DNA of 64,000 nucleotides from Desulfatitalea alkaliphila (GTDB taxonomy: Bacteria > Desulfobacterota > Desulfobacteria > Desulfobacterales > Desulfosarcinaceae). Below, in pieces: positions 1 through 64,000 of this stretch. The position numbers and the translations under genes are program-made. The notes below the pieces were generated by a model. The model made no database searches and was not told where the DNA came from. It saw nothing but the letters and a program-made list of their open reading frames with translations. How positions within the stretch are numbered: the stretch's first letter is position 1; every line of letters begins with the position of its first letter. Location of the stretch: NCBI RefSeq assembly GCF_022968795.1, contig NZ_JALJRB010000007.1:124001-188000 (forward strand). The letters are read 5' to 3'.

Positions 1-1020
1 CAAGTCGGATTTCGACTGCACCAGTTTCAAGAAGCGGGCACGGGTGGTCAGGCTCTCGCGCAAGGTCACCACCGGGATGCCGAGGGTTTCGGCAGTGGCC
101 GTGATCACCCGGTTCATGGCATCGAACCAATCGATCAGATTACGGATATCCTCCTCCATCTGGTCGATGACGCTGCCCTCCAAACGCCACTCCTTGAGCA
201 GATCGAAAAGCTTCTGGTTGCGACGGGTGATGCAGCGGCGTATGCGGCGCTGCTCATCCGACTTGAGATGGTCGTCGTTGAACAGTTGCTCGCGAAAGGA
301 CATGTTTTCGCCATGCACCTCCGCGATGGCCCTTATGGTGCCCACAAAGGCGTCGATCTGCACGAACTCGTCCTGGTAAGTGTCGCCCTCGTCCACATCC
401 CGCAACACGTGCTTGGGACGCAACATTTGATTTTCGATGCGTGAACCCAAATCGAGGATGAACTGCACGCCGATGGTGGTTTCCAACAGCGCCTTGAGGA
501 CATCCTGCTCACCGGCCTCGATCTTCTTGGCGATCTCCACTTCGCCCTCGCGACTGAGCAGGGTCACCAACCCCATCTCCCGCAGGTACATCTTCACCGG
601 ATCGGTCACCGTCCCGTATTCGGACATGCCGTTGTCGTCGGAGGTGGTGCTGAGATCCAATTTTTGAGTCTTTTCCTTGGTCAAATTGCGATTGTTTTCA
701 TCGATGATATCGATACCCAGATCATCGAACATCATCAATGTGTCATCCACTTGATCCGCTGCCAACATCTCGTCGGGCAGGGCGGTATTGATCTCGTCAT
801 ACGTCAGGAAACCTTGTTTCTTGCCCTGGGCGATCAACACCTTCATGGCCTTTTCCGTGACGGCCTTGGCACCCTTCTGGTCGCCGCCCGGTTGATGCCC
901 CCGGGCCTTTACCGCGGCGGCGGTCAGCGCCGCGTCATCGTTCTTGGCCGCGGCATGGTCCGCCTTTGGGGTCGGTGTCTTGGCGTTTTTGGTTTTGTGA
1001 TCCGTTTTTTTTGCTGCCAT
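1..1020 (-). CDS. rpoD: RNA polymerase primary sigma factor RpoD (sigma-70), N-terminal part
   Basis: Housekeeping sigma factor that directs RNA polymerase to -35/-10 promoters. The frame is open from an ATG at 1020 to the window edge, so only the first 340 residues are present. A Lys/Ala-rich start leads into a region 1.1-like acidic helical segment. The region 1.2 signature DPVKMYLREMG lies near residue 140, followed by SREGEVEIAKKIE. The long segment after it matches the sigma-70 non-conserved region found in RpoD rather than in smaller sigma factors. Regions 2-4 lie outside the window. The RBS is GGAGG about 9 nt upstream. It follows dnaG by 23 nt on the same strand, the usual dnaG-rpoD macromolecular-synthesis arrangement. 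No rpsU is seen upstream of dnaG. Confidence 0.95.
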   Translation of the reverse strand, partial: MAAKKTDHKTKNAKTPTPKADHAAAKNDDAALTAAAVKARGHQPGGDQKGAKAVTEKAMKVLIAQGKKQGFLTYDEINTALPDEMLAADQVDDTLMMFDDLGIDIIDENNRNLTKEKTQKLDLSTTSDDNGMSEYGTVTDPVKMYLREMGLVTLLSREGEVEIAKKIEAGEQDVLKALLETTIGVQFILDLGSRIENQMLRPKHVLRDVDEGDTYQDEFVQIDAFVGTIRAIAEVHGENMSFREQLFNDDHLKSDEQRRIRRCITRRNQKLFDLLKEWRLEGSVIDQMEEDIRNLIDWFDAMNRVITATAETLGIPVVTLRESLTTRARFLKLVQSKSDL

Positions 1021-1043
1021 TGGTTTGAGCCTCCAGCACCTTG

Positions 1044-2846
1044 CTACAATTTGGTCAATCCCCTACCCGCCTGCTGTTGTTTTTGCATCAACAGTTTTGC
1101 AAGCAACTCCATATCGTTATTCTTTTCCGCCGATTCGATCCGGCGTTGCAGATCCTGTCGCAACCGGCGGCGGCGCCGGTCTTCGAACTGCGCCAACAGA
1201 CGTTCGCACCCCTGCCGGTCCCACCTGTTGTCTTCAATGGCCAGGCGGGCCAGCAGGCTGTCCATTTCGGGATCGTCAATGGACGCCGGCAGATCCAAGC
1301 CTCGGTCGGCCGGCCGGTCGCCTTGGCGTACCACCATCCGGGCCAGCGATCGACACTGGTCGTCCTCGAAATCGTCAATCACATTGCGCCCCACGATCTC
1401 CGGAATCATGGCAGGGCAATGCAACATCATGGCGATGATGCGCATTTCCAAACGGCCGCGGTCGACCATGGCGGTTGCCGCACCGGTTGACTTGTCCGCA
1501 GCCGCCGACCGCGAACGTCCGCCGATGGGGGCATGTTGCGCCGCCTTCCGACGGATCTTGTCCAGTATGGCCGCCTCATCTATGTTCAACCGTTCGGCCA
1601 ACTGCTTCACATAAAGCGAACGGGCCAGGCTGTCCTGGATCGCCGCCAGCGGCGCCTGCATCTCGTCCACCACCTTGATTTTGCCCTCCAGGCTGAGGCC
1701 ATGGGTGTCGATGGCCATCTCGATGATGAACGGCATCATTGCCAGAGCATTATCGGCCGCTTTGAGAAAAACATCAGGCCCCTTTTCGCGCAGAAAGGTA
1801 TCGGGATCGTGCCCTTTGGGCAGCACAAGAATGCGAGCGTCCAGGTAACCTGCCTCGAACACCTCCACGCTGCGCTGAGCGGCATTCAGCCCCGCCTGAT
1901 CGGAATCGAACACCAGGATCGCATGGCCGGCGCGGCCTACCATACCCTTAAGTAATTGCACATGCTCGGGTGTCAAGGCCGTACCCAGGGTCGCCACAGA
2001 ATTCTCGATGCCGAAAAGGTGCATCGCCAGAACATCGAAATACCCCTCCACCACATACACCTTGCCGGTAGCACGGGCGGCCCGGTTGGCCTTGTCCATG
2101 GCGTAAAGACAGCGCCGTTTATTGTAAACCGGGGTTTCGGGCGAGTTGAGATATTTGGGTTTGCCGTCGCCCATCACCCGCCCACCAAAGCCGATCACCT
2201 GCTGACTGAGATTGAGAATCGGAAAGATCACACGGTCCCGAAAACGGTCATAGTGCCCCCGATTGTCCTTGCGCGGCACGACCAGCCCGCTTTTGCGCAA
2301 CAAGTCGTCGGGCACTTTCTGTTTTTCGAGATGGCGCGACAATCCGTCCCACCGATTGGGCGCGTAGCCCAACTGATGGCGCTGAATGATGTTTCGGGTC
2401 ATCCCCCTGCCCACCAGGTAGCTCATCGCCCGAGCCCCTTCGACGCCATCGGCGAGGGTTTCCTGAAAAAAGCGCATGGCCGCCTCGTTGACGGCCAAAA
2501 TACGCTCGTTTTCCGTGAGTCGCGCCTTTTGCTCCGGACTCATGTTGGCGACGGGCACCTCGATACCATATTTGGCAGCCACCCTGCGCACCGCGTCCCC
2601 GAAAGAAAGCCCCTCAAGCCGCATCAGGAAACTGAACAGCGAACCGCCGGCTTGGCAGCCGAAACAATAGTAAACCTGCTTCTCCGGGCTGACCGTGAAC
2701 GAAGGCGTCTTTTCGGCGTGAAACGGGCATAGACCGGTGTAGGCACGACCGGCCTTTTTCAGCACGACGTACTCTCCCACAACCTCAAGGATATCGGCGG
2801 CGTTCTTGATCCGATTGATGGTCTCTTCAGGAATCTGATAGGCCAA
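1044..2846 (-). CDS. dnaG: DNA primase DnaG
   Basis: Makes RNA primers at the replication fork together with DnaB helicase. The N-terminal CHC2 zinc finger has ligands C40, H43, C61 and C64 (CPFHAEKTPSF, then YYCFGCQAGG). It is followed by the RNA polymerase core with the TOPRIM segment (VYVVEGYFDVL, then ILVFDSDQAG) and a C-terminal DnaB-binding helical region. I place the start at TTG 2846. GGAGGG lies 8 nt before this TTG, and the product then begins (M)AYQIPEETI as in family members. The in-frame ATG at 2867 would put that ribosome site inside the gene. The product is 600 residues, normal for DnaG. It is transcribed with rpoD. Confidence 0.95.
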   Translation of the reverse strand: MAYQIPEETINRIKNAADILEVVGEYVVLKKAGRAYTGLCPFHAEKTPSFTVSPEKQVYYCFGCQAGGSLFSFLMRLEGLSFGDAVRRVAAKYGIEVPVANMSPEQKARLTENERILAVNEAAMRFFQETLADGVEGARAMSYLVGRGMTRNIIQRHQLGYAPNRWDGLSRHLEKQKVPDDLLRKSGLVVPRKDNRGHYDRFRDRVIFPILNLSQQVIGFGGRVMGDGKPKYLNSPETPVYNKRRCLYAMDKANRAARATGKVYVVEGYFDVLAMHLFGIENSVATLGTALTPEHVQLLKGMVGRAGHAILVFDSDQAGLNAAQRSVEVFEAGYLDARILVLPKGHDPDTFLREKGPDVFLKAADNALAMMPFIIEMAIDTHGLSLEGKIKVVDEMQAPLAAIQDSLARSLYVKQLAERLNIDEAAILDKIRRKAAQHAPIGGRSRSAAADKSTGAATAMVDRGRLEMRIIAMMLHCPAMIPEIVGRNVIDDFEDDQCRSLARMVVRQGDRPADRGLDLPASIDDPEMDSLLARLAIEDNRWDRQGCERLLAQFEDRRRRRLRQDLQRRIESAEKNNDMELLAKLLMQKQQQAGRGLTKL

Positions 2847-3156
2847 AGAGAACACCCTCCATATCATCCAGTGGGCTTGTTGGGGAGGCCAACGGCCAGG
2901 GCAGACGCATCTGCTGAATCCGGCACCTCATCACGACCAAACGCAACCTTCGGTCATAATGGCGGATTTCCGGCAGACGGTAAGGGGCGGTGAATCATCG
3001 GCGGCATGGTAACACCTCGGCGGCTTAATTGATGCTCAGGTCATCAAAATTTCTGAAACTACCAAAACAGGTGTTTGGTGTCAAGGCAGCATAATAATCA
3101 CGAATCGGCGCGGTGCTACCCTCGAACGAAGAAAAAACAATGTTCGGCGGGAAAAC
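2847..3156. other. Intergenic region upstream of dnaG and downstream of hisB
   Basis: About 310 bases between two minus-strand genes. I see no plausible coding frame, no tRNA and no convincing T-tailed hairpin. It presumably holds the dnaG-rpoD promoter, but I could not single out a -35/-10 pair. Confidence 0.4.
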
Positions 3157-3744
3157 TTACAACGCACCCTTGGAGGAGGGAACACCCACCACTCCTTCAT
3201 CCAAGCCCGCGGCTTGCCGCAAAGCGCGGCCCAATCCCTTGAAGACCGCCTCGATCATGTGGTGCCAATTGTCGCCATAGGCGATCTCGACATGCAGGTT
3301 CATACCGGCTTTGTAAGCCAAGGCGCGTAAAAATTCCTTGGCCAGGGAAAGGTCGAAGTCGTTCTGGCGCGGCATTGGTGAAGGCGCGCGCACATACAGG
3401 TAGGGACGATTGGACAGGTCCACGGCCACCTTTGCGAGTGCGTCATCCATCGGAATGACGGCATACCCGTAGCGGCAGATGCCTTTGCGCTCTCCCAGCG
3501 CCTGGGACAGCGCTTGGCCCAAGACCAATCCCACGTCCTCCACCGTATGGTGATAATCCACCTGGATGTCCCCTTCTGCGGTCACCGTCAAGTCCAACCG
3601 TCCGTGCACGCACATCAGGGTCAACATATGGTCGAAAAAACCAATGCCGGTGGTCACTTCGCAACGGCCATCGCCGTCGATGCACAAGCAGGCGCGAATT
3701 TGCGTCTCTTTGGTTTTCCGTTCCAACTCGGCAACGCGTTTCAT
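3157..3744 (-). CDS. hisB: Imidazoleglycerol-phosphate dehydratase HisB
   Basis: Catalyses the sixth step of histidine synthesis, from imidazole glycerol phosphate to imidazole acetol phosphate. At 195 residues it is the monofunctional bacterial form, without the phosphatase domain of the E. coli enzyme. The Mn-binding motifs are all present: FFDHM at 36-40, HHTVED at 65-70 and HHMIEA from residue 161, plus the C-terminal SSKG. It stands alone here, and the next his gene in the window is the hisH-hisF fusion some 39 kb away. So histidine genes are scattered in this genome. Confidence 0.96.
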   Translation of the reverse strand: MKRVAELERKTKETQIRACLCIDGDGRCEVTTGIGFFDHMLTLMCVHGRLDLTVTAEGDIQVDYHHTVEDVGLVLGQALSQALGERKGICRYGYAVIPMDDALAKVAVDLSNRPYLYVRAPSPMPRQNDFDLSLAKEFLRALAYKAGMNLHVEIAYGDNWHHMIEAVFKGLGRALRQAAGLDEGVVGVPSSKGAL

Positions 3745-3996
3745 GTAAGATCCTCTGCTTTATATCCGGGGGCGTGGGGGTGGGTTGCACATTGGTGCTA
3801 ACAGATCCTGGAACGTCCAGCCAAACATCTGATTCATACAAGATATGAAGTGGAATTGCAACCTTGGCGACAGTTCGGGTTTGTTGTGTTTGCTCGGTCA
3901 AAAAACGCCATCACGAACCTTGATTTGCGGCGAACGGTTGGATAAAAAGACCCACCATGTTGTCAGAACATCGCATCACAACCAAGGAGAGTGCAT

Positions 3997-5730
3997 TTGA
4001 ACCAGCCCCGACCCATTGTTTTGCAAGATGCTTTTAAACAATTTCGCCACGATCAGGAAAAAATACAAGCGCCGGAAACCACCGTCGCACAATTCAAAGA
4101 GAAACTGGCCGCCAGCGGCTTGAATCTGCTGGAGGACATCGTGCGTGTCGACAACGGCCGCTTGGACATCCCGGTCTATTTCAGCATCTGCGGTTCGGAC
4201 GCCCGCAATGCCATCGGCAACTACAAACAGATGGGCAAAGGGGCCACCCCGGCACAAGCCCGGGCCAGCGCCGTGATGGAACTTGGCGAGCGTTTCAGCC
4301 TATACAGCTTCCGTGCCGATGATACCCGTTTCATCGATGCACCGTTCAACGCACTTGAATCCCCGACCCTGCCCCTCGAGGCCATCGCCCGTTCCGTGAA
4401 CGACGCCTCCGACGACCTGGCGGTGGCCCTGGAGGTGTTCAAACAACTGCCCTTGCGTTGGACCTGGGCTTTCAATCTGACCCGCGGCGAATCGATGCTG
4501 GTGCCCTTCAATTGGTTTTGGGCCATCAATGAATTCAACGGTGCTTCAGCCGGCAATTGCATTGAGGAGGCGCTCTGCCAGGGCATTTGCGAAGTGGTGG
4601 AACGCCATGTGTCGGCCCTGGCCGGTCGGCCGGATGCGCCGTTGCCGGCCATCGATCCCGCCAGTGTCAACGACCCGGTGGCGCGGGAGCTGCTGGACAA
4701 GTATCGAAACGCCGGCGTCCAAGTGCACCTGTCCGATCTATCGATGGAGGTAGGCATTCCCACCGTCGGTGCCCTGGCATGGGATCCGGCCACTTTCCCT
4801 GATAAAAGCGAGGTTGTGTGGACGGCCGGGACCACCACCAATCCCGCCAAGGCCCTTTGCCGTACCCTGACCGAAGTGGCTCAACTGGCCGGAGACTTCA
4901 ACAGCGGCGGCAATTACGTGGCCAGCGGCCTGCCCAAATTCAACCATCCGGAGCAAGCCCGTCATGTGACCCATCCGCAAAGCCGCGTGCCACTGGACGC
5001 CTTGCCAGACGTGGGGGATGACAACATCAAGACCGAGGTGTTGCGCTGTGTGGCGGCTTTGGCCCGGCGCCGGATGGAGGTGCTGGTGGTGGATGTGCGC
5101 CATCCGCGACTGGACATCCCCGCTTTTTACACCATGGTGCCCGGCACCCGTTTCCGCGAGCGGGCAGCCGGCTCAAGTGTCGGCATGGTGTGTGCCAAGC
5201 TGATCGCCGAGCAAATGCCCGTGTCCCTGGCCATCGCCCAACTGGCGGACCTTGAGCGTCGGATGCCGGGCAAACACTACACCCCTTTCTATTTGGGGAA
5301 ATTGTACCTGGACCAGGGTGCCCACCCCGATGCCCTGAACCACTTGCACCGAGCCGCCGAAAGGGAACAGCCTGCCGAAGACCGGGCCAGTGTGTTCACC
5401 TACTTGGGCATCGCTTATAAAGAGATGGGGCAGTATGGGGAAGCGCTGGCAGCCTTGTCGCAAGCCGACGCCATCGATCCCGAGCGCACCGACACCCTCA
5501 ATTTGATGGGATTTTGCCACTTTAAAAAGGGGGCCCATGAGATGGCCATCGCCTGCTTCGAGCGCGTCGTCAAGTTAAATCCCGGTTCGGCCATCGACTA
5601 TGCCAACCTGGCGGTCAACCATCGGGCCATCGGTAACATCGAGCAAGCGAAAACCTATTACCGCCTGGCCCTCTCCCTCGACCCGGAGATCGATTTCGCC
5701 CGGCAACACCTGGAGCAGCTGGAAAGCTGA
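3997..5730 (+). CDS. YcaO-domain protein with C-terminal TPR repeats
   Basis: YcaO proteins use ATP to activate amide backbones (azoline or thioamide formation). The E. coli YcaO has been linked to RimO-dependent methylthiolation of ribosomal protein S12. The two YcaO ATP/Mg signatures are visible: SAVMELGERF near residue 92 and EEALCQGICEVVERH near 190. From about residue 415 onward there are four TPR-like units, for example YLGIAYKEMGQYGEALAAL and GFCHFKKGAHEMAIACFERV. The length (577) resembles E. coli YcaO rather than peptide-toxin cyclodehydratases. There is no precursor peptide, E1-like partner or transporter nearby, so RiPP synthesis is unlikely. GTG 3991 lies directly against AAGGAGA, so TTG 3997, spaced 6 nt from it, is the better start. 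The in vivo substrate is unknown. Confidence 0.8.
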   Translation: MNQPRPIVLQDAFKQFRHDQEKIQAPETTVAQFKEKLAASGLNLLEDIVRVDNGRLDIPVYFSICGSDARNAIGNYKQMGKGATPAQARASAVMELGERFSLYSFRADDTRFIDAPFNALESPTLPLEAIARSVNDASDDLAVALEVFKQLPLRWTWAFNLTRGESMLVPFNWFWAINEFNGASAGNCIEEALCQGICEVVERHVSALAGRPDAPLPAIDPASVNDPVARELLDKYRNAGVQVHLSDLSMEVGIPTVGALAWDPATFPDKSEVVWTAGTTTNPAKALCRTLTEVAQLAGDFNSGGNYVASGLPKFNHPEQARHVTHPQSRVPLDALPDVGDDNIKTEVLRCVAALARRRMEVLVVDVRHPRLDIPAFYTMVPGTRFRERAAGSSVGMVCAKLIAEQMPVSLAIAQLADLERRMPGKHYTPFYLGKLYLDQGAHPDALNHLHRAAEREQPAEDRASVFTYLGIAYKEMGQYGEALAALSQADAIDPERTDTLNLMGFCHFKKGAHEMAIACFERVVKLNPGSAIDYANLAVNHRAIGNIEQAKTYYRLALSLDPEIDFARQHLEQLES

Positions 5731-5742
5731 ACGCGGTGGTGC

Positions 5743-6525
5743 TCACCCGCCCATGCGCTGCAACAACTCTCCGGCGGCGTTGTTGTAGTCCTGCGCGCCG
5801 AAACTGCTCGTACGGTAAAACACCACCGGTTTACCCACATCGGCACTTTCGGCGATGGTGGTGTTGGCGCGCACGGTGGTGTCGAACAGCAGCGGACGGT
5901 AGCGGGGCGTTTCCTGCAGGGCCTGCAAGACGCGCTGGCTGACCCGTGTGCGGGCATCGAAAAAAGTGGGCAGGATGCCCACCACTTCGATGTCGGGATT
6001 GATGTGTTCCTTGACTGCGGCGATGGTTTCGAAAAGCTCTCCCAAGGCGCCGAAGGCGTAAGGATGGGTTTGGCACGGAACCAGAACGTAACGGGCATAG
6101 GTGAACACGTTGACCGTCAGCAGTGAGAGGCTCGGGGGCGTATCCAACAGAATCACATCGTACTGCGCCTCGATATCGGCCAGGGCCTCTTTGAGCCGAT
6201 TCTCCCTTCCCTCGACGTCCGCCAGCTCCACCTCCGCCCCGGAGAGGTCCACATGGGAGGGAATGATGTCCAGGCCCGGCCATCTGGTGGACAGAACGGT
6301 TTCCGCAGCCGACAGCTTACCGTCCGGTCCCACCAAGTCATAGACAGACGGCACCTCTTCGTCCGTTTCAATCCCCACCCCCTTGGTGGCATTGGCCTGG
6401 GGATCCATGTCGACGATCAACACCTTGCGGCCCATACGACTCAGTGCAGCGCCCAGGTTGATCACGGTGACGGTCTTTCCGACACCCCCTTTTTCGTTGG
6501 CAACGGCAACAGATCTGGTTTGCAT
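5743..6525 (-). CDS. ParA/Soj-family ATPase
   Basis: ParA-type P-loop ATPases move or position DNA and protein cargo on nucleoids or membranes. The deviant Walker A KGGVGKT is at 12-18, the switch motif DMDPQANAT follows at about 41-49, and Walker B-like DVILLDTPPS comes near residue 120. AAGGAGG is spaced 8 nt from ATG 6525 but only 2 nt from ATG 6531, so 6525 is chosen (260 residues). No parB or parS is seen nearby. The gene follows a dynamin-like GTPase by 15 nt, so the two are almost certainly co-transcribed. That argues for a dedicated cargo or membrane role rather than chromosome segregation (inference). Confidence 0.85.
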   Translation of the reverse strand: MQTRSVAVANEKGGVGKTVTVINLGAALSRMGRKVLIVDMDPQANATKGVGIETDEEVPSVYDLVGPDGKLSAAETVLSTRWPGLDIIPSHVDLSGAEVELADVEGRENRLKEALADIEAQYDVILLDTPPSLSLLTVNVFTYARYVLVPCQTHPYAFGALGELFETIAAVKEHINPDIEVVGILPTFFDARTRVSQRVLQALQETPRYRPLLFDTTVRANTTIAESADVGKPVVFYRTSSFGAQDYNNAAGELLQRMGG

Positions 6526-6540
6526 CCTCATGCCCTCCTT

Positions 6541-8814
6541 CTATGCAGTGGCTTCCGTTGTCGGGAAATCCTCGTTCATCAACAGGTCGATTTTGTCACG
6601 CAGGCTTGCCAATCGATCTCGCAGGTGGTTCATGGTCTGTTCGATATCCGCCAACCGGCCCTCGACCAGCGCCTTGTCGCTGCGACCGGCTTCAACGGCA
6701 GCGGCCAGCTGCTGCACGTCGCCCACGTAGGTGGTGAACTGTTGGGTCAGAAGGTCGTAGAGCCGGTTGCCGACCACCCGTGTCATGGGTTGTATATATT
6801 GGAATTTGAGATTCTCCTTGTAATCCTTGAAATGGGCGATGACCGCCCTTTCGGTTTCCCGTTTCATGCGGCGCACCCCATCCTTCAATGCCTGGATACC
6901 TTCGACGGGATCATCGGGGGATGATTTTTTCAGCACCTTGCGCAAAACACGCACCAAGGCATAAAAACCCAGACGCATCACCGCTTCGGTTTTGATGGCG
7001 GCGGAATATCGCATGGTGGCCGCCGCCGGCGGCAGGGACAATGCCATGTCGTTTTTGATCGACGCCAAATCCAGGGCGCCGTCAAATGTCCATTGGTTGG
7101 TCATGGGGTTCAGGCCGAACTGCTCCAGCGCCTCCTCGTAGCGCGCCAGGGCATCGCGCACCATGGCCTCATAGGGTTCGGCCACCAGGTGCAACTGTTC
7201 CTGCAGCTCCTTCTCCCGCTGTTGGACAAAGCCTACGATTTCGGGATTGATCTTCTCGGCCATCAATCCGTCCAGCGCCTGCTTCAGTTCTTGAAACACC
7301 CAATAGAGGGTGTGCGTGAAGCCCGAGGCGGCAAGCCGCTCACGGCAATTTGCAAGATCGACCCTGTAATCCCGCACGAAAGCCAGCACCTGTCGCAGCA
7401 ACGCCCCACTGCGCGGATCGAAAAAGCGGTCCACTTCCGCCTTCAGCTCACGGGATATTTTGGCGATGGCGCCGTCCAAAGTACTTTGTATCATAGCCTC
7501 GACCCGGGACATACGATCCTGATGGATTTGCAATCGTTCGGCCATGTCGCGCGCATCGCCCGTATCCCGCCGCAGCAAATCGCGATTGAGTTGCAACCAC
7601 TGCCGCAACCCGTTGAGCGTAACCGCGATGCGTGCCAACTGATTTTGCAGCAGCAGCGCCGAACGCTCGCGGGTCAATTTGTGATCCAAAACGGTTCGCA
7701 AGCGACGCAGTTCATCGGTGGAATAAGCACTGAGCGTCTCCGCCTTGCGCCATTGGTTCAATCGCTCCTGATCTTTTGGCGGCAAGGTGGCCGTGATCTT
7801 ATCGAAAAGGGCGTACAAGGCGGAAAGCACGAACGGCTGGGGATCCGGCACCATCATGCTCAGCTCTTCCCGGATGCGTTGCACGAGCGCTTTCAGGTCC
7901 GCCATGCCTTCGTGTTCGTTCAGGTCGCAGTTGACCACGAACAGCATGTTGCCGGCAATGCCCATGCGCTTGATGATGGATAGAAAACGAATGTCCGCCT
8001 GACGCAATCCGGTTCGACTGCTGATGACATACAGCACCAGATGGGCCTTGAGCAGATAGTCCTGAATCATGGCCAAATGAAGGGGGTTGGGCGAATCACT
8101 GCCTTGGCAGTCGGCCATTTCCATATTGGGTGCCAGCACATCGCCCGGCACGGCCAACTCGATATCCCGAAGAAAAACCGCCAATGCGTCGTTGCCCACG
8201 AAATCGCGATGATCGGCGAACCGGTTACCGTCAAAGGAACGAGTGGTCCCTTCATCTGCGATGAACGCCTGCACCTGGTCGTACCCTTTTAAATACGAGG
8301 CCAAGAGCACGCCATTGGCGTTGAGGCTATCGTGCACGATGCGCAACTCGCTGTCCAGGGCATCCAGGGCGGATTGGAGATCGCGTCGATCCTGCCCGCG
8401 GCGAATATCGAACGCCTGTTCCCGTGATCGCCATGCATCCGTGGGGAAAAGGACCAGGGCCTGCTGCACCTCGGCGTTGACCTCGTCCCAGGATTTGAAA
8501 TAGAGCTTGGCTTGCAATGCCTCGCCCTGCCGCAAGCGGGTGACGATGGAGGTCACCACGCCCGCCCCCCGCTTCAGGTAATCGCCTTGCAGCAGTGCGT
8601 TGACCAGCGTGCTTTTTCCCGATTTGATCGCCCCCACCACGGCGATACGTACCACGTGGTCATTCAATTGGCGGGCGATGGTGTCGCAAGTCGATTCCCA
8701 CTGGTTGAATGCCGCCCCGCCGCCGTTGAGCACGCCGGCGGACTGCCGCAACAGCGTCTTGACTTCTGCGTTGATGGCGAGAACTGTTTCCCTGTATTGC
8801 TGATAGCGATCCAT
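6541..8814 (-). CDS. Dynamin-like GTPase
   Basis: A 757-residue protein with an N-terminal dynamin-type GTPase domain and long helical segments. The P-loop GAIKSGKS is at 61-68. The switch threonines are probably within GAGVVTSIVTRL shortly after. A G3-like DCQGSD is near 234, and a G4-like segment VVNCDLNE lies near 290 but is not a canonical TKxD. The rest is rich in coiled-coil character, with a basic cluster (RVLRKVLKKSS) near 610 that could touch lipid. No clear membrane-spanning helices are seen. Bacterial dynamins remodel membranes or fuse vesicles; the function here is not established. It is first in a two-gene operon with a ParA ATPase 15 nt downstream. Confidence 0.75.
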   Translation of the reverse strand: MDRYQQYRETVLAINAEVKTLLRQSAGVLNGGGAAFNQWESTCDTIARQLNDHVVRIAVVGAIKSGKSTLVNALLQGDYLKRGAGVVTSIVTRLRQGEALQAKLYFKSWDEVNAEVQQALVLFPTDAWRSREQAFDIRRGQDRRDLQSALDALDSELRIVHDSLNANGVLLASYLKGYDQVQAFIADEGTTRSFDGNRFADHRDFVGNDALAVFLRDIELAVPGDVLAPNMEMADCQGSDSPNPLHLAMIQDYLLKAHLVLYVISSRTGLRQADIRFLSIIKRMGIAGNMLFVVNCDLNEHEGMADLKALVQRIREELSMMVPDPQPFVLSALYALFDKITATLPPKDQERLNQWRKAETLSAYSTDELRRLRTVLDHKLTRERSALLLQNQLARIAVTLNGLRQWLQLNRDLLRRDTGDARDMAERLQIHQDRMSRVEAMIQSTLDGAIAKISRELKAEVDRFFDPRSGALLRQVLAFVRDYRVDLANCRERLAASGFTHTLYWVFQELKQALDGLMAEKINPEIVGFVQQREKELQEQLHLVAEPYEAMVRDALARYEEALEQFGLNPMTNQWTFDGALDLASIKNDMALSLPPAAATMRYSAAIKTEAVMRLGFYALVRVLRKVLKKSSPDDPVEGIQALKDGVRRMKRETERAVIAHFKDYKENLKFQYIQPMTRVVGNRLYDLLTQQFTTYVGDVQQLAAAVEAGRSDKALVEGRLADIEQTMNHLRDRLASLRDKIDLLMNEDFPTTEATA

Positions 8815-9042
8815 AGATGCTTTCCGTCTTCGGCACAGTTGCCGTTATGCGCCAATACCGCCTTTCGGGCCGAAGGTTGGATATAGCAACGCTTGGTCCG
8901 AATTGTCAAAACCTACCATCACCATTGATCCCCACCGGATCCCGCCAAAATGATGCGGGATTGTAAATCCAATGATTTTGTGGTATTGGAGTTAAAGTCG
9001 GCGGTGCCGCACGCAGTCCATATTAAAGGGGAACCACGATCC

Positions 9043-9192
9043 ATGTCTGAAAAGCATCCGGAGTGCCCGCTCTACAATCCCTTGAATTGCAAAGAGTACT
9101 ACAACCCCAAGTTGTGTGCCTTTGTTCGCAAAGACAAGGATTGCCTGAAAAAGAAAAAGCCGAAACAGAGCCCTGAAAAGAGCGAAGCGTGA
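9043..9192 (+). CDS. Small Cys-rich protein, 49 residues
   Basis: A short basic protein beginning MSEKHPECPLYN. It has four cysteines in the order CPLYNPLNC, LC and DC, followed by a Lys-rich tail (CLKKKKPKQSPEKSEA). I choose ATG 9043 because AAAGGGGA lies about 10 nt upstream. The longer frame from 8950 has no ribosome site. The cysteine spacing could bind a metal, but no named family is evident to me. From memory, similar tiny proteins occur in other sulfate-reducing Desulfobacterota. A strong terminator follows immediately, so it is an independent transcript. Confidence 0.6.
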   Translation: MSEKHPECPLYNPLNCKEYYNPKLCAFVRKDKDCLKKKKPKQSPEKSEA

Positions 9193-9219
9193 TTCGGCAC
9201 GGATGCCATGCATTGTATA

Positions 9220-9250
9220 AAAAAGGGGGCGTCGTGGACGCCCCCTTTTT
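9220..9250. terminator. Bidirectional intrinsic terminator
   Basis: A perfect 14-bp stem, AAAAAGGGGGCGTC paired with GACGCCCCCTTTTT, around a 3-base loop, with T runs in both directions. It lies between the small Cys protein (plus) and algH (minus), which converge on it. Confidence 0.92.
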
Positions 9251-9264
9251 GTTGGCAGGTCTGT

Positions 9265-9837
9265 TCAGGCATGGCCGGCCGTGCCGGACAAGGCATGGGG
9301 ATCGATTCCCAGCTTTTCGATAGCCCTTTGCCAACGCTCCGGCGGCGGAATGTCGAAAATAATGTCGCGACTGCCCGGGGTGACCAGCCAGGCGTTTTGG
9401 CTCATCTCCCATTCCAACTGCCCCGGCCCCCATCCGGCGCAACCCAGGGTGATCAGAAAGTCCTCAGGCCCCTCGCCGCGGGCGATGGCTTCAAGTATGG
9501 CGCGTGAATTGCTCAAAGCCAGCGTATCGCCGATGCGCAAACTGTCGGGCCAATCCAGGGGTGGTCCATGCAGTACGAAGAGTTCATTGGTGTGCACCGG
9601 CCCGCCGACATGGATGGCCAGGGACGCTGCCGCCGGGCTGTTCGGTATCTCCAGCTCGTCGAAAATCATGCGCCCTTCGACCCCCTCATAAATTTGATTG
9701 ATTACCACACCCACGGCACCTTCATCCGTATGGGCGGCAATGCACGTCACGGACTGCCTGAAATTGGGGTCCATCAGCGTGGGCATGGCCATCAGCAGGT
9801 ATCCCTGCAATGATGTGGAAGGAAAAAGTTGTTCCAT
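9265..9837 (-). CDS. YqgE/AlgH family protein
   Basis: Conserved protein family of uncertain function, first met as AlgH in Pseudomonas alginate regulation. Family traits are present: LQGYLLMAMPTL near the N-terminus, GAVGVVINQ, the HVGGPV segment and LGCAGWGPGQLEWE. I choose ATG 9837, which gives 190 residues, the usual family length, with GAGGGTG 6 nt upstream. The frame continues 32 codons upstream to 9933 but that part looks non-native. It is monocistronic, with a shared terminator at its 3' end. Confidence 0.88.
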   Translation of the reverse strand: MEQLFPSTSLQGYLLMAMPTLMDPNFRQSVTCIAAHTDEGAVGVVINQIYEGVEGRMIFDELEIPNSPAAASLAIHVGGPVHTNELFVLHGPPLDWPDSLRIGDTLALSNSRAILEAIARGEGPEDFLITLGCAGWGPGQLEWEMSQNAWLVTPGSRDIIFDIPPPERWQRAIEKLGIDPHALSGTAGHA

Positions 9838-10088
9838 GTGCGGCACCCTCGATGGTTGACGGCCGATGGATTCGGCATTCGTTTGTTCGACAAAGCCAAA
9901 TGAATCCCTATCATAAAAACCGCGCCCCAACAAATCCGGCGTCGCGCAGGGTGAATTGCCTGCGGCATGTCGACGATCGAAGCCTGAAAATAATATGATG
10001 GAAATTCATTCGGATGGACGTTTGTGATCCTGGCCGAAAGCGTGTCCGGCAAGATTTTGACTTGCACCTGTTTTTGTGAAGAAAATTC
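9838..10088. other. Intergenic region between algH and the ilv promoter
   Basis: Divergent spacer holding the algH start signals on the minus strand and the upstream DNA of the ilv operon. No gene, tRNA or clear operator is recognised. A second TTGACT hexamer at about 10056 could be an alternative -35 for the ilv transcript. Confidence 0.35.
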
Positions 10089-10118
10089 TTGACACTGCGG
10101 GACGCCTGTTGCTAAACA
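10089..10118 (+). promoter_or_regulatory. Promoter of the ilv operon
   Basis: A consensus -35 TTGACA (10089-10094) is followed by an 18-nt spacer and TGC-TAAACA, an extended -10 (10113-10118). Transcription would begin near 10125, about 20 nt before the leader peptide start. Confidence 0.55.
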
Positions 10119-10145
10119 GCCGATAACTCGCTTAGGATTGCCGAA

Positions 10146-10235
10146 ATGAAACGCCATATTGCCCGAATCATCCTTATCAACCTTATTATTCTCGTACTCG
10201 GTGTCATTGGCGGCGCCGGGCCAAAGGGGCGGTAA
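10146..10235 (+). CDS. ilvL: ilv operon leader peptide, 29 residues
   Basis: A short frame with ATG at 10146 and TAA at 10233-10235. Residues 8-21 are almost all branched: IILINLIILVLGVI, 12 of 14 being Ile, Leu or Val, and 13 of 29 overall. The tail GGAGPKGR resembles the basic Gly-rich end of enterobacterial IlvL. Ribosome stalling at these codons when charged Ile, Leu or Val tRNAs run low would leave the downstream antiterminator free to form. AGGATT lies about 8 nt upstream as a modest ribosome site. It sits between a strong promoter and a terminator directly before ilvD, the classic attenuation layout. It is too short for usual gene finders. Confidence 0.85.
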   Translation: MKRHIARIILINLIILVLGVIGGAGPKGR

Positions 10236-10309
10236 TGGTGTAAGCAAAATCCCCGGTGCAACAAACAAACCGTTACCCGCCCCGAATGGCCGGTAACGGT
10301 TTTCTTTTT
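10231..10309 (+). promoter_or_regulatory. ilv attenuator: antiterminator and intrinsic terminator
   Basis: The terminator stem AAACCGTTACC (10267-10277) pairs with GGTAACGGTTT (10292-10302). A small inner helix (GCC/GGC) sits in its loop, and the T-rich tail TTTTCTTTTT runs 10300-10309. A competing arm, GGTAATGGT (10231-10239), overlaps the leader stop codon and can pair with ACCGTTACC (10269-10277) over nine positions, one being G-U. That would disrupt the terminator. A ribosome finishing the leader covers the competing arm and allows termination; a ribosome stalled on Ile/Leu/Val codons leaves it free. The ilvD ribosome site GGAGGAG follows at 10310. Confidence 0.85.
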
Positions 10310-10325
10310 GGAGGAGATGATAACA

Positions 10326-11996
10326 ATGAAAAGCGAACAGGTAAAACAAGGTGTGGAACGCGCGCCCCACCGCGCACTGCTCAAGGCTTGCGGATACACG
10401 GACCATGAGATTCGGCGTCCCCTGATCGGCATCGCCAATTCGGCCAACACCGTCATCCCCGGCCATGTCCATTTGAATACCCTGGCCGAGGCGGTCAAGG
10501 CAGGGATTTACATGGCCGGCGGCACACCGGTGGAATTCGGCATCATCGGTGTCTGCGACGGTATCGCCATGAATCACGAAGGCATGAAATACTCGCTGGC
10601 CAGCCGGGAGCTGATCGCCGATTCGGTGGAAATCATGGCCAAGGCGCACAGCCTGGACGCCTTGGTGATGATCCCCAATTGTGACAAGATCGTTCCGGGC
10701 ATGTTGATGGCGGCGGCCCGCCTGGACCTGCCGACCATTTTCGTCAGCGGCGGCCCCATGCTGGCCGGCCGCGATCCCCGGAATGCGGGGGCCGGCAAGA
10801 TCGACCTGATCACGGTGTTCGAAGCCGTCGGGGCGGTCAAGGCAGGCCGCATGAACGAAGGCGAGCTCGCCGCCATCGAGGATGCCGCCTGCCCCACCTG
10901 CGGCTCCTGCGCGGGCATGTTCACCGCCAACTCCATGAACTGCCTGACCGAAGCCATCGGCATGGGACTGCCCGGCAACGGCACCATTCCGGCGGTGATG
11001 GCGGCCCGCACCCGCCTAGCCAAACAGGCCGGCATGCAAATCCTCTCCTTGTGGGAAAAGAATATCACCCCGAGCCGCATCATGACCCCCGAGGCCTTCG
11101 GCAATGCCCTGGCGGTGGACATGGCTTTGGGCTGTTCGACCAACACGGTGCTTCACCTGGCCGCCATCGCCCGGGAGGCAGGCGTGCCCTTCGAGCTGGA
11201 CCAAATCAACACCATCAGCGGCCAGACGCCACACCTCTGCTCCTTGAGCCCCGGCGGCATTCACCATATCGAAGATTTGGATCGTGCCGGCGGTATTCAG
11301 GCGGTGCTCAAATTGCTGGCCGCCGCCGGACGGATCGATGAAACCTGCATCACCGCCACCGGGTGCACCGTGGGCGAGAACATTGCCGCCGCAAGGGATG
11401 CCGACCCGGAAGTGATCCGATCCTTGGACAACCCCTATCATGCCACCGGCGGACTGGCGGTGCTGCGCGGCAACCTGGCCCCCGACGGCTGCGTGGTCAA
11501 ACAGACGGCCGTTCGACCTGAGATGATGCGCCACAAGGGCCCGGCCCGCGTATTCGAATCGGAAGAGGAAGCCACGGCGGCCATTCTCGGCGGCCGCATC
11601 CAGGCGGGCGACGTGGTGGTGGTGCGCTATGAGGGCCCCAAGGGCGGACCCGGCATGCGTGAAATGCTCACCCCCACATCGGCCATTGCCGGCATGCAAC
11701 TGGACGGCCAAGTAGCGCTGCTCACCGACGGACGCTTCTCCGGCGGCACCCGCGGCGCCGCCATCGGCCACATTTCGCCCGAAGCCGCGCAAGGCGGACC
11801 GATCGCCCTGGTCCAGGAGGGCGACATCATCACCATCGACATACCGGCCAAGGCGATCTCCCTGGAGGTGGATGAACAGCAACTGGAAACCCGCCGCAAG
11901 ACCTGGCAACCACCCGCACCGCGGGTGACAAAAGGGTATCTGGCGCGCTACGCCGGCGCCGTCGGCTCAGCCGCCGGAGGCGCCGTTTTCGAATAG
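10326..11996 (+). CDS. ilvD: Dihydroxy-acid dehydratase IlvD
   Basis: Fe-S enzyme that dehydrates 2,3-dihydroxy-isovalerate and -methylvalerate to the 2-oxoacids in valine and isoleucine synthesis. The product has 556 residues, normal for IlvD. Diagnostic segments are [14 protein letters not shown] near the N-terminus, the cluster cysteines in [10 protein letters not shown] and [16 protein letters not shown], and the C-terminal [11 protein letters not shown] use ATG 10326, 9 nt after GGAGGAG. A TTG at 10308 would start within the attenuator tail. It is the first structural gene of ilvDBNC-cimA-leuA, as expected for an enzyme under Ile/Val-sensing control. Confidence 0.97.
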
Positions 11997-12075
11997 GCAT
12001 GCAGGGTAAAGGGCGCCGCTCGAGGCGGCGTCGAACCCACCGTTGTCGAAACGATCAAGGAATGGAAACAGCACA

Positions 12076-13761
<1,686 letters not shown>

Positions 13762-13860
13762 CACCGGGAACCAGTAAAGCGAGTTCCCTAATCGGGTCGG
13801 CTTCAAGCACAAGTTGTAAAGTGAGTTGCCGGCCTAAGCCTTGGAAGAAGACAGGGACCT

Positions 13861-14358
13861 ATGAAATCCGAAAAACATACATTGACCATGCTGGTGGATA
13901 ACGAGCCGGGCGTCTTGTCCCGGGTGGTGGGCCTGTTCAGCGGCCGGGGATTCAACATCGACAGCCTGTGCGTGGCGGAAACCATGGATCCCAAGGTGTC
14001 GCGGATCACCATCGTCACCCAGGCCAACCCGCTGCTGTTGGAACAGATTGAAAAGCAGTTGCGCAAACTGATCAATGTGGTCAAACTGCGCGAAATGTCC
14101 GATGACCGGGCGGTACGGCGCGAAATGGCGTTGATCTGCGTTCACGCCCGAGCGGAGAATCGGGACGAAATCTTGCGCCTGGTCAATCTGTTCCGGGCCA
14201 AGATCATCGATGTGGCATCCAATTACTACATCATCGAAGCAAGCGGCGACGCGGACAAGATGACTGCCCTGATCGGGCTGCTCAAACCCATGGGCATCAA
14301 GAAAATCGCCCGCACCGGCACCGTCGCCCTTTACCGGGAACCCAAACGGGGCATTTAA
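13861..14358 (+). CDS. ilvN: Acetolactate synthase small (regulatory) subunit IlvN
   Basis: Regulatory subunit that confers valine feedback inhibition on IlvB. The product has 165 residues. An N-terminal ACT domain begins HTLTMLVDNEPGVLSRVVGL with the effector-site FSGRGFNIDSL. A second conserved segment, RAKIIDVASNYYIIEASG, follows, then the terminal GIKKIARTGTVAL. The long form matches IlvN/IlvH of about 160 residues. It sits between ilvB and ilvC in the operon. Confidence 0.97.
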   Translation: MKSEKHTLTMLVDNEPGVLSRVVGLFSGRGFNIDSLCVAETMDPKVSRITIVTQANPLLLEQIEKQLRKLINVVKLREMSDDRAVRREMALICVHARAENRDEILRLVNLFRAKIIDVASNYYIIEASGDADKMTALIGLLKPMGIKKIARTGTVALYREPKRGI

Positions 14359-14417
14359 CCGTTCAACAAGTTGTGCGAACCTTCGCATGGCAATTCACTA
14401 AAGGAGAGATTAACACC

Positions 14418-15473
14418 ATGGCACAGATCGATTTTGGCGGAGTTGTGGAAGAGGTGATCACCTCGGAAGAGTTCACCCTGGAAAAAGCGCGGCAGGTGTT
14501 GGCCGACGAAACCATTGCCGTGCTGGGGTACGGCGTGCAGGGCCCGGCCCAGGCGCTGAACATGCGGGACAACGGTTTCAAGGTGATCATCGGTCAACTG
14601 GAGTCGGACAAGGTTTACTGGGACAAGGCCGTGGCCGATGGCTTCGTGCCCGGCGAAACCCTTTTCTCCATCGAAGAGGCGGCCAAGCGGGCCACCGTGA
14701 TCCAATATCTGCTCTCCGATGCAGGCCAGATGGCCACCTGGGACGCGGTCAAGGCTTGTCTGAACCCCGGTGACGCCCTTTACTTCTCCCATGGTTTCTC
14801 CATCGTCTACAAGGACCAGACCAAGATCATTCCGCCGGACAACGTGGATGTGATCCTGGTGGCGCCCAAAGGCTCCGGACGTAATGTGCGGATGAACTTT
14901 TTGGACGGCAGCGGCATCAACTCCAGTTTCGCCATCTTCCAGGACGCCACCGGCCGCGCCAGGGAGCGCACCCTGGCCTTGGGCATCGCCATCGGTTCGG
15001 GCTACCTCTTTCCCACCACCTTCGAAAAAGAGGTCTACAGCGATTTGACCGGTGAGCGGGGCGTTTTGATGGGCTGTTTGGCCGGCGTGATGGAGGCCCA
15101 GTACAACCTGCTGCGCAAACACGGCCACAGCCCCAGCGAAGCTTTCAACGAGACCGTCGAAGAGCTGACCCAGAGCCTGATTCGCCTGGTGGCGGAAAAC
15201 GGCATGGACTGGATGTACGCCAACTGCAGCACCACGGCGCAGCGGGGTGCCCTGGATTGGGCACCCAAGTTCCGGGATGCGGTGGTGCCGGTTTTCGATC
15301 GGTTGTACGAAAGCGTAATCGACGGCTCGGAGACCCGCCGGGTGCTGGAAGCCAACAGTACCCCCGACTACCGCGAGAAACTGAATGCGGAGCTGGCCGT
15401 CATCGGCGATTCGGAAATGTGGCGAACCGGCCGTGCCGTGCGCAGTCTGCGTCCGGAGAACCGAGGAAAATAG
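14418..15473 (+). CDS. ilvC: Ketol-acid reductoisomerase IlvC
   Basis: Rearranges and reduces acetolactate or acetohydroxybutyrate to the dihydroxyacids. At 351 residues it is a class I (short) enzyme. The Rossmann motif is VLGYGVQGPAQALNMRDNG; the coenzyme-specificity loop reads IIGQLESDKVYW, unusual in having no Arg/Ser-Arg cluster typical of NADPH-specific enzymes. The Mg-binding site is in GERGVLMGCLAG with a downstream EAFNETVEE. I choose ATG 14418 with AAGGAGAG 9 nt upstream. Whether it prefers NADH or NADPH cannot be settled by eye. Confidence 0.95.
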   Translation: MAQIDFGGVVEEVITSEEFTLEKARQVLADETIAVLGYGVQGPAQALNMRDNGFKVIIGQLESDKVYWDKAVADGFVPGETLFSIEEAAKRATVIQYLLSDAGQMATWDAVKACLNPGDALYFSHGFSIVYKDQTKIIPPDNVDVILVAPKGSGRNVRMNFLDGSGINSSFAIFQDATGRARERTLALGIAIGSGYLFPTTFEKEVYSDLTGERGVLMGCLAGVMEAQYNLLRKHGHSPSEAFNETVEELTQSLIRLVAENGMDWMYANCSTTAQRGALDWAPKFRDAVVPVFDRLYESVIDGSETRRVLEANSTPDYREKLNAELAVIGDSEMWRTGRAVRSLRPENRGK

Positions 15474-15496
15474 AAGGGCAAAAAGAGATAATTGTC

Positions 15497-17089
15497 ATGG
15501 AAAAGGTACTGATCTACGACACCACCTTGCGCGACGGCAGCCAGGGGGAGAACATCAGCTTCTCCTCCGACGAAATGCTGAGCATCGCCAAGCGATTGGA
15601 CCAGATCGGCGTCCATTACATCGAGGGCGGGTGGCCCGGCTCCAATGCCCGGGACGCCCGCTTTTTCGAACTGGCCGCCAGGGAAGGTTTCGTCAACGCA
15701 CGCATAACGGCCTTCGGCAGTACGCGCAAACCTTTCACCGAAGCTGCCGACGACCGCAATCTGCAAGCCTTGATCGACAGCCGGGCCCCGGCAGTGGCCA
15801 TCGTGGGCAAGTCCTGGACCCTGCACGTGGAGCAGATCATGGAGAACACCCGGGAAGAGAACCTGGCCATGATCCGCGACAGCATCACCCTGATGAAAGA
15901 TCACGGGCGTGAAGTGATCTACGATGCCGAACATTTCTTCGACGGTTATCGGGAAGATGCGGCCTATGCCCTGGAGACGGTGACGGCGGCGGCCCGCAGC
16001 GGCGCCGACGCCGTCATCCTCTGCGACACCAACGGCGGCACCCTGCCCTTCGACATCGAAACCGTTTTCGACCAGGTCCGCCGATCCCTGGCGGCACAGG
16101 ATCTGCCGGTGCGCCTGGGTATCCATGCGCATAACGATTGCGGCCTGGCGGTGGCCAACAGCATCGCGGCCGTGCGCACCGGTGCGACCATCGTTCAAGG
16201 GACCATCAACGGCTACGGCGAACGGTGCGGCAATGCCGACCTGATCACCATCATTCCCATCCTCAACCTGAAGATGGGACGCGCCTCCATTCCCGACGAC
16301 CGTTTGGCGCAACTGAAAATCCTTTCCCGGTTCGTCAGCGAAACGGCCAACCTGGTGCCTCTCAACTCCCGCCCCTTCGTGGGCCGCAGTGCCTTCGCCC
16401 ACAAAGGCGGCCTGCACGTCAACGCCATCATGAAAGCACCCCGGGCCTATGAGCATATCGATCCCGCCCGGGTGGGCAACAAGCGACGGGTGCTGATGTC
16501 CGACCTGGGCGGTAAAAGCAACGTGGTGTACAAAGCCAAGGAGTTGGGGGTGGAACTGGGGTGCAACGGCCTGGACTGCCAGCGCATCGCCACCGAGATC
16601 AAAACCTTGGAGGATCAGGGATACCAATTCGACGTGGCGGACGGATCGATGAAGATTTTGCTGCAGAAATTCACCGAACAGTTCAAGCCGCTTTTCGAGC
16701 TGCAATCGTTCCGCGTCACCGTGGAAAAGAACCAGTCCCAGCCTTGCACGGCCCAAGCCACCATCAAAATCGCCGTGGACGGCAACGATGAAATCACCGC
16801 CGCCGAAGGCGACGGGCCGGTCAGCGCCTTGGACAACGCCCTGCGCAAGGCCCTGGCCAAATTCTACCCCGGACTGGAGGCCATGCGCCTGGTGGATTTC
16901 AAAGTGCGGGTGATCGACGGCAGGGAAGGAACTGCGGCCCGGGTGCGGGTCTTCATCGAATCCCGGGACCACAACGACATTTGGAGCACCATCGGGGTCT
17001 CCGAAGACATCATCGAGGCCAGCTGGCACGCCCTGGCGGACAGCTTTCAGTACAAGTTGGCCAAACAGCAGGAACAGACCGAAGGATGA
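15497..17089 (+). CDS. cimA: (R)-citramalate synthase CimA
   Basis: Condenses pyruvate with acetyl-CoA to citramalate, giving 2-oxobutyrate for isoleucine without threonine. The product has 530 residues. The start VLIYDTTLRDGSQGENISFS and the segment HYIEGGWPGSNARDARFF are typical of the Geobacter-type citramalate synthases, distinct from LeuA next door ([15 protein letters not shown]). Metal-binding HAHND (IHAHNDCGLAVANS) and INGYGERCGNADL are present, with a C-terminal LeuA-type allosteric domain. I use ATG 15497, 23 nt after ilvC. The longer frame from 15257 only overlaps ilvC. No ilvA is in the operon, fitting the citramalate route (inference). Confidence 0.93.
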   Translation: MEKVLIYDTTLRDGSQGENISFSSDEMLSIAKRLDQIGVHYIEGGWPGSNARDARFFELAAREGFVNARITAFGSTRKPFTEAADDRNLQALIDSRAPAVAIVGKSWTLHVEQIMENTREENLAMIRDSITLMKDHGREVIYDAEHFFDGYREDAAYALETVTAAARSGADAVILCDTNGGTLPFDIETVFDQVRRSLAAQDLPVRLGIHAHNDCGLAVANSIAAVRTGATIVQGTINGYGERCGNADLITIIPILNLKMGRASIPDDRLAQLKILSRFVSETANLVPLNSRPFVGRSAFAHKGGLHVNAIMKAPRAYEHIDPARVGNKRRVLMSDLGGKSNVVYKAKELGVELGCNGLDCQRIATEIKTLEDQGYQFDVADGSMKILLQKFTEQFKPLFELQSFRVTVEKNQSQPCTAQATIKIAVDGNDEITAAEGDGPVSALDNALRKALAKFYPGLEAMRLVDFKVRVIDGREGTAARVRVFIESRDHNDIWSTIGVSEDIIEASWHALADSFQYKLAKQQEQTEG

Positions 17090-17117
17090 CCACCCATGAA
17101 GAAGGCAGGTAAATACG

Positions 17118-17143
17118 CCGCAGGGTACTCGATTACCCTGCGG
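17118..17143 (+). other. Perfect 10-bp hairpin between cimA and leuA
   Basis: CCGCAGGGTA (17118-17127) pairs exactly with TACCCTGCGG (17134-17143) around a 6-nt loop. No T tract follows, so it is not a standard intrinsic terminator. It may be a processing or stability element, or part of a leuA-specific control, in the 131-nt gap. Confidence 0.6.
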
Positions 17144-17220
17144 CCCATGCTTTGCTCGTGTTGGCGACCGTGAACGATACGAAACATCCATCACCCATCA
17201 ACCGAGCGAGGTAAACCATC

Positions 17221-18759
17221 ATGACCGAAATCGTCAAAATCTTCGACACCACCCTGCGCGACGGCGAACAGTCCCCCGGCGCGACCATGAACACCGGCGA
17301 AAAGCTGCGCCTGGCCATGCAGTTGGAAAAGCTGGGCGTGGATATCATCGAAGCCGGATTCCCCGCCGCCTCCGAAGGGGACTTCGACGCCGTGGCCCAG
17401 ATCGCCGGCAAGCTCAAGCGCACCGAAGTGGCCGGCCTGTGCCGCACCGACAAGCCCGACATCGACGCCGCCTGGGGGGCCATCCGGCATGCGGTCAAAC
17501 CGCGCATCCACACCTTCATCGCCACCTCGGACCTGCATCTGGAGTACAAGCTCAAAAAGACCCGTGACCAGGTGTTGGCCGACATCAAGAAGGCCGTGAG
17601 CTACGCCAAGACCCTGTGCGAAAACGTGGAGTTCTCCGCCGAAGACGGTTCGCGCAGCGATCGCGATTTTCTGTGCCGCGCCTTCGAAGTCGCCATCGCC
17701 GCCGGTGCCACCACACTCAACCTGCCCGACACGGTGGGTTACGCCATCCCCAGTGAATTCGCCGAACTGGTCCAATACGTGATGCAGCACACCCCCAACA
17801 TCCACCAGGCCGTGCTCAGCGTCCACTGCCACAACGACCTGGGGCTGGCCACGGCCAACACCCTGGCGGCCCTGGCCGTCGGCGCCCGCCAGGCCGAAGT
17901 GACCATCAACGGCATCGGCGAACGGGCGGGCAACACCTCCCTGGAGGAGGTGGTGATGGCCCTGCACACCCGCAGCAACCTGCTGCCCCTGACCACCAAC
18001 ATTCAGACCGAGCAGATCCATCCCACTAGCCGTCTAGTGAGCATGATCACCGGCATCATGGTCCAGCCCAACAAGGCCATCGTCGGCGCCAACGCCTTTG
18101 CCCACGAAGCGGGCATCCATCAGGACGGGGTGCTCAAAAACCCCATGACCTATGAAATCATGCGCCCGGAAACCATCGGCCTGAGCGCCAACAAGCTGGT
18201 GTTGGGCAAACATTCGGGCCGCCACGCATTGCGCGACCACCTGAAGAATCTGGGTTACGATTTGTCGGCTGAAGAGCTGCAGGTGGTGTTCACCCGCTTC
18301 AAGGCACTGGCCGACAAGAAAAAGCATGTGATGGATGAGGATCTGGAAGCCATCATCACCGAAGGGGTGCTGCGCACCCACGAGACCTTCGTGCTGGAGT
18401 ACCTGCACGTCACCGCCGGCACCACCGTGCTGCCCATGGCCAGCGTCAAACTGGCCATCAACGGCCGTTCGGTCCAGGGGGCCGGCTATGGCAACGGTCC
18501 CATCGATGCCGCCTACAACACCATCGCCAAGCTCACCGGCACCGAGGCCGAACTGATGCGATTCTCCATCAGCGCCCTGACCGGCGGCACCGATGCCCAG
18601 GGCGAAGTGACGGTCCGCTTAAGAGAAAACGGACTTGTGGCCCTGGGCCGCGGTTCGGACATGGACATCATCACAGCCAGCGCCTTGGCCTTCGTCAACG
18701 GCTTGAACCGTTTGGAATACCTGAAAACCCATCCGGTTGAAAAGGCCCAAAGCCTCTAA
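17221..18759 (+). CDS. leuA: 2-isopropylmalate synthase LeuA
   Basis: Condenses 2-oxoisovalerate with acetyl-CoA, the first committed leucine step. The product has 512 residues, the long bacterial form with a C-terminal regulatory domain. The catalytic start is [16 protein letters not shown], the metal-binding motif is [14 protein letters not shown], and [18 protein letters not shown] and [15 protein letters not shown] are further signatures. The regulatory domain closes with [17 protein letters not shown]. It is the last biosynthetic gene of the operon. leuC, leuD and leuB are not in the window. Confidence 0.97.
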
Positions 18760-18766
18760 ATGCCAT

Positions 18767-18801
18767 GGGCCGGGGAGGCGGACACGCCGCCTTCCCGGCC
18801 C
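18767..18801 (+). terminator. Strong GC hairpin after leuA
   Basis: GGGCCGGGGAGGCGG (18767-18781) pairs with CCGCCTTCCCGGCCC (18787-18801), a 15-bp stem with one G-U and a 5-nt loop. There is no T tract, so it may terminate weakly or protect the 3' end of the ilv-leu mRNA ahead of the sirtuin gene. Confidence 0.55.
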
Positions 18802-18821
18802 CTTACCCGTAATAGATCATC

Positions 18822-19616
18822 ATGGTGACGGACATGACGAACCATGCAGACAACTTGGCGCGCCTGCGGGAACTGATTGCCCAAAGCAGTCGAATGGTCG
18901 CTTTCACCGGGGCCGGCATCAGCACCGAATCTGGCATTCCCGACTTTCGCAGCCCCGGCGGCTTGTGGACCAAATACCGGCCCATCGAGTTTCAAGACTT
19001 CATGGCATCCGAAGAGATGCGGCGGGAATCGTGGCACATCAAATTCGCCACCGAGAAGGTGATTGCCGACGCCAAGCCCAATAAGGGACACCTGGCACTG
19101 GCCCACCTGTACCGACAAGGCAAATTGAGCAGCGTCATCACACAGAACATCGACGGGCTGCACCAGGTGTCGGGCATCCCCGACGACCGGGTGATCGAGC
19201 TGCACGGCAACACCACCTACGCCCTCTGTCTGGATTGTCATCAGCGCTACGAATTGGACCAGATACGGGCCATCTTCCTGCCCGATGAAACCGTCCCCCA
19301 TTGCGACCGGTGCGGCGGTTTCATCAAAACGGCCACCATCTCCTTCGGCCAGGCCATGCCGGTCGAGGAGATGCGTCGCGCCGAAGAGGAGACCCTGGCC
19401 TGCGATCTGTTCGTGGCGCTGGGATCGTCGCTGGTGGTTTTCCCGGCCGCCGGTTTTCCCTTGATGGCCAAACAGAACGGCGCCCGCCTGGTCATCATCA
19501 ACCGGGATGCCACCAAGCAGGACCCCTATGCGGACCTGGTGATCAACGGTTCCATCGGCGAGGTGTTGGGCGGTCTGCTGGACGGTGATGAATTATCAAT
19601 GGGAAGGGACGATTAA
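18822..19616 (+). CDS. cobB: NAD-dependent protein deacylase, sirtuin family
   Basis: SIR2 enzyme that removes acyl groups from lysines while consuming NAD. The product has 264 residues. [17 protein letters not shown] (NAD-binding), TQNIDGLH, the catalytic His in ELHGN, a four-Cys zinc site (CLDC and CDRC) and [16 protein letters not shown] are all present. The start could be ATG 18822 or ATG 18834; neither has a strong ribosome site. It follows leuA by 62 nt beyond a large hairpin. Its stop overlaps the stop of the convergent pyrD by 4 nt. Sirtuins often regulate acyl-CoA-dependent metabolism, but a link to the leucine operon is not shown. Confidence 0.9.
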
Positions 19617-20533
19617 TCCACCTGCAAAGTGCCGATCAGATCCCTCACGCGGGTCATGCCGTGGGCCAGCAGGTAATCGGCGATACCGTCGACGATTTGC
19701 ATGGTGCAGCCGGGATTGACGAAATTGCCGGTGCCGATCTGGACGGCCCCGGCACCGGCGATGATGAACGCCAAGGCGTCCTCGGCGTTCATGATACCGC
19801 CGATACCGATGATCGGCAGCTTGACCGCCCGGGCCACCTGCCACACCATGCGCAAGGCCACCGGTTTGATGGCCGGCCCGGACAGGCCCCCGGTGATGTT
19901 GGCCAGTTTCGGCCGCCGCGTATTAATATCGATGGCCATGCCGGTGATGGTGTTGATCAGGGAAACCGCGTCGGCACCGCCGTCCGCGACGGCGCGGGCA
20001 ATGACGGTGATATCGCTCACATTGGGCGACAGTTTGACCACCACCGGCCCCTTGTAACGCACGCGCACCGCCTCGGTCACCTGCTGCGCGGTCCGCGGAT
20101 CGGCACCGAAGGCAACCCCCCCCTCCTTCACATTGGGACAAGAGATGTTCACCTCCACACCTGCCACGCCCTCAATCTCGCTAAGGCGCGCCGCCAACTC
20201 GGCGTAGGCCTGCACATCGGTACCGTAAATGTTGGCCAGCACAGGAGTTTGCAGACGCCGTAAAAATGGCAGCTTGTCCCGCACAAAGGCCTCCACCCCC
20301 ACATTTTCCAGGCCGATGGCATTGAGCATGCCGCAAGGGGTCTCCACGATGCGCGGCGGTGGATTGCCCTTGGCCGGCAGCAACGACAACCCTTTGACCA
20401 CAATGGCGCCCAAGCGGTTCAAATCCACCAGCGCGTCAAACTCCTTGGCATACCCGAAGGTACCCGAAGCGGTCATCACCGGGTTTTGCAATTTCAGCGG
20501 GCCGATGGCGACGCTCAGATCGACGTTTGTCAT
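19613..20533 (-). CDS. pyrD: Dihydroorotate dehydrogenase, catalytic subunit (class 1B)
   Basis: Flavoenzyme of pyrimidine synthesis that oxidises dihydroorotate to orotate. The product has 306 residues. [12 protein letters not shown] and [16 protein letters not shown] are FMN-site segments, the catalytic cysteine is in [14 protein letters not shown], and [21 protein letters not shown] and [16 protein letters not shown] follow. The Cys (not Ser) base and length indicate class 1B, which normally works with PyrK. No pyrK is adjacent here, so the partner must be encoded elsewhere. The 3' end overlaps the sirtuin gene convergently by 4 nt. Confidence 0.95.
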
Positions 20534-20702
20534 GCTCGTTCACCCCTTGGGTTGCCGGTTGCGCGGTGGCCGAAGGGCGCCGAACCGCCCCTATCGTACC
20601 GTGGCACCCTTCTATATCGCATACGGAAAAATATGCAAGACAACCAAGCAACACCCGCATGAGTGACCGGACACGTCGCACCACAAAAGGGTGACTGCAT
20701 CC

Positions 20703-20814
20703 AAATCGAAATCGAAATCGGGATCGAAATCAAACAATCAACAAGACGCTACGCCACAGTCTGCGAATTAAATAAAAGCGATTTCGATCCCGATAGCGAT
20801 CCCGATTTCGATTT
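20703..20814. repeat. Imperfect palindrome built of ATCGAAATCGGG-type units
   Basis: The left arm (20703-20731) and right arm (20778-20814) are made of iterated AAATCG/GGGATCG hexamers. AAATCGAAATCG (20703-20714) pairs with CGATTTCGATTT (20803-20814), and GGGATCGAAATC (20720-20731) pairs with GATTTCGATCCC (20780-20791). A 48-nt loop lies between. A TATAAT hexamer (20814-20819) abuts the right arm. It lies in the 471-nt divergent gap between pyrD and the diguanylate cyclase gene; the rest of that gap shows no gene. Confidence 0.75.
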
Positions 20815-21004
20815 ATAATGGGGGCAGGTCCGAACATGGGCGTTGTAGATAAACGCATAAAGTTTTTCCCTCAAGGGGCGATATCTTACGAAAGAGCAAT
20901 GGTCGCCTGCGGCGATACCGGATCGTTGGCGGTCGGCCGATGCAAATACCATTACCGGCACCGAACACAATTGTGTGTTGCAGGCACCACGGATTTTTAA
21001 AACC

Positions 21005-22102
21005 ATGGGATGGTTCAGCCGAAACAACGGATCAACGGAAGACACCGATCTCCAGCTTGCTGCCGAACAGAGCGCCTTGCTGGAGGAGCGCAGCGCCATG
21101 CTGCTGCGGACAGTGAATGTGCTGCTTCACCTTTTGCAAGCTTTTGCCTTGGATATCAAAGAGATCCACGCCGATCGCTTCAAGGAGGAACTCCAGGCGC
21201 TCAACGAACGACTGCAAAGCGCTGAAAAGCCCAAACGGCTTGAGGTCCATTTTGAACACCAGAAAGAACGCATGTTGGCCTTCATCGACCGGCAGCGCGG
21301 CTATCTCGAAGACCGCGAAAAGGAGTTGCGGGACATCATCGATTTGCTGACCCGTGCCATGGCCAATCTGAACGTGGAAAACCGGGAATTTTACGAACGC
21401 ATCTACGACCAAAGCGACAAACTGATCGCCCTCAACGACTTGGACGATATCAAAAAACTCAAAAGCGCCTTGCAGGCGGAAGTGGACCAGATGCGGGATA
21501 TGGTCCACATCAAACAGGACCAGGAACAGCGCCAAATCCAGTTGCTGGCCGGACAGGTCCAAACCCTGCAAAACGAGCTGCACAAGGCCCGGGAAAAGTC
21601 CATGACCGATCCCTTGACCGGCATCTACAACCGGCAAGCCCTGGACGATGTCCTGGCCGAACGCATCATGCGCAGCCGAATCGTCGAAAGCGATTTCTGC
21701 CTATTGATGATCGATGTGGATGACTTCAAGCAGATCAATGACCGGTATGGTCATATCATCGGCGACCGGGTGCTGATCGCCATGGCCCAGAAATTGCGGA
21801 ACGCCATCCGCGGCGACGATCTGCTGGCCCGCTACGGCGGCGAGGAGTTCACCATCATCCTGGAAGGCGCAATTCTACGTCATGCTCAGAAGAAAGCACG
21901 ACAAATATGTGACACCATCGCATCGGTCCGCTACGCCACCAGCGAGACCCAAACCGACAATTATCTTACGCTCACCGTCAGCATCGGGGTAACCGCTTAT
22001 CGCAATGGCGACACCGCCGAGGACTTGATCGGTCGCGCCGATCAGGCGTTGTACCAAGCCAAGCATAAAGGTAAAAATTGCGTCGTTGCCAAAAAATCTT
22101 GA
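21005..22102 (+). CDS. Diguanylate cyclase (GGDEF) with long coiled-coil N-terminus
   Basis: Makes the second messenger c-di-GMP from two GTP. The product has 365 residues. The first 195 are helical and charged, with heptad-like stretches (for example LQAEVDQMRDMVHIKQDQEQ), and no membrane segment, so it is cytosolic. The GGDEF domain begins DPLTGIYNRQALD; metal-site DVDDFKQIND is near 238, the inhibitory site RGDD is at 269-272, and the active GGEEF is at 278-282. Both active and product-inhibition sites are intact. ATG 21005 has only a weak ribosome site. The PilZ gene near 34.4 kb offers a possible c-di-GMP reader. Confidence 0.9.
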   Translation: MGWFSRNNGSTEDTDLQLAAEQSALLEERSAMLLRTVNVLLHLLQAFALDIKEIHADRFKEELQALNERLQSAEKPKRLEVHFEHQKERMLAFIDRQRGYLEDREKELRDIIDLLTRAMANLNVENREFYERIYDQSDKLIALNDLDDIKKLKSALQAEVDQMRDMVHIKQDQEQRQIQLLAGQVQTLQNELHKAREKSMTDPLTGIYNRQALDDVLAERIMRSRIVESDFCLLMIDVDDFKQINDRYGHIIGDRVLIAMAQKLRNAIRGDDLLARYGGEEFTIILEGAILRHAQKKARQICDTIASVRYATSETQTDNYLTLTVSIGVTAYRNGDTAEDLIGRADQALYQAKHKGKNCVVAKKS

Positions 22103-22228
22103 ACAAACCATCAATCTGGATTAGAAACAAACAGATTTGGCACCGGGCGGCCGATAGCACCCTGCCTGAAGGCGTAACCGCCCCAATACCTTATCGCCAT
22201 CGCCGAATCCATCAAGGAGCCTTATTTC

Positions 22229-23146
22229 ATGCATTCCAATGATCGTGTTCAATTTGCGAAGCCGGACTTGGCTTTGCTCGCCGAAAACCATACCGTCGTC
22301 GACCTCCATTTCCATTCCACCTATTCCGACGGATTGAACCGCATTCCCAAAATTGCGGCCCGTGCCCGCAAATTGGGGATCGGCATCGCCATCACCGACC
22401 ACAACGAGATCCGCGGCGCCCTGGAGATCGAACAATACGACGACCTTCTGACTATCCCGGGCATCGAGCTGACGGTGGCCGAAGGTTCCCACCTGCTGGT
22501 CTATTTTTACACCACGAAGGCGCTGCGCCGTTTTTACGAGAAGGAAGTGGCGCCCCACATGGGACAGGGCGTGATGCACTCACTGCGGCTGACCATGGTC
22601 GAGGCCATCGAAAGGGCCCGGCGCTACGATTGCGTCATCATCTTCCCCCACCCGTACTGTGCCATGTACACCGGTATCTGCAATGTGCAGTTTTCCGAAG
22701 CGCAAGTGGGTCGAATGCTCGAAACAGTGGACGGTGTAGAAGTGATCAACGCCAACAATATGAGCAAGTGGAATCTGAAATGCGCCGTCCTGGGTTTCAA
22801 CCTGGGCAAAGCCATGGTGGGCGGCAGTGACGGCCACGCCTTGCATCACATGGGTCGGGCGGTCAGTTTCGCCGACTGTGCCGCCAACCGTCACGACTTT
22901 CTGGATGCCGTCCGCCACCATGCCAACCAAGTGGTGGGCAAGGAGATACCGCTGCTGCACAAAGTGACCACCAACGGTCTCAAAATTCGCAAGAGTATCG
23001 GCAACTGCCCGGACTTGTTCGAAAAAAATATCCGATACGGCCGCACCTTCATCAACGCCAAGTCCAAGGCCCTGTGCGGCCGAATTCAACGCCGCGTCGG
23101 CCAACACGTCAAGACCCAGGATCTGTGGAGCCACTTCGGGATGTGA
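22229..23146 (+). CDS. PHP-domain phosphoesterase-like protein
   Basis: A 305-residue protein with the four metal-binding motifs of the PHP superfamily: VDLHFHSTYSDG near residue 25, ITDHNEI near 52, FPHPY near 140 and GGSDGHALHHMG near 200. PHP proteins hydrolyse phosphomonoesters, oligonucleotides or similar; the exact substrate is not predictable. The last 60 residues are basic. AAGGAG is spaced about 8 nt from the start. The 3' end overlaps the convergent acyltransferase-hydrolase gene by 38 nt. Confidence 0.8.
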   Translation: MHSNDRVQFAKPDLALLAENHTVVDLHFHSTYSDGLNRIPKIAARARKLGIGIAITDHNEIRGALEIEQYDDLLTIPGIELTVAEGSHLLVYFYTTKALRRFYEKEVAPHMGQGVMHSLRLTMVEAIERARRYDCVIIFPHPYCAMYTGICNVQFSEAQVGRMLETVDGVEVINANNMSKWNLKCAVLGFNLGKAMVGGSDGHALHHMGRAVSFADCAANRHDFLDAVRHHANQVVGKEIPLLHKVTTNGLKIRKSIGNCPDLFEKNIRYGRTFINAKSKALCGRIQRRVGQHVKTQDLWSHFGM

Positions 23147-25304
23147 GGTTGTCCCGCAGTTGATCGACGAATCCGCCGATGAGGTGGTGCACACGCGACG
23201 ATCCCTCGCCGCGTAGAATGCCGTGCCGGTTCATGTGAAAAAGGACATAGCGCTTGTCCGCGGAACCGATGCGTTGAAATATGCGCTCGGATCCTTTGGG
23301 ATTGACCACGGGATCTTCATCGGCCTGCACCACCAGGGCGGGAATGGTGATGTTGCCCAATAAAGGCTCCACCCGATCCATCAAGCGCTCCAGCTCCCGC
23401 ACGCCGGATATGGGGTTGCGCAGGTAGTTGATCTCAGGATTCTCCGGGTGGTTCTCGACAAACAATTTGCGCGCCTCCTCCCAGCGCATCTTTCCCATGA
23501 AGCGGTTCCAGGCATCCACCACCGGCGCCAGCTTGGATGCCGCGTACTGCAAACGCAACGGGGTGGCCACGGCGAACACACCGGCCAACCCATCGATGCG
23601 GGCGGCCAGTTCCAATGCCAGTGCGGCCCCCGTTGAAAAACCGCCCACCGCCACCCGCCGGCAGCGGTTGCGGATCAGCAGATACCCCTCTTCCACCGAT
23701 CGAATCCAATCCATGTAAGTGCAGCGGGCCAAATCCTCCGGCGCCGTTCCGTGCCCCTTCAGGCGGGGCGCATGGACCCAATACCCCTTGGCCCCCAAAT
23801 ACTCCGCCAAGGTTTGCACCTCCGCCGGTGCGGCCATGTAACCATGACAGAGCAAAATACCCATTTGCCTGGAGCGACCGCGAATCAACAAGGGGTGCCC
23901 GATGTCGCGGGGTTTGCTTTCCCCATCGATGGCATAGTGGCGGTAGTCGGTTTCGAATTCCAACTCGCCCTTGTCCAGAAACCAGCGAAAAATCCGGCGC
24001 TGCAACCAGAAACGGGGCGTCCGGCACAACCGGGACACCCTTTTCTGCAAACCGTTCAACGGCTCGACCTCATTGGCCATCACGGCCACCGGATTATCGA
24101 TACGGGCCCGATGGAAATCGAAAAAGGTCTTGAGCTTGCGGCGGTTGCGAATCAAGTAGGGGGGCACATGCTGCACCACCTCCGTCTCTTGGGCGACCGA
24201 GATGAAATCGGCCAGTTGTTGAAAGCGATCATCGAGCAACAGATGGTTCTGATTCTCCTGCAAACTGGTGTGCAGGTGAATGGCGGGCTCGGCCGTGCCC
24301 TGTTGAATGGCCAGAAAGGCGCGTCGCAGCAGATCCGCCACATGAATTCGGTCATGCAGGCTGTGTTTGAGTAAGGAGGCGAAGATGTGATCATGATTGA
24401 CCGTGGTCAGTCCGTAAATGGCGCCCATATAGTGCTGCATGATCAGCCGGGCGTTTTTGCGCAATAGCTTGAGGCACGACAGGCGGTCATCAAAATCGAT
24501 GGATTGGGGGCGGCGAATGTCGCGCAGAATCTTGCGGTGACGCAGCCACGGATCGATGGCGATGGGCCGGCCGAAGCGAAGGTCGATATCCACCCCGGAG
24601 AGCAGCATGGCCCCTTCGGTCATCAACTCCTCGGTCAAGCGCTCCGGCACCGTATCCATCAACCGTTTGGCCAACTTGTTGAGAATGTTGATGCGTGCCC
24701 GCAAGGGATAGTAGGTCAAGTTGACCGGCACGATGTGGGTTTGCCGCGAGCTGAGTTGGGAAACCCCATCGATCCGGAACAGGGAAAGCAACCGCTGCGC
24801 TTCCGGATCGCCCTGTTGTGTCAGCCACAGCAACCGTTGGCGATAGAACTCAGTGCGCAGCGCAAGGTTGGCCGCGCCGGTGTGGGGTGCATGCTTGCCG
24901 GTGGCGGAAGAAACGATGAATCGGCCCTTTTCCACGATCTTCTTGTTCTTTACCATGCGGCCTTCCGGGAAGATGATCCAATCCGCCTCGCCTGTGAGCA
25001 GCGTTTTGACGATCAGGCGATCCCGGTGGGGATCATTGGTGGAGACGGCGCCCACCGCATCGAGGAAACGGCCTATTGCGCCGACGAAAAACTCCTTCGA
25101 TGCCAGCGACCAAATCGGTTTTTGCAGCAAATTGTGCAGATAGAAGGGGATCAGCACCGTTTCCAGGCGGGTGAAATGGTTGACCACGAAGATGTTGGCC
25201 CCTTCGGGAATGTGGTCGGTGTCGTGCAGCACGACCCGGGCTTTGGTCAAGTTGGCGAAGGTTTTCAGCACCAGGTTGGTGGTGCGATAGGCAATCGGAT
25301 TCAT
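23109..25304 (-). CDS. Fused PlsC-like acyltransferase and alpha/beta hydrolase
   Basis: A 731-residue two-domain protein. The N-terminal part (about 1-250) looks like a glycerolipid acyltransferase: NHFTRLE at 42-48 occupies the NHX4D position but with Glu for Asp, and FPEGRM is at 112-117. A linker of about 200 residues follows. The C-terminal part (about 481-731) is an alpha/beta hydrolase: oxyanion CHGYM at 486, nucleophile GFSTG at 555-559, acid in ADEDPVV near 662-664 and base His in RHGIL near 694. It may move acyl chains between a lipid and another acceptor (inference). No signal peptide is seen. Confidence 0.7.
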   Translation of the reverse strand: MNPIAYRTTNLVLKTFANLTKARVVLHDTDHIPEGANIFVVNHFTRLETVLIPFYLHNLLQKPIWSLASKEFFVGAIGRFLDAVGAVSTNDPHRDRLIVKTLLTGEADWIIFPEGRMVKNKKIVEKGRFIVSSATGKHAPHTGAANLALRTEFYRQRLLWLTQQGDPEAQRLLSLFRIDGVSQLSSRQTHIVPVNLTYYPLRARINILNKLAKRLMDTVPERLTEELMTEGAMLLSGVDIDLRFGRPIAIDPWLRHRKILRDIRRPQSIDFDDRLSCLKLLRKNARLIMQHYMGAIYGLTTVNHDHIFASLLKHSLHDRIHVADLLRRAFLAIQQGTAEPAIHLHTSLQENQNHLLLDDRFQQLADFISVAQETEVVQHVPPYLIRNRRKLKTFFDFHRARIDNPVAVMANEVEPLNGLQKRVSRLCRTPRFWLQRRIFRWFLDKGELEFETDYRHYAIDGESKPRDIGHPLLIRGRSRQMGILLCHGYMAAPAEVQTLAEYLGAKGYWVHAPRLKGHGTAPEDLARCTYMDWIRSVEEGYLLIRNRCRRVAVGGFSTGAALALELAARIDGLAGVFAVATPLRLQYAASKLAPVVDAWNRFMGKMRWEEARKLFVENHPENPEINYLRNPISGVRELERLMDRVEPLLGNITIPALVVQADEDPVVNPKGSERIFQRIGSADKRYVLFHMNRHGILRGEGSSRVHHLIGGFVDQLRDNLTSRSGSTDPGS

Positions 25305-25328
25305 AAGGTGCAGGCCATCCCAAGGGTG

Positions 25329-25357
25329 TTGACAGAAGGTGCGGTTCCCACTACAAA
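25329..25357 (+). promoter_or_regulatory. Promoter of the NIL-ferredoxin/mnmA/mtaB operon
   Basis: TTGACA (25329-25334), a 17-nt spacer and TACAAA (25352-25357), placing the start near 25364. The three genes that follow abut or overlap, so this is the likely single promoter. Confidence 0.5.
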
Positions 25358-25451
25358 TAGGTGCTCAGCGACCAAAGACCGCCCCACCGATGCCGCCGCC
25401 AAGCGACCATGGGCGCTATATGGCCGCAATGTAAGGCATCCGGAGGTTATC

Positions 25452-25877
25452 GTGTATTCCAAAATTCTCGTCCTGCGTTTTCCCAAAAACGAGGTCCAAA
25501 AGCCGCTGGTCTGCAATCTGTCCCGCAACCACGACCTGGTTTTCAATATCCTCAGTGCGGGCATCCTGCCCGGCAAAGAGGGTTACATGGTCCTGGAGCT
25601 CTCCGGCCAGCACAAAAATTTCAAGGAGGGCGTCCAGTACCTCAAATCCCAGGGGGTTGATGTACAGAACGCCTCCCAGGAAGTCAAACGGGATGATGCG
25701 GTTTGCATCCAGTGCGGCGCCTGTACGGCCGTTTGCCCCACCGGCGCCCTCTCCATTCAACGCCCCGAGATGGTGGTGCTGTTCGACCAACGCAAGTGCA
25801 GCGTCTGCGAACTGTGTGTCCCCGCCTGCCCCCCGCGGGCCATGCGGATCCGCCCCGCGAAGCAGGTGCTCAGCTGA
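25452..25877 (+). CDS. NIL-domain protein with two [4Fe-4S] ferredoxin motifs
   Basis: A 141-residue protein. Residues 1-75 form a NIL domain, known as the ligand-sensing tail of methionine ABC importers. Residues 80-135 carry two ferredoxin-type cluster motifs with cysteines at 85, 88, 91, 95 and 116, 119, 122, 126. The start is GTG 25452, 5 nt after CGGAGG. An open frame extending upstream over the promoter is not used. Such proteins act with DUF39 proteins in homocysteine synthesis in some anaerobes (established elsewhere). Here its stop directly abuts mnmA, which suggests electron or sulfur delivery to tRNA thiolation instead (inference). Confidence 0.85.
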   Translation: MYSKILVLRFPKNEVQKPLVCNLSRNHDLVFNILSAGILPGKEGYMVLELSGQHKNFKEGVQYLKSQGVDVQNASQEVKRDDAVCIQCGACTAVCPTGALSIQRPEMVVLFDQRKCSVCELCVPACPPRAMRIRPAKQVLS

Positions 25878-26969
25878 ATGGGTGAAACCATCGCCGTTGC
25901 CTTGAGCGGTGGCATCGATTCAATGGTGGCGGCCGGCCTGCTCAAGGCACAGGGACACCGGTTGATCGGCCTCCATTTCCTCCATGGGTACGAGACCGGC
26001 ATCCCGCAAGGCCATACCGCGGACGCCGCGGGAGATCCTTTTGCAGCCGTTCTGAACCGTGCCCGGCGGACCATGGCGGAGCTGGCTGAGCAATTGGGCA
26101 TCCCTGTACATATTATCGACCTGCGCAAGGAATTCCAAAGCCGCGTGGTGGATTATTTTGTCGCCACCTATGCCGCCGGCGCCACGCCCAATCCCTGCCT
26201 GGTCTGCAATCCCTCGATCAAATTCGATCTTTTGCTTCGTCAAGCACGCACCCTGGGGGCCGAGCGTTTGGCCACGGGCCATTACGCCCGCATCGCACCG
26301 GCGGAGGGCCATCGACGAATACGCCTGTTGCAGGGGGTCGACCCACAGAAGGACCAATCCTACTTTCTGGCTCGCCTCACTCAGGATCAATTGGCCGGCG
26401 CCGTATTACCCCTGGGCGACCTGCACAAAAGCGAAACCCGCCAAATGGCACGCCGCCTGGGATTGGTTGCGCCTGTAACAGGCGAAAGTCAGGATGTCTG
26501 CTTTATACGGGACAACCGCTACGCCGACTTTCTCGGGCGCAGCGTCGGTTTCAAACCACAACCTGGCCCCGTCGAAGACCTGCACGGCAATGTCATCGGC
26601 CGCCATCCCGGGCTGCACCATTTCACCATCGGTCAGCGGCGCGGCATCAATTGCCCCGCCGCGGCACCCTACTACGTGGTTCGTCTGGATCACAAGCGCA
26701 ACTGCCTGATTGTCGGCGGTAAAGAGGACCTGCTGCAATCGCGTTGCACGGTGACGACGATCAATTGGATCGCACCGCCGCCGGCGGCGCCCATGGCGAT
26801 CCGGGTCCGCATTCGTTACCGCCACGCGGCAGTGCCGGCCACCCTGGTGCCCACGGCCGCGCAACAGGCGGAAATCCATTTCGCCACCCCCGAAGCCGCC
26901 GTCACCCCGGGCCAGGGTGCCGTCTTTTATTGCGGCGAAGAGGTGTTGGGAGGTGGATGGATCGCATGA
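25878..26969 (+). CDS. mnmA: tRNA 2-thiouridylase MnmA, three-cysteine variant
   Basis: Makes 2-thiouridine at tRNA position 34 by adenylating U34 and transferring sulfur. The product has 363 residues. The PP-loop ATP site SGGIDS is at 10-15, the catalytic region is TPNPCLVCNPSIKF with C107 and C110, and the second catalytic cysteine C208 is in GESQDVCF. In E. coli the residue at 107 is Asp (TPNPDxxCN). The CxxC plus C208 set could hold a [4Fe-4S] cluster as in Fe-S thiouridylases. It starts immediately at the stop of the NIL-ferredoxin gene and overlaps mtaB by 4 nt (ATGA). Confidence 0.93.
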   Translation: MGETIAVALSGGIDSMVAAGLLKAQGHRLIGLHFLHGYETGIPQGHTADAAGDPFAAVLNRARRTMAELAEQLGIPVHIIDLRKEFQSRVVDYFVATYAAGATPNPCLVCNPSIKFDLLLRQARTLGAERLATGHYARIAPAEGHRRIRLLQGVDPQKDQSYFLARLTQDQLAGAVLPLGDLHKSETRQMARRLGLVAPVTGESQDVCFIRDNRYADFLGRSVGFKPQPGPVEDLHGNVIGRHPGLHHFTIGQRRGINCPAAAPYYVVRLDHKRNCLIVGGKEDLLQSRCTVTTINWIAPPPAAPMAIRVRIRYRHAAVPATLVPTAAQQAEIHFATPEAAVTPGQGAVFYCGEEVLGGGWIA

Positions 26970-28300
26970 AGCGCTATCGCATCGTCACGCTGGGTTGCAA
27001 AGTCAATCAATGCGAATCGGCCGCCATCGGCCACTTGTTGGAGCAGCAAGGTTTCGACTGCGACGCCGGCGCCCCTGATCCGGACGTGGTGGTGATAAAC
27101 ACCTGTACCGTCACCGGCAAGGCGGCGATGCAATCCCGACAGGCCATACGCAAAGCCGTTCGCAGTCATCCCGGCGCACGCATCGTTGTCACCGGCTGCC
27201 ATGTCGAAGTGGCCGCTCCAGCGGTGGGTGCCATGGAAGGCGTCCACCTGGTGGTCGACAATGGGAACAAAATGGAACTGGTCGCCCTGCTGGACCGCCT
27301 GTCCCCCGCCGGCGGGTCGGCGGCGCCTGCATTCGCGCTGCGCGATGGCTGCACCGACCACTGTTTCGCCGCCTTACCGGCGGTATCGCGAGATGATCGC
27401 ACACGGGCCTTTTTGAAAATTCAGGATGGCTGCAACACCTGTTGCACCTATTGCATTGTGCCCCGCACCCGCGGTCCGAGCCGCAGCATGCCCACGGCCG
27501 ATGTGCACCGACACATGCGCCGCCTGGGCGAAAACGGCTTCCGGGAAGTGGTGCTGACCGGCATCCACCTGGGTGCTTACGGCCTCGATCTGGAACCGCC
27601 CACAACACTGACCGATTTGATCGACAGACTCTCGAGCCCGCCCATGGTGGATCGCCTACGGATCAGCTCCATCGAACCCACCGAGATCACATCCGCACTG
27701 GTGGCACTGTTCGCACAACGCGCTGGTGCCCTGTGCCCCCATTTTCATGTGCCGCTGCAAAGCGGCGACAACGGGGTGCTGCGCCGCATGGGCCGCCAGT
27801 ACACCCGCGAACAGTATACCGAGGTTATCCACACCATTGCCCGTTCATTGCCTATGGCGGCCATCGGCGTGGATGTGATGGCCGGTTTTCCAGGCGAAAG
27901 CGAAGCCGCCTTCGAGCAAACCTGCGCGCTCATCCAATCTTTGCCTGTCACCTATTTGCACGTATTTCCCTTCTCTCCGCGCCAGGGAACACCCGCCGTG
28001 CGGTTCACGGCTAAAGTGCCCGAACGGATCGCCAAGGAACGATGCCGTTATTTGCGGGCCATCGGTGAAGAAAAACGCAGGCGTTTCATGCAATCCATGG
28101 TGGGACGGGAACTTGTCGTACTGACCCAGACCCTCTCATCCACCCCCTGCCCAACTGCGCGGGGGATGAGCGAAAACTACCTTCCGGTGCTGCTCAGCGG
28201 TGTGCGCCTGGAAACGAACAGTCTGGTACGCGCCCGAATTCAAGGCGTTTCAGATGCGGGCATTCTGCTTGGCGAACAGTTGCCCCCCGTCAATCCATGA
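26966..28300 (+). CDS. mtaB: tRNA methylthiotransferase, MtaB family (radical SAM)
   Basis: Adds a methylthio group to t6A37 of tRNA. The product has 444 residues. The N-terminal MTTase domain has its cluster cysteines at 11 (LGCKVNQCE), 47 (NTCTVTG) and 78 (TGCHVE). The radical SAM triad is at 156, 160 and 163 (CNTCCTYC), followed by IVPRTRGPSRS. A short C-terminal TRAM-like tail is present. The LGCKVNQ wording separates MtaB from MiaB and RimO. I choose ATG 26966, which overlaps the mnmA stop. The 3' end overlaps the convergent membrane protein gene by 11 nt. Confidence 0.88.
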   Translation: MKRYRIVTLGCKVNQCESAAIGHLLEQQGFDCDAGAPDPDVVVINTCTVTGKAAMQSRQAIRKAVRSHPGARIVVTGCHVEVAAPAVGAMEGVHLVVDNGNKMELVALLDRLSPAGGSAAPAFALRDGCTDHCFAALPAVSRDDRTRAFLKIQDGCNTCCTYCIVPRTRGPSRSMPTADVHRHMRRLGENGFREVVLTGIHLGAYGLDLEPPTTLTDLIDRLSSPPMVDRLRISSIEPTEITSALVALFAQRAGALCPHFHVPLQSGDNGVLRRMGRQYTREQYTEVIHTIARSLPMAAIGVDVMAGFPGESEAAFEQTCALIQSLPVTYLHVFPFSPRQGTPAVRFTAKVPERIAKERCRYLRAIGEEKRRRFMQSMVGRELVVLTQTLSSTPCPTARGMSENYLPVLLSGVRLETNSLVRARIQGVSDAGILLGEQLPPVNP

Positions 28301-29777
28301 ACCTGGAGGAAGCCGCCTGCTTACCTGCGGATGACCCGGTGCCCCCCTGATCGGTCCTCTTCGTGTGCTGGCAGGATGGTGCCGGCGAGCGCAATTGCCG
28401 TACCTTTTGCATGAGGGCATCTTCGAGCCACAAAGCAGGAAAAACCGCCAGATCGTAAAGCTGCACCACCAAACGGCCGGCGTAAAACGCCAAATGACCG
28501 GTCAACCGCAACAGCAATGCGGTCATGCGCAGCAGCCAAGCCGCAAAGCCACCGATCAGCGCGCGGGTCGAGGTGACAAACGACTCGAAGGGGATGGCCA
28601 CGAAGGCCAAAACGAAGGGCAGCGTGAATCCCATGATCATCTGCCCGATGGTGGGAATTGCGCTCTCGACCATGGGCGCCAGTTCCTCGCCGGCCACGGC
28701 CTGCCGCAACGCCTCCATTTCACCGACCAAGCGGTCCCTTAGAAAAGCCAGGGAGGCCTCCATGCCGGCCAGCACGGCCAAAAAAAGCAGCAGCACCCAG
28801 AACAAAACCTTCCGTTGGCGCTCCGCCAAATGGCCGATAACGGAAAAGAGGCGGGTGATGCGCAAGGCATCCATCAAGAAGAAACCCACCACGATTTGCA
28901 GTGCGACAAGGAAAACGCCGGCCACGTCGGCGGTTTTGAAACTGCCGATAAAGCTGTTGCCGCCCACCATCTCTGCCATGGGCAAGGCCACAAGGTTGAA
29001 ATTGATCACCGCGCCGACCGCCGCCACGGCCAAGACCAATGCGGAAACGAAAAAGCGGGTCAAGGAAGAGGCGGCCAGATGTCGGCGGGCCGGATCGGTC
29101 TGTGCCTGGACCGCCTCGAAGTGGTCCATGTAGCGATCAATCTTGTTGGATCTTTCGGTCAGGCGGGCGATTGCCTTTTCAACATTGCCCAGGGAGCGTT
29201 GTACCCCCCGCCAGAAGGGCAGCATGCGGCTCAGAATGGCATGGCGTTCGGCCATGTCCCGCCGGTGACGCTCCAGGGCGGCCCGATGCTGCTCGCTGAG
29301 GGTCTGGTGTATCTCCTCCAACATATTGATCACCATACGGTCACCGCTGGGCTTGATATGGGCAATGGCGTCGATCACCTTGACCCAGTCGGGCAACGCC
29401 TGGGGAACGGCGGCACTCTTGGCGTAATCCTCCTCGATCTTGGCCAGGTCCTGCATGACCGTTCGCTGCAACCGAGGATAGCCTTCCAGATCCCGTTGCA
29501 CATCCTCACTGATGCGCGCGAATTCGAGTGCGACTTTACGATCCGCCAAATCGAGGCCTTCGCGCATCAAAACCTGGTGATTGCGAAGCTGAAGGCGCTT
29601 TTCGGCCAACCTCACCGAGGCCGCAGCTACGCGCATGGCATTGCGCACCATGCGGCCCACGGCGTACACCGTGCGATGAAACGGCTTGCGCGCCAAGTAC
29701 ATGGCCGATATCAACAACACCAGCCATACTAAAAGGGAAAGCAACGGCACGGGCGTAATGGACCAGAGACTCTCCAT
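28290..29777 (-). CDS. Conserved multi-spanning membrane protein, function unknown
   Basis: A 495-residue protein I do not recognise. One hydrophobic segment is at 10-29. A long soluble helical region (about 45-235, with coiled-coil character) follows. Then come five or six hydrophobic segments between about 240 and 440, including FFVSALVLAVAAVGAVI and LFWVLLLFLAVLAGM. The tail is polar. It is the last gene of a minus-strand run (chemoreceptor, CheW, HAMP protein, this one), starting 15 nt after the HAMP gene, so a signalling or envelope role linked to the receptor is possible. Confidence 0.6.
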   Translation of the reverse strand: MESLWSITPVPLLSLLVWLVLLISAMYLARKPFHRTVYAVGRMVRNAMRVAAASVRLAEKRLQLRNHQVLMREGLDLADRKVALEFARISEDVQRDLEGYPRLQRTVMQDLAKIEEDYAKSAAVPQALPDWVKVIDAIAHIKPSGDRMVINMLEEIHQTLSEQHRAALERHRRDMAERHAILSRMLPFWRGVQRSLGNVEKAIARLTERSNKIDRYMDHFEAVQAQTDPARRHLAASSLTRFFVSALVLAVAAVGAVINFNLVALPMAEMVGGNSFIGSFKTADVAGVFLVALQIVVGFFLMDALRITRLFSVIGHLAERQRKVLFWVLLLFLAVLAGMEASLAFLRDRLVGEMEALRQAVAGEELAPMVESAIPTIGQMIMGFTLPFVLAFVAIPFESFVTSTRALIGGFAAWLLRMTALLLRLTGHLAFYAGRLVVQLYDLAVFPALWLEDALMQKVRQLRSPAPSCQHTKRTDQGGTGSSAGKQAASSRFMD

Positions 29778-29791
29778 GGGCCCCTCCTCTC

Positions 29792-30484
29792 TTATATGGT
29801 ATCGGCGTGCCCCGGCGACCTGTCGTCCGAAGTGATCGGGCGATGGTTGGCGGCCAGGGTCTGGTTGCCCTCCAGGCGCACGTCATAAAACACGTAAGCT
29901 TTGGCCATGGCCCGCAGGTTTTCGATGGCCCCTGCCAGCTGGTCCAAAGCCGATTGAAGCTCCGTTGCGGATGAAGCACCCTTTTCGTAAGCCGAACCCC
30001 GCCGGAGTGTCTCTAAACTGTGGGCGCACTGCCCGGTCTGCTTCCAGATATGCAGCAACAGCTCTTGCAGATTGGCCGCCAATTCGTTGATGCCGTTGCC
30101 GATGCGACCGAATTCGTCCGCAGTGTCGATGGCAATGGTTTCGTTGAGTTTGCCCTGGGCCATGCGATCCACCGCATGCTGTATCTTTCGAATGGGGTGT
30201 TGAATGGCGCGCGCGGCAATGCGCAGCCAGAGCAAGGAAACCAAAGCGGCGGCCGCGCAGCCGCCCCCGATGATCAACAAGAGGCGATATTTGAGTTCCG
30301 CGACAAGAACGGCGGCGTCTTTGGGCAGTTGCCGGCCGGCATCGGCATCCGAATGGACCAACAGTGCCAAAGCGTCCGAAAGCTCATTGAACACAAGTAG
30401 GTAGGTGCCGACGATGGTGAACCCGACCAGCAACATGAACAGCCAAAACCATCGACGTATATAGGAGAAACCATTGCGTTTCAT
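29792..30484 (-). CDS. Membrane HAMP-domain protein
   Basis: A 230-residue protein with two membrane segments: WFWLFMLLVGFTIVGTYLLV near 12-31 and a second near 68-88 (LLLIIGGGCAAAALVSLLWL). A periplasmic loop of only about 35 residues separates them. A HAMP domain follows (IQHPIRKIQHAVDRMAQG, then DEFGRIGNGINELAANL) with a short helical tail. There is no kinase, cyclase or chemoreceptor signalling tip, so it is not a complete receptor. It lies between cheW and the multi-spanning membrane protein and probably works with them. Confidence 0.7.
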   Translation of the reverse strand: MKRNGFSYIRRWFWLFMLLVGFTIVGTYLLVFNELSDALALLVHSDADAGRQLPKDAAVLVAELKYRLLLIIGGGCAAAALVSLLWLRIAARAIQHPIRKIQHAVDRMAQGKLNETIAIDTADEFGRIGNGINELAANLQELLLHIWKQTGQCAHSLETLRRGSAYEKGASSATELQSALDQLAGAIENLRAMAKAYVFYDVRLEGNQTLAANHRPITSDDRSPGHADTI

Positions 30485-30559
30485 CGGCGTCCATGCCGGC
30501 GATTCGAGAGTCGGCCTTAAAATTCGAAGCGTCCGATCAACAGCCGGCGTTTCCCTTGC

Positions 30560-31048
30560 CTACTTGACAGGGATGCTCTCCAGGACGCTGACCTCGTCAG
30601 CCCTGAAAATACGATCCAGGGCCACAATCATCATCATGCCTTTGTCCGTCTCGCAAACGCCGCGAATGTATTTGCTGCGCAAACTGGACAGCAACATATC
30701 CGGCGGCGGCAGAATCGCATCGGCGCGCATGCGGACGATGGGGATCACCCCGTCGACGAGAAAGCCCACCCGCCGCCGGCCGGCCAATCCGATCAATACC
30801 CAGGGCCGATCATCCAACCCGCGCCGGCCGTCCACTCCCAAGATACTCCCCAATGAAACCAACGGGAGGTATACCCCCCGCAACCGGATCAAACCGTGCA
30901 CGAAGTCCGGATCCCCGCTGTTCTTCTGCTCCACAACGGGGTTGCGCAATATCTCCCGCACGGTCAGAATGGTCGCACCGAACAGCTTGGTGCCGATTTG
31001 AAAACCGATCAGTTGAACAATATCCACATCTTCGTTGAGCAGTGCCAC
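30560..31048 (-). CDS. cheW: Chemotaxis coupling protein CheW
   Basis: Links chemoreceptors to the CheA kinase. The product has 162 residues. It has the CheW beta-barrel signatures IGFQIGTKLFGATILTVREI near the N-terminus, GLIRLRGVYLPLVSLGSIL near 52, and the hydrophobic VGFLVDGVIPIVRM. It is in the same direction as the large chemoreceptor gene 137 nt upstream. No cheA, cheB, cheR or cheY is in the window, so this is a dedicated receptor-CheW pair feeding an array encoded elsewhere. Confidence 0.9.
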   Translation of the reverse strand: MALLNEDVDIVQLIGFQIGTKLFGATILTVREILRNPVVEQKNSGDPDFVHGLIRLRGVYLPLVSLGSILGVDGRRGLDDRPWVLIGLAGRRRVGFLVDGVIPIVRMRADAILPPPDMLLSSLRSKYIRGVCETDKGMMMIVALDRIFRADEVSVLESIPVK

Positions 31049-31184
31049 GTTGGACTCGCTTTCGACACTCGTTTCCCGACGATCCGGCCGAAATCACCTG
31101 CCGCCGGTTCCCCGGTCCACAAGCCGCGCTTCGGCCGGACCGGAGCTCTCAACTGTTCACGGCAGCCCCGTTGGGAGCAGCGCA

Positions 31185-33704
31185 TCAGGCTTCGACATCC
31201 GGCTTCTCGTCGGGGTTGTCCGCTGCCATCTGCATTCCTTCAACCACTTCACCTTTTTGAATCTTGAACTGGGCCACCTGACGCGTCAGATTGGCCGCCA
31301 AGCGTTGCATCTCCAGGGTGATCCCCACCACCTGACCGGCACCGCTGGCGGTCTGCTTGGCGCGCTCCGCGGTTGTGGTGGTGATTTCCCGCAACTGTTG
31401 GGAGCGGCCGGCCTGACTGTCGGTCATCTTCTTGACCTGTTCGGAACGCTGCACGATGGCGCGCATCTCGCCACCCACATTGGTGGCCTGTTCGGTGGTT
31501 TTGGATACCTGCTGGGAAATGGCGTTGGCTTTTTCCACCAAGGCGGCCAAGGCCCGCTGAGCGGCTTCGCGCCGTTGCCCCTGTTGGCCGGCCATGCCCA
31601 CAATTTCCTGGGCGAGGCGGTTCAAGTCTTCTACCAGGCTGTTGACCTGCTCGGTGTTGTCGGCCAGCAATTCCGATGCATGGGCGATCTCCTCGATGGC
31701 CCGCATATTGATCTCACCGCCGCGGGCGATCTTGTGCAGCACATCCTGGGAGCGGTCGGTCAACCGGGTACCTTCTTCCACCTTGTTCGTGGAATCCTTG
31801 ATCAACTGGGTGATCTCCTTGGCGGCTTCCGACGAACGCTGGGCCAACTTACCCACTTCATCGGCAACCACCGCGAAACCGCGGCCGTGAACACCGGCAC
31901 GCGCCGCCTCGATGGCGGCGTTGAGGGCCAGAAGGTTGGTTTGCTCGGAAATCTCGGTGATCACGGTGATGATCTCCGAAATCTGTTCCGAGGATCCCTT
32001 GATGGCGGCCATACCGTTAACGGTGGCATCCACGGTGGAACGGCCTTCCTGGGCGGCTTCGAGCACCACACGGCCTTGCTCGGTGGCGCGTTCGGCGGCA
32101 CGGGTCATCTCTTCCACCGACTTGGCGATGGCGCGCATCGACCGTGTCATCTCCAACACCTGTTGGCCCTGTTGCTGGGCCGTACCGGTTACCTTGGCGG
32201 CGGTTTCACCCATGGCGGCCACACGTTCGGTGGCGACACTGGCCTCTTGAATCTGATCGCTGGTGGCCTCATCGACCTGTTTCATGTTGGCGATCAGATC
32301 CGCCATCCGTTCGTAGGATTGATTGGCCACCTCGGCCTGCGCCAAGGACGCCTGCTGCACCTGACCTGCCGTTTGGCCCATCTGGCTCACGGTGTCCAGG
32401 ATCTCGTTCATGTACTTCTCATCCTGCTCGGCACGGTCCCGGTTGGCGGTGGCGCGCTTGGCCACCTCGCCCGATTGACTGTTCACGCCCTTGGCGGCAT
32501 CTTCCACCAAGCCGAAGGACTCCCGCAGGGCCGTCATCATGCTGTTGAACTCGTGGCCCATCAGGCCGATCTCGTCCTTCGACGTAACGGGCACGTCCAG
32601 GGTCAAATCGCGTTCCTTGGCCACTTGGCGGATGGTGTTGGCCATGCCGAGAACGGGCCGCGTCAAGTTGCCGACCAGCAACCAGACAACGACCGCCAGA
32701 ATCACGAGGGCCAAAATGCCGATGGCGGCAGCTTGATAGACGATCTGGCGCGCCCGTTCGTTGATCACCTCCAACGGGATGTTGGTGGCGATACTCCATG
32801 CCTTGTCGGCAAAACCGACCCGAATCGGTGCGAAGGCGTAAAAGGTTGTTTGTCCTGTGGTCAGAGACACTTTATATTCCGTGGTCTCCAAACCGTTGCG
32901 AACAGCCTCGATGCTCTGCGGCAAAAATTCGAAATACTCCATGGGCAGGCCGACGTTGGACCAACGGGTGGGGTGCGCCGCGAACATCCCGTTGTTGGCG
33001 ATCAGGAAACCGTAGCCCACCTCGTAAAAGCGAACCCGTTTGATCATCGGCTCAAAGGCGCTCAAGGGGATGTCGATACCCACAACACCCACCGTCTCGC
33101 CTTCGAACCGAACCGGCACGGCCAGTACGGTTTTGTGCTGTTCAATGCCGTTCATTTCAAAGGTGGAGGGATCGAAGATCACCTCCTTGCCGGTGCGCAA
33201 GGGCTCCAGATAGTAATCGCCACGGCCCTCGACATCGTAGGCATGCAGCGGTGAAACCGACGGGATGCCGTCGAGCCGGTTCCAATAGGGTATGAAACGC
33301 CCCGTTTCATCGTGCCCGATGGCGTTGGCGAACTCTTTGTCCCGGCCGTCCAGAGCATTGGGCTCCCAGCAGGACCAAACCGCCACGAAGTTGGGGTATT
33401 CGTCCAGCACGTTGCGCAACATCCCGTTGACCATGTCGCGCGGCGGGGTCCCCCTCTTTTTCATGCCTTCGAAGGCCTGGGCCAGGGTACGCGCGGTATC
33501 CATAGCCACCTGCATATCCGCCTGAACCACGGTCGCCCAGTGGCGGGCAACTTCGACGGCCGCCTCTTCGGCTTGCTCCATGGCCGACCGCCGGGCCTGC
33601 CAGCCGATGTAACCAATGGACAAAAAAAGCGCCAAAACGGCGACCAGCAAGATCTGGGCCGCCATCTTCTGTCTCATACCGAGTGATCTCATCCTCTCCC
33701 ACAT
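31185..33704 (-). CDS. Methyl-accepting chemotaxis protein with periplasmic Cache domain
   Basis: A transmembrane chemoreceptor of 839 residues. The first membrane helix (about 12-32, [20 protein letters not shown]) is followed by a Cache-type sensor of about 280 residues ([20 protein letters not shown], then [20 protein letters not shown]). A second helix ([19 protein letters not shown]) leads to a HAMP domain and a long cytoplasmic coiled coil. The signalling tip is intact ([18 protein letters not shown], then [13 protein letters not shown]). ATG 33704 is chosen: AGGAGG lies 8 nt upstream. No CheR-tethering pentapeptide is at the end. The ligand is unknown. Confidence 0.93.
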
Positions 33705-33946
33705 ACGCTTTGCCTCCTGTCCGTGTTTCCCGATGGCCTCTGCAGGCAATACTCACGGTGCAACCGAATATGTAAACAATCTCTGGCAGCCGGTCGGCCG
33801 TTTTCATGGCGTGTCGCGCCATTACGAGACGGTTTGAAATCAACCGCGCCAAAGCAGATCATTGAACGCCTGATGGGTGGTCGGCACCGCACGGGCATAA
33901 CGACAGCGCCTCCGGTAATCCACCAGTCCCGGTTTCCCTTTACCAT
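33705..33946 (-). other. Untranslated leader of the chemoreceptor gene
   Basis: Part of a 497-nt gap between the chemoreceptor and PilZ genes. It holds the chemoreceptor ribosome site (AGGAGG) and no recognisable gene. If the sigma-28-like site upstream is used, the mRNA leader is about 230 nt. Confidence 0.4.
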
Positions 33947-33973
33947 CTATCGGTCGTCGTTGAGATTTCTTTA
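33947..33973 (-). promoter_or_regulatory. Sigma-28 (FliA)-like promoter of the chemoreceptor gene
   Basis: Read on the minus strand: TAAAGAAA, an 11-nt spacer, then ACCGATAG. The FliA consensus is TAAAGTTT-N11-GCCGATAA, so spacing is exact and 12 of 16 positions agree. Class III flagellar/chemotaxis control would suit the chemoreceptor downstream. Confidence 0.5.
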
Positions 33974-34011
33974 CATAAAATTTGCATCGATAGGTGATTA
34001 CGAATCGAACC

Positions 34012-34028
34012 ATGCACCGACGGTGCAT
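34012..34028. promoter_or_regulatory. Perfect palindrome ATGCACCG-A-CGGTGCAT
   Basis: An exact 8-bp inverted repeat with a 1-nt centre, just upstream of the sigma-28-like site. It has the shape of a dimer operator, but no regulator is assigned. It is the only clear element in the rest of this gap (33974-34201). Confidence 0.45.
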
Positions 34029-34201
34029 CAAAGCCTGTCTTACCGAGCATGTGTTGAAAAAGGTATATAGAGCAATGCATCGAAGGTTGTCAAACAAAAG
34101 ATCGACGGCGGCATTACGGAATTGATAGCAATATTTGGAGGTTGTTCCTCATGGAAGGCCGGGGCGGCGTCATCGTCCCGGTAAAACGGTCCCGCAGGCC
34201 A

Positions 34202-34609
34202 TCACGATGGCGGTGATGGTCGGGAAGTCGCCTTGCGGCTACGGCTCAAAGCGTTGATCTGGATCTGTTGCGTGAGGGACGGCTTGTCGAAGGCAACGCC
34301 GATGCGCCGGATGGGCAACGAGGGCAGCCCACCGTCGGTGCAGAGAGTGATGTTGGAAACCACCCTTGCGGACACTCGGCGCAGGTAATAACCTTGACCT
34401 GCGGCGAACAGGTCCAGGCAAAGCCGTTCCCGCCCGCCGAGCCGTTGGCCGGCATCCCCCATGTCCACAAAGGTGAAGGCCATTCCAGTGGCACTGATTT
34501 CGATCATCTGCCCAACGATCTCAGGCTGCGTGTCGATCACCACGTAAACCTGGTTGTCAAAAACGGTGCGCTCCTCTTTGCGACGATTTGCAGCGGTGGA
34601 TGGGTCCAT
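34202..34609 (-). CDS. PilZ-domain protein (probable c-di-GMP receptor)
   Basis: A 135-residue single-domain protein. The c-di-GMP-binding arginine motif near the N-terminus reads NRRKEER, and the second motif is EISATGMAF near 38-46 (family D/NxSxxG, here with Glu at the first place). Beta-strand segments such as YYLRRVSARVVSNI and RRIGVAFDKP fit a PilZ barrel. It lies upstream of the chemoreceptor cluster on the same strand. It could relay c-di-GMP from cyclases such as the one at 21005 to motility. Confidence 0.72.
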   Translation of the reverse strand: MDPSTAANRRKEERTVFDNQVYVVIDTQPEIVGQMIEISATGMAFTFVDMGDAGQRLGGRERLCLDLFAAGQGYYLRRVSARVVSNITLCTDGGLPSLPIRRIGVAFDKPSLTQQIQINALSRSRKATSRPSPPS

Positions 34610-34923
34610 TTTCTTCCTTTATCAACCGAATGGTGAAACGATGACCTTGTGCCGATGTCCCATGCCTTGCAACGGGGCGTGTTGCACCTCCACCCGCGAC
34701 AGGGAACCGGTTGCGATGGGGATTGTTCGGCCACGTGTGCCGCAACCTGGTGGGCGGAGCTTGTCGAAGCAACGGGTGAAGCAAGGAGTGTGCCACACAC
34801 TGATCGTGCTGTACGAACGCTTTGATGCGCTACCCCCGGCGTGCGCTCCGCTTGAAAGTTGCGCGTTTGAAGCAATGTGCACCATTTTTGCGCACTTGTC
34901 ATATCGACCTGTTTTCGTTATGA
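34610..34923. other. Divergent intergenic region, no feature seen
   Basis: About 314 bases between pilZ (minus) and the outer-membrane protein gene (plus). I see no convincing gene or terminator; the open frames here look random in composition. Confidence 0.35.
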
Positions 34924-37548
34924 ATGAAATTCAAACTCACCTCCAAGAAAGGTTGCCTCCTCCCCATGGCCCGCTTCGCCCGTTTGATATGCGGATTGGC
35001 GATATTCCCGATCTTCTGCTGGGCTTCGCCGGCCCATGCATTGGAGGTTATCGAACAGGATCGATTTTATGTTTATGCCGCGCCGGCCCAAAAGCATATC
35101 GCCGCAGCGCTTTTGAAGGCCTGCGGACCGATGGCCGCCTTTCTCGAAACCAAGGGGTTGCCGGTGCGACGGCCGTTGCACATCATCCTGGATGACACAC
35201 TGGATCGCCCCCAACCCCGTGTCCACATGATCCCTCACCGCGAAATCCGAATACCGATCCGAGCGCCGGGCGTGCTGGAAGACGGTTTCCAGGAAGCCGA
35301 TCCATGGCGCTACTTCCTTTTCCTGGGATTGAGCGCCCAGGGGATCTACAGCGAGCGCTCCGGTCTTCCCGCGGCAGCCCACCGCTTGATGGGCGAAATC
35401 ATCTCGCCCACCATCATTTTACCGGAATGGTGCATCGACGGTATCGGCGCCCTGTTATACGAAGAATTCAAGCAAGGCTCCGCGCTCCACGCACTGGACG
35501 CCATGAAGGCCCGCATCGGCCCGATTCCAGCCCTGGACCGTGTCAGCAACCACCCCGATATCTGGCCGGGACGCTTCAGCTATCGTATCCATGGGCGCCC
35601 CTTTGTACAATGGCTCAGCAGCCGCTACGGATGGGAGCGGCTTCACACTTTTATTCGCCTGCACGGCAGGGGCATCGTGCCGTTGGAAATCGACACCAAA
35701 GCCCGCACCGCCTTCGGCCGATCATGGGCCCGGCTATGGGACGCCTATCGCGCGACCCACCCACCGGCTGTGGCCGAAGGGGCCGCACTGCCCATGATCG
35801 GCTACTGGAACGCCCCCTTCGTCTACTGGAACGACATGGGCGTTTATCCGGGTTTGCGCCGCAACGCCCACCGTGGTCGATACGGCCATGTGAACCCCGA
35901 GGGATGGCTGCATATCAGCCAATTCGATGCCGACGGCGTATCTCGATTGCAGGCACAACGGGGGGACCGGGTGCGGCGGGCCCCGCGGCCCCATATCTGG
36001 GATCCGGGCCCCGGTGATGTGGCCGTTACCCGCGAGGGCCATCGGCCCCTGTTGATGATCGGCACACCCATTGAAACCGGCGAGCGATGGTTGCCGGGAT
36101 CCGCATCGGAGCGGCCGGTCACGCTGATCCCACCCCCGGAAGGCATGCTGCAGCTTTCCGGTCCCGTTAGGGGGCCGGACGGTACCGTGGCGGTGGCCGG
36201 CAATATGCACGGCCAATGGGATATCTGGTGCTATGACGGCCGGTGGCACAACCTCACCGACCGGCCCGCCATCGATCTGGATCCCTGGTTTGAAAACGGG
36301 CGACTCTTTTTCAGCTCCAATGTCCGCGGCCGTTTCCAGATCCATGATGCCGGCGACCGACCGGTTACCGCCAGCGCCACCGCCGCCATGCTGCCGCGGG
36401 GAGACACCTATGTCGAACTATCCCCCGGCGGATGGACACTCCGCCCACTGCCGGAACAGCAAGCACAACAGACCATGTCGGACGTCCCGACGCCATCCGA
36501 TGATGCCGCATATGAAAAGAAAATAAGCACAGCCGACGGCACCGCAACGGCTGAGAAGTTGATGACGGCCCCGGCGCCCAAACCTTACCGCCCCTTCAGA
36601 ACCCTTGGCACCAATTACATCTCGCCGGACATTTTTTACGATGCCGAATCGACCCAATTCGGACTGGTAACCGACGGCCGCGATGTGACCGAGCAGTACG
36701 CCTGGAACGCCGGCATCCGCTACTCGCTGGACCACGCCTTGCTCTCATGGCGCATGGGCGCCGGCTATCGCGGCTGGCAGGGACGGGCGACCCATTACCC
36801 CATGGATTACACCACCCACCGCGGCACTACTGTGGCCCAAAGGCGGTACGATGTCCGTTTGAGTTGGTCACCGTGGCCCGGCGAAGCATTGGATGTGGGC
36901 GTCAACTGGCGCCGCCATGCACCGCTGCGCGGCGAAGAACTCTGGTCCGACGAGTGGTGGGGCAGCCTCGGCTACGGCCTCGCCTTCGGCAACCTGCGCA
37001 TGCGACTGACAGGCGATCTGTTCGATGGCGGCGACCCATCCGTGTACGGCGACATCCTCTACTGGTACGGCGAACGCATCACCACCATCACGCGTCTGCG
37101 GGCCGGCAAGGCCTGGGGCGATCCGCGCCCGGGCCACAACACTTTTCGCATCGGCGGCAACACCAGTGAAGGGTTTTTCACCCAGCGCCCCACCCGCCTA
37201 TTCCCCTTGCGCGGATTTAAAACCAATCTGCTGGAAGCCGAACTGGCCGCCGCCGGCACGGTGGAGATCGTCTGGCCCCTGATGGAGCTGCAATCGGGAT
37301 ACAAATCGTTGCCCCTGTTCTTGCGCAATCTGCGCCTGGGCACCTTCGTGGATGCCGGCTTTGCCGCCGACAATTTCAGCAGCGACGAACTGTTGATCGG
37401 CGCGGGATTTCAGTTGATCACCGGCATGGAGATCGCCTGGAGGTTCATGGCCGATTTCAGCATCGGGCTGGCCTGGCCGGTCAGGCAGCCCGACGACATG
37501 CACTACTCCGGGCCCCAATTTCTCATCCAAATCGGCCGCCCGTTGTAA
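34924..37548 (+). CDS. Exported protein: peptidase-MA-like region, propeller-like region and C-terminal beta-barrel
   Basis: An 874-residue exported protein. A signal peptide is clear (LICGLAIFPIFCWASPAHA, cleavage before LEVIEQ). ATG 34966 may be the real start because it puts the signal peptide at the very N-terminus. Residues 45-290 recall basic peptidase-MA domains (WCIDGIGALLYEEF, then FVQWLSSRYGWERL), but the HExxH zinc motif is replaced by HRLMGE. Residues 300-540 contain repeated strand-turn units as in TolB-like propellers. Residues 590-874 are amphipathic strands resembling a surface-antigen barrel and end IQIGRPL, without the usual terminal Phe. It is probably an outer-membrane lipid- or protein-handling factor. 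It is followed by lgt. Confidence 0.6.
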   Translation: MKFKLTSKKGCLLPMARFARLICGLAIFPIFCWASPAHALEVIEQDRFYVYAAPAQKHIAAALLKACGPMAAFLETKGLPVRRPLHIILDDTLDRPQPRVHMIPHREIRIPIRAPGVLEDGFQEADPWRYFLFLGLSAQGIYSERSGLPAAAHRLMGEIISPTIILPEWCIDGIGALLYEEFKQGSALHALDAMKARIGPIPALDRVSNHPDIWPGRFSYRIHGRPFVQWLSSRYGWERLHTFIRLHGRGIVPLEIDTKARTAFGRSWARLWDAYRATHPPAVAEGAALPMIGYWNAPFVYWNDMGVYPGLRRNAHRGRYGHVNPEGWLHISQFDADGVSRLQAQRGDRVRRAPRPHIWDPGPGDVAVTREGHRPLLMIGTPIETGERWLPGSASERPVTLIPPPEGMLQLSGPVRGPDGTVAVAGNMHGQWDIWCYDGRWHNLTDRPAIDLDPWFENGRLFFSSNVRGRFQIHDAGDRPVTASATAAMLPRGDTYVELSPGGWTLRPLPEQQAQQTMSDVPTPSDDAAYEKKISTADGTATAEKLMTAPAPKPYRPFRTLGTNYISPDIFYDAESTQFGLVTDGRDVTEQYAWNAGIRYSLDHALLSWRMGAGYRGWQGRATHYPMDYTTHRGTTVAQRRYDVRLSWSPWPGEALDVGVNWRRHAPLRGEELWSDEWWGSLGYGLAFGNLRMRLTGDLFDGGDPSVYGDILYWYGERITTITRLRAGKAWGDPRPGHNTFRIGGNTSEGFFTQRPTRLFPLRGFKTNLLEAELAAAGTVEIVWPLMELQSGYKSLPLFLRNLRLGTFVDAGFAADNFSSDELLIGAGFQLITGMEIAWRFMADFSIGLAWPVRQPDDMHYSGPQFLIQIGRPL

Positions 37549-37604
37549 TTCCCCGACGCTGTGATATAGAGGCGTTCCGTGTGACCCTTGAACGAGGCTT
37601 CAAC

Positions 37605-38456
37605 ATGAACAGCTTTGCCCAATGGTGGCAGTATTTGCCCCATCACATCGATCCGGTCATTTTCCAGGTCGGCAGTTTCCGTTTGCAGTATTACGGTTTG
37701 ATGTACCTGGCGGCCTTCGGTCTGACCTATTTACTGGCCCTCTACCGAATCAAAAAAGAGACCCGTTGGACCCTGGACAACGATCATCTGCAGGGCATGC
37801 TCACCGCAATGATCATCGGCCTTATCGTCGGCGCGCGCCTGGGCTACGTGATTTTCTACCAGCCGGCCTACTATGCCTCGCGTCCGCTGGAGATTTTCCT
37901 GCCCTTCGGGTTTGACAACGGCTTTCACTTCACCGGCATTTCCGGCATGTCCTACCATGGTGGTTTGATCGGCACCACCATCGGCATGGCTTGGTATGTG
38001 CGCAAGTATCGTCTGGGTTTCCGGGAGATGGTCGACCTGCTGGCGCCGTGCATCCCGGCCGGGTACACCTTCGGCCGTATCGGCAATTTCATCAACGGCG
38101 AGTTGTGGGGCAGGATCACCACCAGCCCCGTCGGCATGTACTTTCCCCATGCCCCGGGCAATTTTCCCCGCCACCCCTCCCAACTTTATGAAGCATTCGG
38201 CGAAGGCGTTCTGCTCTTCGTGGTGTTGTGGGCGTTGCGCAAGCGCATACAAACCCCTGGCGCCATGCTGGCCTTCTACCTGATCGGCTACGGCAGTGTC
38301 CGTTTCGTCATCGAGTTCTTCCGCGAACCGGATGCCCACTTGGGCTTCATCCTTTTCTTCTTCTCCATGGGACAACTGCTTTGTATGGCCATGATCGCCG
38401 CCGGCGTCATCCTATACGGGGTGTTTCGCCGCATGGCCTACAAGTCGATAAAATAG
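37605..38456 (+). CDS. lgt: Prolipoprotein diacylglyceryl transferase Lgt
   Basis: Inner-membrane enzyme that attaches diacylglycerol to the lipobox cysteine of prelipoproteins. The product has 283 residues and about seven hydrophobic segments. The Lgt signature GRIGNFINGELWGR is intact, the catalytic-loop SYHGGLIG is present, and the C-terminal YGSVRFVIEFFREPD follows. ATG 37605 is chosen over GTG 37581 because CGAGG precedes it and the product then starts as in homologues. The 3' end overlaps pdxT convergently by 19 nt. Confidence 0.96.
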   Translation: MNSFAQWWQYLPHHIDPVIFQVGSFRLQYYGLMYLAAFGLTYLLALYRIKKETRWTLDNDHLQGMLTAMIIGLIVGARLGYVIFYQPAYYASRPLEIFLPFGFDNGFHFTGISGMSYHGGLIGTTIGMAWYVRKYRLGFREMVDLLAPCIPAGYTFGRIGNFINGELWGRITTSPVGMYFPHAPGNFPRHPSQLYEAFGEGVLLFVVLWALRKRIQTPGAMLAFYLIGYGSVRFVIEFFREPDAHLGFILFFFSMGQLLCMAMIAAGVILYGVFRRMAYKSIK

Positions 38457-38995
38457 CGGTGAAAGGCATCTCCGGGGTGCAACTCGGGATGAAAGGTGGT
38501 GGCCATCAAGCGGCCGTGCTGAACAAAAACCGGATCATTGTCCATGCACGCATGCACCGCTACCGCGTCGCCCATGGACAGGATACGGGGCGCCCGGATG
38601 AAAATGGCCGGGTAGGCCCGCAGTGCCAGCAGCGGCACATCGATGGCGTGGGTGTCGCTGGCGATTTGGCGCCCGTAAGCGTTGCGCTGAACCGCGACGG
38701 GCATTCCCCCCAGCGATCCGGGATGCCCGTCCACCTGATCGGCCAGCAAAATGGCGCCGGCGCACACCCCCCAGACCGGCATGCCGTCATCGATCCGGCG
38801 CCGCAGCGGCCCTCGCATGCCGAAAGCCTCCAAAAATTTTGCCATCACCGTGCTTTCGCCACCGGGGATGATCAAGCGGTCGACGGTCGACAGGGCCTGT
38901 GCATCGCGCACGATACAAGGCGTCACGCCGCAACGGTGCAAGTGGGCAATGTGATCCAGAAAGGCGCCTTGCAATCCCAGCAATCCGACCCGCAT
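38438..38995 (-). CDS. pdxT: PdxT, glutaminase subunit of pyridoxal 5'-phosphate synthase
   Basis: Releases ammonia from glutamine for PdxS in the deoxyxylulose-independent vitamin B6 pathway. The product has 185 residues. The class I-like triad is visible: the nucleophile in WGVCAGAILL, and His/Glu in FHPEL near the C-terminus. The PGGEST oxyanion segment and GMPVAVQRNAYGRQ are family marks. ATG 38995, with GGGGGTG upstream, is preferred over 39010. It follows pdxS by 21 nt in one operon. Confidence 0.95.
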   Translation of the reverse strand: MRVGLLGLQGAFLDHIAHLHRCGVTPCIVRDAQALSTVDRLIIPGGESTVMAKFLEAFGMRGPLRRRIDDGMPVWGVCAGAILLADQVDGHPGSLGGMPVAVQRNAYGRQIASDTHAIDVPLLALRAYPAIFIRAPRILSMGDAVAVHACMDNDPVFVQHGRLMATTFHPELHPGDAFHRYFIDL

Positions 38996-39016
38996 GGAGC
39001 ACCCCCGCAACGCCCT

Positions 39017-39886
39017 CTATACCCCTCTCTCCGCCATCTTGACGTCCAGGGCGCTGTTCTCCAGCCCGATCATCGCAGAGCCGAGATTCTTTGAAATTTC
39101 AATTAGTCTGACCGGATCCTGGTAGTGGATCACCGCCTGCACGATGGCTTGGGCCATGCGGGGTGGATTCTGTGATTTGAAAACGCCCGAACCGACGAAC
39201 ACCCCGTCGGATCCCAGGGCCATCATCAAGGCCGCGTCGGCCGGTGTCGCCACGCCGCCGGCGGCAAAGTTAACCACGCTCAGACGGTCGAGGTCGCGGG
39301 TCTGGCGCACCAATTCCACCGGCACCCGCAGCTCACCGGCCAATTGCACCAATTGATGATCGTCCAAACCCTTCAGGGCGTTGATCTCCTCGGTGATGGC
39401 CCGCATGTGGCGCACCGCCTCGACGATGTTGCCCGTTCCCGCCTCCCCTTTGGTACGGATCATGGCCGCCCCCTCGTTGATCCGTCGCAACGCTTCGCCC
39501 AGGTTGCGGGCACCGCACACGAAAGGCACCTTGAACAGGGACTTGTCCACGTGACGGCTTTCGTCGGCCGGGGTCAGCACCTCGCTTTCATCCACAAAAT
39601 CGACCCCCAACGCTTCCAGAATGCGGGCCTCCATGAAGTGGCCGATCCGCACTTTGGCCATAACGGGAATGCTCACCGCATCCATGATGGCCTGGATCAT
39701 GGCCGGATCGCTCATGCGGGCCACCTGCCCGTCCTTGCGGATATCGGCCGGCACCCGCTCCAGGGCCATCACCGCGCAAGCGCCGGCCTCCTGGGCGATC
39801 AGCGCCTGTTCGGGGGTGGTCACATCCATGATCACACCGTTTTTGAACATCTCGGCAAAACCTTTGTTGACTTGTTCGCGTGCCAT
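39017..39886 (-). CDS. pdxS: PdxS, synthase subunit of pyridoxal 5'-phosphate synthase
   Basis: Builds PLP from ribose 5-phosphate, glyceraldehyde 3-phosphate and ammonia. The product has 289 residues with very strong family conservation. The first catalytic lysine is in [11 protein letters not shown], the second in [11 protein letters not shown], and phosphate-binding [13 protein letters not shown] and GSGVFKS follow. ATG 39886 has AAAGGAAAG at 8 nt; the longer frame is spurious. It is first in the pdxST operon, divergent from a MocR-type regulator. Confidence 0.97.
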
Positions 39887-39985
39887 GTCGCTTTCCTTTG
39901 CATAACGGGTTATGGCCCGCGTTCGGCGGGACCGCGTCGATGCCGGCAGCGCCGGGGCGATACCGGTTGCTTTTAACGCCACAAT

Positions 39986-40013
39986 GTATTAAGTGGGTTA
40001 GTACAATTAATAC
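39986..40013. promoter_or_regulatory. Inverted repeat in the pdxS/regulator divergent region
   Basis: GTATTAA (39986-39992) and TTAATAC (40007-40013) form an inverted repeat with a 14-nt spacer, in an AT-rich stretch unlike its surroundings. It is a good candidate for the operator of the adjacent MocR-type regulator and for the overlapping divergent promoters. Confidence 0.5.
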
Positions 40014-40034
40014 TTTGTATGGTGTGTGTCAAGA

Positions 40035-41315
40035 ATGAAATCCAAACAACCCCTCTATGCTCAAATCGCTGCCGTGATCAAAGCCCGGATCGTCGAAGGC
40101 CTTTACAAGCCGGGCGAAAAGATCCCGCCCATCCGGCAGCTCACCGAAACCTTCGGTGTCAACAAGGCCACGGTGCACAAAGCGTTCGAGTGTCTCAAGC
40201 AGGAAGGGGTTTTGGAAAACCGGGTGGGCAGCGGCTCGTATGTGCGCTATCCTGAAAAAATCGCCGCAGCGCCGGGTTTGTTCGACTTCCGCACCGACTA
40301 TCTGCATGAGCGCTTTTTCCCCCACCAGCAGGTGCAGACCGTGTTCAACACCCTGTTCGAGCAGGAAGGCGCAGGTGCCCTGGCACCTGTGCCCACCGAA
40401 GGAGATCCTGAACTGCTGCAAGTGTTGGGACAACACTACCACTTGCCGGCCGAGCGCATGCTCATTGTATCCGGCGCCCAGCAGGGGTTGGACCTGGTAG
40501 CCAAGGTGTTCAGCGCCGATATCAGCGCATCGATGCTTTTCGAAGACCCCACCTATCCGGGCGCCATTTCCCTTTTCAGGGCGCGCCATTTCGTACCCCT
40601 TGAAGCGGACGGCCCCGACCTGGCTCATATGGATCGGCTGTTGCCGGGCCAGATCCGCCTCTATTATGCCATGCCCTCGGTCCACAACCCGACGGGCATC
40701 GCCTACTCCCTGGAGAAGAAAAGCGCCGTTGCCCGAAGGGCCCGGGACCATGGCTTTTTCATCATCGAGGACGATTATCTCGGCGAGCTGAAACCCGACG
40801 CGCCGCGGCTGGTGGATCTGGCGCCCGAGCGCACCATCCACATCAAATCCTTTTCGCAAACCACCCTGGCCGGTTTGCGCCTGGGATTCATGGTGGTGCC
40901 GACAGACCTCTACAAGCGTTTTGTCTTTGCCAAATACTCGTCGGACATCACCTCCTTCGGATTGCTGCAAAAAGCGTTGCGCGAATTCATCCGCCAGGGG
41001 AAATACAGCCGCCACCTGGCCGATTTGCGCCGCCTCGCCGCCGAACGGCGGCGGCGACTGCTCGATCTGTTGCAATCCTTCCCAGCGCTGCACGCCGCCA
41101 ATGACCGGTGGGGCTACAGTCTGTGGGTGCGCCCCGCAACGCCGCTGCAATTGGACGCGCCCCCCTGGTCCCGTGGCGAGGAGTTCTCCTTCTCGCCCAC
41201 CCTACGCCACTGCTTCAAACTGGCCTTCATGCACATGGACGATGCCGCCTTCGACCAAAGCTTGCCCTATTTGCAGGACCTGCTGCGCCGCGGCATTGCC
41301 AATGGAACCGTTTGA
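40035..41315 (+). CDS. MocR/PdxR-type regulator (GntR HTH plus aminotransferase-like domain) lacking the PLP lysine
   Basis: A 426-residue regulator. The N-terminal GntR winged helix (PLYAQIAAVIKARIVEGLYK, then PPIRQLTETFGVNKATVHKA) is joined to a fold-type I aminotransferase-like domain (VSGAQQGLDLVAKV, then PSVHNPTG and IIEDDYLGEL). Its position opposite pdxST suggests it controls them like PdxR. In the family the PLP-binding lysine sits in FSKTxxPGLRLGY. Here the text is SFSQTTLAGLRLGF, so residue 275 (CAA at 40857-40859) is Gln and no Schiff base can form. The start may be ATG 40035 or GTG 40026; no strong ribosome site is seen. Confidence 0.85.
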   Translation: MKSKQPLYAQIAAVIKARIVEGLYKPGEKIPPIRQLTETFGVNKATVHKAFECLKQEGVLENRVGSGSYVRYPEKIAAAPGLFDFRTDYLHERFFPHQQVQTVFNTLFEQEGAGALAPVPTEGDPELLQVLGQHYHLPAERMLIVSGAQQGLDLVAKVFSADISASMLFEDPTYPGAISLFRARHFVPLEADGPDLAHMDRLLPGQIRLYYAMPSVHNPTGIAYSLEKKSAVARRARDHGFFIIEDDYLGELKPDAPRLVDLAPERTIHIKSFSQTTLAGLRLGFMVVPTDLYKRFVFAKYSSDITSFGLLQKALREFIRQGKYSRHLADLRRLAAERRRRLLDLLQSFPALHAANDRWGYSLWVRPATPLQLDAPPWSRGEEFSFSPTLRHCFKLAFMHMDDAAFDQSLPYLQDLLRRGIANGTV

Positions 41316-42064
41316 TGCAATCAGCACCGCGCATCCTTTACAGCGACGATGAGATCGTTGCCGTGCACAAACCGGCGGGCCTCAAAGTACACCGCTCCGG
41401 CCGCCAGGGCGCAAACACCCCGACGACCCTGGCCTGGGTGCGCAACCACCTGGGGCAATGGGTCTATCCGGTCCATCGGCTGGATCAACCCACCTCGGGG
41501 GTATTGCTGTTTGCGCGCAGCCCCGAAGTCGCATCGGTTCTGGCTGCCGCCTTCGCCGGGCAGCAGGTGCACAAAACCTATTGGGCCGTAGTGCGTGGAC
41601 ACACACCTCCCGGCGGCCTGATCGACCACCCCCTGGTGGGCAACATTCACCGTCCCAAGGCCGGCCAAGTGCCGAAACCGGCCCGCACCGCCTTCGAGCG
41701 GTTGGCCGCCGTTGAATTGAATCACCCTGTGGGACAATATCCCACCAGCCGCTATTGCCTGCTCCGGGTTCATCCCTTAACCGGCCGCATGCATCAGATT
41801 CGGCGCCATCTACACCACATCAGCCACCCGGTGATCGGCGACACCACTTACGGAGACGGCCGCCACAACCGTTTTTTCAGGTCCCATTTCGATTGCCGCC
41901 GGTTGTTGCTGGCCGCCGTGCAAATCGCCTTGCGCCACCCCCGCACGGGCCTTGACCTTACCATCACGGCACCGCCGGAATCCTCCTTCGCCGCCGTTTT
42001 GCGTAAGATGGGGATGGTTTTTGACGGCCACATTCCGCCTGACGGCTACAAGCCGGTTGTTTAG
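41315..42064 (+). CDS. truC: tRNA pseudouridine synthase TruC (RluA family)
   Basis: Converts U65 of tRNA to pseudouridine. The product has 249 residues. The catalytic aspartate is in VHRLDQPTSGVLLFAR. ILYSDDEIVAVHKPAGLKVH, HPLTGRMHQIRRHLHHISHP and VIGDTTYGDGRHN follow TruC closely, more so than RluA/C/D, and there is no S4 domain. The start ATG overlaps the regulator stop codon (TGATG), so the two are translationally coupled. Confidence 0.85.
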   Translation: MQSAPRILYSDDEIVAVHKPAGLKVHRSGRQGANTPTTLAWVRNHLGQWVYPVHRLDQPTSGVLLFARSPEVASVLAAAFAGQQVHKTYWAVVRGHTPPGGLIDHPLVGNIHRPKAGQVPKPARTAFERLAAVELNHPVGQYPTSRYCLLRVHPLTGRMHQIRRHLHHISHPVIGDTTYGDGRHNRFFRSHFDCRRLLLAAVQIALRHPRTGLDLTITAPPESSFAAVLRKMGMVFDGHIPPDGYKPVV

Positions 42065-42070
42065 CAGCGA

Positions 42071-42095
42071 GGCACTGGCGGGCACTGGCGGGCAG
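42071..42095 (+). repeat. Short tandem repeat GGCACTGGCG
   Basis: Two exact copies of a 10-mer (42071-42090) and a partial third, GGCAG, immediately before the inverted-repeat element. Confidence 0.7.
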
Positions 42096-42459
42096 TTTTA
42101 AGTTTTAAGTGTTAAGTTTTAAGTTAATGAATTCTATCGATTACAAAGAGTTGCAAGAGGGTTTCCTGCCGTAAAAAGTGAAATTGCTTGTTCTCGCACG
42201 GAGGCGGGTGGGTCGGGGGGCTGGGTGATGCAATGCGTGCAGGCGCATAGGGGCCGTTATGGGGTGGGCGCAGGGCGTTCGGCCCGGATTTTTTGAGCGC
42301 TACGCGTTTGCGGGTTTAACGCCTCCTTGCGAAAATAGACAATAATTCTCTACCGGTTGCGAGAATCGATTCGTAGCATACACATCTGCTCGTCCGCTCT
42401 AACCACCTATAATCGATAGAATTCCTCAACTTAAAACTTAACACTTAACACTTAAAACT
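42094..42459. mobile_element. MITE-like element with 50-bp terminal inverted repeats
   Basis: The left end (42094-42143) and right end (42410-42459) are near-perfect inverted copies. Each is built from iterated TTTTAAG/TGTTAAG units followed by GAATTCTATCGATTA, with about four mismatches over 50 bases. The 266-nt centre has no coding frame of note and is more GC-rich than the ends. No clear target-site duplication is visible. It fills the whole 462-nt gap between truC and hisHF, whose remainder shows nothing else. Confidence 0.65.
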
Positions 42460-42526
42460 CCTTGCCAGATGCCCCCTGTTGGGATACTAAATTCCTTTTT
42501 GCAACCCTGTAGCAACGGAACGGCCA

Positions 42527-44098
42527 ATGATCACTTTGCTCGATTATGGCGCCGGCAACGTCCGCAGCGTCATCAACGCCATTGAACACCTCGGCGGATC
42601 CGTCCGCGTGGCCGAACGCGCCGAGGACATCGCCTCGGCCGAAAACCTGGTCTTTCCGGGGGTCGGCGCCTTTGGCAGCATGATGGAACGGCTGCATGCG
42701 GCGGGGTTCGTGGCACCGCTCAAGGCCTATCTACAATCGGGCCGCCCTTTTCTGGGCATCTGCCTCGGCATGCAGGCGCTGTTCAACGCCAGCGATGAGT
42801 CGCCGGGCATCCCCGGTCTCGGTCTGTTCAATGGCACCGTGCGGCGTTTTGCCACAGGCCTGGCGGTCCCCCACATGGGATGGAACAACATCCGCATCCG
42901 GCAAGCGTCGCCCCTGTTCGCCGGCTTGCGGGGTGACGAAAAATTTTATTTCGTGCACTCCTACCACGTCACCGCCGACAACCCGGAGGAGATCCTCACC
43001 ACCACCGATTACGACTACTCCTTCGTCAGCGCCGTTCAGCGCGGCGCCATCGTGGCGACCCAATACCACCCGGAAAAAAGCGGCGCGGCCGGCCTGCAAC
43101 TGCTGCGCAACTTCCTGGCCGCCGGCACCGCACCGGTGTGCCCCCCCTGCCCGGAAGGGCCGACCCGTCTGGCCAAACGCATCATCGCCTGCTTGGATGT
43201 ACGGGCCAATGACCAGAACGATTTGGTGGTGACCAAGGGGGATCGTTACGATGTGCGTGAAGCCGGCGCCGTGCGCAATTTGGGTCAACCGGTTGCCCTG
43301 GCCCGCGCTTATTATGAAGACGGGGCCGATGAAATCACCTTTCTGAACATCACCGGTTTCCGCGATTTTCCTCTGGAGGACATGCCCATGCTGGCGGTGC
43401 TCAAGGAAACTTCGCGCCGGGTATTCGTCCCCCTGACCATCGGCGGCGGCATCCGGGACTACACCGACGTTCACGGTCGCCATCATGATGCACTGGCGGT
43501 AGCGGCCGAATATTTCCGCTCCGGGGCCGACAAAATTTCCATCGGCAGCGACGCGGTGGATATCGCCGAAACCTACCTGCAGCGGGGCCGCGCCACGGGC
43601 GACAGTGCCATCGAGCAGATCTCGCGGGTCTACGGCAGCCAGGCCGTGGTCATCTCTATCGATCCGCGCCGGGTCTATGTGGCCACACCTGACGAGGTGC
43701 CGCACCATGTGCTGCAAACCGCCATCCCGGGCCCCCGGGGTGAACGCTACTGCTGGTACCAATGCACCGTCAAAGGCGGGCGCGAAGGCCGACCCATCGA
43801 TGCCGTGACCCTGGCGCGGGTGTGCCAGCAACTCGGGGCGGGGGAAATCCTTCTGAACTGCATCGACCGCGACGGCACCCGGGACGGCTTCGACATCGAG
43901 CTGATCGATGCCGTCAAAAAGGCCGTCCGAATCCCGGTCATCGCCTCCAGCGGCGCCGGTTCGGCCGCCCATTTCCTCGAGGTGTTCACCCGCACCGGCA
44001 CCGAAGCGGCCTTGGCGGCAGGCATCTTTCACCGTCGCGAGCTCTCCATCCAGGAGGTCAAAGGCTTTCTGGCGGACAAGGTCGAAATCCGGCGTTAA
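42527..44098 (+). CDS. hisHF: Fused imidazole glycerol phosphate synthase HisH-HisF
   Basis: A single 523-residue protein joining the glutaminase (about 1-203) and cyclase (about 213-523) halves that bacteria normally encode as two genes. The glutaminase triad is C79 (GICLGMQ), H181 and E183 (YHPEKS). The cyclase aspartates are D224 (CLDVRANDQ) and D379 (VVISIDPRRV). The cyclase half carries segments typical of yeast HIS7 rather than bacterial HisF: KGDRYDVRE, YWYQCT-like YCWYQCTVKGGRE, ILLNCIDRDG and an insert after GGGIRDYTDVHG. It converts PRFAR plus glutamine to IGP and AICAR. It converges on radC with a 4-nt overlap. Confidence 0.95.
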   Translation: MITLLDYGAGNVRSVINAIEHLGGSVRVAERAEDIASAENLVFPGVGAFGSMMERLHAAGFVAPLKAYLQSGRPFLGICLGMQALFNASDESPGIPGLGLFNGTVRRFATGLAVPHMGWNNIRIRQASPLFAGLRGDEKFYFVHSYHVTADNPEEILTTTDYDYSFVSAVQRGAIVATQYHPEKSGAAGLQLLRNFLAAGTAPVCPPCPEGPTRLAKRIIACLDVRANDQNDLVVTKGDRYDVREAGAVRNLGQPVALARAYYEDGADEITFLNITGFRDFPLEDMPMLAVLKETSRRVFVPLTIGGGIRDYTDVHGRHHDALAVAAEYFRSGADKISIGSDAVDIAETYLQRGRATGDSAIEQISRVYGSQAVVISIDPRRVYVATPDEVPHHVLQTAIPGPRGERYCWYQCTVKGGREGRPIDAVTLARVCQQLGAGEILLNCIDRDGTRDGFDIELIDAVKKAVRIPVIASSGAGSAAHFLEVFTRTGTEAALAAGIFHRRELSIQEVKGFLADKVEIRR

Positions 44099-44754
44099 AG
44101 TTGACCGTTTTCCATCAGGCTGTATTGCCGTTCGTGATTGAATATGATGTGGTCCAACACCCGGATCCCCAGGGTCTCCCCGGCGGCTTTAAGCTGTCGG
44201 GTGACGGCCAGGTCGTCGGTGCTGGGTGCCAAATTGCCGGAGGGGTGATTGTGCGCTACGATCACGGCCGAGGCCCGGTCGGTGATCGGATCGGCAAACA
44301 CCTCGCGGGGATGCACCAAGGCGCGGTTGACCAACCCCACCGATACCGTGCGTACGGCGATCACCTCGTTGGCACCGTTGAGGGAGATGCAGAGAAACTG
44401 CTCTCGGGTGCGATCCGCCATATGGCGGATCAACGGGTAGGCATCGGAGGGAAGGGCGATCTTCACCCCGTGGGGTCGAATCCGGCGGCGGGCGAATTCA
44501 AGTCCGGCCACCACCAATGACGCCTTGGCCCGGCCCACACCCGGAATGGCCACCAACTCCTCCACGGTGGGGGCCGTGCCCACACTGTCCAACAAAGCCA
44601 ACAACCGCGCCGACAAGGTGAACACATCGACTTGGCGGTTGCCGCTGCCAAGCAACACGGCCAGCAACTCCAGATCCGAAAGGGCCTGGGCGCCCATTTT
44701 GTGCAGTTTTTCCCGCGGACGCTCATCCAGCGGGAGTTCCTGAACCCGTTTCAT
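44095..44754 (-). CDS. radC: RadC/UPF0758 family protein (JAMM domain)
   Basis: A 219-residue RadC-like protein. The N-terminal helical/HhH-like part (AIPGVGRAKASLVVAGLE) precedes a JAMM metal-binding domain with VIVAHNHPSGN and the downstream aspartate (PSTDD). Despite its name the family is not firmly tied to DNA repair and its activity is unclear. ATG 44754 (MKRVQELPLDERPREKL) is the conserved start; 12 upstream codons in the frame are unlikely. Its stop overlaps that of hisHF. Confidence 0.88.
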   Translation of the reverse strand: MKRVQELPLDERPREKLHKMGAQALSDLELLAVLLGSGNRQVDVFTLSARLLALLDSVGTAPTVEELVAIPGVGRAKASLVVAGLEFARRRIRPHGVKIALPSDAYPLIRHMADRTREQFLCISLNGANEVIAVRTVSVGLVNRALVHPREVFADPITDRASAVIVAHNHPSGNLAPSTDDLAVTRQLKAAGETLGIRVLDHIIFNHERQYSLMENGQL

Positions 44755-44984
44755 AAAGGTGTTGCGTCTCCAAATCATGAAGGTAAACAAACGAAAAGCG
44801 CCTTGCCGAAGCGCTGGTGGCGCAAGCGTTGGAAGATGCGTTCCGGGTCAAAGCCGACTGCGGGTGGGGGGGCGTGCGCACTTCTATTTGACACTGCAGC
44901 CCAATATAATCTATTTTCGAACCTGTCAATTTCTCTTTTTCGGGCTTCACTTGCGCATCGAAATCAGCAGGACATGATCAGGCG

Positions 44985-46601
44985 ATGCTGAAACAGGACA
45001 GGAACCAACTTCCATATCCGGTTGCCAAGACGGCACTGCTTGCCCGACTCTGCCGCACCTGCGGCCAGTGGCGGCAAGAGGACCTGTTGCTGGAACAAAT
45101 TGTGGATGCCATACCACAATTGCTCGACAGCCAGGGGAGCATGATGCTGCTGTTGGACCAAAGCCAAACCGGGCTGCTGATCCCCGCGGTCCGGTTGGTC
45201 GGCCCAGCTGACACACAATCCTTGGCATCGATCCGTTTGCCGGCGGCCCTTGAAATGGCCGGGGAGGTGTGCCGCACCGGACAACCCCTGATTCAGCACG
45301 ATTTCGGCAACTCCGCCTACGCGAAAACCCTTGCGCCGACCTCACTGCACCACCGGATCACGGACCGCTTGGATGTTCCGCTGCAATTGCAATCGCAGAC
45401 CATCGGCACACTCTGCGCCATCAACAAAACCAAAGGACATTTCGGAGCGCAGGATGTCGATCTTCTGTCCGCCCTCGCCGGCTTGTGCGCCCTGGGACTG
45501 GAAACCATCCGCCGGCGCAAGAACGCGGTTACGGCCGATTTACGCATGGAAGCGTTCGACCACGCCCGCGACCGGGTGATAAACGATGTGTCCCACGCCC
45601 TCAAAACGCCGCTGGCGGTATTGACCGCCTCGCTCAAATTGCTTGAAAAATTTCTCGTCTGCCTGCCCGACCGGCAATGGCAGCCGATTTTCCAACGGTC
45701 CCAGCGCAACCTGACCCGTTTGCTGCGCATCGAGTACGATTTGGAAGATATTTTGCGGCGCACCACCGAGGATGGTCCGAACCTGGATCCGGACGCACCA
45801 GAAAAGGACCACTTCTTTGAACAAGTCAACATCCCCTTTCTGGTTCACGAACTCAAGGAACCTATCAGTGTCATCGAAACAGCAAGCCGGATGCTGTTGG
45901 ACCGACAGCCCACCGATCATCCCATGGCGCCGGCTCAGCATCGGTTTATTCAGCGGATCGTCCGCAACACCCGCAAAGCCCGGGACATGTTGGGCGCGCT
46001 GTTGGAGGTCGGCCGTGCGCAGGCGAACACCTTCCAGTGTGAATCCTTCGCGCCGTGCGAACTTTTGCAAAGTTTAATCCTTGATATCATTGAATTTCAA
46101 GCGCCTGAGTTGAACGACGCCCTCTCGGACCTGCCGGAGACTTCCGTCAAAATTGCGGCGCTGGCGAAAGCGGGCATCCGTTTGGACGTGACCCCGTTGG
46201 CAGCGACGATACGCATGGCCCATGACGAGACCAAGTTTCGTCAGGTGGTGGGCAACCTGTTGAAAAATGCGCTTTATCACCGGCGGCACCATGTGTTGAT
46301 CCATCTCTCGTGCCAAAGGGAGCAAGTCACGGTGGCGGTACGCGATGACGGGCCCGGCATCGCCCCGGCCTATCATGAAACAATTTTCCAACGATACAAG
46401 CAGGTTGCATCGAGCGATAGTGTGGCGCGCGCCGGACATGGCCTCGGGTTGGCCATTGCGCGAACCCTTGCGCGATCCATGGGCGGCGACATCACATTGG
46501 AAAGCGAGCTTGGCCAAGGCGCCGTGTTCCGCTTGACCTTGCCGATCAGCTTTGCATGCGAAAATGTGACGGATTTCAAGAAAAGGCTAAATTCCCGGTA
46601 A
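44985..46601 (+). CDS. Sensor histidine kinase with GAF domain and two H-box segments
   Basis: A 538-residue soluble kinase. A GAF-like domain (about 30-175, LDSQGSMMLLLDQ, then QTIGTLCAIN) is followed by a first phospho-acceptor box VSHALKTPL with H204. A second box, VHELKEPISVIE, has H288. A single ATPase domain carries the N-box (QVVGNLLKNALYH, 420-432), DDGPGI (454-459) and GHGLGLAI (484-491). Two dimerisation/phosphotransfer segments with one ATPase is unusual. No receiver or regulator gene is adjacent. The start has no strong ribosome site. A Liv-type binding protein gene lies 92 nt downstream. Confidence 0.82.
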   Translation: MLKQDRNQLPYPVAKTALLARLCRTCGQWRQEDLLLEQIVDAIPQLLDSQGSMMLLLDQSQTGLLIPAVRLVGPADTQSLASIRLPAALEMAGEVCRTGQPLIQHDFGNSAYAKTLAPTSLHHRITDRLDVPLQLQSQTIGTLCAINKTKGHFGAQDVDLLSALAGLCALGLETIRRRKNAVTADLRMEAFDHARDRVINDVSHALKTPLAVLTASLKLLEKFLVCLPDRQWQPIFQRSQRNLTRLLRIEYDLEDILRRTTEDGPNLDPDAPEKDHFFEQVNIPFLVHELKEPISVIETASRMLLDRQPTDHPMAPAQHRFIQRIVRNTRKARDMLGALLEVGRAQANTFQCESFAPCELLQSLILDIIEFQAPELNDALSDLPETSVKIAALAKAGIRLDVTPLAATIRMAHDETKFRQVVGNLLKNALYHRRHHVLIHLSCQREQVTVAVRDDGPGIAPAYHETIFQRYKQVASSDSVARAGHGLGLAIARTLARSMGGDITLESELGQGAVFRLTLPISFACENVTDFKKRLNSR

Positions 46602-46693
46602 AAACGGCCGATAGAGAATTAGGTTTTTTTTTCATGTCATGGTATATGAGGCCCTTGAAGGCCTGAACAGTATCAGCAAAAGGGGGTAATTTC

Positions 46694-48040
46694 ATGAGAA
46701 GAACGAAAAAGTTCGCCTTGATGGTGGCGCTCTGCCTGGTGTCCATGCTCATGGTCACCACCGCCTGGGGTCAGAACAGCATCCGCATCGGCGTCATCGG
46801 GCCGATGCAGTTCTCCCAAGGCCAAGGCCACTGGAATGGCGCTTTGATGGCGGCCGAAGAGCTCAACGCAAGAGGGGGCGTTCAGGTCGACAATCGTACG
46901 ATGAGAATCGATCTGGTCCAAGCCGACTCCAACGAGTTCATCAGCCTGGAAGATGCCGCCAAGGCCATGAACCGGTTGATTGCCCGCGACAAAGTGGATT
47001 TCGTCATCGGCGGATTCCGGACCGAAGCGGTGCTGGCCATGCAGGATGTGGCCATGGACGCCAAGAAAATCTTCGTCGGTGTCGGCGCCGCCCACCCTGA
47101 GTTGTGCAACCGCGTCGCCCGGGATTATGACCGATACAAATACTTTTTCCGCAGCGCGCCGTTCAGCTCCGCTTATTTGGTTAAGACCGTTTTCATTCAA
47201 TTGCGCACCGTCGGTTCCTTGTTGCGACAAACACTGGGGGTCGGCCGGATCAAGGTCGCCATTGTGGCCGAGCAAGCCATGTGGGCCGATCCCATGGTGG
47301 CCGCTGCGGAAAATTATATCCCCCGCATGGGCATGGAAGTCGTCGGCGTTTGGCGGCCATCCCCTCGGGCAACCGATGTATCGGCCGAGCTTGCCGCGAT
47401 CCAACGCGCCGATGCCCATATGGTCTTCACTATCTTCTCCGCCCCCGTAGGGGTGGCCTTGGCCCGCCAAGCCGGCGAGATGAAGCTGCCGGCCGCCATT
47501 GTCGGCATCAACGTGGAAGCTCAAAAAGAGGAGTTCTGGGAAGCCACCAATGGGGCGGCTGACTACCTCATGACCATGTCCACCTACGCCAGGGGCATGG
47601 CCTTCAATGAGCTGACCCGAGATTTTGTGGATGGCTACTACAAGCGTTTTGGCGAAACCCCCAGCTTCACCGCGGACACTTACAGCGCAATCAAACATCT
47701 GCTGGCGCCGGCCGTAGCCGCCACCGGCGGCCTCGATGCCGAAAAGATCATCACTTACCTAGAGGAAACGGTCCACCTTATCCCCTCCGGGAAGATAGCG
47801 TTTCTTAAAGACGAGCAGGGACGCCATCTGCACGATCTGGCCTGGGGACCGGGGGGGCAAACCGGCATCGCCGTTCAGTGGCAAAACGGCCGTCAAGTGC
47901 CGGTCTGGCCCCACTTCAAATGGATGAGCCCCCAGTGGGAGTTCAGCGCCGAGCCGCCCGAAACACCCCACGAGATGTCCTACGAGGGTATTCAACCCTA
48001 TGTGATCGCACCGTGGGTCATTGCCGCCCATAAACAATAA
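46694..48040 (+). CDS. Orphan periplasmic binding protein, Liv (branched-chain amino acid) type
   Basis: A 448-residue exported protein. A signal peptide (FALMVALCLVSMLMVTTAWG) is followed by a type I periplasmic-binding fold (IRIGVIGPMQFSQGQGHWNG, then DKVDFVIGGFRTEAVLAMQD). Such proteins feed Liv/Urt ABC importers, but no permease or ATPase genes are beside it. It follows a sensor kinase, so a sensing role is possible (inference). The ligand is unknown. GGGGG precedes the ATG by about 8 nt. Confidence 0.82.
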   Translation: MRRTKKFALMVALCLVSMLMVTTAWGQNSIRIGVIGPMQFSQGQGHWNGALMAAEELNARGGVQVDNRTMRIDLVQADSNEFISLEDAAKAMNRLIARDKVDFVIGGFRTEAVLAMQDVAMDAKKIFVGVGAAHPELCNRVARDYDRYKYFFRSAPFSSAYLVKTVFIQLRTVGSLLRQTLGVGRIKVAIVAEQAMWADPMVAAAENYIPRMGMEVVGVWRPSPRATDVSAELAAIQRADAHMVFTIFSAPVGVALARQAGEMKLPAAIVGINVEAQKEEFWEATNGAADYLMTMSTYARGMAFNELTRDFVDGYYKRFGETPSFTADTYSAIKHLLAPAVAATGGLDAEKIITYLEETVHLIPSGKIAFLKDEQGRHLHDLAWGPGGQTGIAVQWQNGRQVPVWPHFKWMSPQWEFSAEPPETPHEMSYEGIQPYVIAPWVIAAHKQ

Positions 48041-48085
48041 AGGCCACCAACGGACGGATCGTTGGCACCGCCTGCGCCTTCAAAC

Positions 48086-48156
48086 CGGTTGTTCGCATCG
48101 TATTCGTAATCGCAGCGTCACCCGCCATTTCTGATTGCGAATACGATCAACAACCG
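48086..48156. repeat. Long imperfect palindrome downstream of the binding protein
   Basis: The left arm CGGTTGTT-N3-ATCGTATTCG-TAATCGCAG pairs with the right arm CTGATTGCGAATACGAT-CAACAACCG across a 15-nt loop, with small bulges. It may end the binding-protein transcript or be a dispersed REP-like element. No T tract follows. Confidence 0.6.
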
Positions 48157-48298
48157 TTACCGTGTTGCTTTTCCCACCCGCACCATCCTCTCGGCCGCTG
48201 CTTTCAACCGTCCGGAGCGATGCAACCAACCAAAAAACCCACCTCTACCTCTGTAAACACCTAAAACGTTACCGTATTTTCAGGGTGTTTATTTGGTA

Positions 48299-48326
48299 TT
48301 GTGTTTTGTCATTTTACTGGTATACT
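48299..48326 (+). promoter_or_regulatory. Promoter upstream of the KH protein gene
   Basis: TTGTGT (48299-48304), a 16-nt spacer and TATACT (48321-48326), in an AT-rich stretch. It would give an mRNA leader of about 100 nt before khpA. The rest of the 391-nt gap shows only the palindrome upstream. Confidence 0.5.
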
Positions 48327-48431
48327 TCGTCGCAGCTTACTTCCTGCGGAGAGCGAAGTTACGGTTGACCCTGGAAGAAACGCATACTGCCTTAGGTTTC
48401 GCTGCTTACTCGGTTAAAAGGAGAGATGGAA

Positions 48432-48662
48432 ATGAAAGAGCTGATCAGTTTCATTGCACAGTCATTGGTGGATCGCCCCAACGAAGTCAATGTTTCGGAG
48501 GTGGAAGGCAACCAGACCACAGTATTGGAGTTGAAGGTAGCCAAGGAAGACCTTGGAAAAATCATCGGCAAACAAGGACGCACCGCCCAGGCCATGCGCA
48601 CGATCCTCAGCGCCGTCTCTTCCAAGGTGAAAAAACGAACGGTACTGGAGATCATTGAATAG
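48432..48662 (+). CDS. khpA: KH-domain RNA-binding protein KhpA
   Basis: A 76-residue single KH domain with the RNA-binding loop [18 protein letters not shown]. KhpA-type proteins bind RNA and in firmicutes partner KhpB in cell division control. ATG 48432 is spaced 7 nt from AAGGAGAG, whereas ATG 48426 is almost touching it, so 48432 is used. The usual neighbours rpsP and rimM are absent; the gene has its own promoter. Confidence 0.9.
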
Positions 48663-48728
48663 CGAGATGACTTGATCATTCGGCGCGAGCGCGCCATTTT
48701 CGACCTCCGGGAACGACGGGCACTCCCA

Positions 48729-49418
48729 TCAAAATAAGGCTTCAGCCCACTGTCCGACTCGCGAGGGATACCGCAACGCTTCGTTCAACATCAACATAAA
48801 ATCGGTTCGAGAGAGCAGGCGTGCGCCCATGCGCTGCATGTGATCGGTAGGCACCTGGCAATCGATCAAGCGGTAGTGTTGCCGAACGAGATGGCGCGCC
48901 AGGTGGACCAAACACACCTTGGATGCATCCCTGCGCATCGAGAACATGGATTCGCCGAAGAAGGCCCTGCCCAGGGCGATACCGTAAAGTCCGCCGCTGA
49001 GGCGACCGTCACACCATGCCTCCACCGAATGGGCATAACCCATCACGTGGAGGCGGCGGTAGGCGGTCGCCATCTCCGGGGTGATCCAAGTACCTGTGCC
49101 GACTTCGATTCGCAGACGGGCACAGGCATGAATCACTTGATCGAAGGCAGTGTCCAGGGTAACCCGGAAACGTTCCTGGCGGATGGTCTTACGCAAGGAA
49201 CGGGATATCTTCAATTCTTGCGGCATCAGCACCAAACGGGGGTCCGGCGACCACCAGAGAATCGGCTCGTCACCGGAATACCAGGGAAATATACCGTTGC
49301 GGTAGGCGAGCAACAATCGCTCCGGCGCCAGATCGCCGCCGACCGCCAGTAAACCTTCACGCGTGGCAAGGTGGACGGGTGGGAAAACCAGTTCCTTGGA
49401 CAGCAGGTAGACAGGCAT
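48729..49418 (-). CDS. aat: Leucyl/phenylalanyl-tRNA-protein transferase Aat
   Basis: Adds Leu or Phe to N-terminal Arg/Lys of proteins, creating N-degrons for ClpAPS. The product has 229 residues. Signatures include FPPVHLATREGLLAVGGDL, RNGIFPWYSGDEPILWWSPD and the GGLYGIALGRAFFGESMFS segment. It lies just downstream of clpA and clpS on the same strand, so the whole N-end-rule module (tagging, adaptor, unfoldase) is clustered here. Confidence 0.96.
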   Translation of the reverse strand: MPVYLLSKELVFPPVHLATREGLLAVGGDLAPERLLLAYRNGIFPWYSGDEPILWWSPDPRLVLMPQELKISRSLRKTIRQERFRVTLDTAFDQVIHACARLRIEVGTGTWITPEMATAYRRLHVMGYAHSVEAWCDGRLSGGLYGIALGRAFFGESMFSMRRDASKVCLVHLARHLVRQHYRLIDCQVPTDHMQRMGARLLSRTDFMLMLNEALRYPSRVGQWAEALF

Positions 49419-49473
49419 GACGGGTTACACCGGCGTTCCGGACTGCATTTGAAGGTAGGCAGGACAAGGAAGG

Positions 49474-49498
49474 AAGGGCGGTGCCGACCGCCCTTTTT
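49474..49498. terminator. Hairpin between clpA and aat
   Basis: GGGCGGT pairs with ACCGCCC around a 4-nt loop, extended by A-T pairs. The T5 run is on the plus strand; read in the direction of clpA the tail is TTCCTT, a weaker terminator. It may partly separate aat from clpA. Confidence 0.55.
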
Positions 49499-49503
49499 CC
49501 ATG

Positions 49504-51747
49504 CTATTCATAGGCGAATACGATGGTATCGTCCTTGACGTCCAGGGTGGCCTTGCCCCCCTTTTCCAAGCGACCGAAAAGGATCTCATCGGCCATGGGA
49601 TCCTTGATGGCGGTCTGCAGCACCCTGGCCAAGGGTCGGGCCCCATAGTCGGGATCGAACCCTTTCTTGGCCATCCAACGGCGCACGGCGTCGGTGTAGG
49701 TCAACATCACCTTTTTTGCCGCCAATTGAACGGCGAACTCCGACATGAATTTGTCGACGATCTGTTCCATGATCTCGACGTTCAGTCCGTTGAAGGTGAT
49801 CACCCCATCGAGACGGTTGCGGAACTCCGGACTGAAATACCGTTCAACGGCTTGCTTGCCTTTTCCGGTGGCCCCTTTTTTGGGATCGCCGAAGCCGATG
49901 GTGGCTTGGCTCATTTCACGGCTGCCGGCGTTGGAGGTCATCATCAGGATCACATTACGAAAATCGGCCTTCTTGCCGTTGTTGTCCGTCAGGGTGGCAT
50001 GATCCATCACCTGCAACAGGATATTGAACAGATCCGGGTGGGCTTTTTCGATTTCATCCAGCAGCAGCACACTGTGAGGGTGCTTGCGGATACCGTCGGT
50101 CAAAAGGCCGCCCTGGTCGAAGCCGATATATCCCGGCGGCGCACCAATCAAACGGGCCACGGCATGTTTTTCCATGTACTCGCTCATATCGTAGCGCATG
50201 AATTCGATACCCAGGTTGGCCGCCACTTGGCGCGCCACCTCGGTTTTGCCTACACCCGTGGGGCCTGTGAACAGGAACGAACCCACGGGCTTTTCCGGGT
50301 GTCCCAGCCCAGCCCGTTGCCGTTTGATGGCGGTGGTCAGTGCGGCAATGGCATCATCCTGACCGAAAACCACCTGTTTCAAACGCTGCCCCAGCGTTTC
50401 CAGCTTGGCCTTGTCCGGCGTGGAGACACTCACGGTGGGTACGCGCGCCATTTTGGCCACGATCTTCTCGATGTCGGCTGGATTGATTTTGGTCCGATGG
50501 GCGCCGCCGGAAAGGCGCACGAAGGCACCGGCCTCGTCGATGACATCGATGGCCTTGTCGGGTAGAAAACGATCATTCAGATATTTGAACGAAAGATCGC
50601 AGGCCGACCGCAGGGCGCTGTCCGTGTAAACGATGTCGTGGTGCTCTTCATAGCGGGAACGCAATCCTTTCAGAATGCGCACACTCTCTTCAACGGTGGG
50701 CTCGGCGATCTCGATTTTCTCGAAACGCCTTGAGAGCGCTCTGTCCTTTTCGAAATGGTTCTTGAACTCTTCGTAGGTGGTGGACCCGATGCAACGGATT
50801 TCACCACTGGCCAGCACCGGCTTGAGGATATTGGAGGCATCCATGGAGCCGCTGCTGGTGGCCCCCGCCCCGACGATGGTGTGTATCTCGTCGATGAACA
50901 GAATGACGTTCTTGCGCTTTTGCAGTTCGCCGATCACACCTTTGAGGCGCTGCTCGAAATCGCCACGAAACTTGGAGCCGGCCAGCATTCCGCCCAGATC
51001 GAGGCTGTAGATCCGCATTTCCTTGAGCATCCCGGGCACTTCGCCGTTGAACACCTTCTGTGCCAAGCCCTCGGCCATGGCGGTTTTGCCAACGCCCGGC
51101 TCCCCCACGAAGATCGGGTTGTTTTTACGACGCCGACAGAGCACCTGCATGGTGCGTTGCAGTTCCAGTTCCCGACCGATGAGCGGATCCAATTTCCCCT
51201 CGGCGGCCAGGCGCATCATATCGACTGTATAGGCATCCAGGGGGTTGGTCTTCTTCTTTTCCCGATCCACATCCGATTCGGGTTTGCCGAATCCGGCCGG
51301 ATCCCCGGCAGGCGGCTCATTGGGCAACTCGTGGCTGATGTAGTTGAGCACATCCAGTCGTGTAATGCCTTCCTGATTGAGAAAGAAGGCGGCGTGCGAG
51401 TCTTTTTCCATGAAAATGGAGGCCAATATGTCACTGACCGAAACCTCCGCCTTCTCCGCCGAACGCACGTGGTTCACCGCCCGCTGAATCACCCGCTGGA
51501 ATCCCACGGTCTGTTGCAGTACATATTCGTTGCCTTCGGGAATCACTTCCATCTTGTCGCGGAAGAAATTCTCCAAGGCCGCCTTTAGATGTTCCACGTC
51601 GCCGCCGCAGGCGTTGATGATTTCCAAACCGTTACTGTCATGCAGGATGGCGAACAGGATGTGTTCGATGCCCACATACTCATGGCGGCGACGCTTGGCC
51701 TCGCGTACGGCGAAGCCCAATGTGACACTCAACTCTTTGCTTATCAT
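49504..51747 (-). CDS. clpA: ATP-dependent Clp protease ATP-binding subunit ClpA
   Basis: AAA+ unfoldase that feeds substrates to ClpP. The product has 747 residues. The N-domain ([20 protein letters not shown]) is followed by two ATPase modules with Walker [16 protein letters not shown] and [15 protein letters not shown] and matching Walker B motifs. The short M-region and the ClpP-binding loop area identify ClpA rather than ClpB or ClpC. clpS lies immediately upstream (4-nt gap), a standard pairing. clpP is not in the window. Confidence 0.96.
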
Positions 51748-51751
51748 GACG

Positions 51752-52066
51752 CTACGCTTTCTCCATGGTGCATTTCAATGGATACCCGTTCTCCCTGGCA
51801 AGGCGGGTGACGGTTGTGACCTTGGTCTCGGCCACCTCGAATGTGAACACCCCGCAAGTGCCGATGCCGCGTTTGTGAACGTTCAACATGATCCGGGTGG
51901 CCTGCTCCACCGATTTGTGAAAAACCGCCATCAATATATGCACCACAAATTCCATGGTGGTATAATCGTCATTGTGCAGCAAGACCTTGTACAGCGGTGG
52001 CTCCTTGAGGTCACGCTCGGCCTTGACATCGACATCCCCTATGGTTTCCGGTAAATTTTGGCTCAT
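51752..52066 (-). CDS. clpS: ATP-dependent Clp protease adaptor ClpS
   Basis: Recognises N-degrons and delivers them to ClpA. The product is about 104 residues. The family core is evident: [23 protein letters not shown], then the binding-pocket region and a short tail LKCTMEKA. It has ATG 52066, with a GTG just upstream as an alternative. It is in an operon with clpA. Confidence 0.95.
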
Positions 52067-52273
52067 CACACCGAATCGTCAACGCTAACCCCGGATGTCT
52101 CATTGACTGTTATCAATTATAAGCATCCGGGTCTGTTTTTGTAAAGTGGTTCGGCAACGGTGCTCATGGTGCCGAAAACCGCCCTCGGCCATGGCCTTGG
52201 CACAAATCTAACCGCCCAATTCGGAATGTCAAACAATCGGCTGCCGGTGGGTCGCCGCGATGTCAAACAGGCT

Positions 52274-52722
52274 TTAAAGGGCGATGATGCGGGGATGCAA
52301 TCCGGTATCGTCGATGGTGATGCGGCCCACGCTGGTGCTGCCGCCATAACGACCCTGACTGGCCGATCCTGGATTGAAATAGAGAACACCGCCCGCATGG
52401 GCGATGGTCGCCTGATGGGTGTGGCCGCTGACGACAACGTCAATCCCGGCGGCAGGGGGATCCAAATCGAGGGCGGCCGGATCGTGAAGCAGATAGAAGC
52501 ATTTCCCCCCCAGCTCAAGCATATCGGTGGGCGGTAAAGCCGCGGCCCACGATCCGCCATCGGTGTTGCCGCGAACTGCGGTCACAGGCGCCAATGTCGC
52601 CAACTGCTCAAGAATGGCCGCACCACCGATATCGCCGGCATGCAAAATGTGATCGGCACCGCGCAGGGCATGCAGGGCCTCGTTGCTCAAACTGCCGTGG
52701 GTGTCTGAAATAAGGCCGATAA

Positions 52723-52726
<4 letters not shown>
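52274..52726 (-). CDS. YfcE/MJ0936-family metallophosphodiesterase
   Basis: A 150-residue calcineurin-like phosphoesterase with the metal motifs GLISDTHG (D, H), HAGDIGG, RGNTDG, LLHD and VVSGHTH. Members hydrolyse phosphodiester model substrates; the physiological one is unknown. The ATG (52726) overlaps the secA stop as ATGA, so it is translated with secA. A 200-nt gap without features separates it from clpS. Confidence 0.9.
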
Positions 52727-55254
<2,528 letters not shown>

Positions 55255-55374
55255 CGGATCAATCGTCCTTCCCGGAGATTCGTTTTACAATACGGATGCA
55301 TGGCTTGCGGTTTGCGGGGACCGTAGCTGATGTTGGATCCTGCATGATGCGGGATGGATGGTGGTGAGGTCGAA

Positions 55375-56301
55375 TCAATTAAGAATGTAGTTTTCCGGAT
55401 TGACCGGCACACCGTTCAAACGCACTTCGTAATGCAGATGGGGCCCGGTGCTGCGTCCGCTGCTGCCCATTTTGGCCATCACCTCGCCCCGTTGCACCCG
55501 ATCCCCCTTCTGTTTCAATCCCTTTTCCAGATGGGCGTAACGTGTGGTGAAGCCATATCCGTGATCGATCACCATGAGTGTCCCGAAGGCACCCCGCTCA
55601 CCGATGAATGAAACGACCCCATCCGCGGTGGCCACCACCGGCGTGCCTTTGCGGTTGGCGATGTCCATGCCCCGATGGAACTCCCGCTTGCCGGTAAAGG
55701 GATTCCGGCGATATTCGAAGCTGGACGTGACCCACCCTTGGGCCGGCCGAATCGCCGGCGTGTGCGCCAAGATATTTTTACGCTCTTCCAGCTTTTCCAC
55801 CAATGTGGCAAAGCTGCCGCTCCGGCGCGCCGCGGCGTTGTCCAATTGTCTCACCTGCGCGTGCATTCGGCGCATCAACTGTTGGTGGTCACGGGTGATG
55901 TCCAATTCGGGACTCAGGTCCTCGGGCGCCGAACCGCCGACACCGAAAAGCCCTTCCTGTTGATCGCGTTGATCGAGATTGGCCAGGATGCGAATGCGCT
56001 CCTCGAATTGATCCAGGGTAACGATGCGCTCTTTGAGCAGATCGATTTCCCTGGCGAACTTCTGGATTTGCCGGCGCTGCAGCGTCACCTCTTCATTTCG
56101 CAGCGCCAACTCACGTTGTAAAGCGCTGTTCCGGGCGGCCTCCCGTCCTATGGAAACATAATCCCACATCCCGTAACCGATGACCGACAGCAGGGTCAAC
56201 GTCAACAAAGCGAGAAGAATGCACTGTCCGCGGGAAATTCGGAGCTGCCTGACCTTTGTACCGGAACCGCCTACAAGGAACAGGGAAAATTTTTGTGCCA
56301 T
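55375..56301 (-). CDS. M23-family peptidase, membrane anchored
   Basis: Peptidoglycan hydrolase or activator of the LytM type. The product has 308 residues: one N-terminal membrane helix (CILLALLTLTLLSVIGYGMW), a coiled coil (ALQRELALRNEEVTLQRRQ and on) and a C-terminal M23 domain. The zinc ligands are in FHRGMDIANR and HLHYEV, with GHG-like VIDHGYGFTTRYAHL between. All metal ligands are kept, so it may be an active endopeptidase. ATG 56301 (MAQKFSLFL) with AGGA upstream is preferred. It precedes secA by about 120 nt. Confidence 0.9.
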   Translation of the reverse strand: MAQKFSLFLVGGSGTKVRQLRISRGQCILLALLTLTLLSVIGYGMWDYVSIGREAARNSALQRELALRNEEVTLQRRQIQKFAREIDLLKERIVTLDQFEERIRILANLDQRDQQEGLFGVGGSAPEDLSPELDITRDHQQLMRRMHAQVRQLDNAAARRSGSFATLVEKLEERKNILAHTPAIRPAQGWVTSSFEYRRNPFTGKREFHRGMDIANRKGTPVVATADGVVSFIGERGAFGTLMVIDHGYGFTTRYAHLEKGLKQKGDRVQRGEVMAKMGSSGRSTGPHLHYEVRLNGVPVNPENYILN

Positions 56302-56685
56302 GGTCAGTCCTGATGATGATGGCCGCCGCTTTGACGTGGGTGCCCGCACTTCCTGATCCCGCTCACATCGCTGGTACGCTTCGGGCTTCCGTGGGGTGGA
56401 CGAACATCATCCGTTCCGATGTTGCCGGGTTGCGTGGCATTCGTGCTTCAGCGCACACCAAGGGCCGTTATGCACATGGTACAATTCACTACTGATATTA
56501 GCAAGATACGATGCTCTTTGCGTTAAAAACCCAGGGCAAAATAACATGGATCAGCAATGGTGTCAAATCCCATCGATTTGTTTTTGTTATACATTTTCAA
56601 TGAAGCCCAATGCGGTGCCAACTTCACCGACACGCACTGTCGGTCATGAAGGCCACCAACCTGAAGTAGCTTTGGGTGCCGTCGG
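56302..56685. other. Intergenic region between the M23 gene and the folD terminator
   Basis: About 384 bases. AT-rich stretches (56500-56600) probably hold the promoter for the M23-secA run on the minus strand. No gene is recognised. Confidence 0.35.
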
Positions 56686-56724
56686 AAAAAAAGCCACCGG
56701 CGGACCGAGACCCACCGGTGGCTT
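56686..56724 (-). terminator. Intrinsic terminator of folD
   Basis: On the minus strand AAGCCACCGG (56724-56715) pairs with CCGGTGGCTT (56700-56691), a 10-bp stem followed by a run of Ts, placed 20 nt after the folD stop. Confidence 0.9.
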
Positions 56725-56745
56725 CAGCGTTGTTGCACACTAGGA

Positions 56746-57654
56746 TCAGGCGATCCCCAGCTTGAACTTGAGGGACTTGAGGGTGTTGAGCATCAGCATG
56801 GTGATGGTCATCGGGCCCACGCCGCCCGGAACGGGGGTGATGGAACCGGCGATCTCCTTGGCGGCATCGAAATCCACATCGCCCCGCAAAATGGCGATCG
56901 GCTTGCCGGTCTTTTCGCTGATCTTCTCGCCGACCCGGTTGACACCCACATCGATCACGCAGGCACCGGGCTTGATCCACTCCGGTTTGACCAGGCCGGG
57001 CACGCCGGCGGCCACGATCAGGATGTCGGCCCGTTGGCAATGGGAGGCCAAATCCTTTGTGCCGGTATGCACGATGGTCACCGTACTGTTGGCGCCTTTG
57101 CCCTTTTGCAACATCATGTTGGCGATGGGCTTGCCCACGATGTTGGAACGACCCACGACCACCACCTCGGCGCCGCTGGTTTCGACGCCGGCGCGCACGA
57201 TCATCTCTTGGATGCCGGCCGGGGTGCAGGGCGGAAATTTCACTTCCTTACCGCCGATCATCAAACGGCCGACGTTGACGGGATGGAATCCGTCCACGTC
57301 CTTGTCCGGATCGATGGCGTTGAGCACCTTTTTTTCATCGATGTGCTTGGGCAGGGGCAGTTGCACCAGTATGCCGTTGATGGAATCGTCTTTATTGTAC
57401 TTGTCGATCAGGGCCAACAGCTGCTCTTCGGTGATGTCCACGGACTGAGAGTCCTGGATCTCCTTGAACCCCACCCGGTGAGCGGTTTGGATTTTCAATG
57501 TGACATAGGATATGGAGGCCGGATTCTCACCCACCAGGATGGTGACCAGCCCCGGCACGACCCCATGTTTTTCCTTGATCTGTTTGACCTCAGCCGTGAT
57601 CTCCTCGAGGATCTGCTCACGAATGTCGGTACCTTTGATTAGCTTTGCGGCCAT
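56746..57654 (-). CDS. folD: Bifunctional methylene-THF dehydrogenase/methenyl-THF cyclohydrolase FolD
   Basis: Interconverts 5,10-methylene-, methenyl- and 10-formyl-THF. The product has 302 residues. The catalytic Lys is in SYVTLKIQTAHRVG; GILVQLPLPKHID, DVDGFHPVN and VVVGRSNIVGKPIANMM (NADP site) and TPVPGGVGPMTITML are complete. It is richer in Lys and AT than its neighbours. In sulfate reducers FolD also serves the methyl branch of the acetyl-CoA pathway. It stands alone with its own terminator. Confidence 0.97.
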   Translation of the reverse strand: MAAKLIKGTDIREQILEEITAEVKQIKEKHGVVPGLVTILVGENPASISYVTLKIQTAHRVGFKEIQDSQSVDITEEQLLALIDKYNKDDSINGILVQLPLPKHIDEKKVLNAIDPDKDVDGFHPVNVGRLMIGGKEVKFPPCTPAGIQEMIVRAGVETSGAEVVVVGRSNIVGKPIANMMLQKGKGANSTVTIVHTGTKDLASHCQRADILIVAAGVPGLVKPEWIKPGACVIDVGVNRVGEKISEKTGKPIAILRGDVDFDAAKEIAGSITPVPGGVGPMTITMLMLNTLKSLKFKLGIA

Positions 57655-57958
57655 CTGCTCTCATCTCCTTTCAGGATTGTGTAAACGAATATTTCCCGGG
57701 AAAATCAACCCTTAAGGGAGCAAGGGGTTGCTTTCACCGATGCAAAGGCGTTGGCGAAATGTCCGCTTCCATGCATGACGGATCGGCGCTTCGAAAGATG
57801 GTTTCCCTTAATTCAATGAAGCTGAAATGTCAATTGCAACTCACACCGTGGCAAACTCCCATTCCCGTTTGCATTCGACATAAAAGTTTTATATTCTCTG
57901 TGTTCGGTAACGCGCCGACCATCCAATAAGGAGGGAAAGCCACAGCGACGGCAAAGAC
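57655..57958. other. Divergent intergenic region between folD and phoH
   Basis: About 304 bases. A possible phoH promoter is TTGCAT (57869-57874), a 17-nt spacer and TATTCT (57892-57897). AAGGAGG at about 57928 lies too far (about 25 nt) from the phoH ATG to be an ideal ribosome site. Confidence 0.35.
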
Positions 57959-58978
57959 ATGGAAACCAACGCCCATCAAACCAAGATCACCTTCACTGAT
58001 GTAGAGTTGTCGCGGCAGCTTTTCGGTGAGCACGACCGCCATCTGCAGCACATCGCCCGAAGTCTCGATCTGCAGGTCAAGGCGCGGGGCAACACGGTCC
58101 ATTTGTGCGGGGATGAGATCACCGTGCACCTGGCCCGCAACCTGCTGACCCAGCTTTACGGATTGATCAAGGAACGCTATCCGGTCTACGACACCGATAT
58201 CGATTACGCCATCCGGCTGCTCAGCGCCGACGACCGCACCCTGCTCAAAGAGATTTTTCTGGACACGGTCTACATCACAGCCAAGAAGATGGCCATTACA
58301 CCCAAGAGCCGCGCCCAGAAAGAGTACATCGACGCCATGCGCCGGCACGACATCGTGTTCGGCATCGGCCCCGCCGGAACGGGCAAAACCTATCTGGCCA
58401 TGGCCATGGCGGTGGCGGCGCTGACCAAGGGCACCGTCACCCGCATTATTCTGACACGGCCGGCGGTGGAGGCGGGCGAAGCGTTGGGGTTTTTGCCCGG
58501 CGACCTGGCGGAAAAGGTGGATCCCTATCTGCGGCCGCTTTACGATGCGTTGCACGACATGATGCGCTTTGAAAAGGCCGCCGCGCTGATGCAACAGGGA
58601 GTGATCGAAGTCGCCCCCATCGCCTTCATGCGGGGGCGCACCCTGAACGACTCCTTCATCATCCTCGACGAAGCCCAGAACACCACCTCGGAACAAATGA
58701 AAATGTTCCTGACACGTATCGGCTTCAATTCCAAGGCGGTCATCACCGGCGACATCACCCAGGTGGACCTGCCGCCCCAGAAAACCTCCGGACTGATCGA
58801 GGCCAAACAGATTCTGGCTCACATCCAGGAAATCAAGATGGTCTTTTTCACCCAGCGCGACGTGGTGCGTCACCGGTTGGTGCAGGACATCATTCTGGCA
58901 TATGAAGCGGCCACCGAGAAAAAACTGGCGGCCGCCAACGGTCCGCCGCCGGGTATCGTGCCGACGGTCCCGGCTTGA
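57959..58978 (+). CDS. PhoH-family ATPase (YbeZ/PhoL type)
   Basis: P-loop ATPase linked with YbeY in RNA metabolism. The product has 339 residues. An N-terminal KH-like/RNA-binding region (about 1-110) is followed by the PhoH ATPase: Walker [16 protein letters not shown], Walker [20 protein letters not shown] and the GDITQVDLP sensor. It heads the run phoH-pgpH-ybeY, a standard neighbourhood in this phylum and in firmicutes. Confidence 0.95.
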
Positions 58979-58994
58979 CGAGGCGATTCAACCC

Positions 58995-61376
58995 ATGAGT
59001 CCCGAAAACAAGAAACGCTTGACGCCCGGCGCCATCGTGACGCGTCATCTGGGATGGCTTTTGCTGGCCGCCCTGGTAATCCTGTTTCTGATCCTGGTCT
59101 ATCCAAGTCTGCTCATTACACAGGAACAGTACCAGTTGGGCGACATCGCCATGCAGGACGTCAAGGCGCCCGGTGATTTTTTCGTGGAGGACAAGGTGGC
59201 CACGGCGGCCAACCAGGAACAGGCCGCGGCCGGCATCCTGACCGTCTACGATCACGACCCGCGCATCGCGCCCCGCATTGCGGAACAGGTGCGCACCGTC
59301 TTCGCCCGGATGCGCACGCGCATCGAGGAGGCCGGCCTCGTCGGCGAAGGCGCCCAAGACACGCCCCCCGACCGACAAGCGCTGGAGCGGGCCATGGCGC
59401 CCCACAAAGAGAGCTTCGAAACGGCCATGGGCATCGAGGTGAGCCGGGGCGCCTACCGCCTGCTGACGGCTGAAATGTTCTCCGCCGCCATCGCCGAAAT
59501 CATCGTTCAAATCGTGGACGCCATAATGTCCAACGGTGTCGTCGCCAACAAGGAGGTGTTGCTCCAGGAGATCGACAAGGGCATCACTTTGCGGGACGTG
59601 GCCACGCAGAACGAAAACACGGCCTATGCCCTGCGCCAATACTATGGTCCGGATCAAGCCAAAACCATGGTTCGCATCATCGCCGAACCGATGGTCAAGG
59701 ACCTGAATTACAACCTGATCAATCTGATCGTGGACTTCAGCCAACGTCTGCTGGCACCCAACATCACCCTCAATCGCAACGAAACCGAGGCCCGCAAGCA
59801 GCAAGCCCGGGAGAGCGTCAAGCCGATCATGTACCGGATCAAGACCGGGGAGATGGTGCTGCGCGAAGGTGAAAGGGTCACCGCAGTCCAGCTGCTCAAA
59901 CTGCGCGCCATGGAAGAGCAGAGCAAGGGCCGGCCGATCTTCACCAGCGCCGTCGGCGCAGCTGCCATGCTGGCCATCATTCTGATCGTGCTGCACTTCA
60001 TCCACCTGCAACTGCCCGACCACAAACACCTGAACACCAGCAAAAACCTGCTCTTCATGACCTTGAGCCTGGTTCTGGTGCTGGCGCTTACCAAAGCGGG
60101 CATCGTTGTGGCGGGGGGGCAAAGCGGCGCCCACCCCTTTGCGCCGCCCGCCGATGCGGTGCTCGTCGCCATACCCATAGCGGCCTGTGCCATGCTGGTG
60201 TGCCTGGTATTGGGCTTTGAGATCGCCCTGCCCTTCGGCATGGTCGCCGCCATGTGCGCCGCGCTGTTGATGGGCACCCGACTCGACACCTTTCTCTTTT
60301 TCGCCGTCACCAACAGCATGGCGGCCTTCTGGGTGCAGCACTGCCGCGAACGCCGGGTGGTGATCATGGCCGGCATCAAAACAGGGATTCTGGGCGCCTT
60401 GATGGCCCTGGCCATCGGCATTCACGCCGGTGAAATCGGTGGTCTCAACTTGGCCTGGATGGCCGTCCTGGCCCTGGCCGGCGGGCTGCTCAGCGGAATC
60501 ATCACATTGGGCGTGGCACCCTTGGTGGAGATGGGCTTCGGCTTCACCACCGACATCACCCTGCTGGAATTGGCCAACCTGGACCGACCCATTCTGCGGC
60601 GCCTGATGATCGAGGCGCCGGGCACCTACCATCATTCGGTCATCGTGGGATCCCTGGTGGAGGCCGCCGCCAGCGAAATCAACGCCAATCCGCTGCTGGG
60701 CAAGGTGTGCGGCTACTACCACGACATCGGCAAGGTCAAAAAGCCCCTCTATTTCATCGAAAACCAGACCGACGGGCGCAACAAACACGACAAACTGGCC
60801 CCTTCCATGTCGAGCCTGATTCTGATCGCCCATGTGAAGGACGGTGTGGAGATCGCGCGCAAGCAGAAGCTGGGGCAGGTGATCATCGACACGATTCAAC
60901 AGCACCACGGCACCAGCCTGATCCACTATTTTTTCGAAAAGGCCAAGCAGCTCAAGGGCGAGGATGCCGTGAAGATCGACGATTATCGCTACCCCGGCCC
61001 CAAGCCCCAAACCAAGGAGGTGGGACTGGTGATGCTGGCCGACATTGTAGAGGCGGCCTCGCGCACCCTGGAAAACCCGACGCCCGCGCGCTTGCAGGGG
61101 CTGGTGCAGCAACTGATCAACAAAGTGTTCTCCGATGGTCAGTTGGACAACTGCGAATTGACCCTCAAGGATCTTCACAGTATCGCCAAGAGCTTCAATA
61201 AAATTCTCAACGGTATTCACCACCACCGTATCGAATATACCGAATCGAGCAGCAAAGAGGGCGCAAAGACGAAAAATGGCCATTCTGATCGACAATCAAC
61301 AGGCAAACCATCCCATCGCGACGCAGGACGTGCAAAGGAACGCCCAAGCCATCTTAAACGCCTTGGGATGTCCTGA
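58995..61376 (+). CDS. PgpH-type 7TM-HD phosphohydrolase (probable c-di-AMP phosphodiesterase)
   Basis: Membrane HD-domain enzyme; characterised PgpH proteins hydrolyse c-di-AMP. The product has 793 residues: one N-terminal helix (LGWLLLAALVILFLILVY), an extracytoplasmic 7TMR-HDED region (about 45-315), seven hydrophobic segments and a C-terminal HD domain. The HD ligands are in TYHHSVIVGSLVEAAA and YYHDIGKVKKPLYFIENQ. ATG 58995 is chosen (GAGGCG upstream); the ORF start at 58902 overlaps phoH. Its last 101 nt overlap ybeY in another frame, giving a basic, low-complexity tail (NGHSDRQSTGKPSHRDAGRA). Confidence 0.92.
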   Translation: MSPENKKRLTPGAIVTRHLGWLLLAALVILFLILVYPSLLITQEQYQLGDIAMQDVKAPGDFFVEDKVATAANQEQAAAGILTVYDHDPRIAPRIAEQVRTVFARMRTRIEEAGLVGEGAQDTPPDRQALERAMAPHKESFETAMGIEVSRGAYRLLTAEMFSAAIAEIIVQIVDAIMSNGVVANKEVLLQEIDKGITLRDVATQNENTAYALRQYYGPDQAKTMVRIIAEPMVKDLNYNLINLIVDFSQRLLAPNITLNRNETEARKQQARESVKPIMYRIKTGEMVLREGERVTAVQLLKLRAMEEQSKGRPIFTSAVGAAAMLAIILIVLHFIHLQLPDHKHLNTSKNLLFMTLSLVLVLALTKAGIVVAGGQSGAHPFAPPADAVLVAIPIAACAMLVCLVLGFEIALPFGMVAAMCAALLMGTRLDTFLFFAVTNSMAAFWVQHCRERRVVIMAGIKTGILGALMALAIGIHAGEIGGLNLAWMAVLALAGGLLSGIITLGVAPLVEMGFGFTTDITLLELANLDRPILRRLMIEAPGTYHHSVIVGSLVEAAASEINANPLLGKVCGYYHDIGKVKKPLYFIENQTDGRNKHDKLAPSMSSLILIAHVKDGVEIARKQKLGQVIIDTIQQHHGTSLIHYFFEKAKQLKGEDAVKIDDYRYPGPKPQTKEVGLVMLADIVEAASRTLENPTPARLQGLVQQLINKVFSDGQLDNCELTLKDLHSIAKSFNKILNGIHHHRIEYTESSSKEGAKTKNGHSDRQSTGKPSHRDAGRAKERPSHLKRLGMS

Positions 61377-61716
61377 CGGTGAATTGTCGATCGTGTTGGT
61401 GGACGACCCGACCATTGCCCGGCTCAATGAACAGTACCTGCAGCACACCGGCCCCACCAACGTGATCAGCTTCCCCATGCGCGAAGGGCCCCACGGCGAT
61501 CTGCACCCCGAATTGCTGGGTGACGTGGTGATCTCCATGGACACCTGTGCCCGGGAAAGCCGGCAGGCCGACATGCCCATGGCGCAGCGATTCCTTGAAC
61601 TTCTGATCCACGGCATCCTGCACCTGATGGGCTATGACCACGTGCACTCGGAGGCGGAGGCCGACATCATGGAAGCCAAGGCCCGGGAACTGATGGAAAT
61701 GCTCGACAACGCTTGA
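61276..61716 (+). CDS. ybeY: Endoribonuclease/rRNA maturation factor YbeY
   Basis: Zinc-dependent RNase for 16S rRNA 3'-end processing and ribosome quality control. The product has 146 residues. The zinc motif HGILHLMGYDH (family HGxLHLxGYDH) and the conserved TNVISFP near residue 60 are intact. The first 101 nt overlap the 3' end of pgpH in a different frame, an unusually large overlap for this pair. Confidence 0.96.
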   Translation: MAILIDNQQANHPIATQDVQRNAQAILNALGCPDGELSIVLVDDPTIARLNEQYLQHTGPTNVISFPMREGPHGDLHPELLGDVVISMDTCARESRQADMPMAQRFLELLIHGILHLMGYDHVHSEAEADIMEAKARELMEMLDNA

Positions 61717-61726
61717 AGGAGGTGCA

Positions 61727-62449
61727 ATGGCCGGTTTGACGGTATTGGTGGATCATGTCGCGTCTTTGCGCAACAGCGGCCGCGGGGCCGATCCCTCACC
61801 TGCGACGGCGGCCTTGTTGGCCGAGCTGGGTGGCGCGGACGGTATCGGTGCAGGTTGGCATCCGGCACGTGCCCTGATCGATGAGCAGGATCTAAGGCTG
61901 CTCCGTCAATCGGTGCACGGACGGATGGTGCTCCATTTGACCGCGGCGCCGGAATGGGTCGGCTTGGCCCTGGACATCCAGCCGGAGCGCGTCATCTTAC
62001 GACCATCGGAAACGTCCGACGAAGGCAAGGCCGCCGATGCTTTCGACATGGCGCTGCACACAAAAACCATCTTCGATATGGTCGACACGCTGCAATCCAA
62101 CGGCATCGGGGTCGGCGTGGCCATCGTACCCGAACCCGAGCAAGTGAAATCGGCGCACCAGGCACGCGCCAGCTGGATCCACATCAGCACCCGCCGGCTG
62201 CAAACGGCTCCCTCGGCCGCCAATCAGCACCAGGAGCTGTTGAAAATCATCGACGTGGTCAAAATGGCCCACCGTTTGCGGCTGCGCATCGCCCTGGGCG
62301 GCGGACTGGATTTTCGCCTGGTCAAACTGTTCACCGGTCTCAAGGAGATCGATGAATTCAGCATCGGCCACGGCATCATCGCCCGGGCCGTGCTGGTGGG
62401 CATGGAAACCGCCGTGCGGGACATGGTGACGCTGATACGAACGCTGTAG
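61727..62449 (+). CDS. Degenerate PdxJ-like protein (probably catalytically inactive)
   Basis: A 240-residue TIM-barrel protein recognisable as pyridoxine 5'-phosphate synthase (VLVDHVASLRNSGRGADP at the start, DEFSIGHGIIARAVLVG at the end). Active-site wording is lost. The HLREDRRHI segment of true PdxJ is replaced by WHPARALI (44-51). The catalytic Glu (E. coli E72, in NLEMA) is His70 here (VLHLTA). The VNAGHGL loop reads IALGGGL. The His in the IGHAII-like motif remains. pdxST provide PLP elsewhere in the window. AAGGAGG precedes the ATG (61718-61724). It may be decaying or recruited to another role. Confidence 0.8.
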   Translation: MAGLTVLVDHVASLRNSGRGADPSPATAALLAELGGADGIGAGWHPARALIDEQDLRLLRQSVHGRMVLHLTAAPEWVGLALDIQPERVILRPSETSDEGKAADAFDMALHTKTIFDMVDTLQSNGIGVGVAIVPEPEQVKSAHQARASWIHISTRRLQTAPSAANQHQELLKIIDVVKMAHRLRLRIALGGGLDFRLVKLFTGLKEIDEFSIGHGIIARAVLVGMETAVRDMVTLIRTL

Positions 62450-62466
62450 AAAGGAGTTCCTGCGCC

Positions 62467-64000
62467 ATGATTGTCGTTACAGCCGCCGAAATGCAGGCCA
62501 TGGACCGCAAAACCATTGATGAGATCGGCATCCCCGGACGGGTTCTGATGGAGAATGCCGGAAGGGGCGCCACCCGTGCATTCCTGGAGCATATCTACCG
62601 CAACGGCGCCCGACCGGTGGGCGTGCTCGCCGGGCGGGGCAACAACGGTGGCGACGGCTTGGTGATGGCCCGCTACCTGGCTAGGATGGGGGTGGAAGTA
62701 CGCATCTTTCTGACAAGCACCCGCGACCGTCTCCAGGGAGACGCGGCCGCCAACGACCGGTTGCTCAGCGCCCTGAACATCCCCGTTACGGAAATTCCCG
62801 ACGCCGCCGCCTTTGCCGCCTGCCAAGGCGCCATGCGCCACTGCGGCTACTGGATCGATGCGCTGTTCGGCACAGGTCTCAACAGCGACGTACGCGGCTA
62901 CCTGCGCGATGTGATCCAGTTCGTCAATCAGTTGCAAAAACCATTGCTGGCCGTGGACATCCCCTCGGGACTCCACAGCGACACCGGCCACCCCTGCGGT
63001 GTTTGCATTCAGGCCACTGTGACAGCCACCTTCGGCCATCCTAAAATCGGCCATCTGCTGCAGCCGGGCGCCGGTTTTTGCGGCCGCCTGGTGCTGATCG
63101 ATATCGGCATTCCACCGTTGATCACCCAATGGGCCGATCCGCGCCAACGTTTGATCACCGGTCGTGCGGTACGCCGCTGGTTGCCCCGGCGGGCGTCCGA
63201 CAGTCACAAAGGACACACCGGTCATTTACTGGTGGTGGCCGGCGCCGCCGGCAAAACGGGCGCCGCCATCATGAGCGCCCAAGCGGCCCTGCGGGTGGGC
63301 GCCGGCTTGGTGACCCTGGCCGCGCCCCAAAGCCTGAGCCCTATTCTGGAAGGCCGACTCATCGAAGCCATGACCTGGCCGGTTCCCGACAACGGCCAAG
63401 GGCAGTGGCCGTCGGAAGCCTTCACCGCCATCGAGCAGGCGGCGATGGAAAAACGCTGCATCGCCATCGGGCCCGGCATGGGCACCAGCACCGCCGCCCG
63501 CGATCTGGTGCGGCGCGTGGCATCGGCCCTGGATCTGCCGCTGGTGATCGACGCCGACGGTTTGAACAACCTGGTGGGCGGCCTGGCGGTTCTGGCCGGC
63601 CGCAGCGCACCGACCATTCTCACGCCCCATCCGGGCGAGATGGCCCGGCTGCTCGACCAATCGGTTGCCGCGGTTCAACACGACCGCATGGCGGCCGTAC
63701 GTCGGCTCGCCCGCCAAACGCGATCCCACGTGATACTGAAAGGGGCCCGCTCCCTGGTGGCCGATCCGGACGGCAAGGTCTGGATCAATCCCACCGGCAA
63801 CACCGGTATGGCCAGTGGCGGGATGGGCGATGTGCTCACAGGCGCAGTGGCCGGCCTGTTGGCCCAGGGGCTGCAACCATCCCAAGCCGCCGGCGCCGCC
63901 GTGTTTCTCCATGGCCTGTCCGCCGACCTGCTGTCGGAAGAGGCATCCAGAGGTTATCTGGCCACCGAAGTGATGGATGCCTTGCCCCTGGCCATGCAAC
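62467..64000 (+). CDS. nnr: Bifunctional NAD(P)H-hydrate epimerase/dehydratase, C-terminus cut by window
   Basis: Repairs hydrated NAD(P)H. The N-terminal YjeF_N epimerase domain (MENAGRG, then GRGNNGGDGLVMARYL, and VDIPSGLHSDTG) is joined to the C-terminal carbohydrate-kinase-like dehydratase domain (GHLLVVAGAAGKTGAAIMSA, AIGPGMGTS, then NTGMASGGMGDVLTG). The first 511 residues are present; the end lies beyond the window. AAAGGAG is 9 nt upstream of ATG 62467. acpS, which often sits between pdxJ and nnr in related genomes, is missing here. Confidence 0.95.
   Translation, partial: MIVVTAAEMQAMDRKTIDEIGIPGRVLMENAGRGATRAFLEHIYRNGARPVGVLAGRGNNGGDGLVMARYLARMGVEVRIFLTSTRDRLQGDAAANDRLLSALNIPVTEIPDAAAFAACQGAMRHCGYWIDALFGTGLNSDVRGYLRDVIQFVNQLQKPLLAVDIPSGLHSDTGHPCGVCIQATVTATFGHPKIGHLLQPGAGFCGRLVLIDIGIPPLITQWADPRQRLITGRAVRRWLPRRASDSHKGHTGHLLVVAGAAGKTGAAIMSAQAALRVGAGLVTLAAPQSLSPILEGRLIEAMTWPVPDNGQGQWPSEAFTAIEQAAMEKRCIAIGPGMGTSTAARDLVRRVASALDLPLVIDADGLNNLVGGLAVLAGRSAPTILTPHPGEMARLLDQSVAAVQHDRMAAVRRLARQTRSHVILKGARSLVADPDGKVWINPTGNTGMASGGMGDVLTGAVAGLLAQGLQPSQAAGAAVFLHGLSADLLSEEASRGYLATEVMDALPLAMQ

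Follow-up and report, generated by a model that had tools for sequence, protein, structure and literature searches.

Evidence for a branched-chain amino acid transcription attenuator upstream of ilvD in Desulfatitalea alkaliphila and its relatives

The ilvD locus and its leader region

We examined a stretch of 64,000 nucleotides of Desulfatitalea alkaliphila (hereafter the window, always at its full length), which carries an ilvD-ilvB-ilvN-ilvC-cimA-leuA operon preceded by a short leader ORF and several alternative RNA stems (Table 1). The gene content had been proposed from the letters alone in an earlier note, and each of the six genes is now named by an NCBIfam match; the Desulfobacterota setting proposed there is likewise in line with the closest relatives that carry a name (Desulfobacteraceae, Desulfobacterales). 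The true cimA start probably lies at about 15500, given where the family match begins in its ORF. The IlvC protein passes the general ilvC model (301.7 vs 226.15 bits) and misses the cut-off of the narrower PRK05479 (206.8 vs 336), scores that mark it as a divergent ketol-acid reductoisomerase. A Sir2-family (CobB-like) deacylase gene is found downstream of leuA on the same strand (18822-19616); on the other side, the upstream neighbour is an AlgH-like ORF on the minus strand (9265-9933), divergent from the ilv operon.

Table 1. Coordinates of the leader features and of the downstream genes, as positions in the window.
Feature	Coordinates	Strand	Basis and remarks
Probable promoter	10089..10118	+	-35 TTGACA 10089-10094; extended -10 TG 10110-10111, TAAACA 10113-10118; spacing 18
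Candidate Shine-Dalgarno AGGA of the leader	10134..10137	+	Sequence
Leader peptide ORF, 29 codons, 13 Ile/Leu/Val	10146..10235	+	Sequence, relatives
Region 1 (5' arm of anti-antiterminator 1:2)	10151..10164	+	Folding; relatives
Hairpin P1 in the leader frame, 10197-10205 with 10212-10220	10197..10220	+	Folding; relatives
Region 2, common to 1:2 and antiterminator 2:3; contains leader stop 10233-10235	10226..10241	+	Folding; relatives
Region 3, common to antiterminator (10269-10275, 10277-10283) and terminator (10267-10277)	10267..10283	+	Folding; relatives
Region 4 (terminator 3' arm 10292-10302) and T-tract to 10309	10292..10309	+	Sequence, folding; relatives
ilvD	10326..11996	+	NCBIfam; start ATG 10326 inferred from sequence; GGAGGAG at 10310-10316
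ilvB, acetolactate synthase large subunit	12043..13761	+	NCBIfam
ilvN, acetolactate synthase small subunit	13861..14358	+	NCBIfam
ilvC, ketol-acid reductoisomerase	14373..15473	+	NCBIfam
ORF with cimA, citramalate synthase	15257..17089	+	NCBIfam; family match from residue 83 onward
leuA, 2-isopropylmalate synthase	17221..18759	+	NCBIfam

Judging from the probable promoter, transcription would start at about 10125, ahead of a leader that translates to MKRHIARIILINLIILVLGVIGGAGPKGR, followed by its stop. Twelve Ile/Leu/Val codons fall within codons 8-21, exactly as the earlier note had counted them, and one more is found at codon 5. Such a density is singular in the window: among the 487 ATG ORFs of 20-40 codons that its two strands contain, the leader alone reaches 10 Ile/Leu/Val per 12 codons, the four runner-up ORFs reaching 7.

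An intrinsic terminator stands between the leader and ilvD, with a stem formed by 10267-10277 and 10292-10302 and followed by TTTTCTTTTT, in full agreement with the first description of the locus. The antiterminator is longer than first described: the arm 10231-10239 and its overlap with the leader stop were correctly placed, but the stem comprises 14 pairs rather than 9, with 10226-10239 facing 10269-10275 and 10277-10283 around one bulge, so that the stop codon TAA (10233-10235) sits inside the antiterminator arm. The same note had seen no clear 1:2 stem, a statement that has to be withdrawn: 10151-10164, which corresponds to leader codons 2-7, pairs with 10227-10234 and 10236-10241, and such a pairing is backed in relatives (see below). 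The full-length fold (-54.0 kcal/mol) contains 1:2 with the hairpin P1, a probable pause hairpin, nested inside. As they share their arms, 1:2, 2:3 and 3:4 are mutually exclusive; regions 1 and 3 are near-copies of each other (CC[A/G]TTATC type), region 1 being at the same time made up partly of Ile codons.

Occurrence, conservation and covariation in relatives

We searched for ilvD in 60 relatives, 57 of which gave a match, and in genome contigs, from which 80 loci were kept. The element precedes ilvD in 29 of the 30 relative loci that were fetched (L002-L031, missing at L026) and in 6 of the 26 genome-contig loci inspected out of the 80, several of the 20 loci without it coming from other phyla. 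After removal of two duplicates, 33 elements made up the set A1, in which the leader of L016 was counted from its upstream ATG; they share leaders of 25-33 codons, an arm of the GGGGCGATAATGG type and a terminator of the form CCGTTATC...GATAACGG. Aligning the region upstream of ilvD had been put forward as a check in the earlier note, and in this alignment the leader frame is conserved together with its Ile/Leu/Val codons, and so are the terminator and the antiterminator, with covariation. The sequence-based objection named in that note, a lack of conserved frame or stems among relatives, therefore does not apply.

A covariance model spanning P1 to the T-tract finds a single plus-strand copy in the D. 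alkaliphila genome, the only other match (E 0.27) being its terminator on the opposite strand. It matches 332 of the 389 sampled genomes of the order, probably Desulfobacterales, leaving 57 without a match; when only good genomes are retained (at least 90% complete, at most 5% contaminated), the figures are 189 of 201 and 12. A class-level search matched 224 of 241 genomes that are at least 90% complete, all of the same order and hence no independent sample. Across the phylum, 40 of 395 sampled genomes were matched, 15 in the same order and 25 in other orders. We inspected one locus in each of 15 of these 25 genomes: all have leaders with 7-11 Ile/Leu/Val in 12 codons, 13 of them before cimA and 2 before leuA. 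The most deviant of the 15, L171 (G740:C60), precedes cimA, has a CCGCTGTCAGG...CTGATAGCGG terminator and carries only 7 Ile/Leu/Val in 12 codons of its leader. In an outgroup of 34 genomes reached through the genome-contig loci, nearly all with titles of other phyla, only three gave weak matches (E 4e-5 to 3e-3), and no leader rich in Ile/Leu/Val accompanies any of these.

The gene that follows the element varies within the order: in 60 regions from 59 genomes its best match among the six operon queries is ilvD in 36 cases, ilvB in 21 and cimA in one, and two regions matched none of the six. Three genomes hold a second element (G041:C33, L238; G074:C154, L236; G108:C27, L237). G074 and G108 have one element before ilvB and one before ilvD; in G041, the second precedes a divergent ilvB-like gene (44% identity).

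A first test of the 1:2 stem on 33 relatives, some of them close, had given only a moderate outcome (54/20000 permutations; mean z -0.90; 14/33 below -1), and we thus added those 60 regions to the A1 elements, which left 89 elements once certain rows had been dropped. These were the duplicates L007 (the element of L006), L032 (on the same contig as L022), L174 (the element of L033) and L185 (the element of L034); L229, which has no match at 1e-6; the second, opposite-strand matches in L193 and L196; and L027, where no stop was found within the cut-off, though a leader frame is visible.

The leaders of the relatives are 25-34 codons long. In the densest 12-codon cores of the 89 leaders, Ile/Leu/Val make up 82% of the residues, a figure inflated by the very choice of the densest stretches; their share among I/L/V/F/M/A/W/C residues in those stretches is 98%. 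Phe, Met, Ala, Trp and Cys together account for 16 of 1068 core residues, and Thr for 0.2%. One leader, whose densest 12 codons include no more than 4 Ile/Leu/Val, probably reflects a mis-picked frame and was kept in the set. As for the stop codon, in 85 of the 89 elements it lies in region 2 or no more than 5 nt 3' of it, at three recurrent positions and in two reading frames (52 stops inside region 2, 33 just 3' of its core). In 86 of 88 elements, a -35 TTGACN occurs no more than 120 nt upstream of the leader start, mostly at a distance of 54-64 nt, whereas TTGAC is found in 10.6% of shuffles; an extended -10 TGnTA follows in 13 of 14 elements inspected, under a scoring that favours such a motif. 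Although the promoter is strongly conserved, a Shine-Dalgarno-like motif at -16 to -4 is present in only 20 of 89 leaders.

In order to evaluate the stems, we used a swap test, where the pairing energy of an arm with its own partner is compared with that obtained after exchanging partners between species. For 2:3, own partners gave -18.39 vs -17.07 for swapped ones over the 89 elements, and for 1:2 (leader nt 13-36) -14.98 vs -12.76; in both cases none of 20000 permutations was as low. Three control regions of the same 89 sequences, which share the same relatedness, showed no signal (18267, 7327 and 19951 of 20000 as low). One has to keep in mind that the interval nt 13-36 was picked after the first 1:2 results; the unselected leader nt 1-48 led to the same outcome (-16.53 vs -14.57; 0/20000). 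Reducing the set to one element per family (46 families) again left 1:2 and 2:3 at 0/20000, two controls giving 9670 and 6495.

Resampling the leaders with synonymous codons gave, over the 89 elements, a mean z of -2.70 for P1 (86 below -1) and of -1.21 for 1:2 (48 below -1, one above +1). In some members, 1:2 does no better than its synonymous controls (L004, z +1.27; L025, z +1.20), and two seemingly compensatory versions of region 2 with matching leaders, GACGATGAC in L030 and GACATTG in L043, do not stand out from their own synonymous null (z -0.56 and +0.12, respectively).

On A1, 85.2% of the antiterminator cells pair, and none of the 500 shuffles and no slid register attains its covariation score; 5 of its 14 pairs are changed on both sides (1/500 shuffles), but its number of pair types is reached by 466/500 shuffles. 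The terminator pairs in 95.1% of cells, and its covariation score is likewise higher than in any shuffle or slide; 4 of its 15 pairs are changed on both sides, a count that 81/500 shuffles reach. RNAalifold recovered the terminator alone on A1: the register of P1 differs between genera and the leader length varies, and P1 was therefore tested per sequence, as above, and on A3, a one-register set of 18 of the 33 elements (L009 and L021, which the motif search had also selected, being excluded for their register and L029 re-registered by hand). On A3, the P1 covariation score is reached by 2/500 shuffles and its count of pairs changed on both sides by 64/500. For all three stems, the covariation signal is weaker when pairs or pair types are counted.

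Proposed mechanism and rival explanations

Taken with the layout of the locus, these results leave us strongly confident that it is a complete, classical ribosome-mediated transcription attenuator. The earlier note had claimed as much on the strength of a leader, a terminator and an antiterminator; conservation and covariation in relatives now support that claim, and the 1:2 stem has been added to it. The course of events that follows is modelled, for the pausing at P1 and the read-through under starvation, on the known scheme as given in part of PMC1183508. P1 would fold first and probably pause the polymerase before region 2 has fully emerged, allowing the ribosome to close the gap. Under a shortage of charged Ile-, Leu- or Val-tRNA, whichever of the three may prove the most important, the ribosome would stall in codons 8-21 and hold region 1 (and, further on, P1), so that region 2 would be free to pair with region 3; with 2:3 formed, there would be no terminator and transcription would continue into ilvD. 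With Ile/Leu/Val plentiful, a ribosome ending translation at the stop codon would cover region 2 and transcription would be expected to stop. In an untranslated leader, 1:2 would form around P1 and 3:4 would again be left.

We masked the RNA up to 10286 with a ribosome of assumed footprint (-15 to +14). With the ribosome at codons 2-22, 2:3 is kept (0.95-0.99), and from codon 23 onward it is lost (at most 0.15); the switch thus falls between codons 22 and 23, directly after the last Ile/Leu/Val codon, codon 21. For this RNA and this footprint, the geometry of the regulatory codons and the stop fits attenuation. The complete leader without a ribosome gives 1:2 at 0.99 and 3:4 at 0.98. Two folds are discordant: without a ribosome, the equilibrium of the RNA up to 10286 favours 2:3 (0.98), contrary to the scheme, and in the full RNA with the ribosome placed at codons 12, 13 or 15-22, region 1 reaches round it in the planar model, which predicts the terminator. 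Both come from equilibrium folding, whereas the actual process is co-transcriptional.

The conserved, hydrophobic leader could also be read as the gene of a small membrane peptide with an ordinary terminator behind it and no attenuation at all. Its composition is too narrow for a membrane segment, given the almost exclusive use of Ile/Leu/Val among the eight residues compared above; moreover, the pairings between leader, region 2 and region 3 covary, and P1 beats its synonymous versions in nearly all elements, which makes a membrane peptide extremely improbable. A terminator that serves merely to end transcription from upstream or to insulate the operon would equally be a stem followed by a T-tract; the AlgH-like neighbour, however, runs away from the operon on the opposite strand, and in relatives one of the terminator arms also belongs to a covarying antiterminator. 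We give this reading hardly any credence.

A ligand-binding riboswitch or a T-box governing the terminator, with the short ORF being incidental, would also account for a conserved RNA with a terminator ahead of amino acid genes, and a ppGpp riboswitch is indeed described on ilv operons of other bacteria in the part of PMC10272879 considered here. Nevertheless, Rfam 15 at its curated gathering threshold yields no match in the window and none in the loci of 20 relatives, a search at a relaxed threshold returning only a weak match to mir-451, and what is best conserved is the Ile/Leu/Val codons and the arms that overlap the stop codon. We consider a riboswitch or T-box very unlikely, and the attenuator remains our reading of the locus.

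Relation to known attenuators and other leader-like loci

The classical scheme, as far as the relevant section of PMC1183508 describes it, includes a leader with regulatory codons, regions I-IV with exclusive pairings I:II, II:III and III:IV, and a stop codon in region II. The element has the same parts, exclusive stems and stop in region 2 as the enterobacterial trp, his, leu, thr, ilvGMEDA, ilvBN and pheA attenuators; it differs from them in that regions 1 and 3 are near-copies and that region 1 consists partly of Ile codons. The likeness is one of layout, and we claim no sequence relation.

It also resembles the ilvBNC and ilvB-II leaders of Corynebacterium, which, in the passages available from PMC11857589 and PMC10272879, combine a uORF rich in branched-chain amino acid codons with an anti-antiterminator, an antiterminator and a terminator. 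According to the C. glutamicum model, polymerase pausing is brought about by the apex of the first hairpin (PMC11857589, in part), and P1 nested in 1:2 resembles this apex; P1 was thus not counted as a separate novelty. Corynebacterium belongs to another phylum, its leaders have 15-17 residues vs 25-34 here and, to the extent of the same excerpts, its motif is confined to the ilvB locus, whereas the present element is found before ilvD, ilvB, cimA or leuA. The ilvB-OMG and Leptospira ilvB motifs, located upstream of ilvB, have uORFs rich in branched-chain amino acid codons as well, and attenuation is suspected for them (PMC10272879, in part); as described in that excerpt, their uORFs are also rich in Thr, which is nearly absent from the cores here.

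The main text of PMC2965389 does not mention deltaproteobacteria, ilv or desulfo, nor does that of PMC4833913 mention desulfo or ilv. Our full-text literature search, whose coverage included few subscription papers, returned no report of such an attenuator for this phylum. Two comparative surveys, by Vitreschak et al. (2004) and Lopatovskaya et al. (2010), may include deltaproteobacterial members. The attenuation mechanism itself is classical; the occurrence of the element in most sampled genomes of one order is possibly unreported. On balance, we lean slightly towards an undescribed RNA family, in which one ancestral branched-chain amino acid attenuator would have become a near-universal control of ilv operons in an order of Desulfobacterota, with a related form before cimA or leuA in other orders. 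Its hallmarks would be near-copies in regions 1 and 3 that compete for region 2, a region 1 made partly of Ile codons, and a stop codon that stays at region 2 in different reading frames.

In this way, classical attenuation would be extended to a major anaerobic phylum, with the three stems all present and backed by comparison among relatives. The element amounts to a model-ready RNA family that has no match in Rfam at gathering score, and it suggests how the ilv operons of these bacteria are controlled. It also offers many natural variants in the place of the stop codon, the pause hairpin and the 1:2 stem that could be set against attenuator sensitivity.

Some loci encountered along the way carry leaders of another kind. 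In an unassigned marine bacterium (L099), the ilvD match at 3001 is preceded, at a distance of about 170-60 bases, by an Ile/Leu-rich leader and by a terminator whose sequence is quite different, and covariance model R1 has no match in that genome. In Candidate division CSSED10-310 (L096), a long Ile/Leu/Val-rich ORF occupies about 290-110 bases upstream of where ilvD is matched (3001), and a GAGGTCA...TGACCTC repeat without a clear T-tract adjoins the ribosome binding site, an arrangement that would perhaps attenuate translation rather than transcription. Finally, in a Candidatus Neomarinimicrobiota genome (L240, G798:C76:80300-82200), a short ORF rich in Phe/Tyr, MFKLYQMKNFFDYYYFRSRGTVEA, and a repeat resembling a terminator occupy about bases 160-360. 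They are followed by genes that we take to encode chorismate mutase and DAHP synthase, and this locus may possibly be an aromatic amino acid attenuator.
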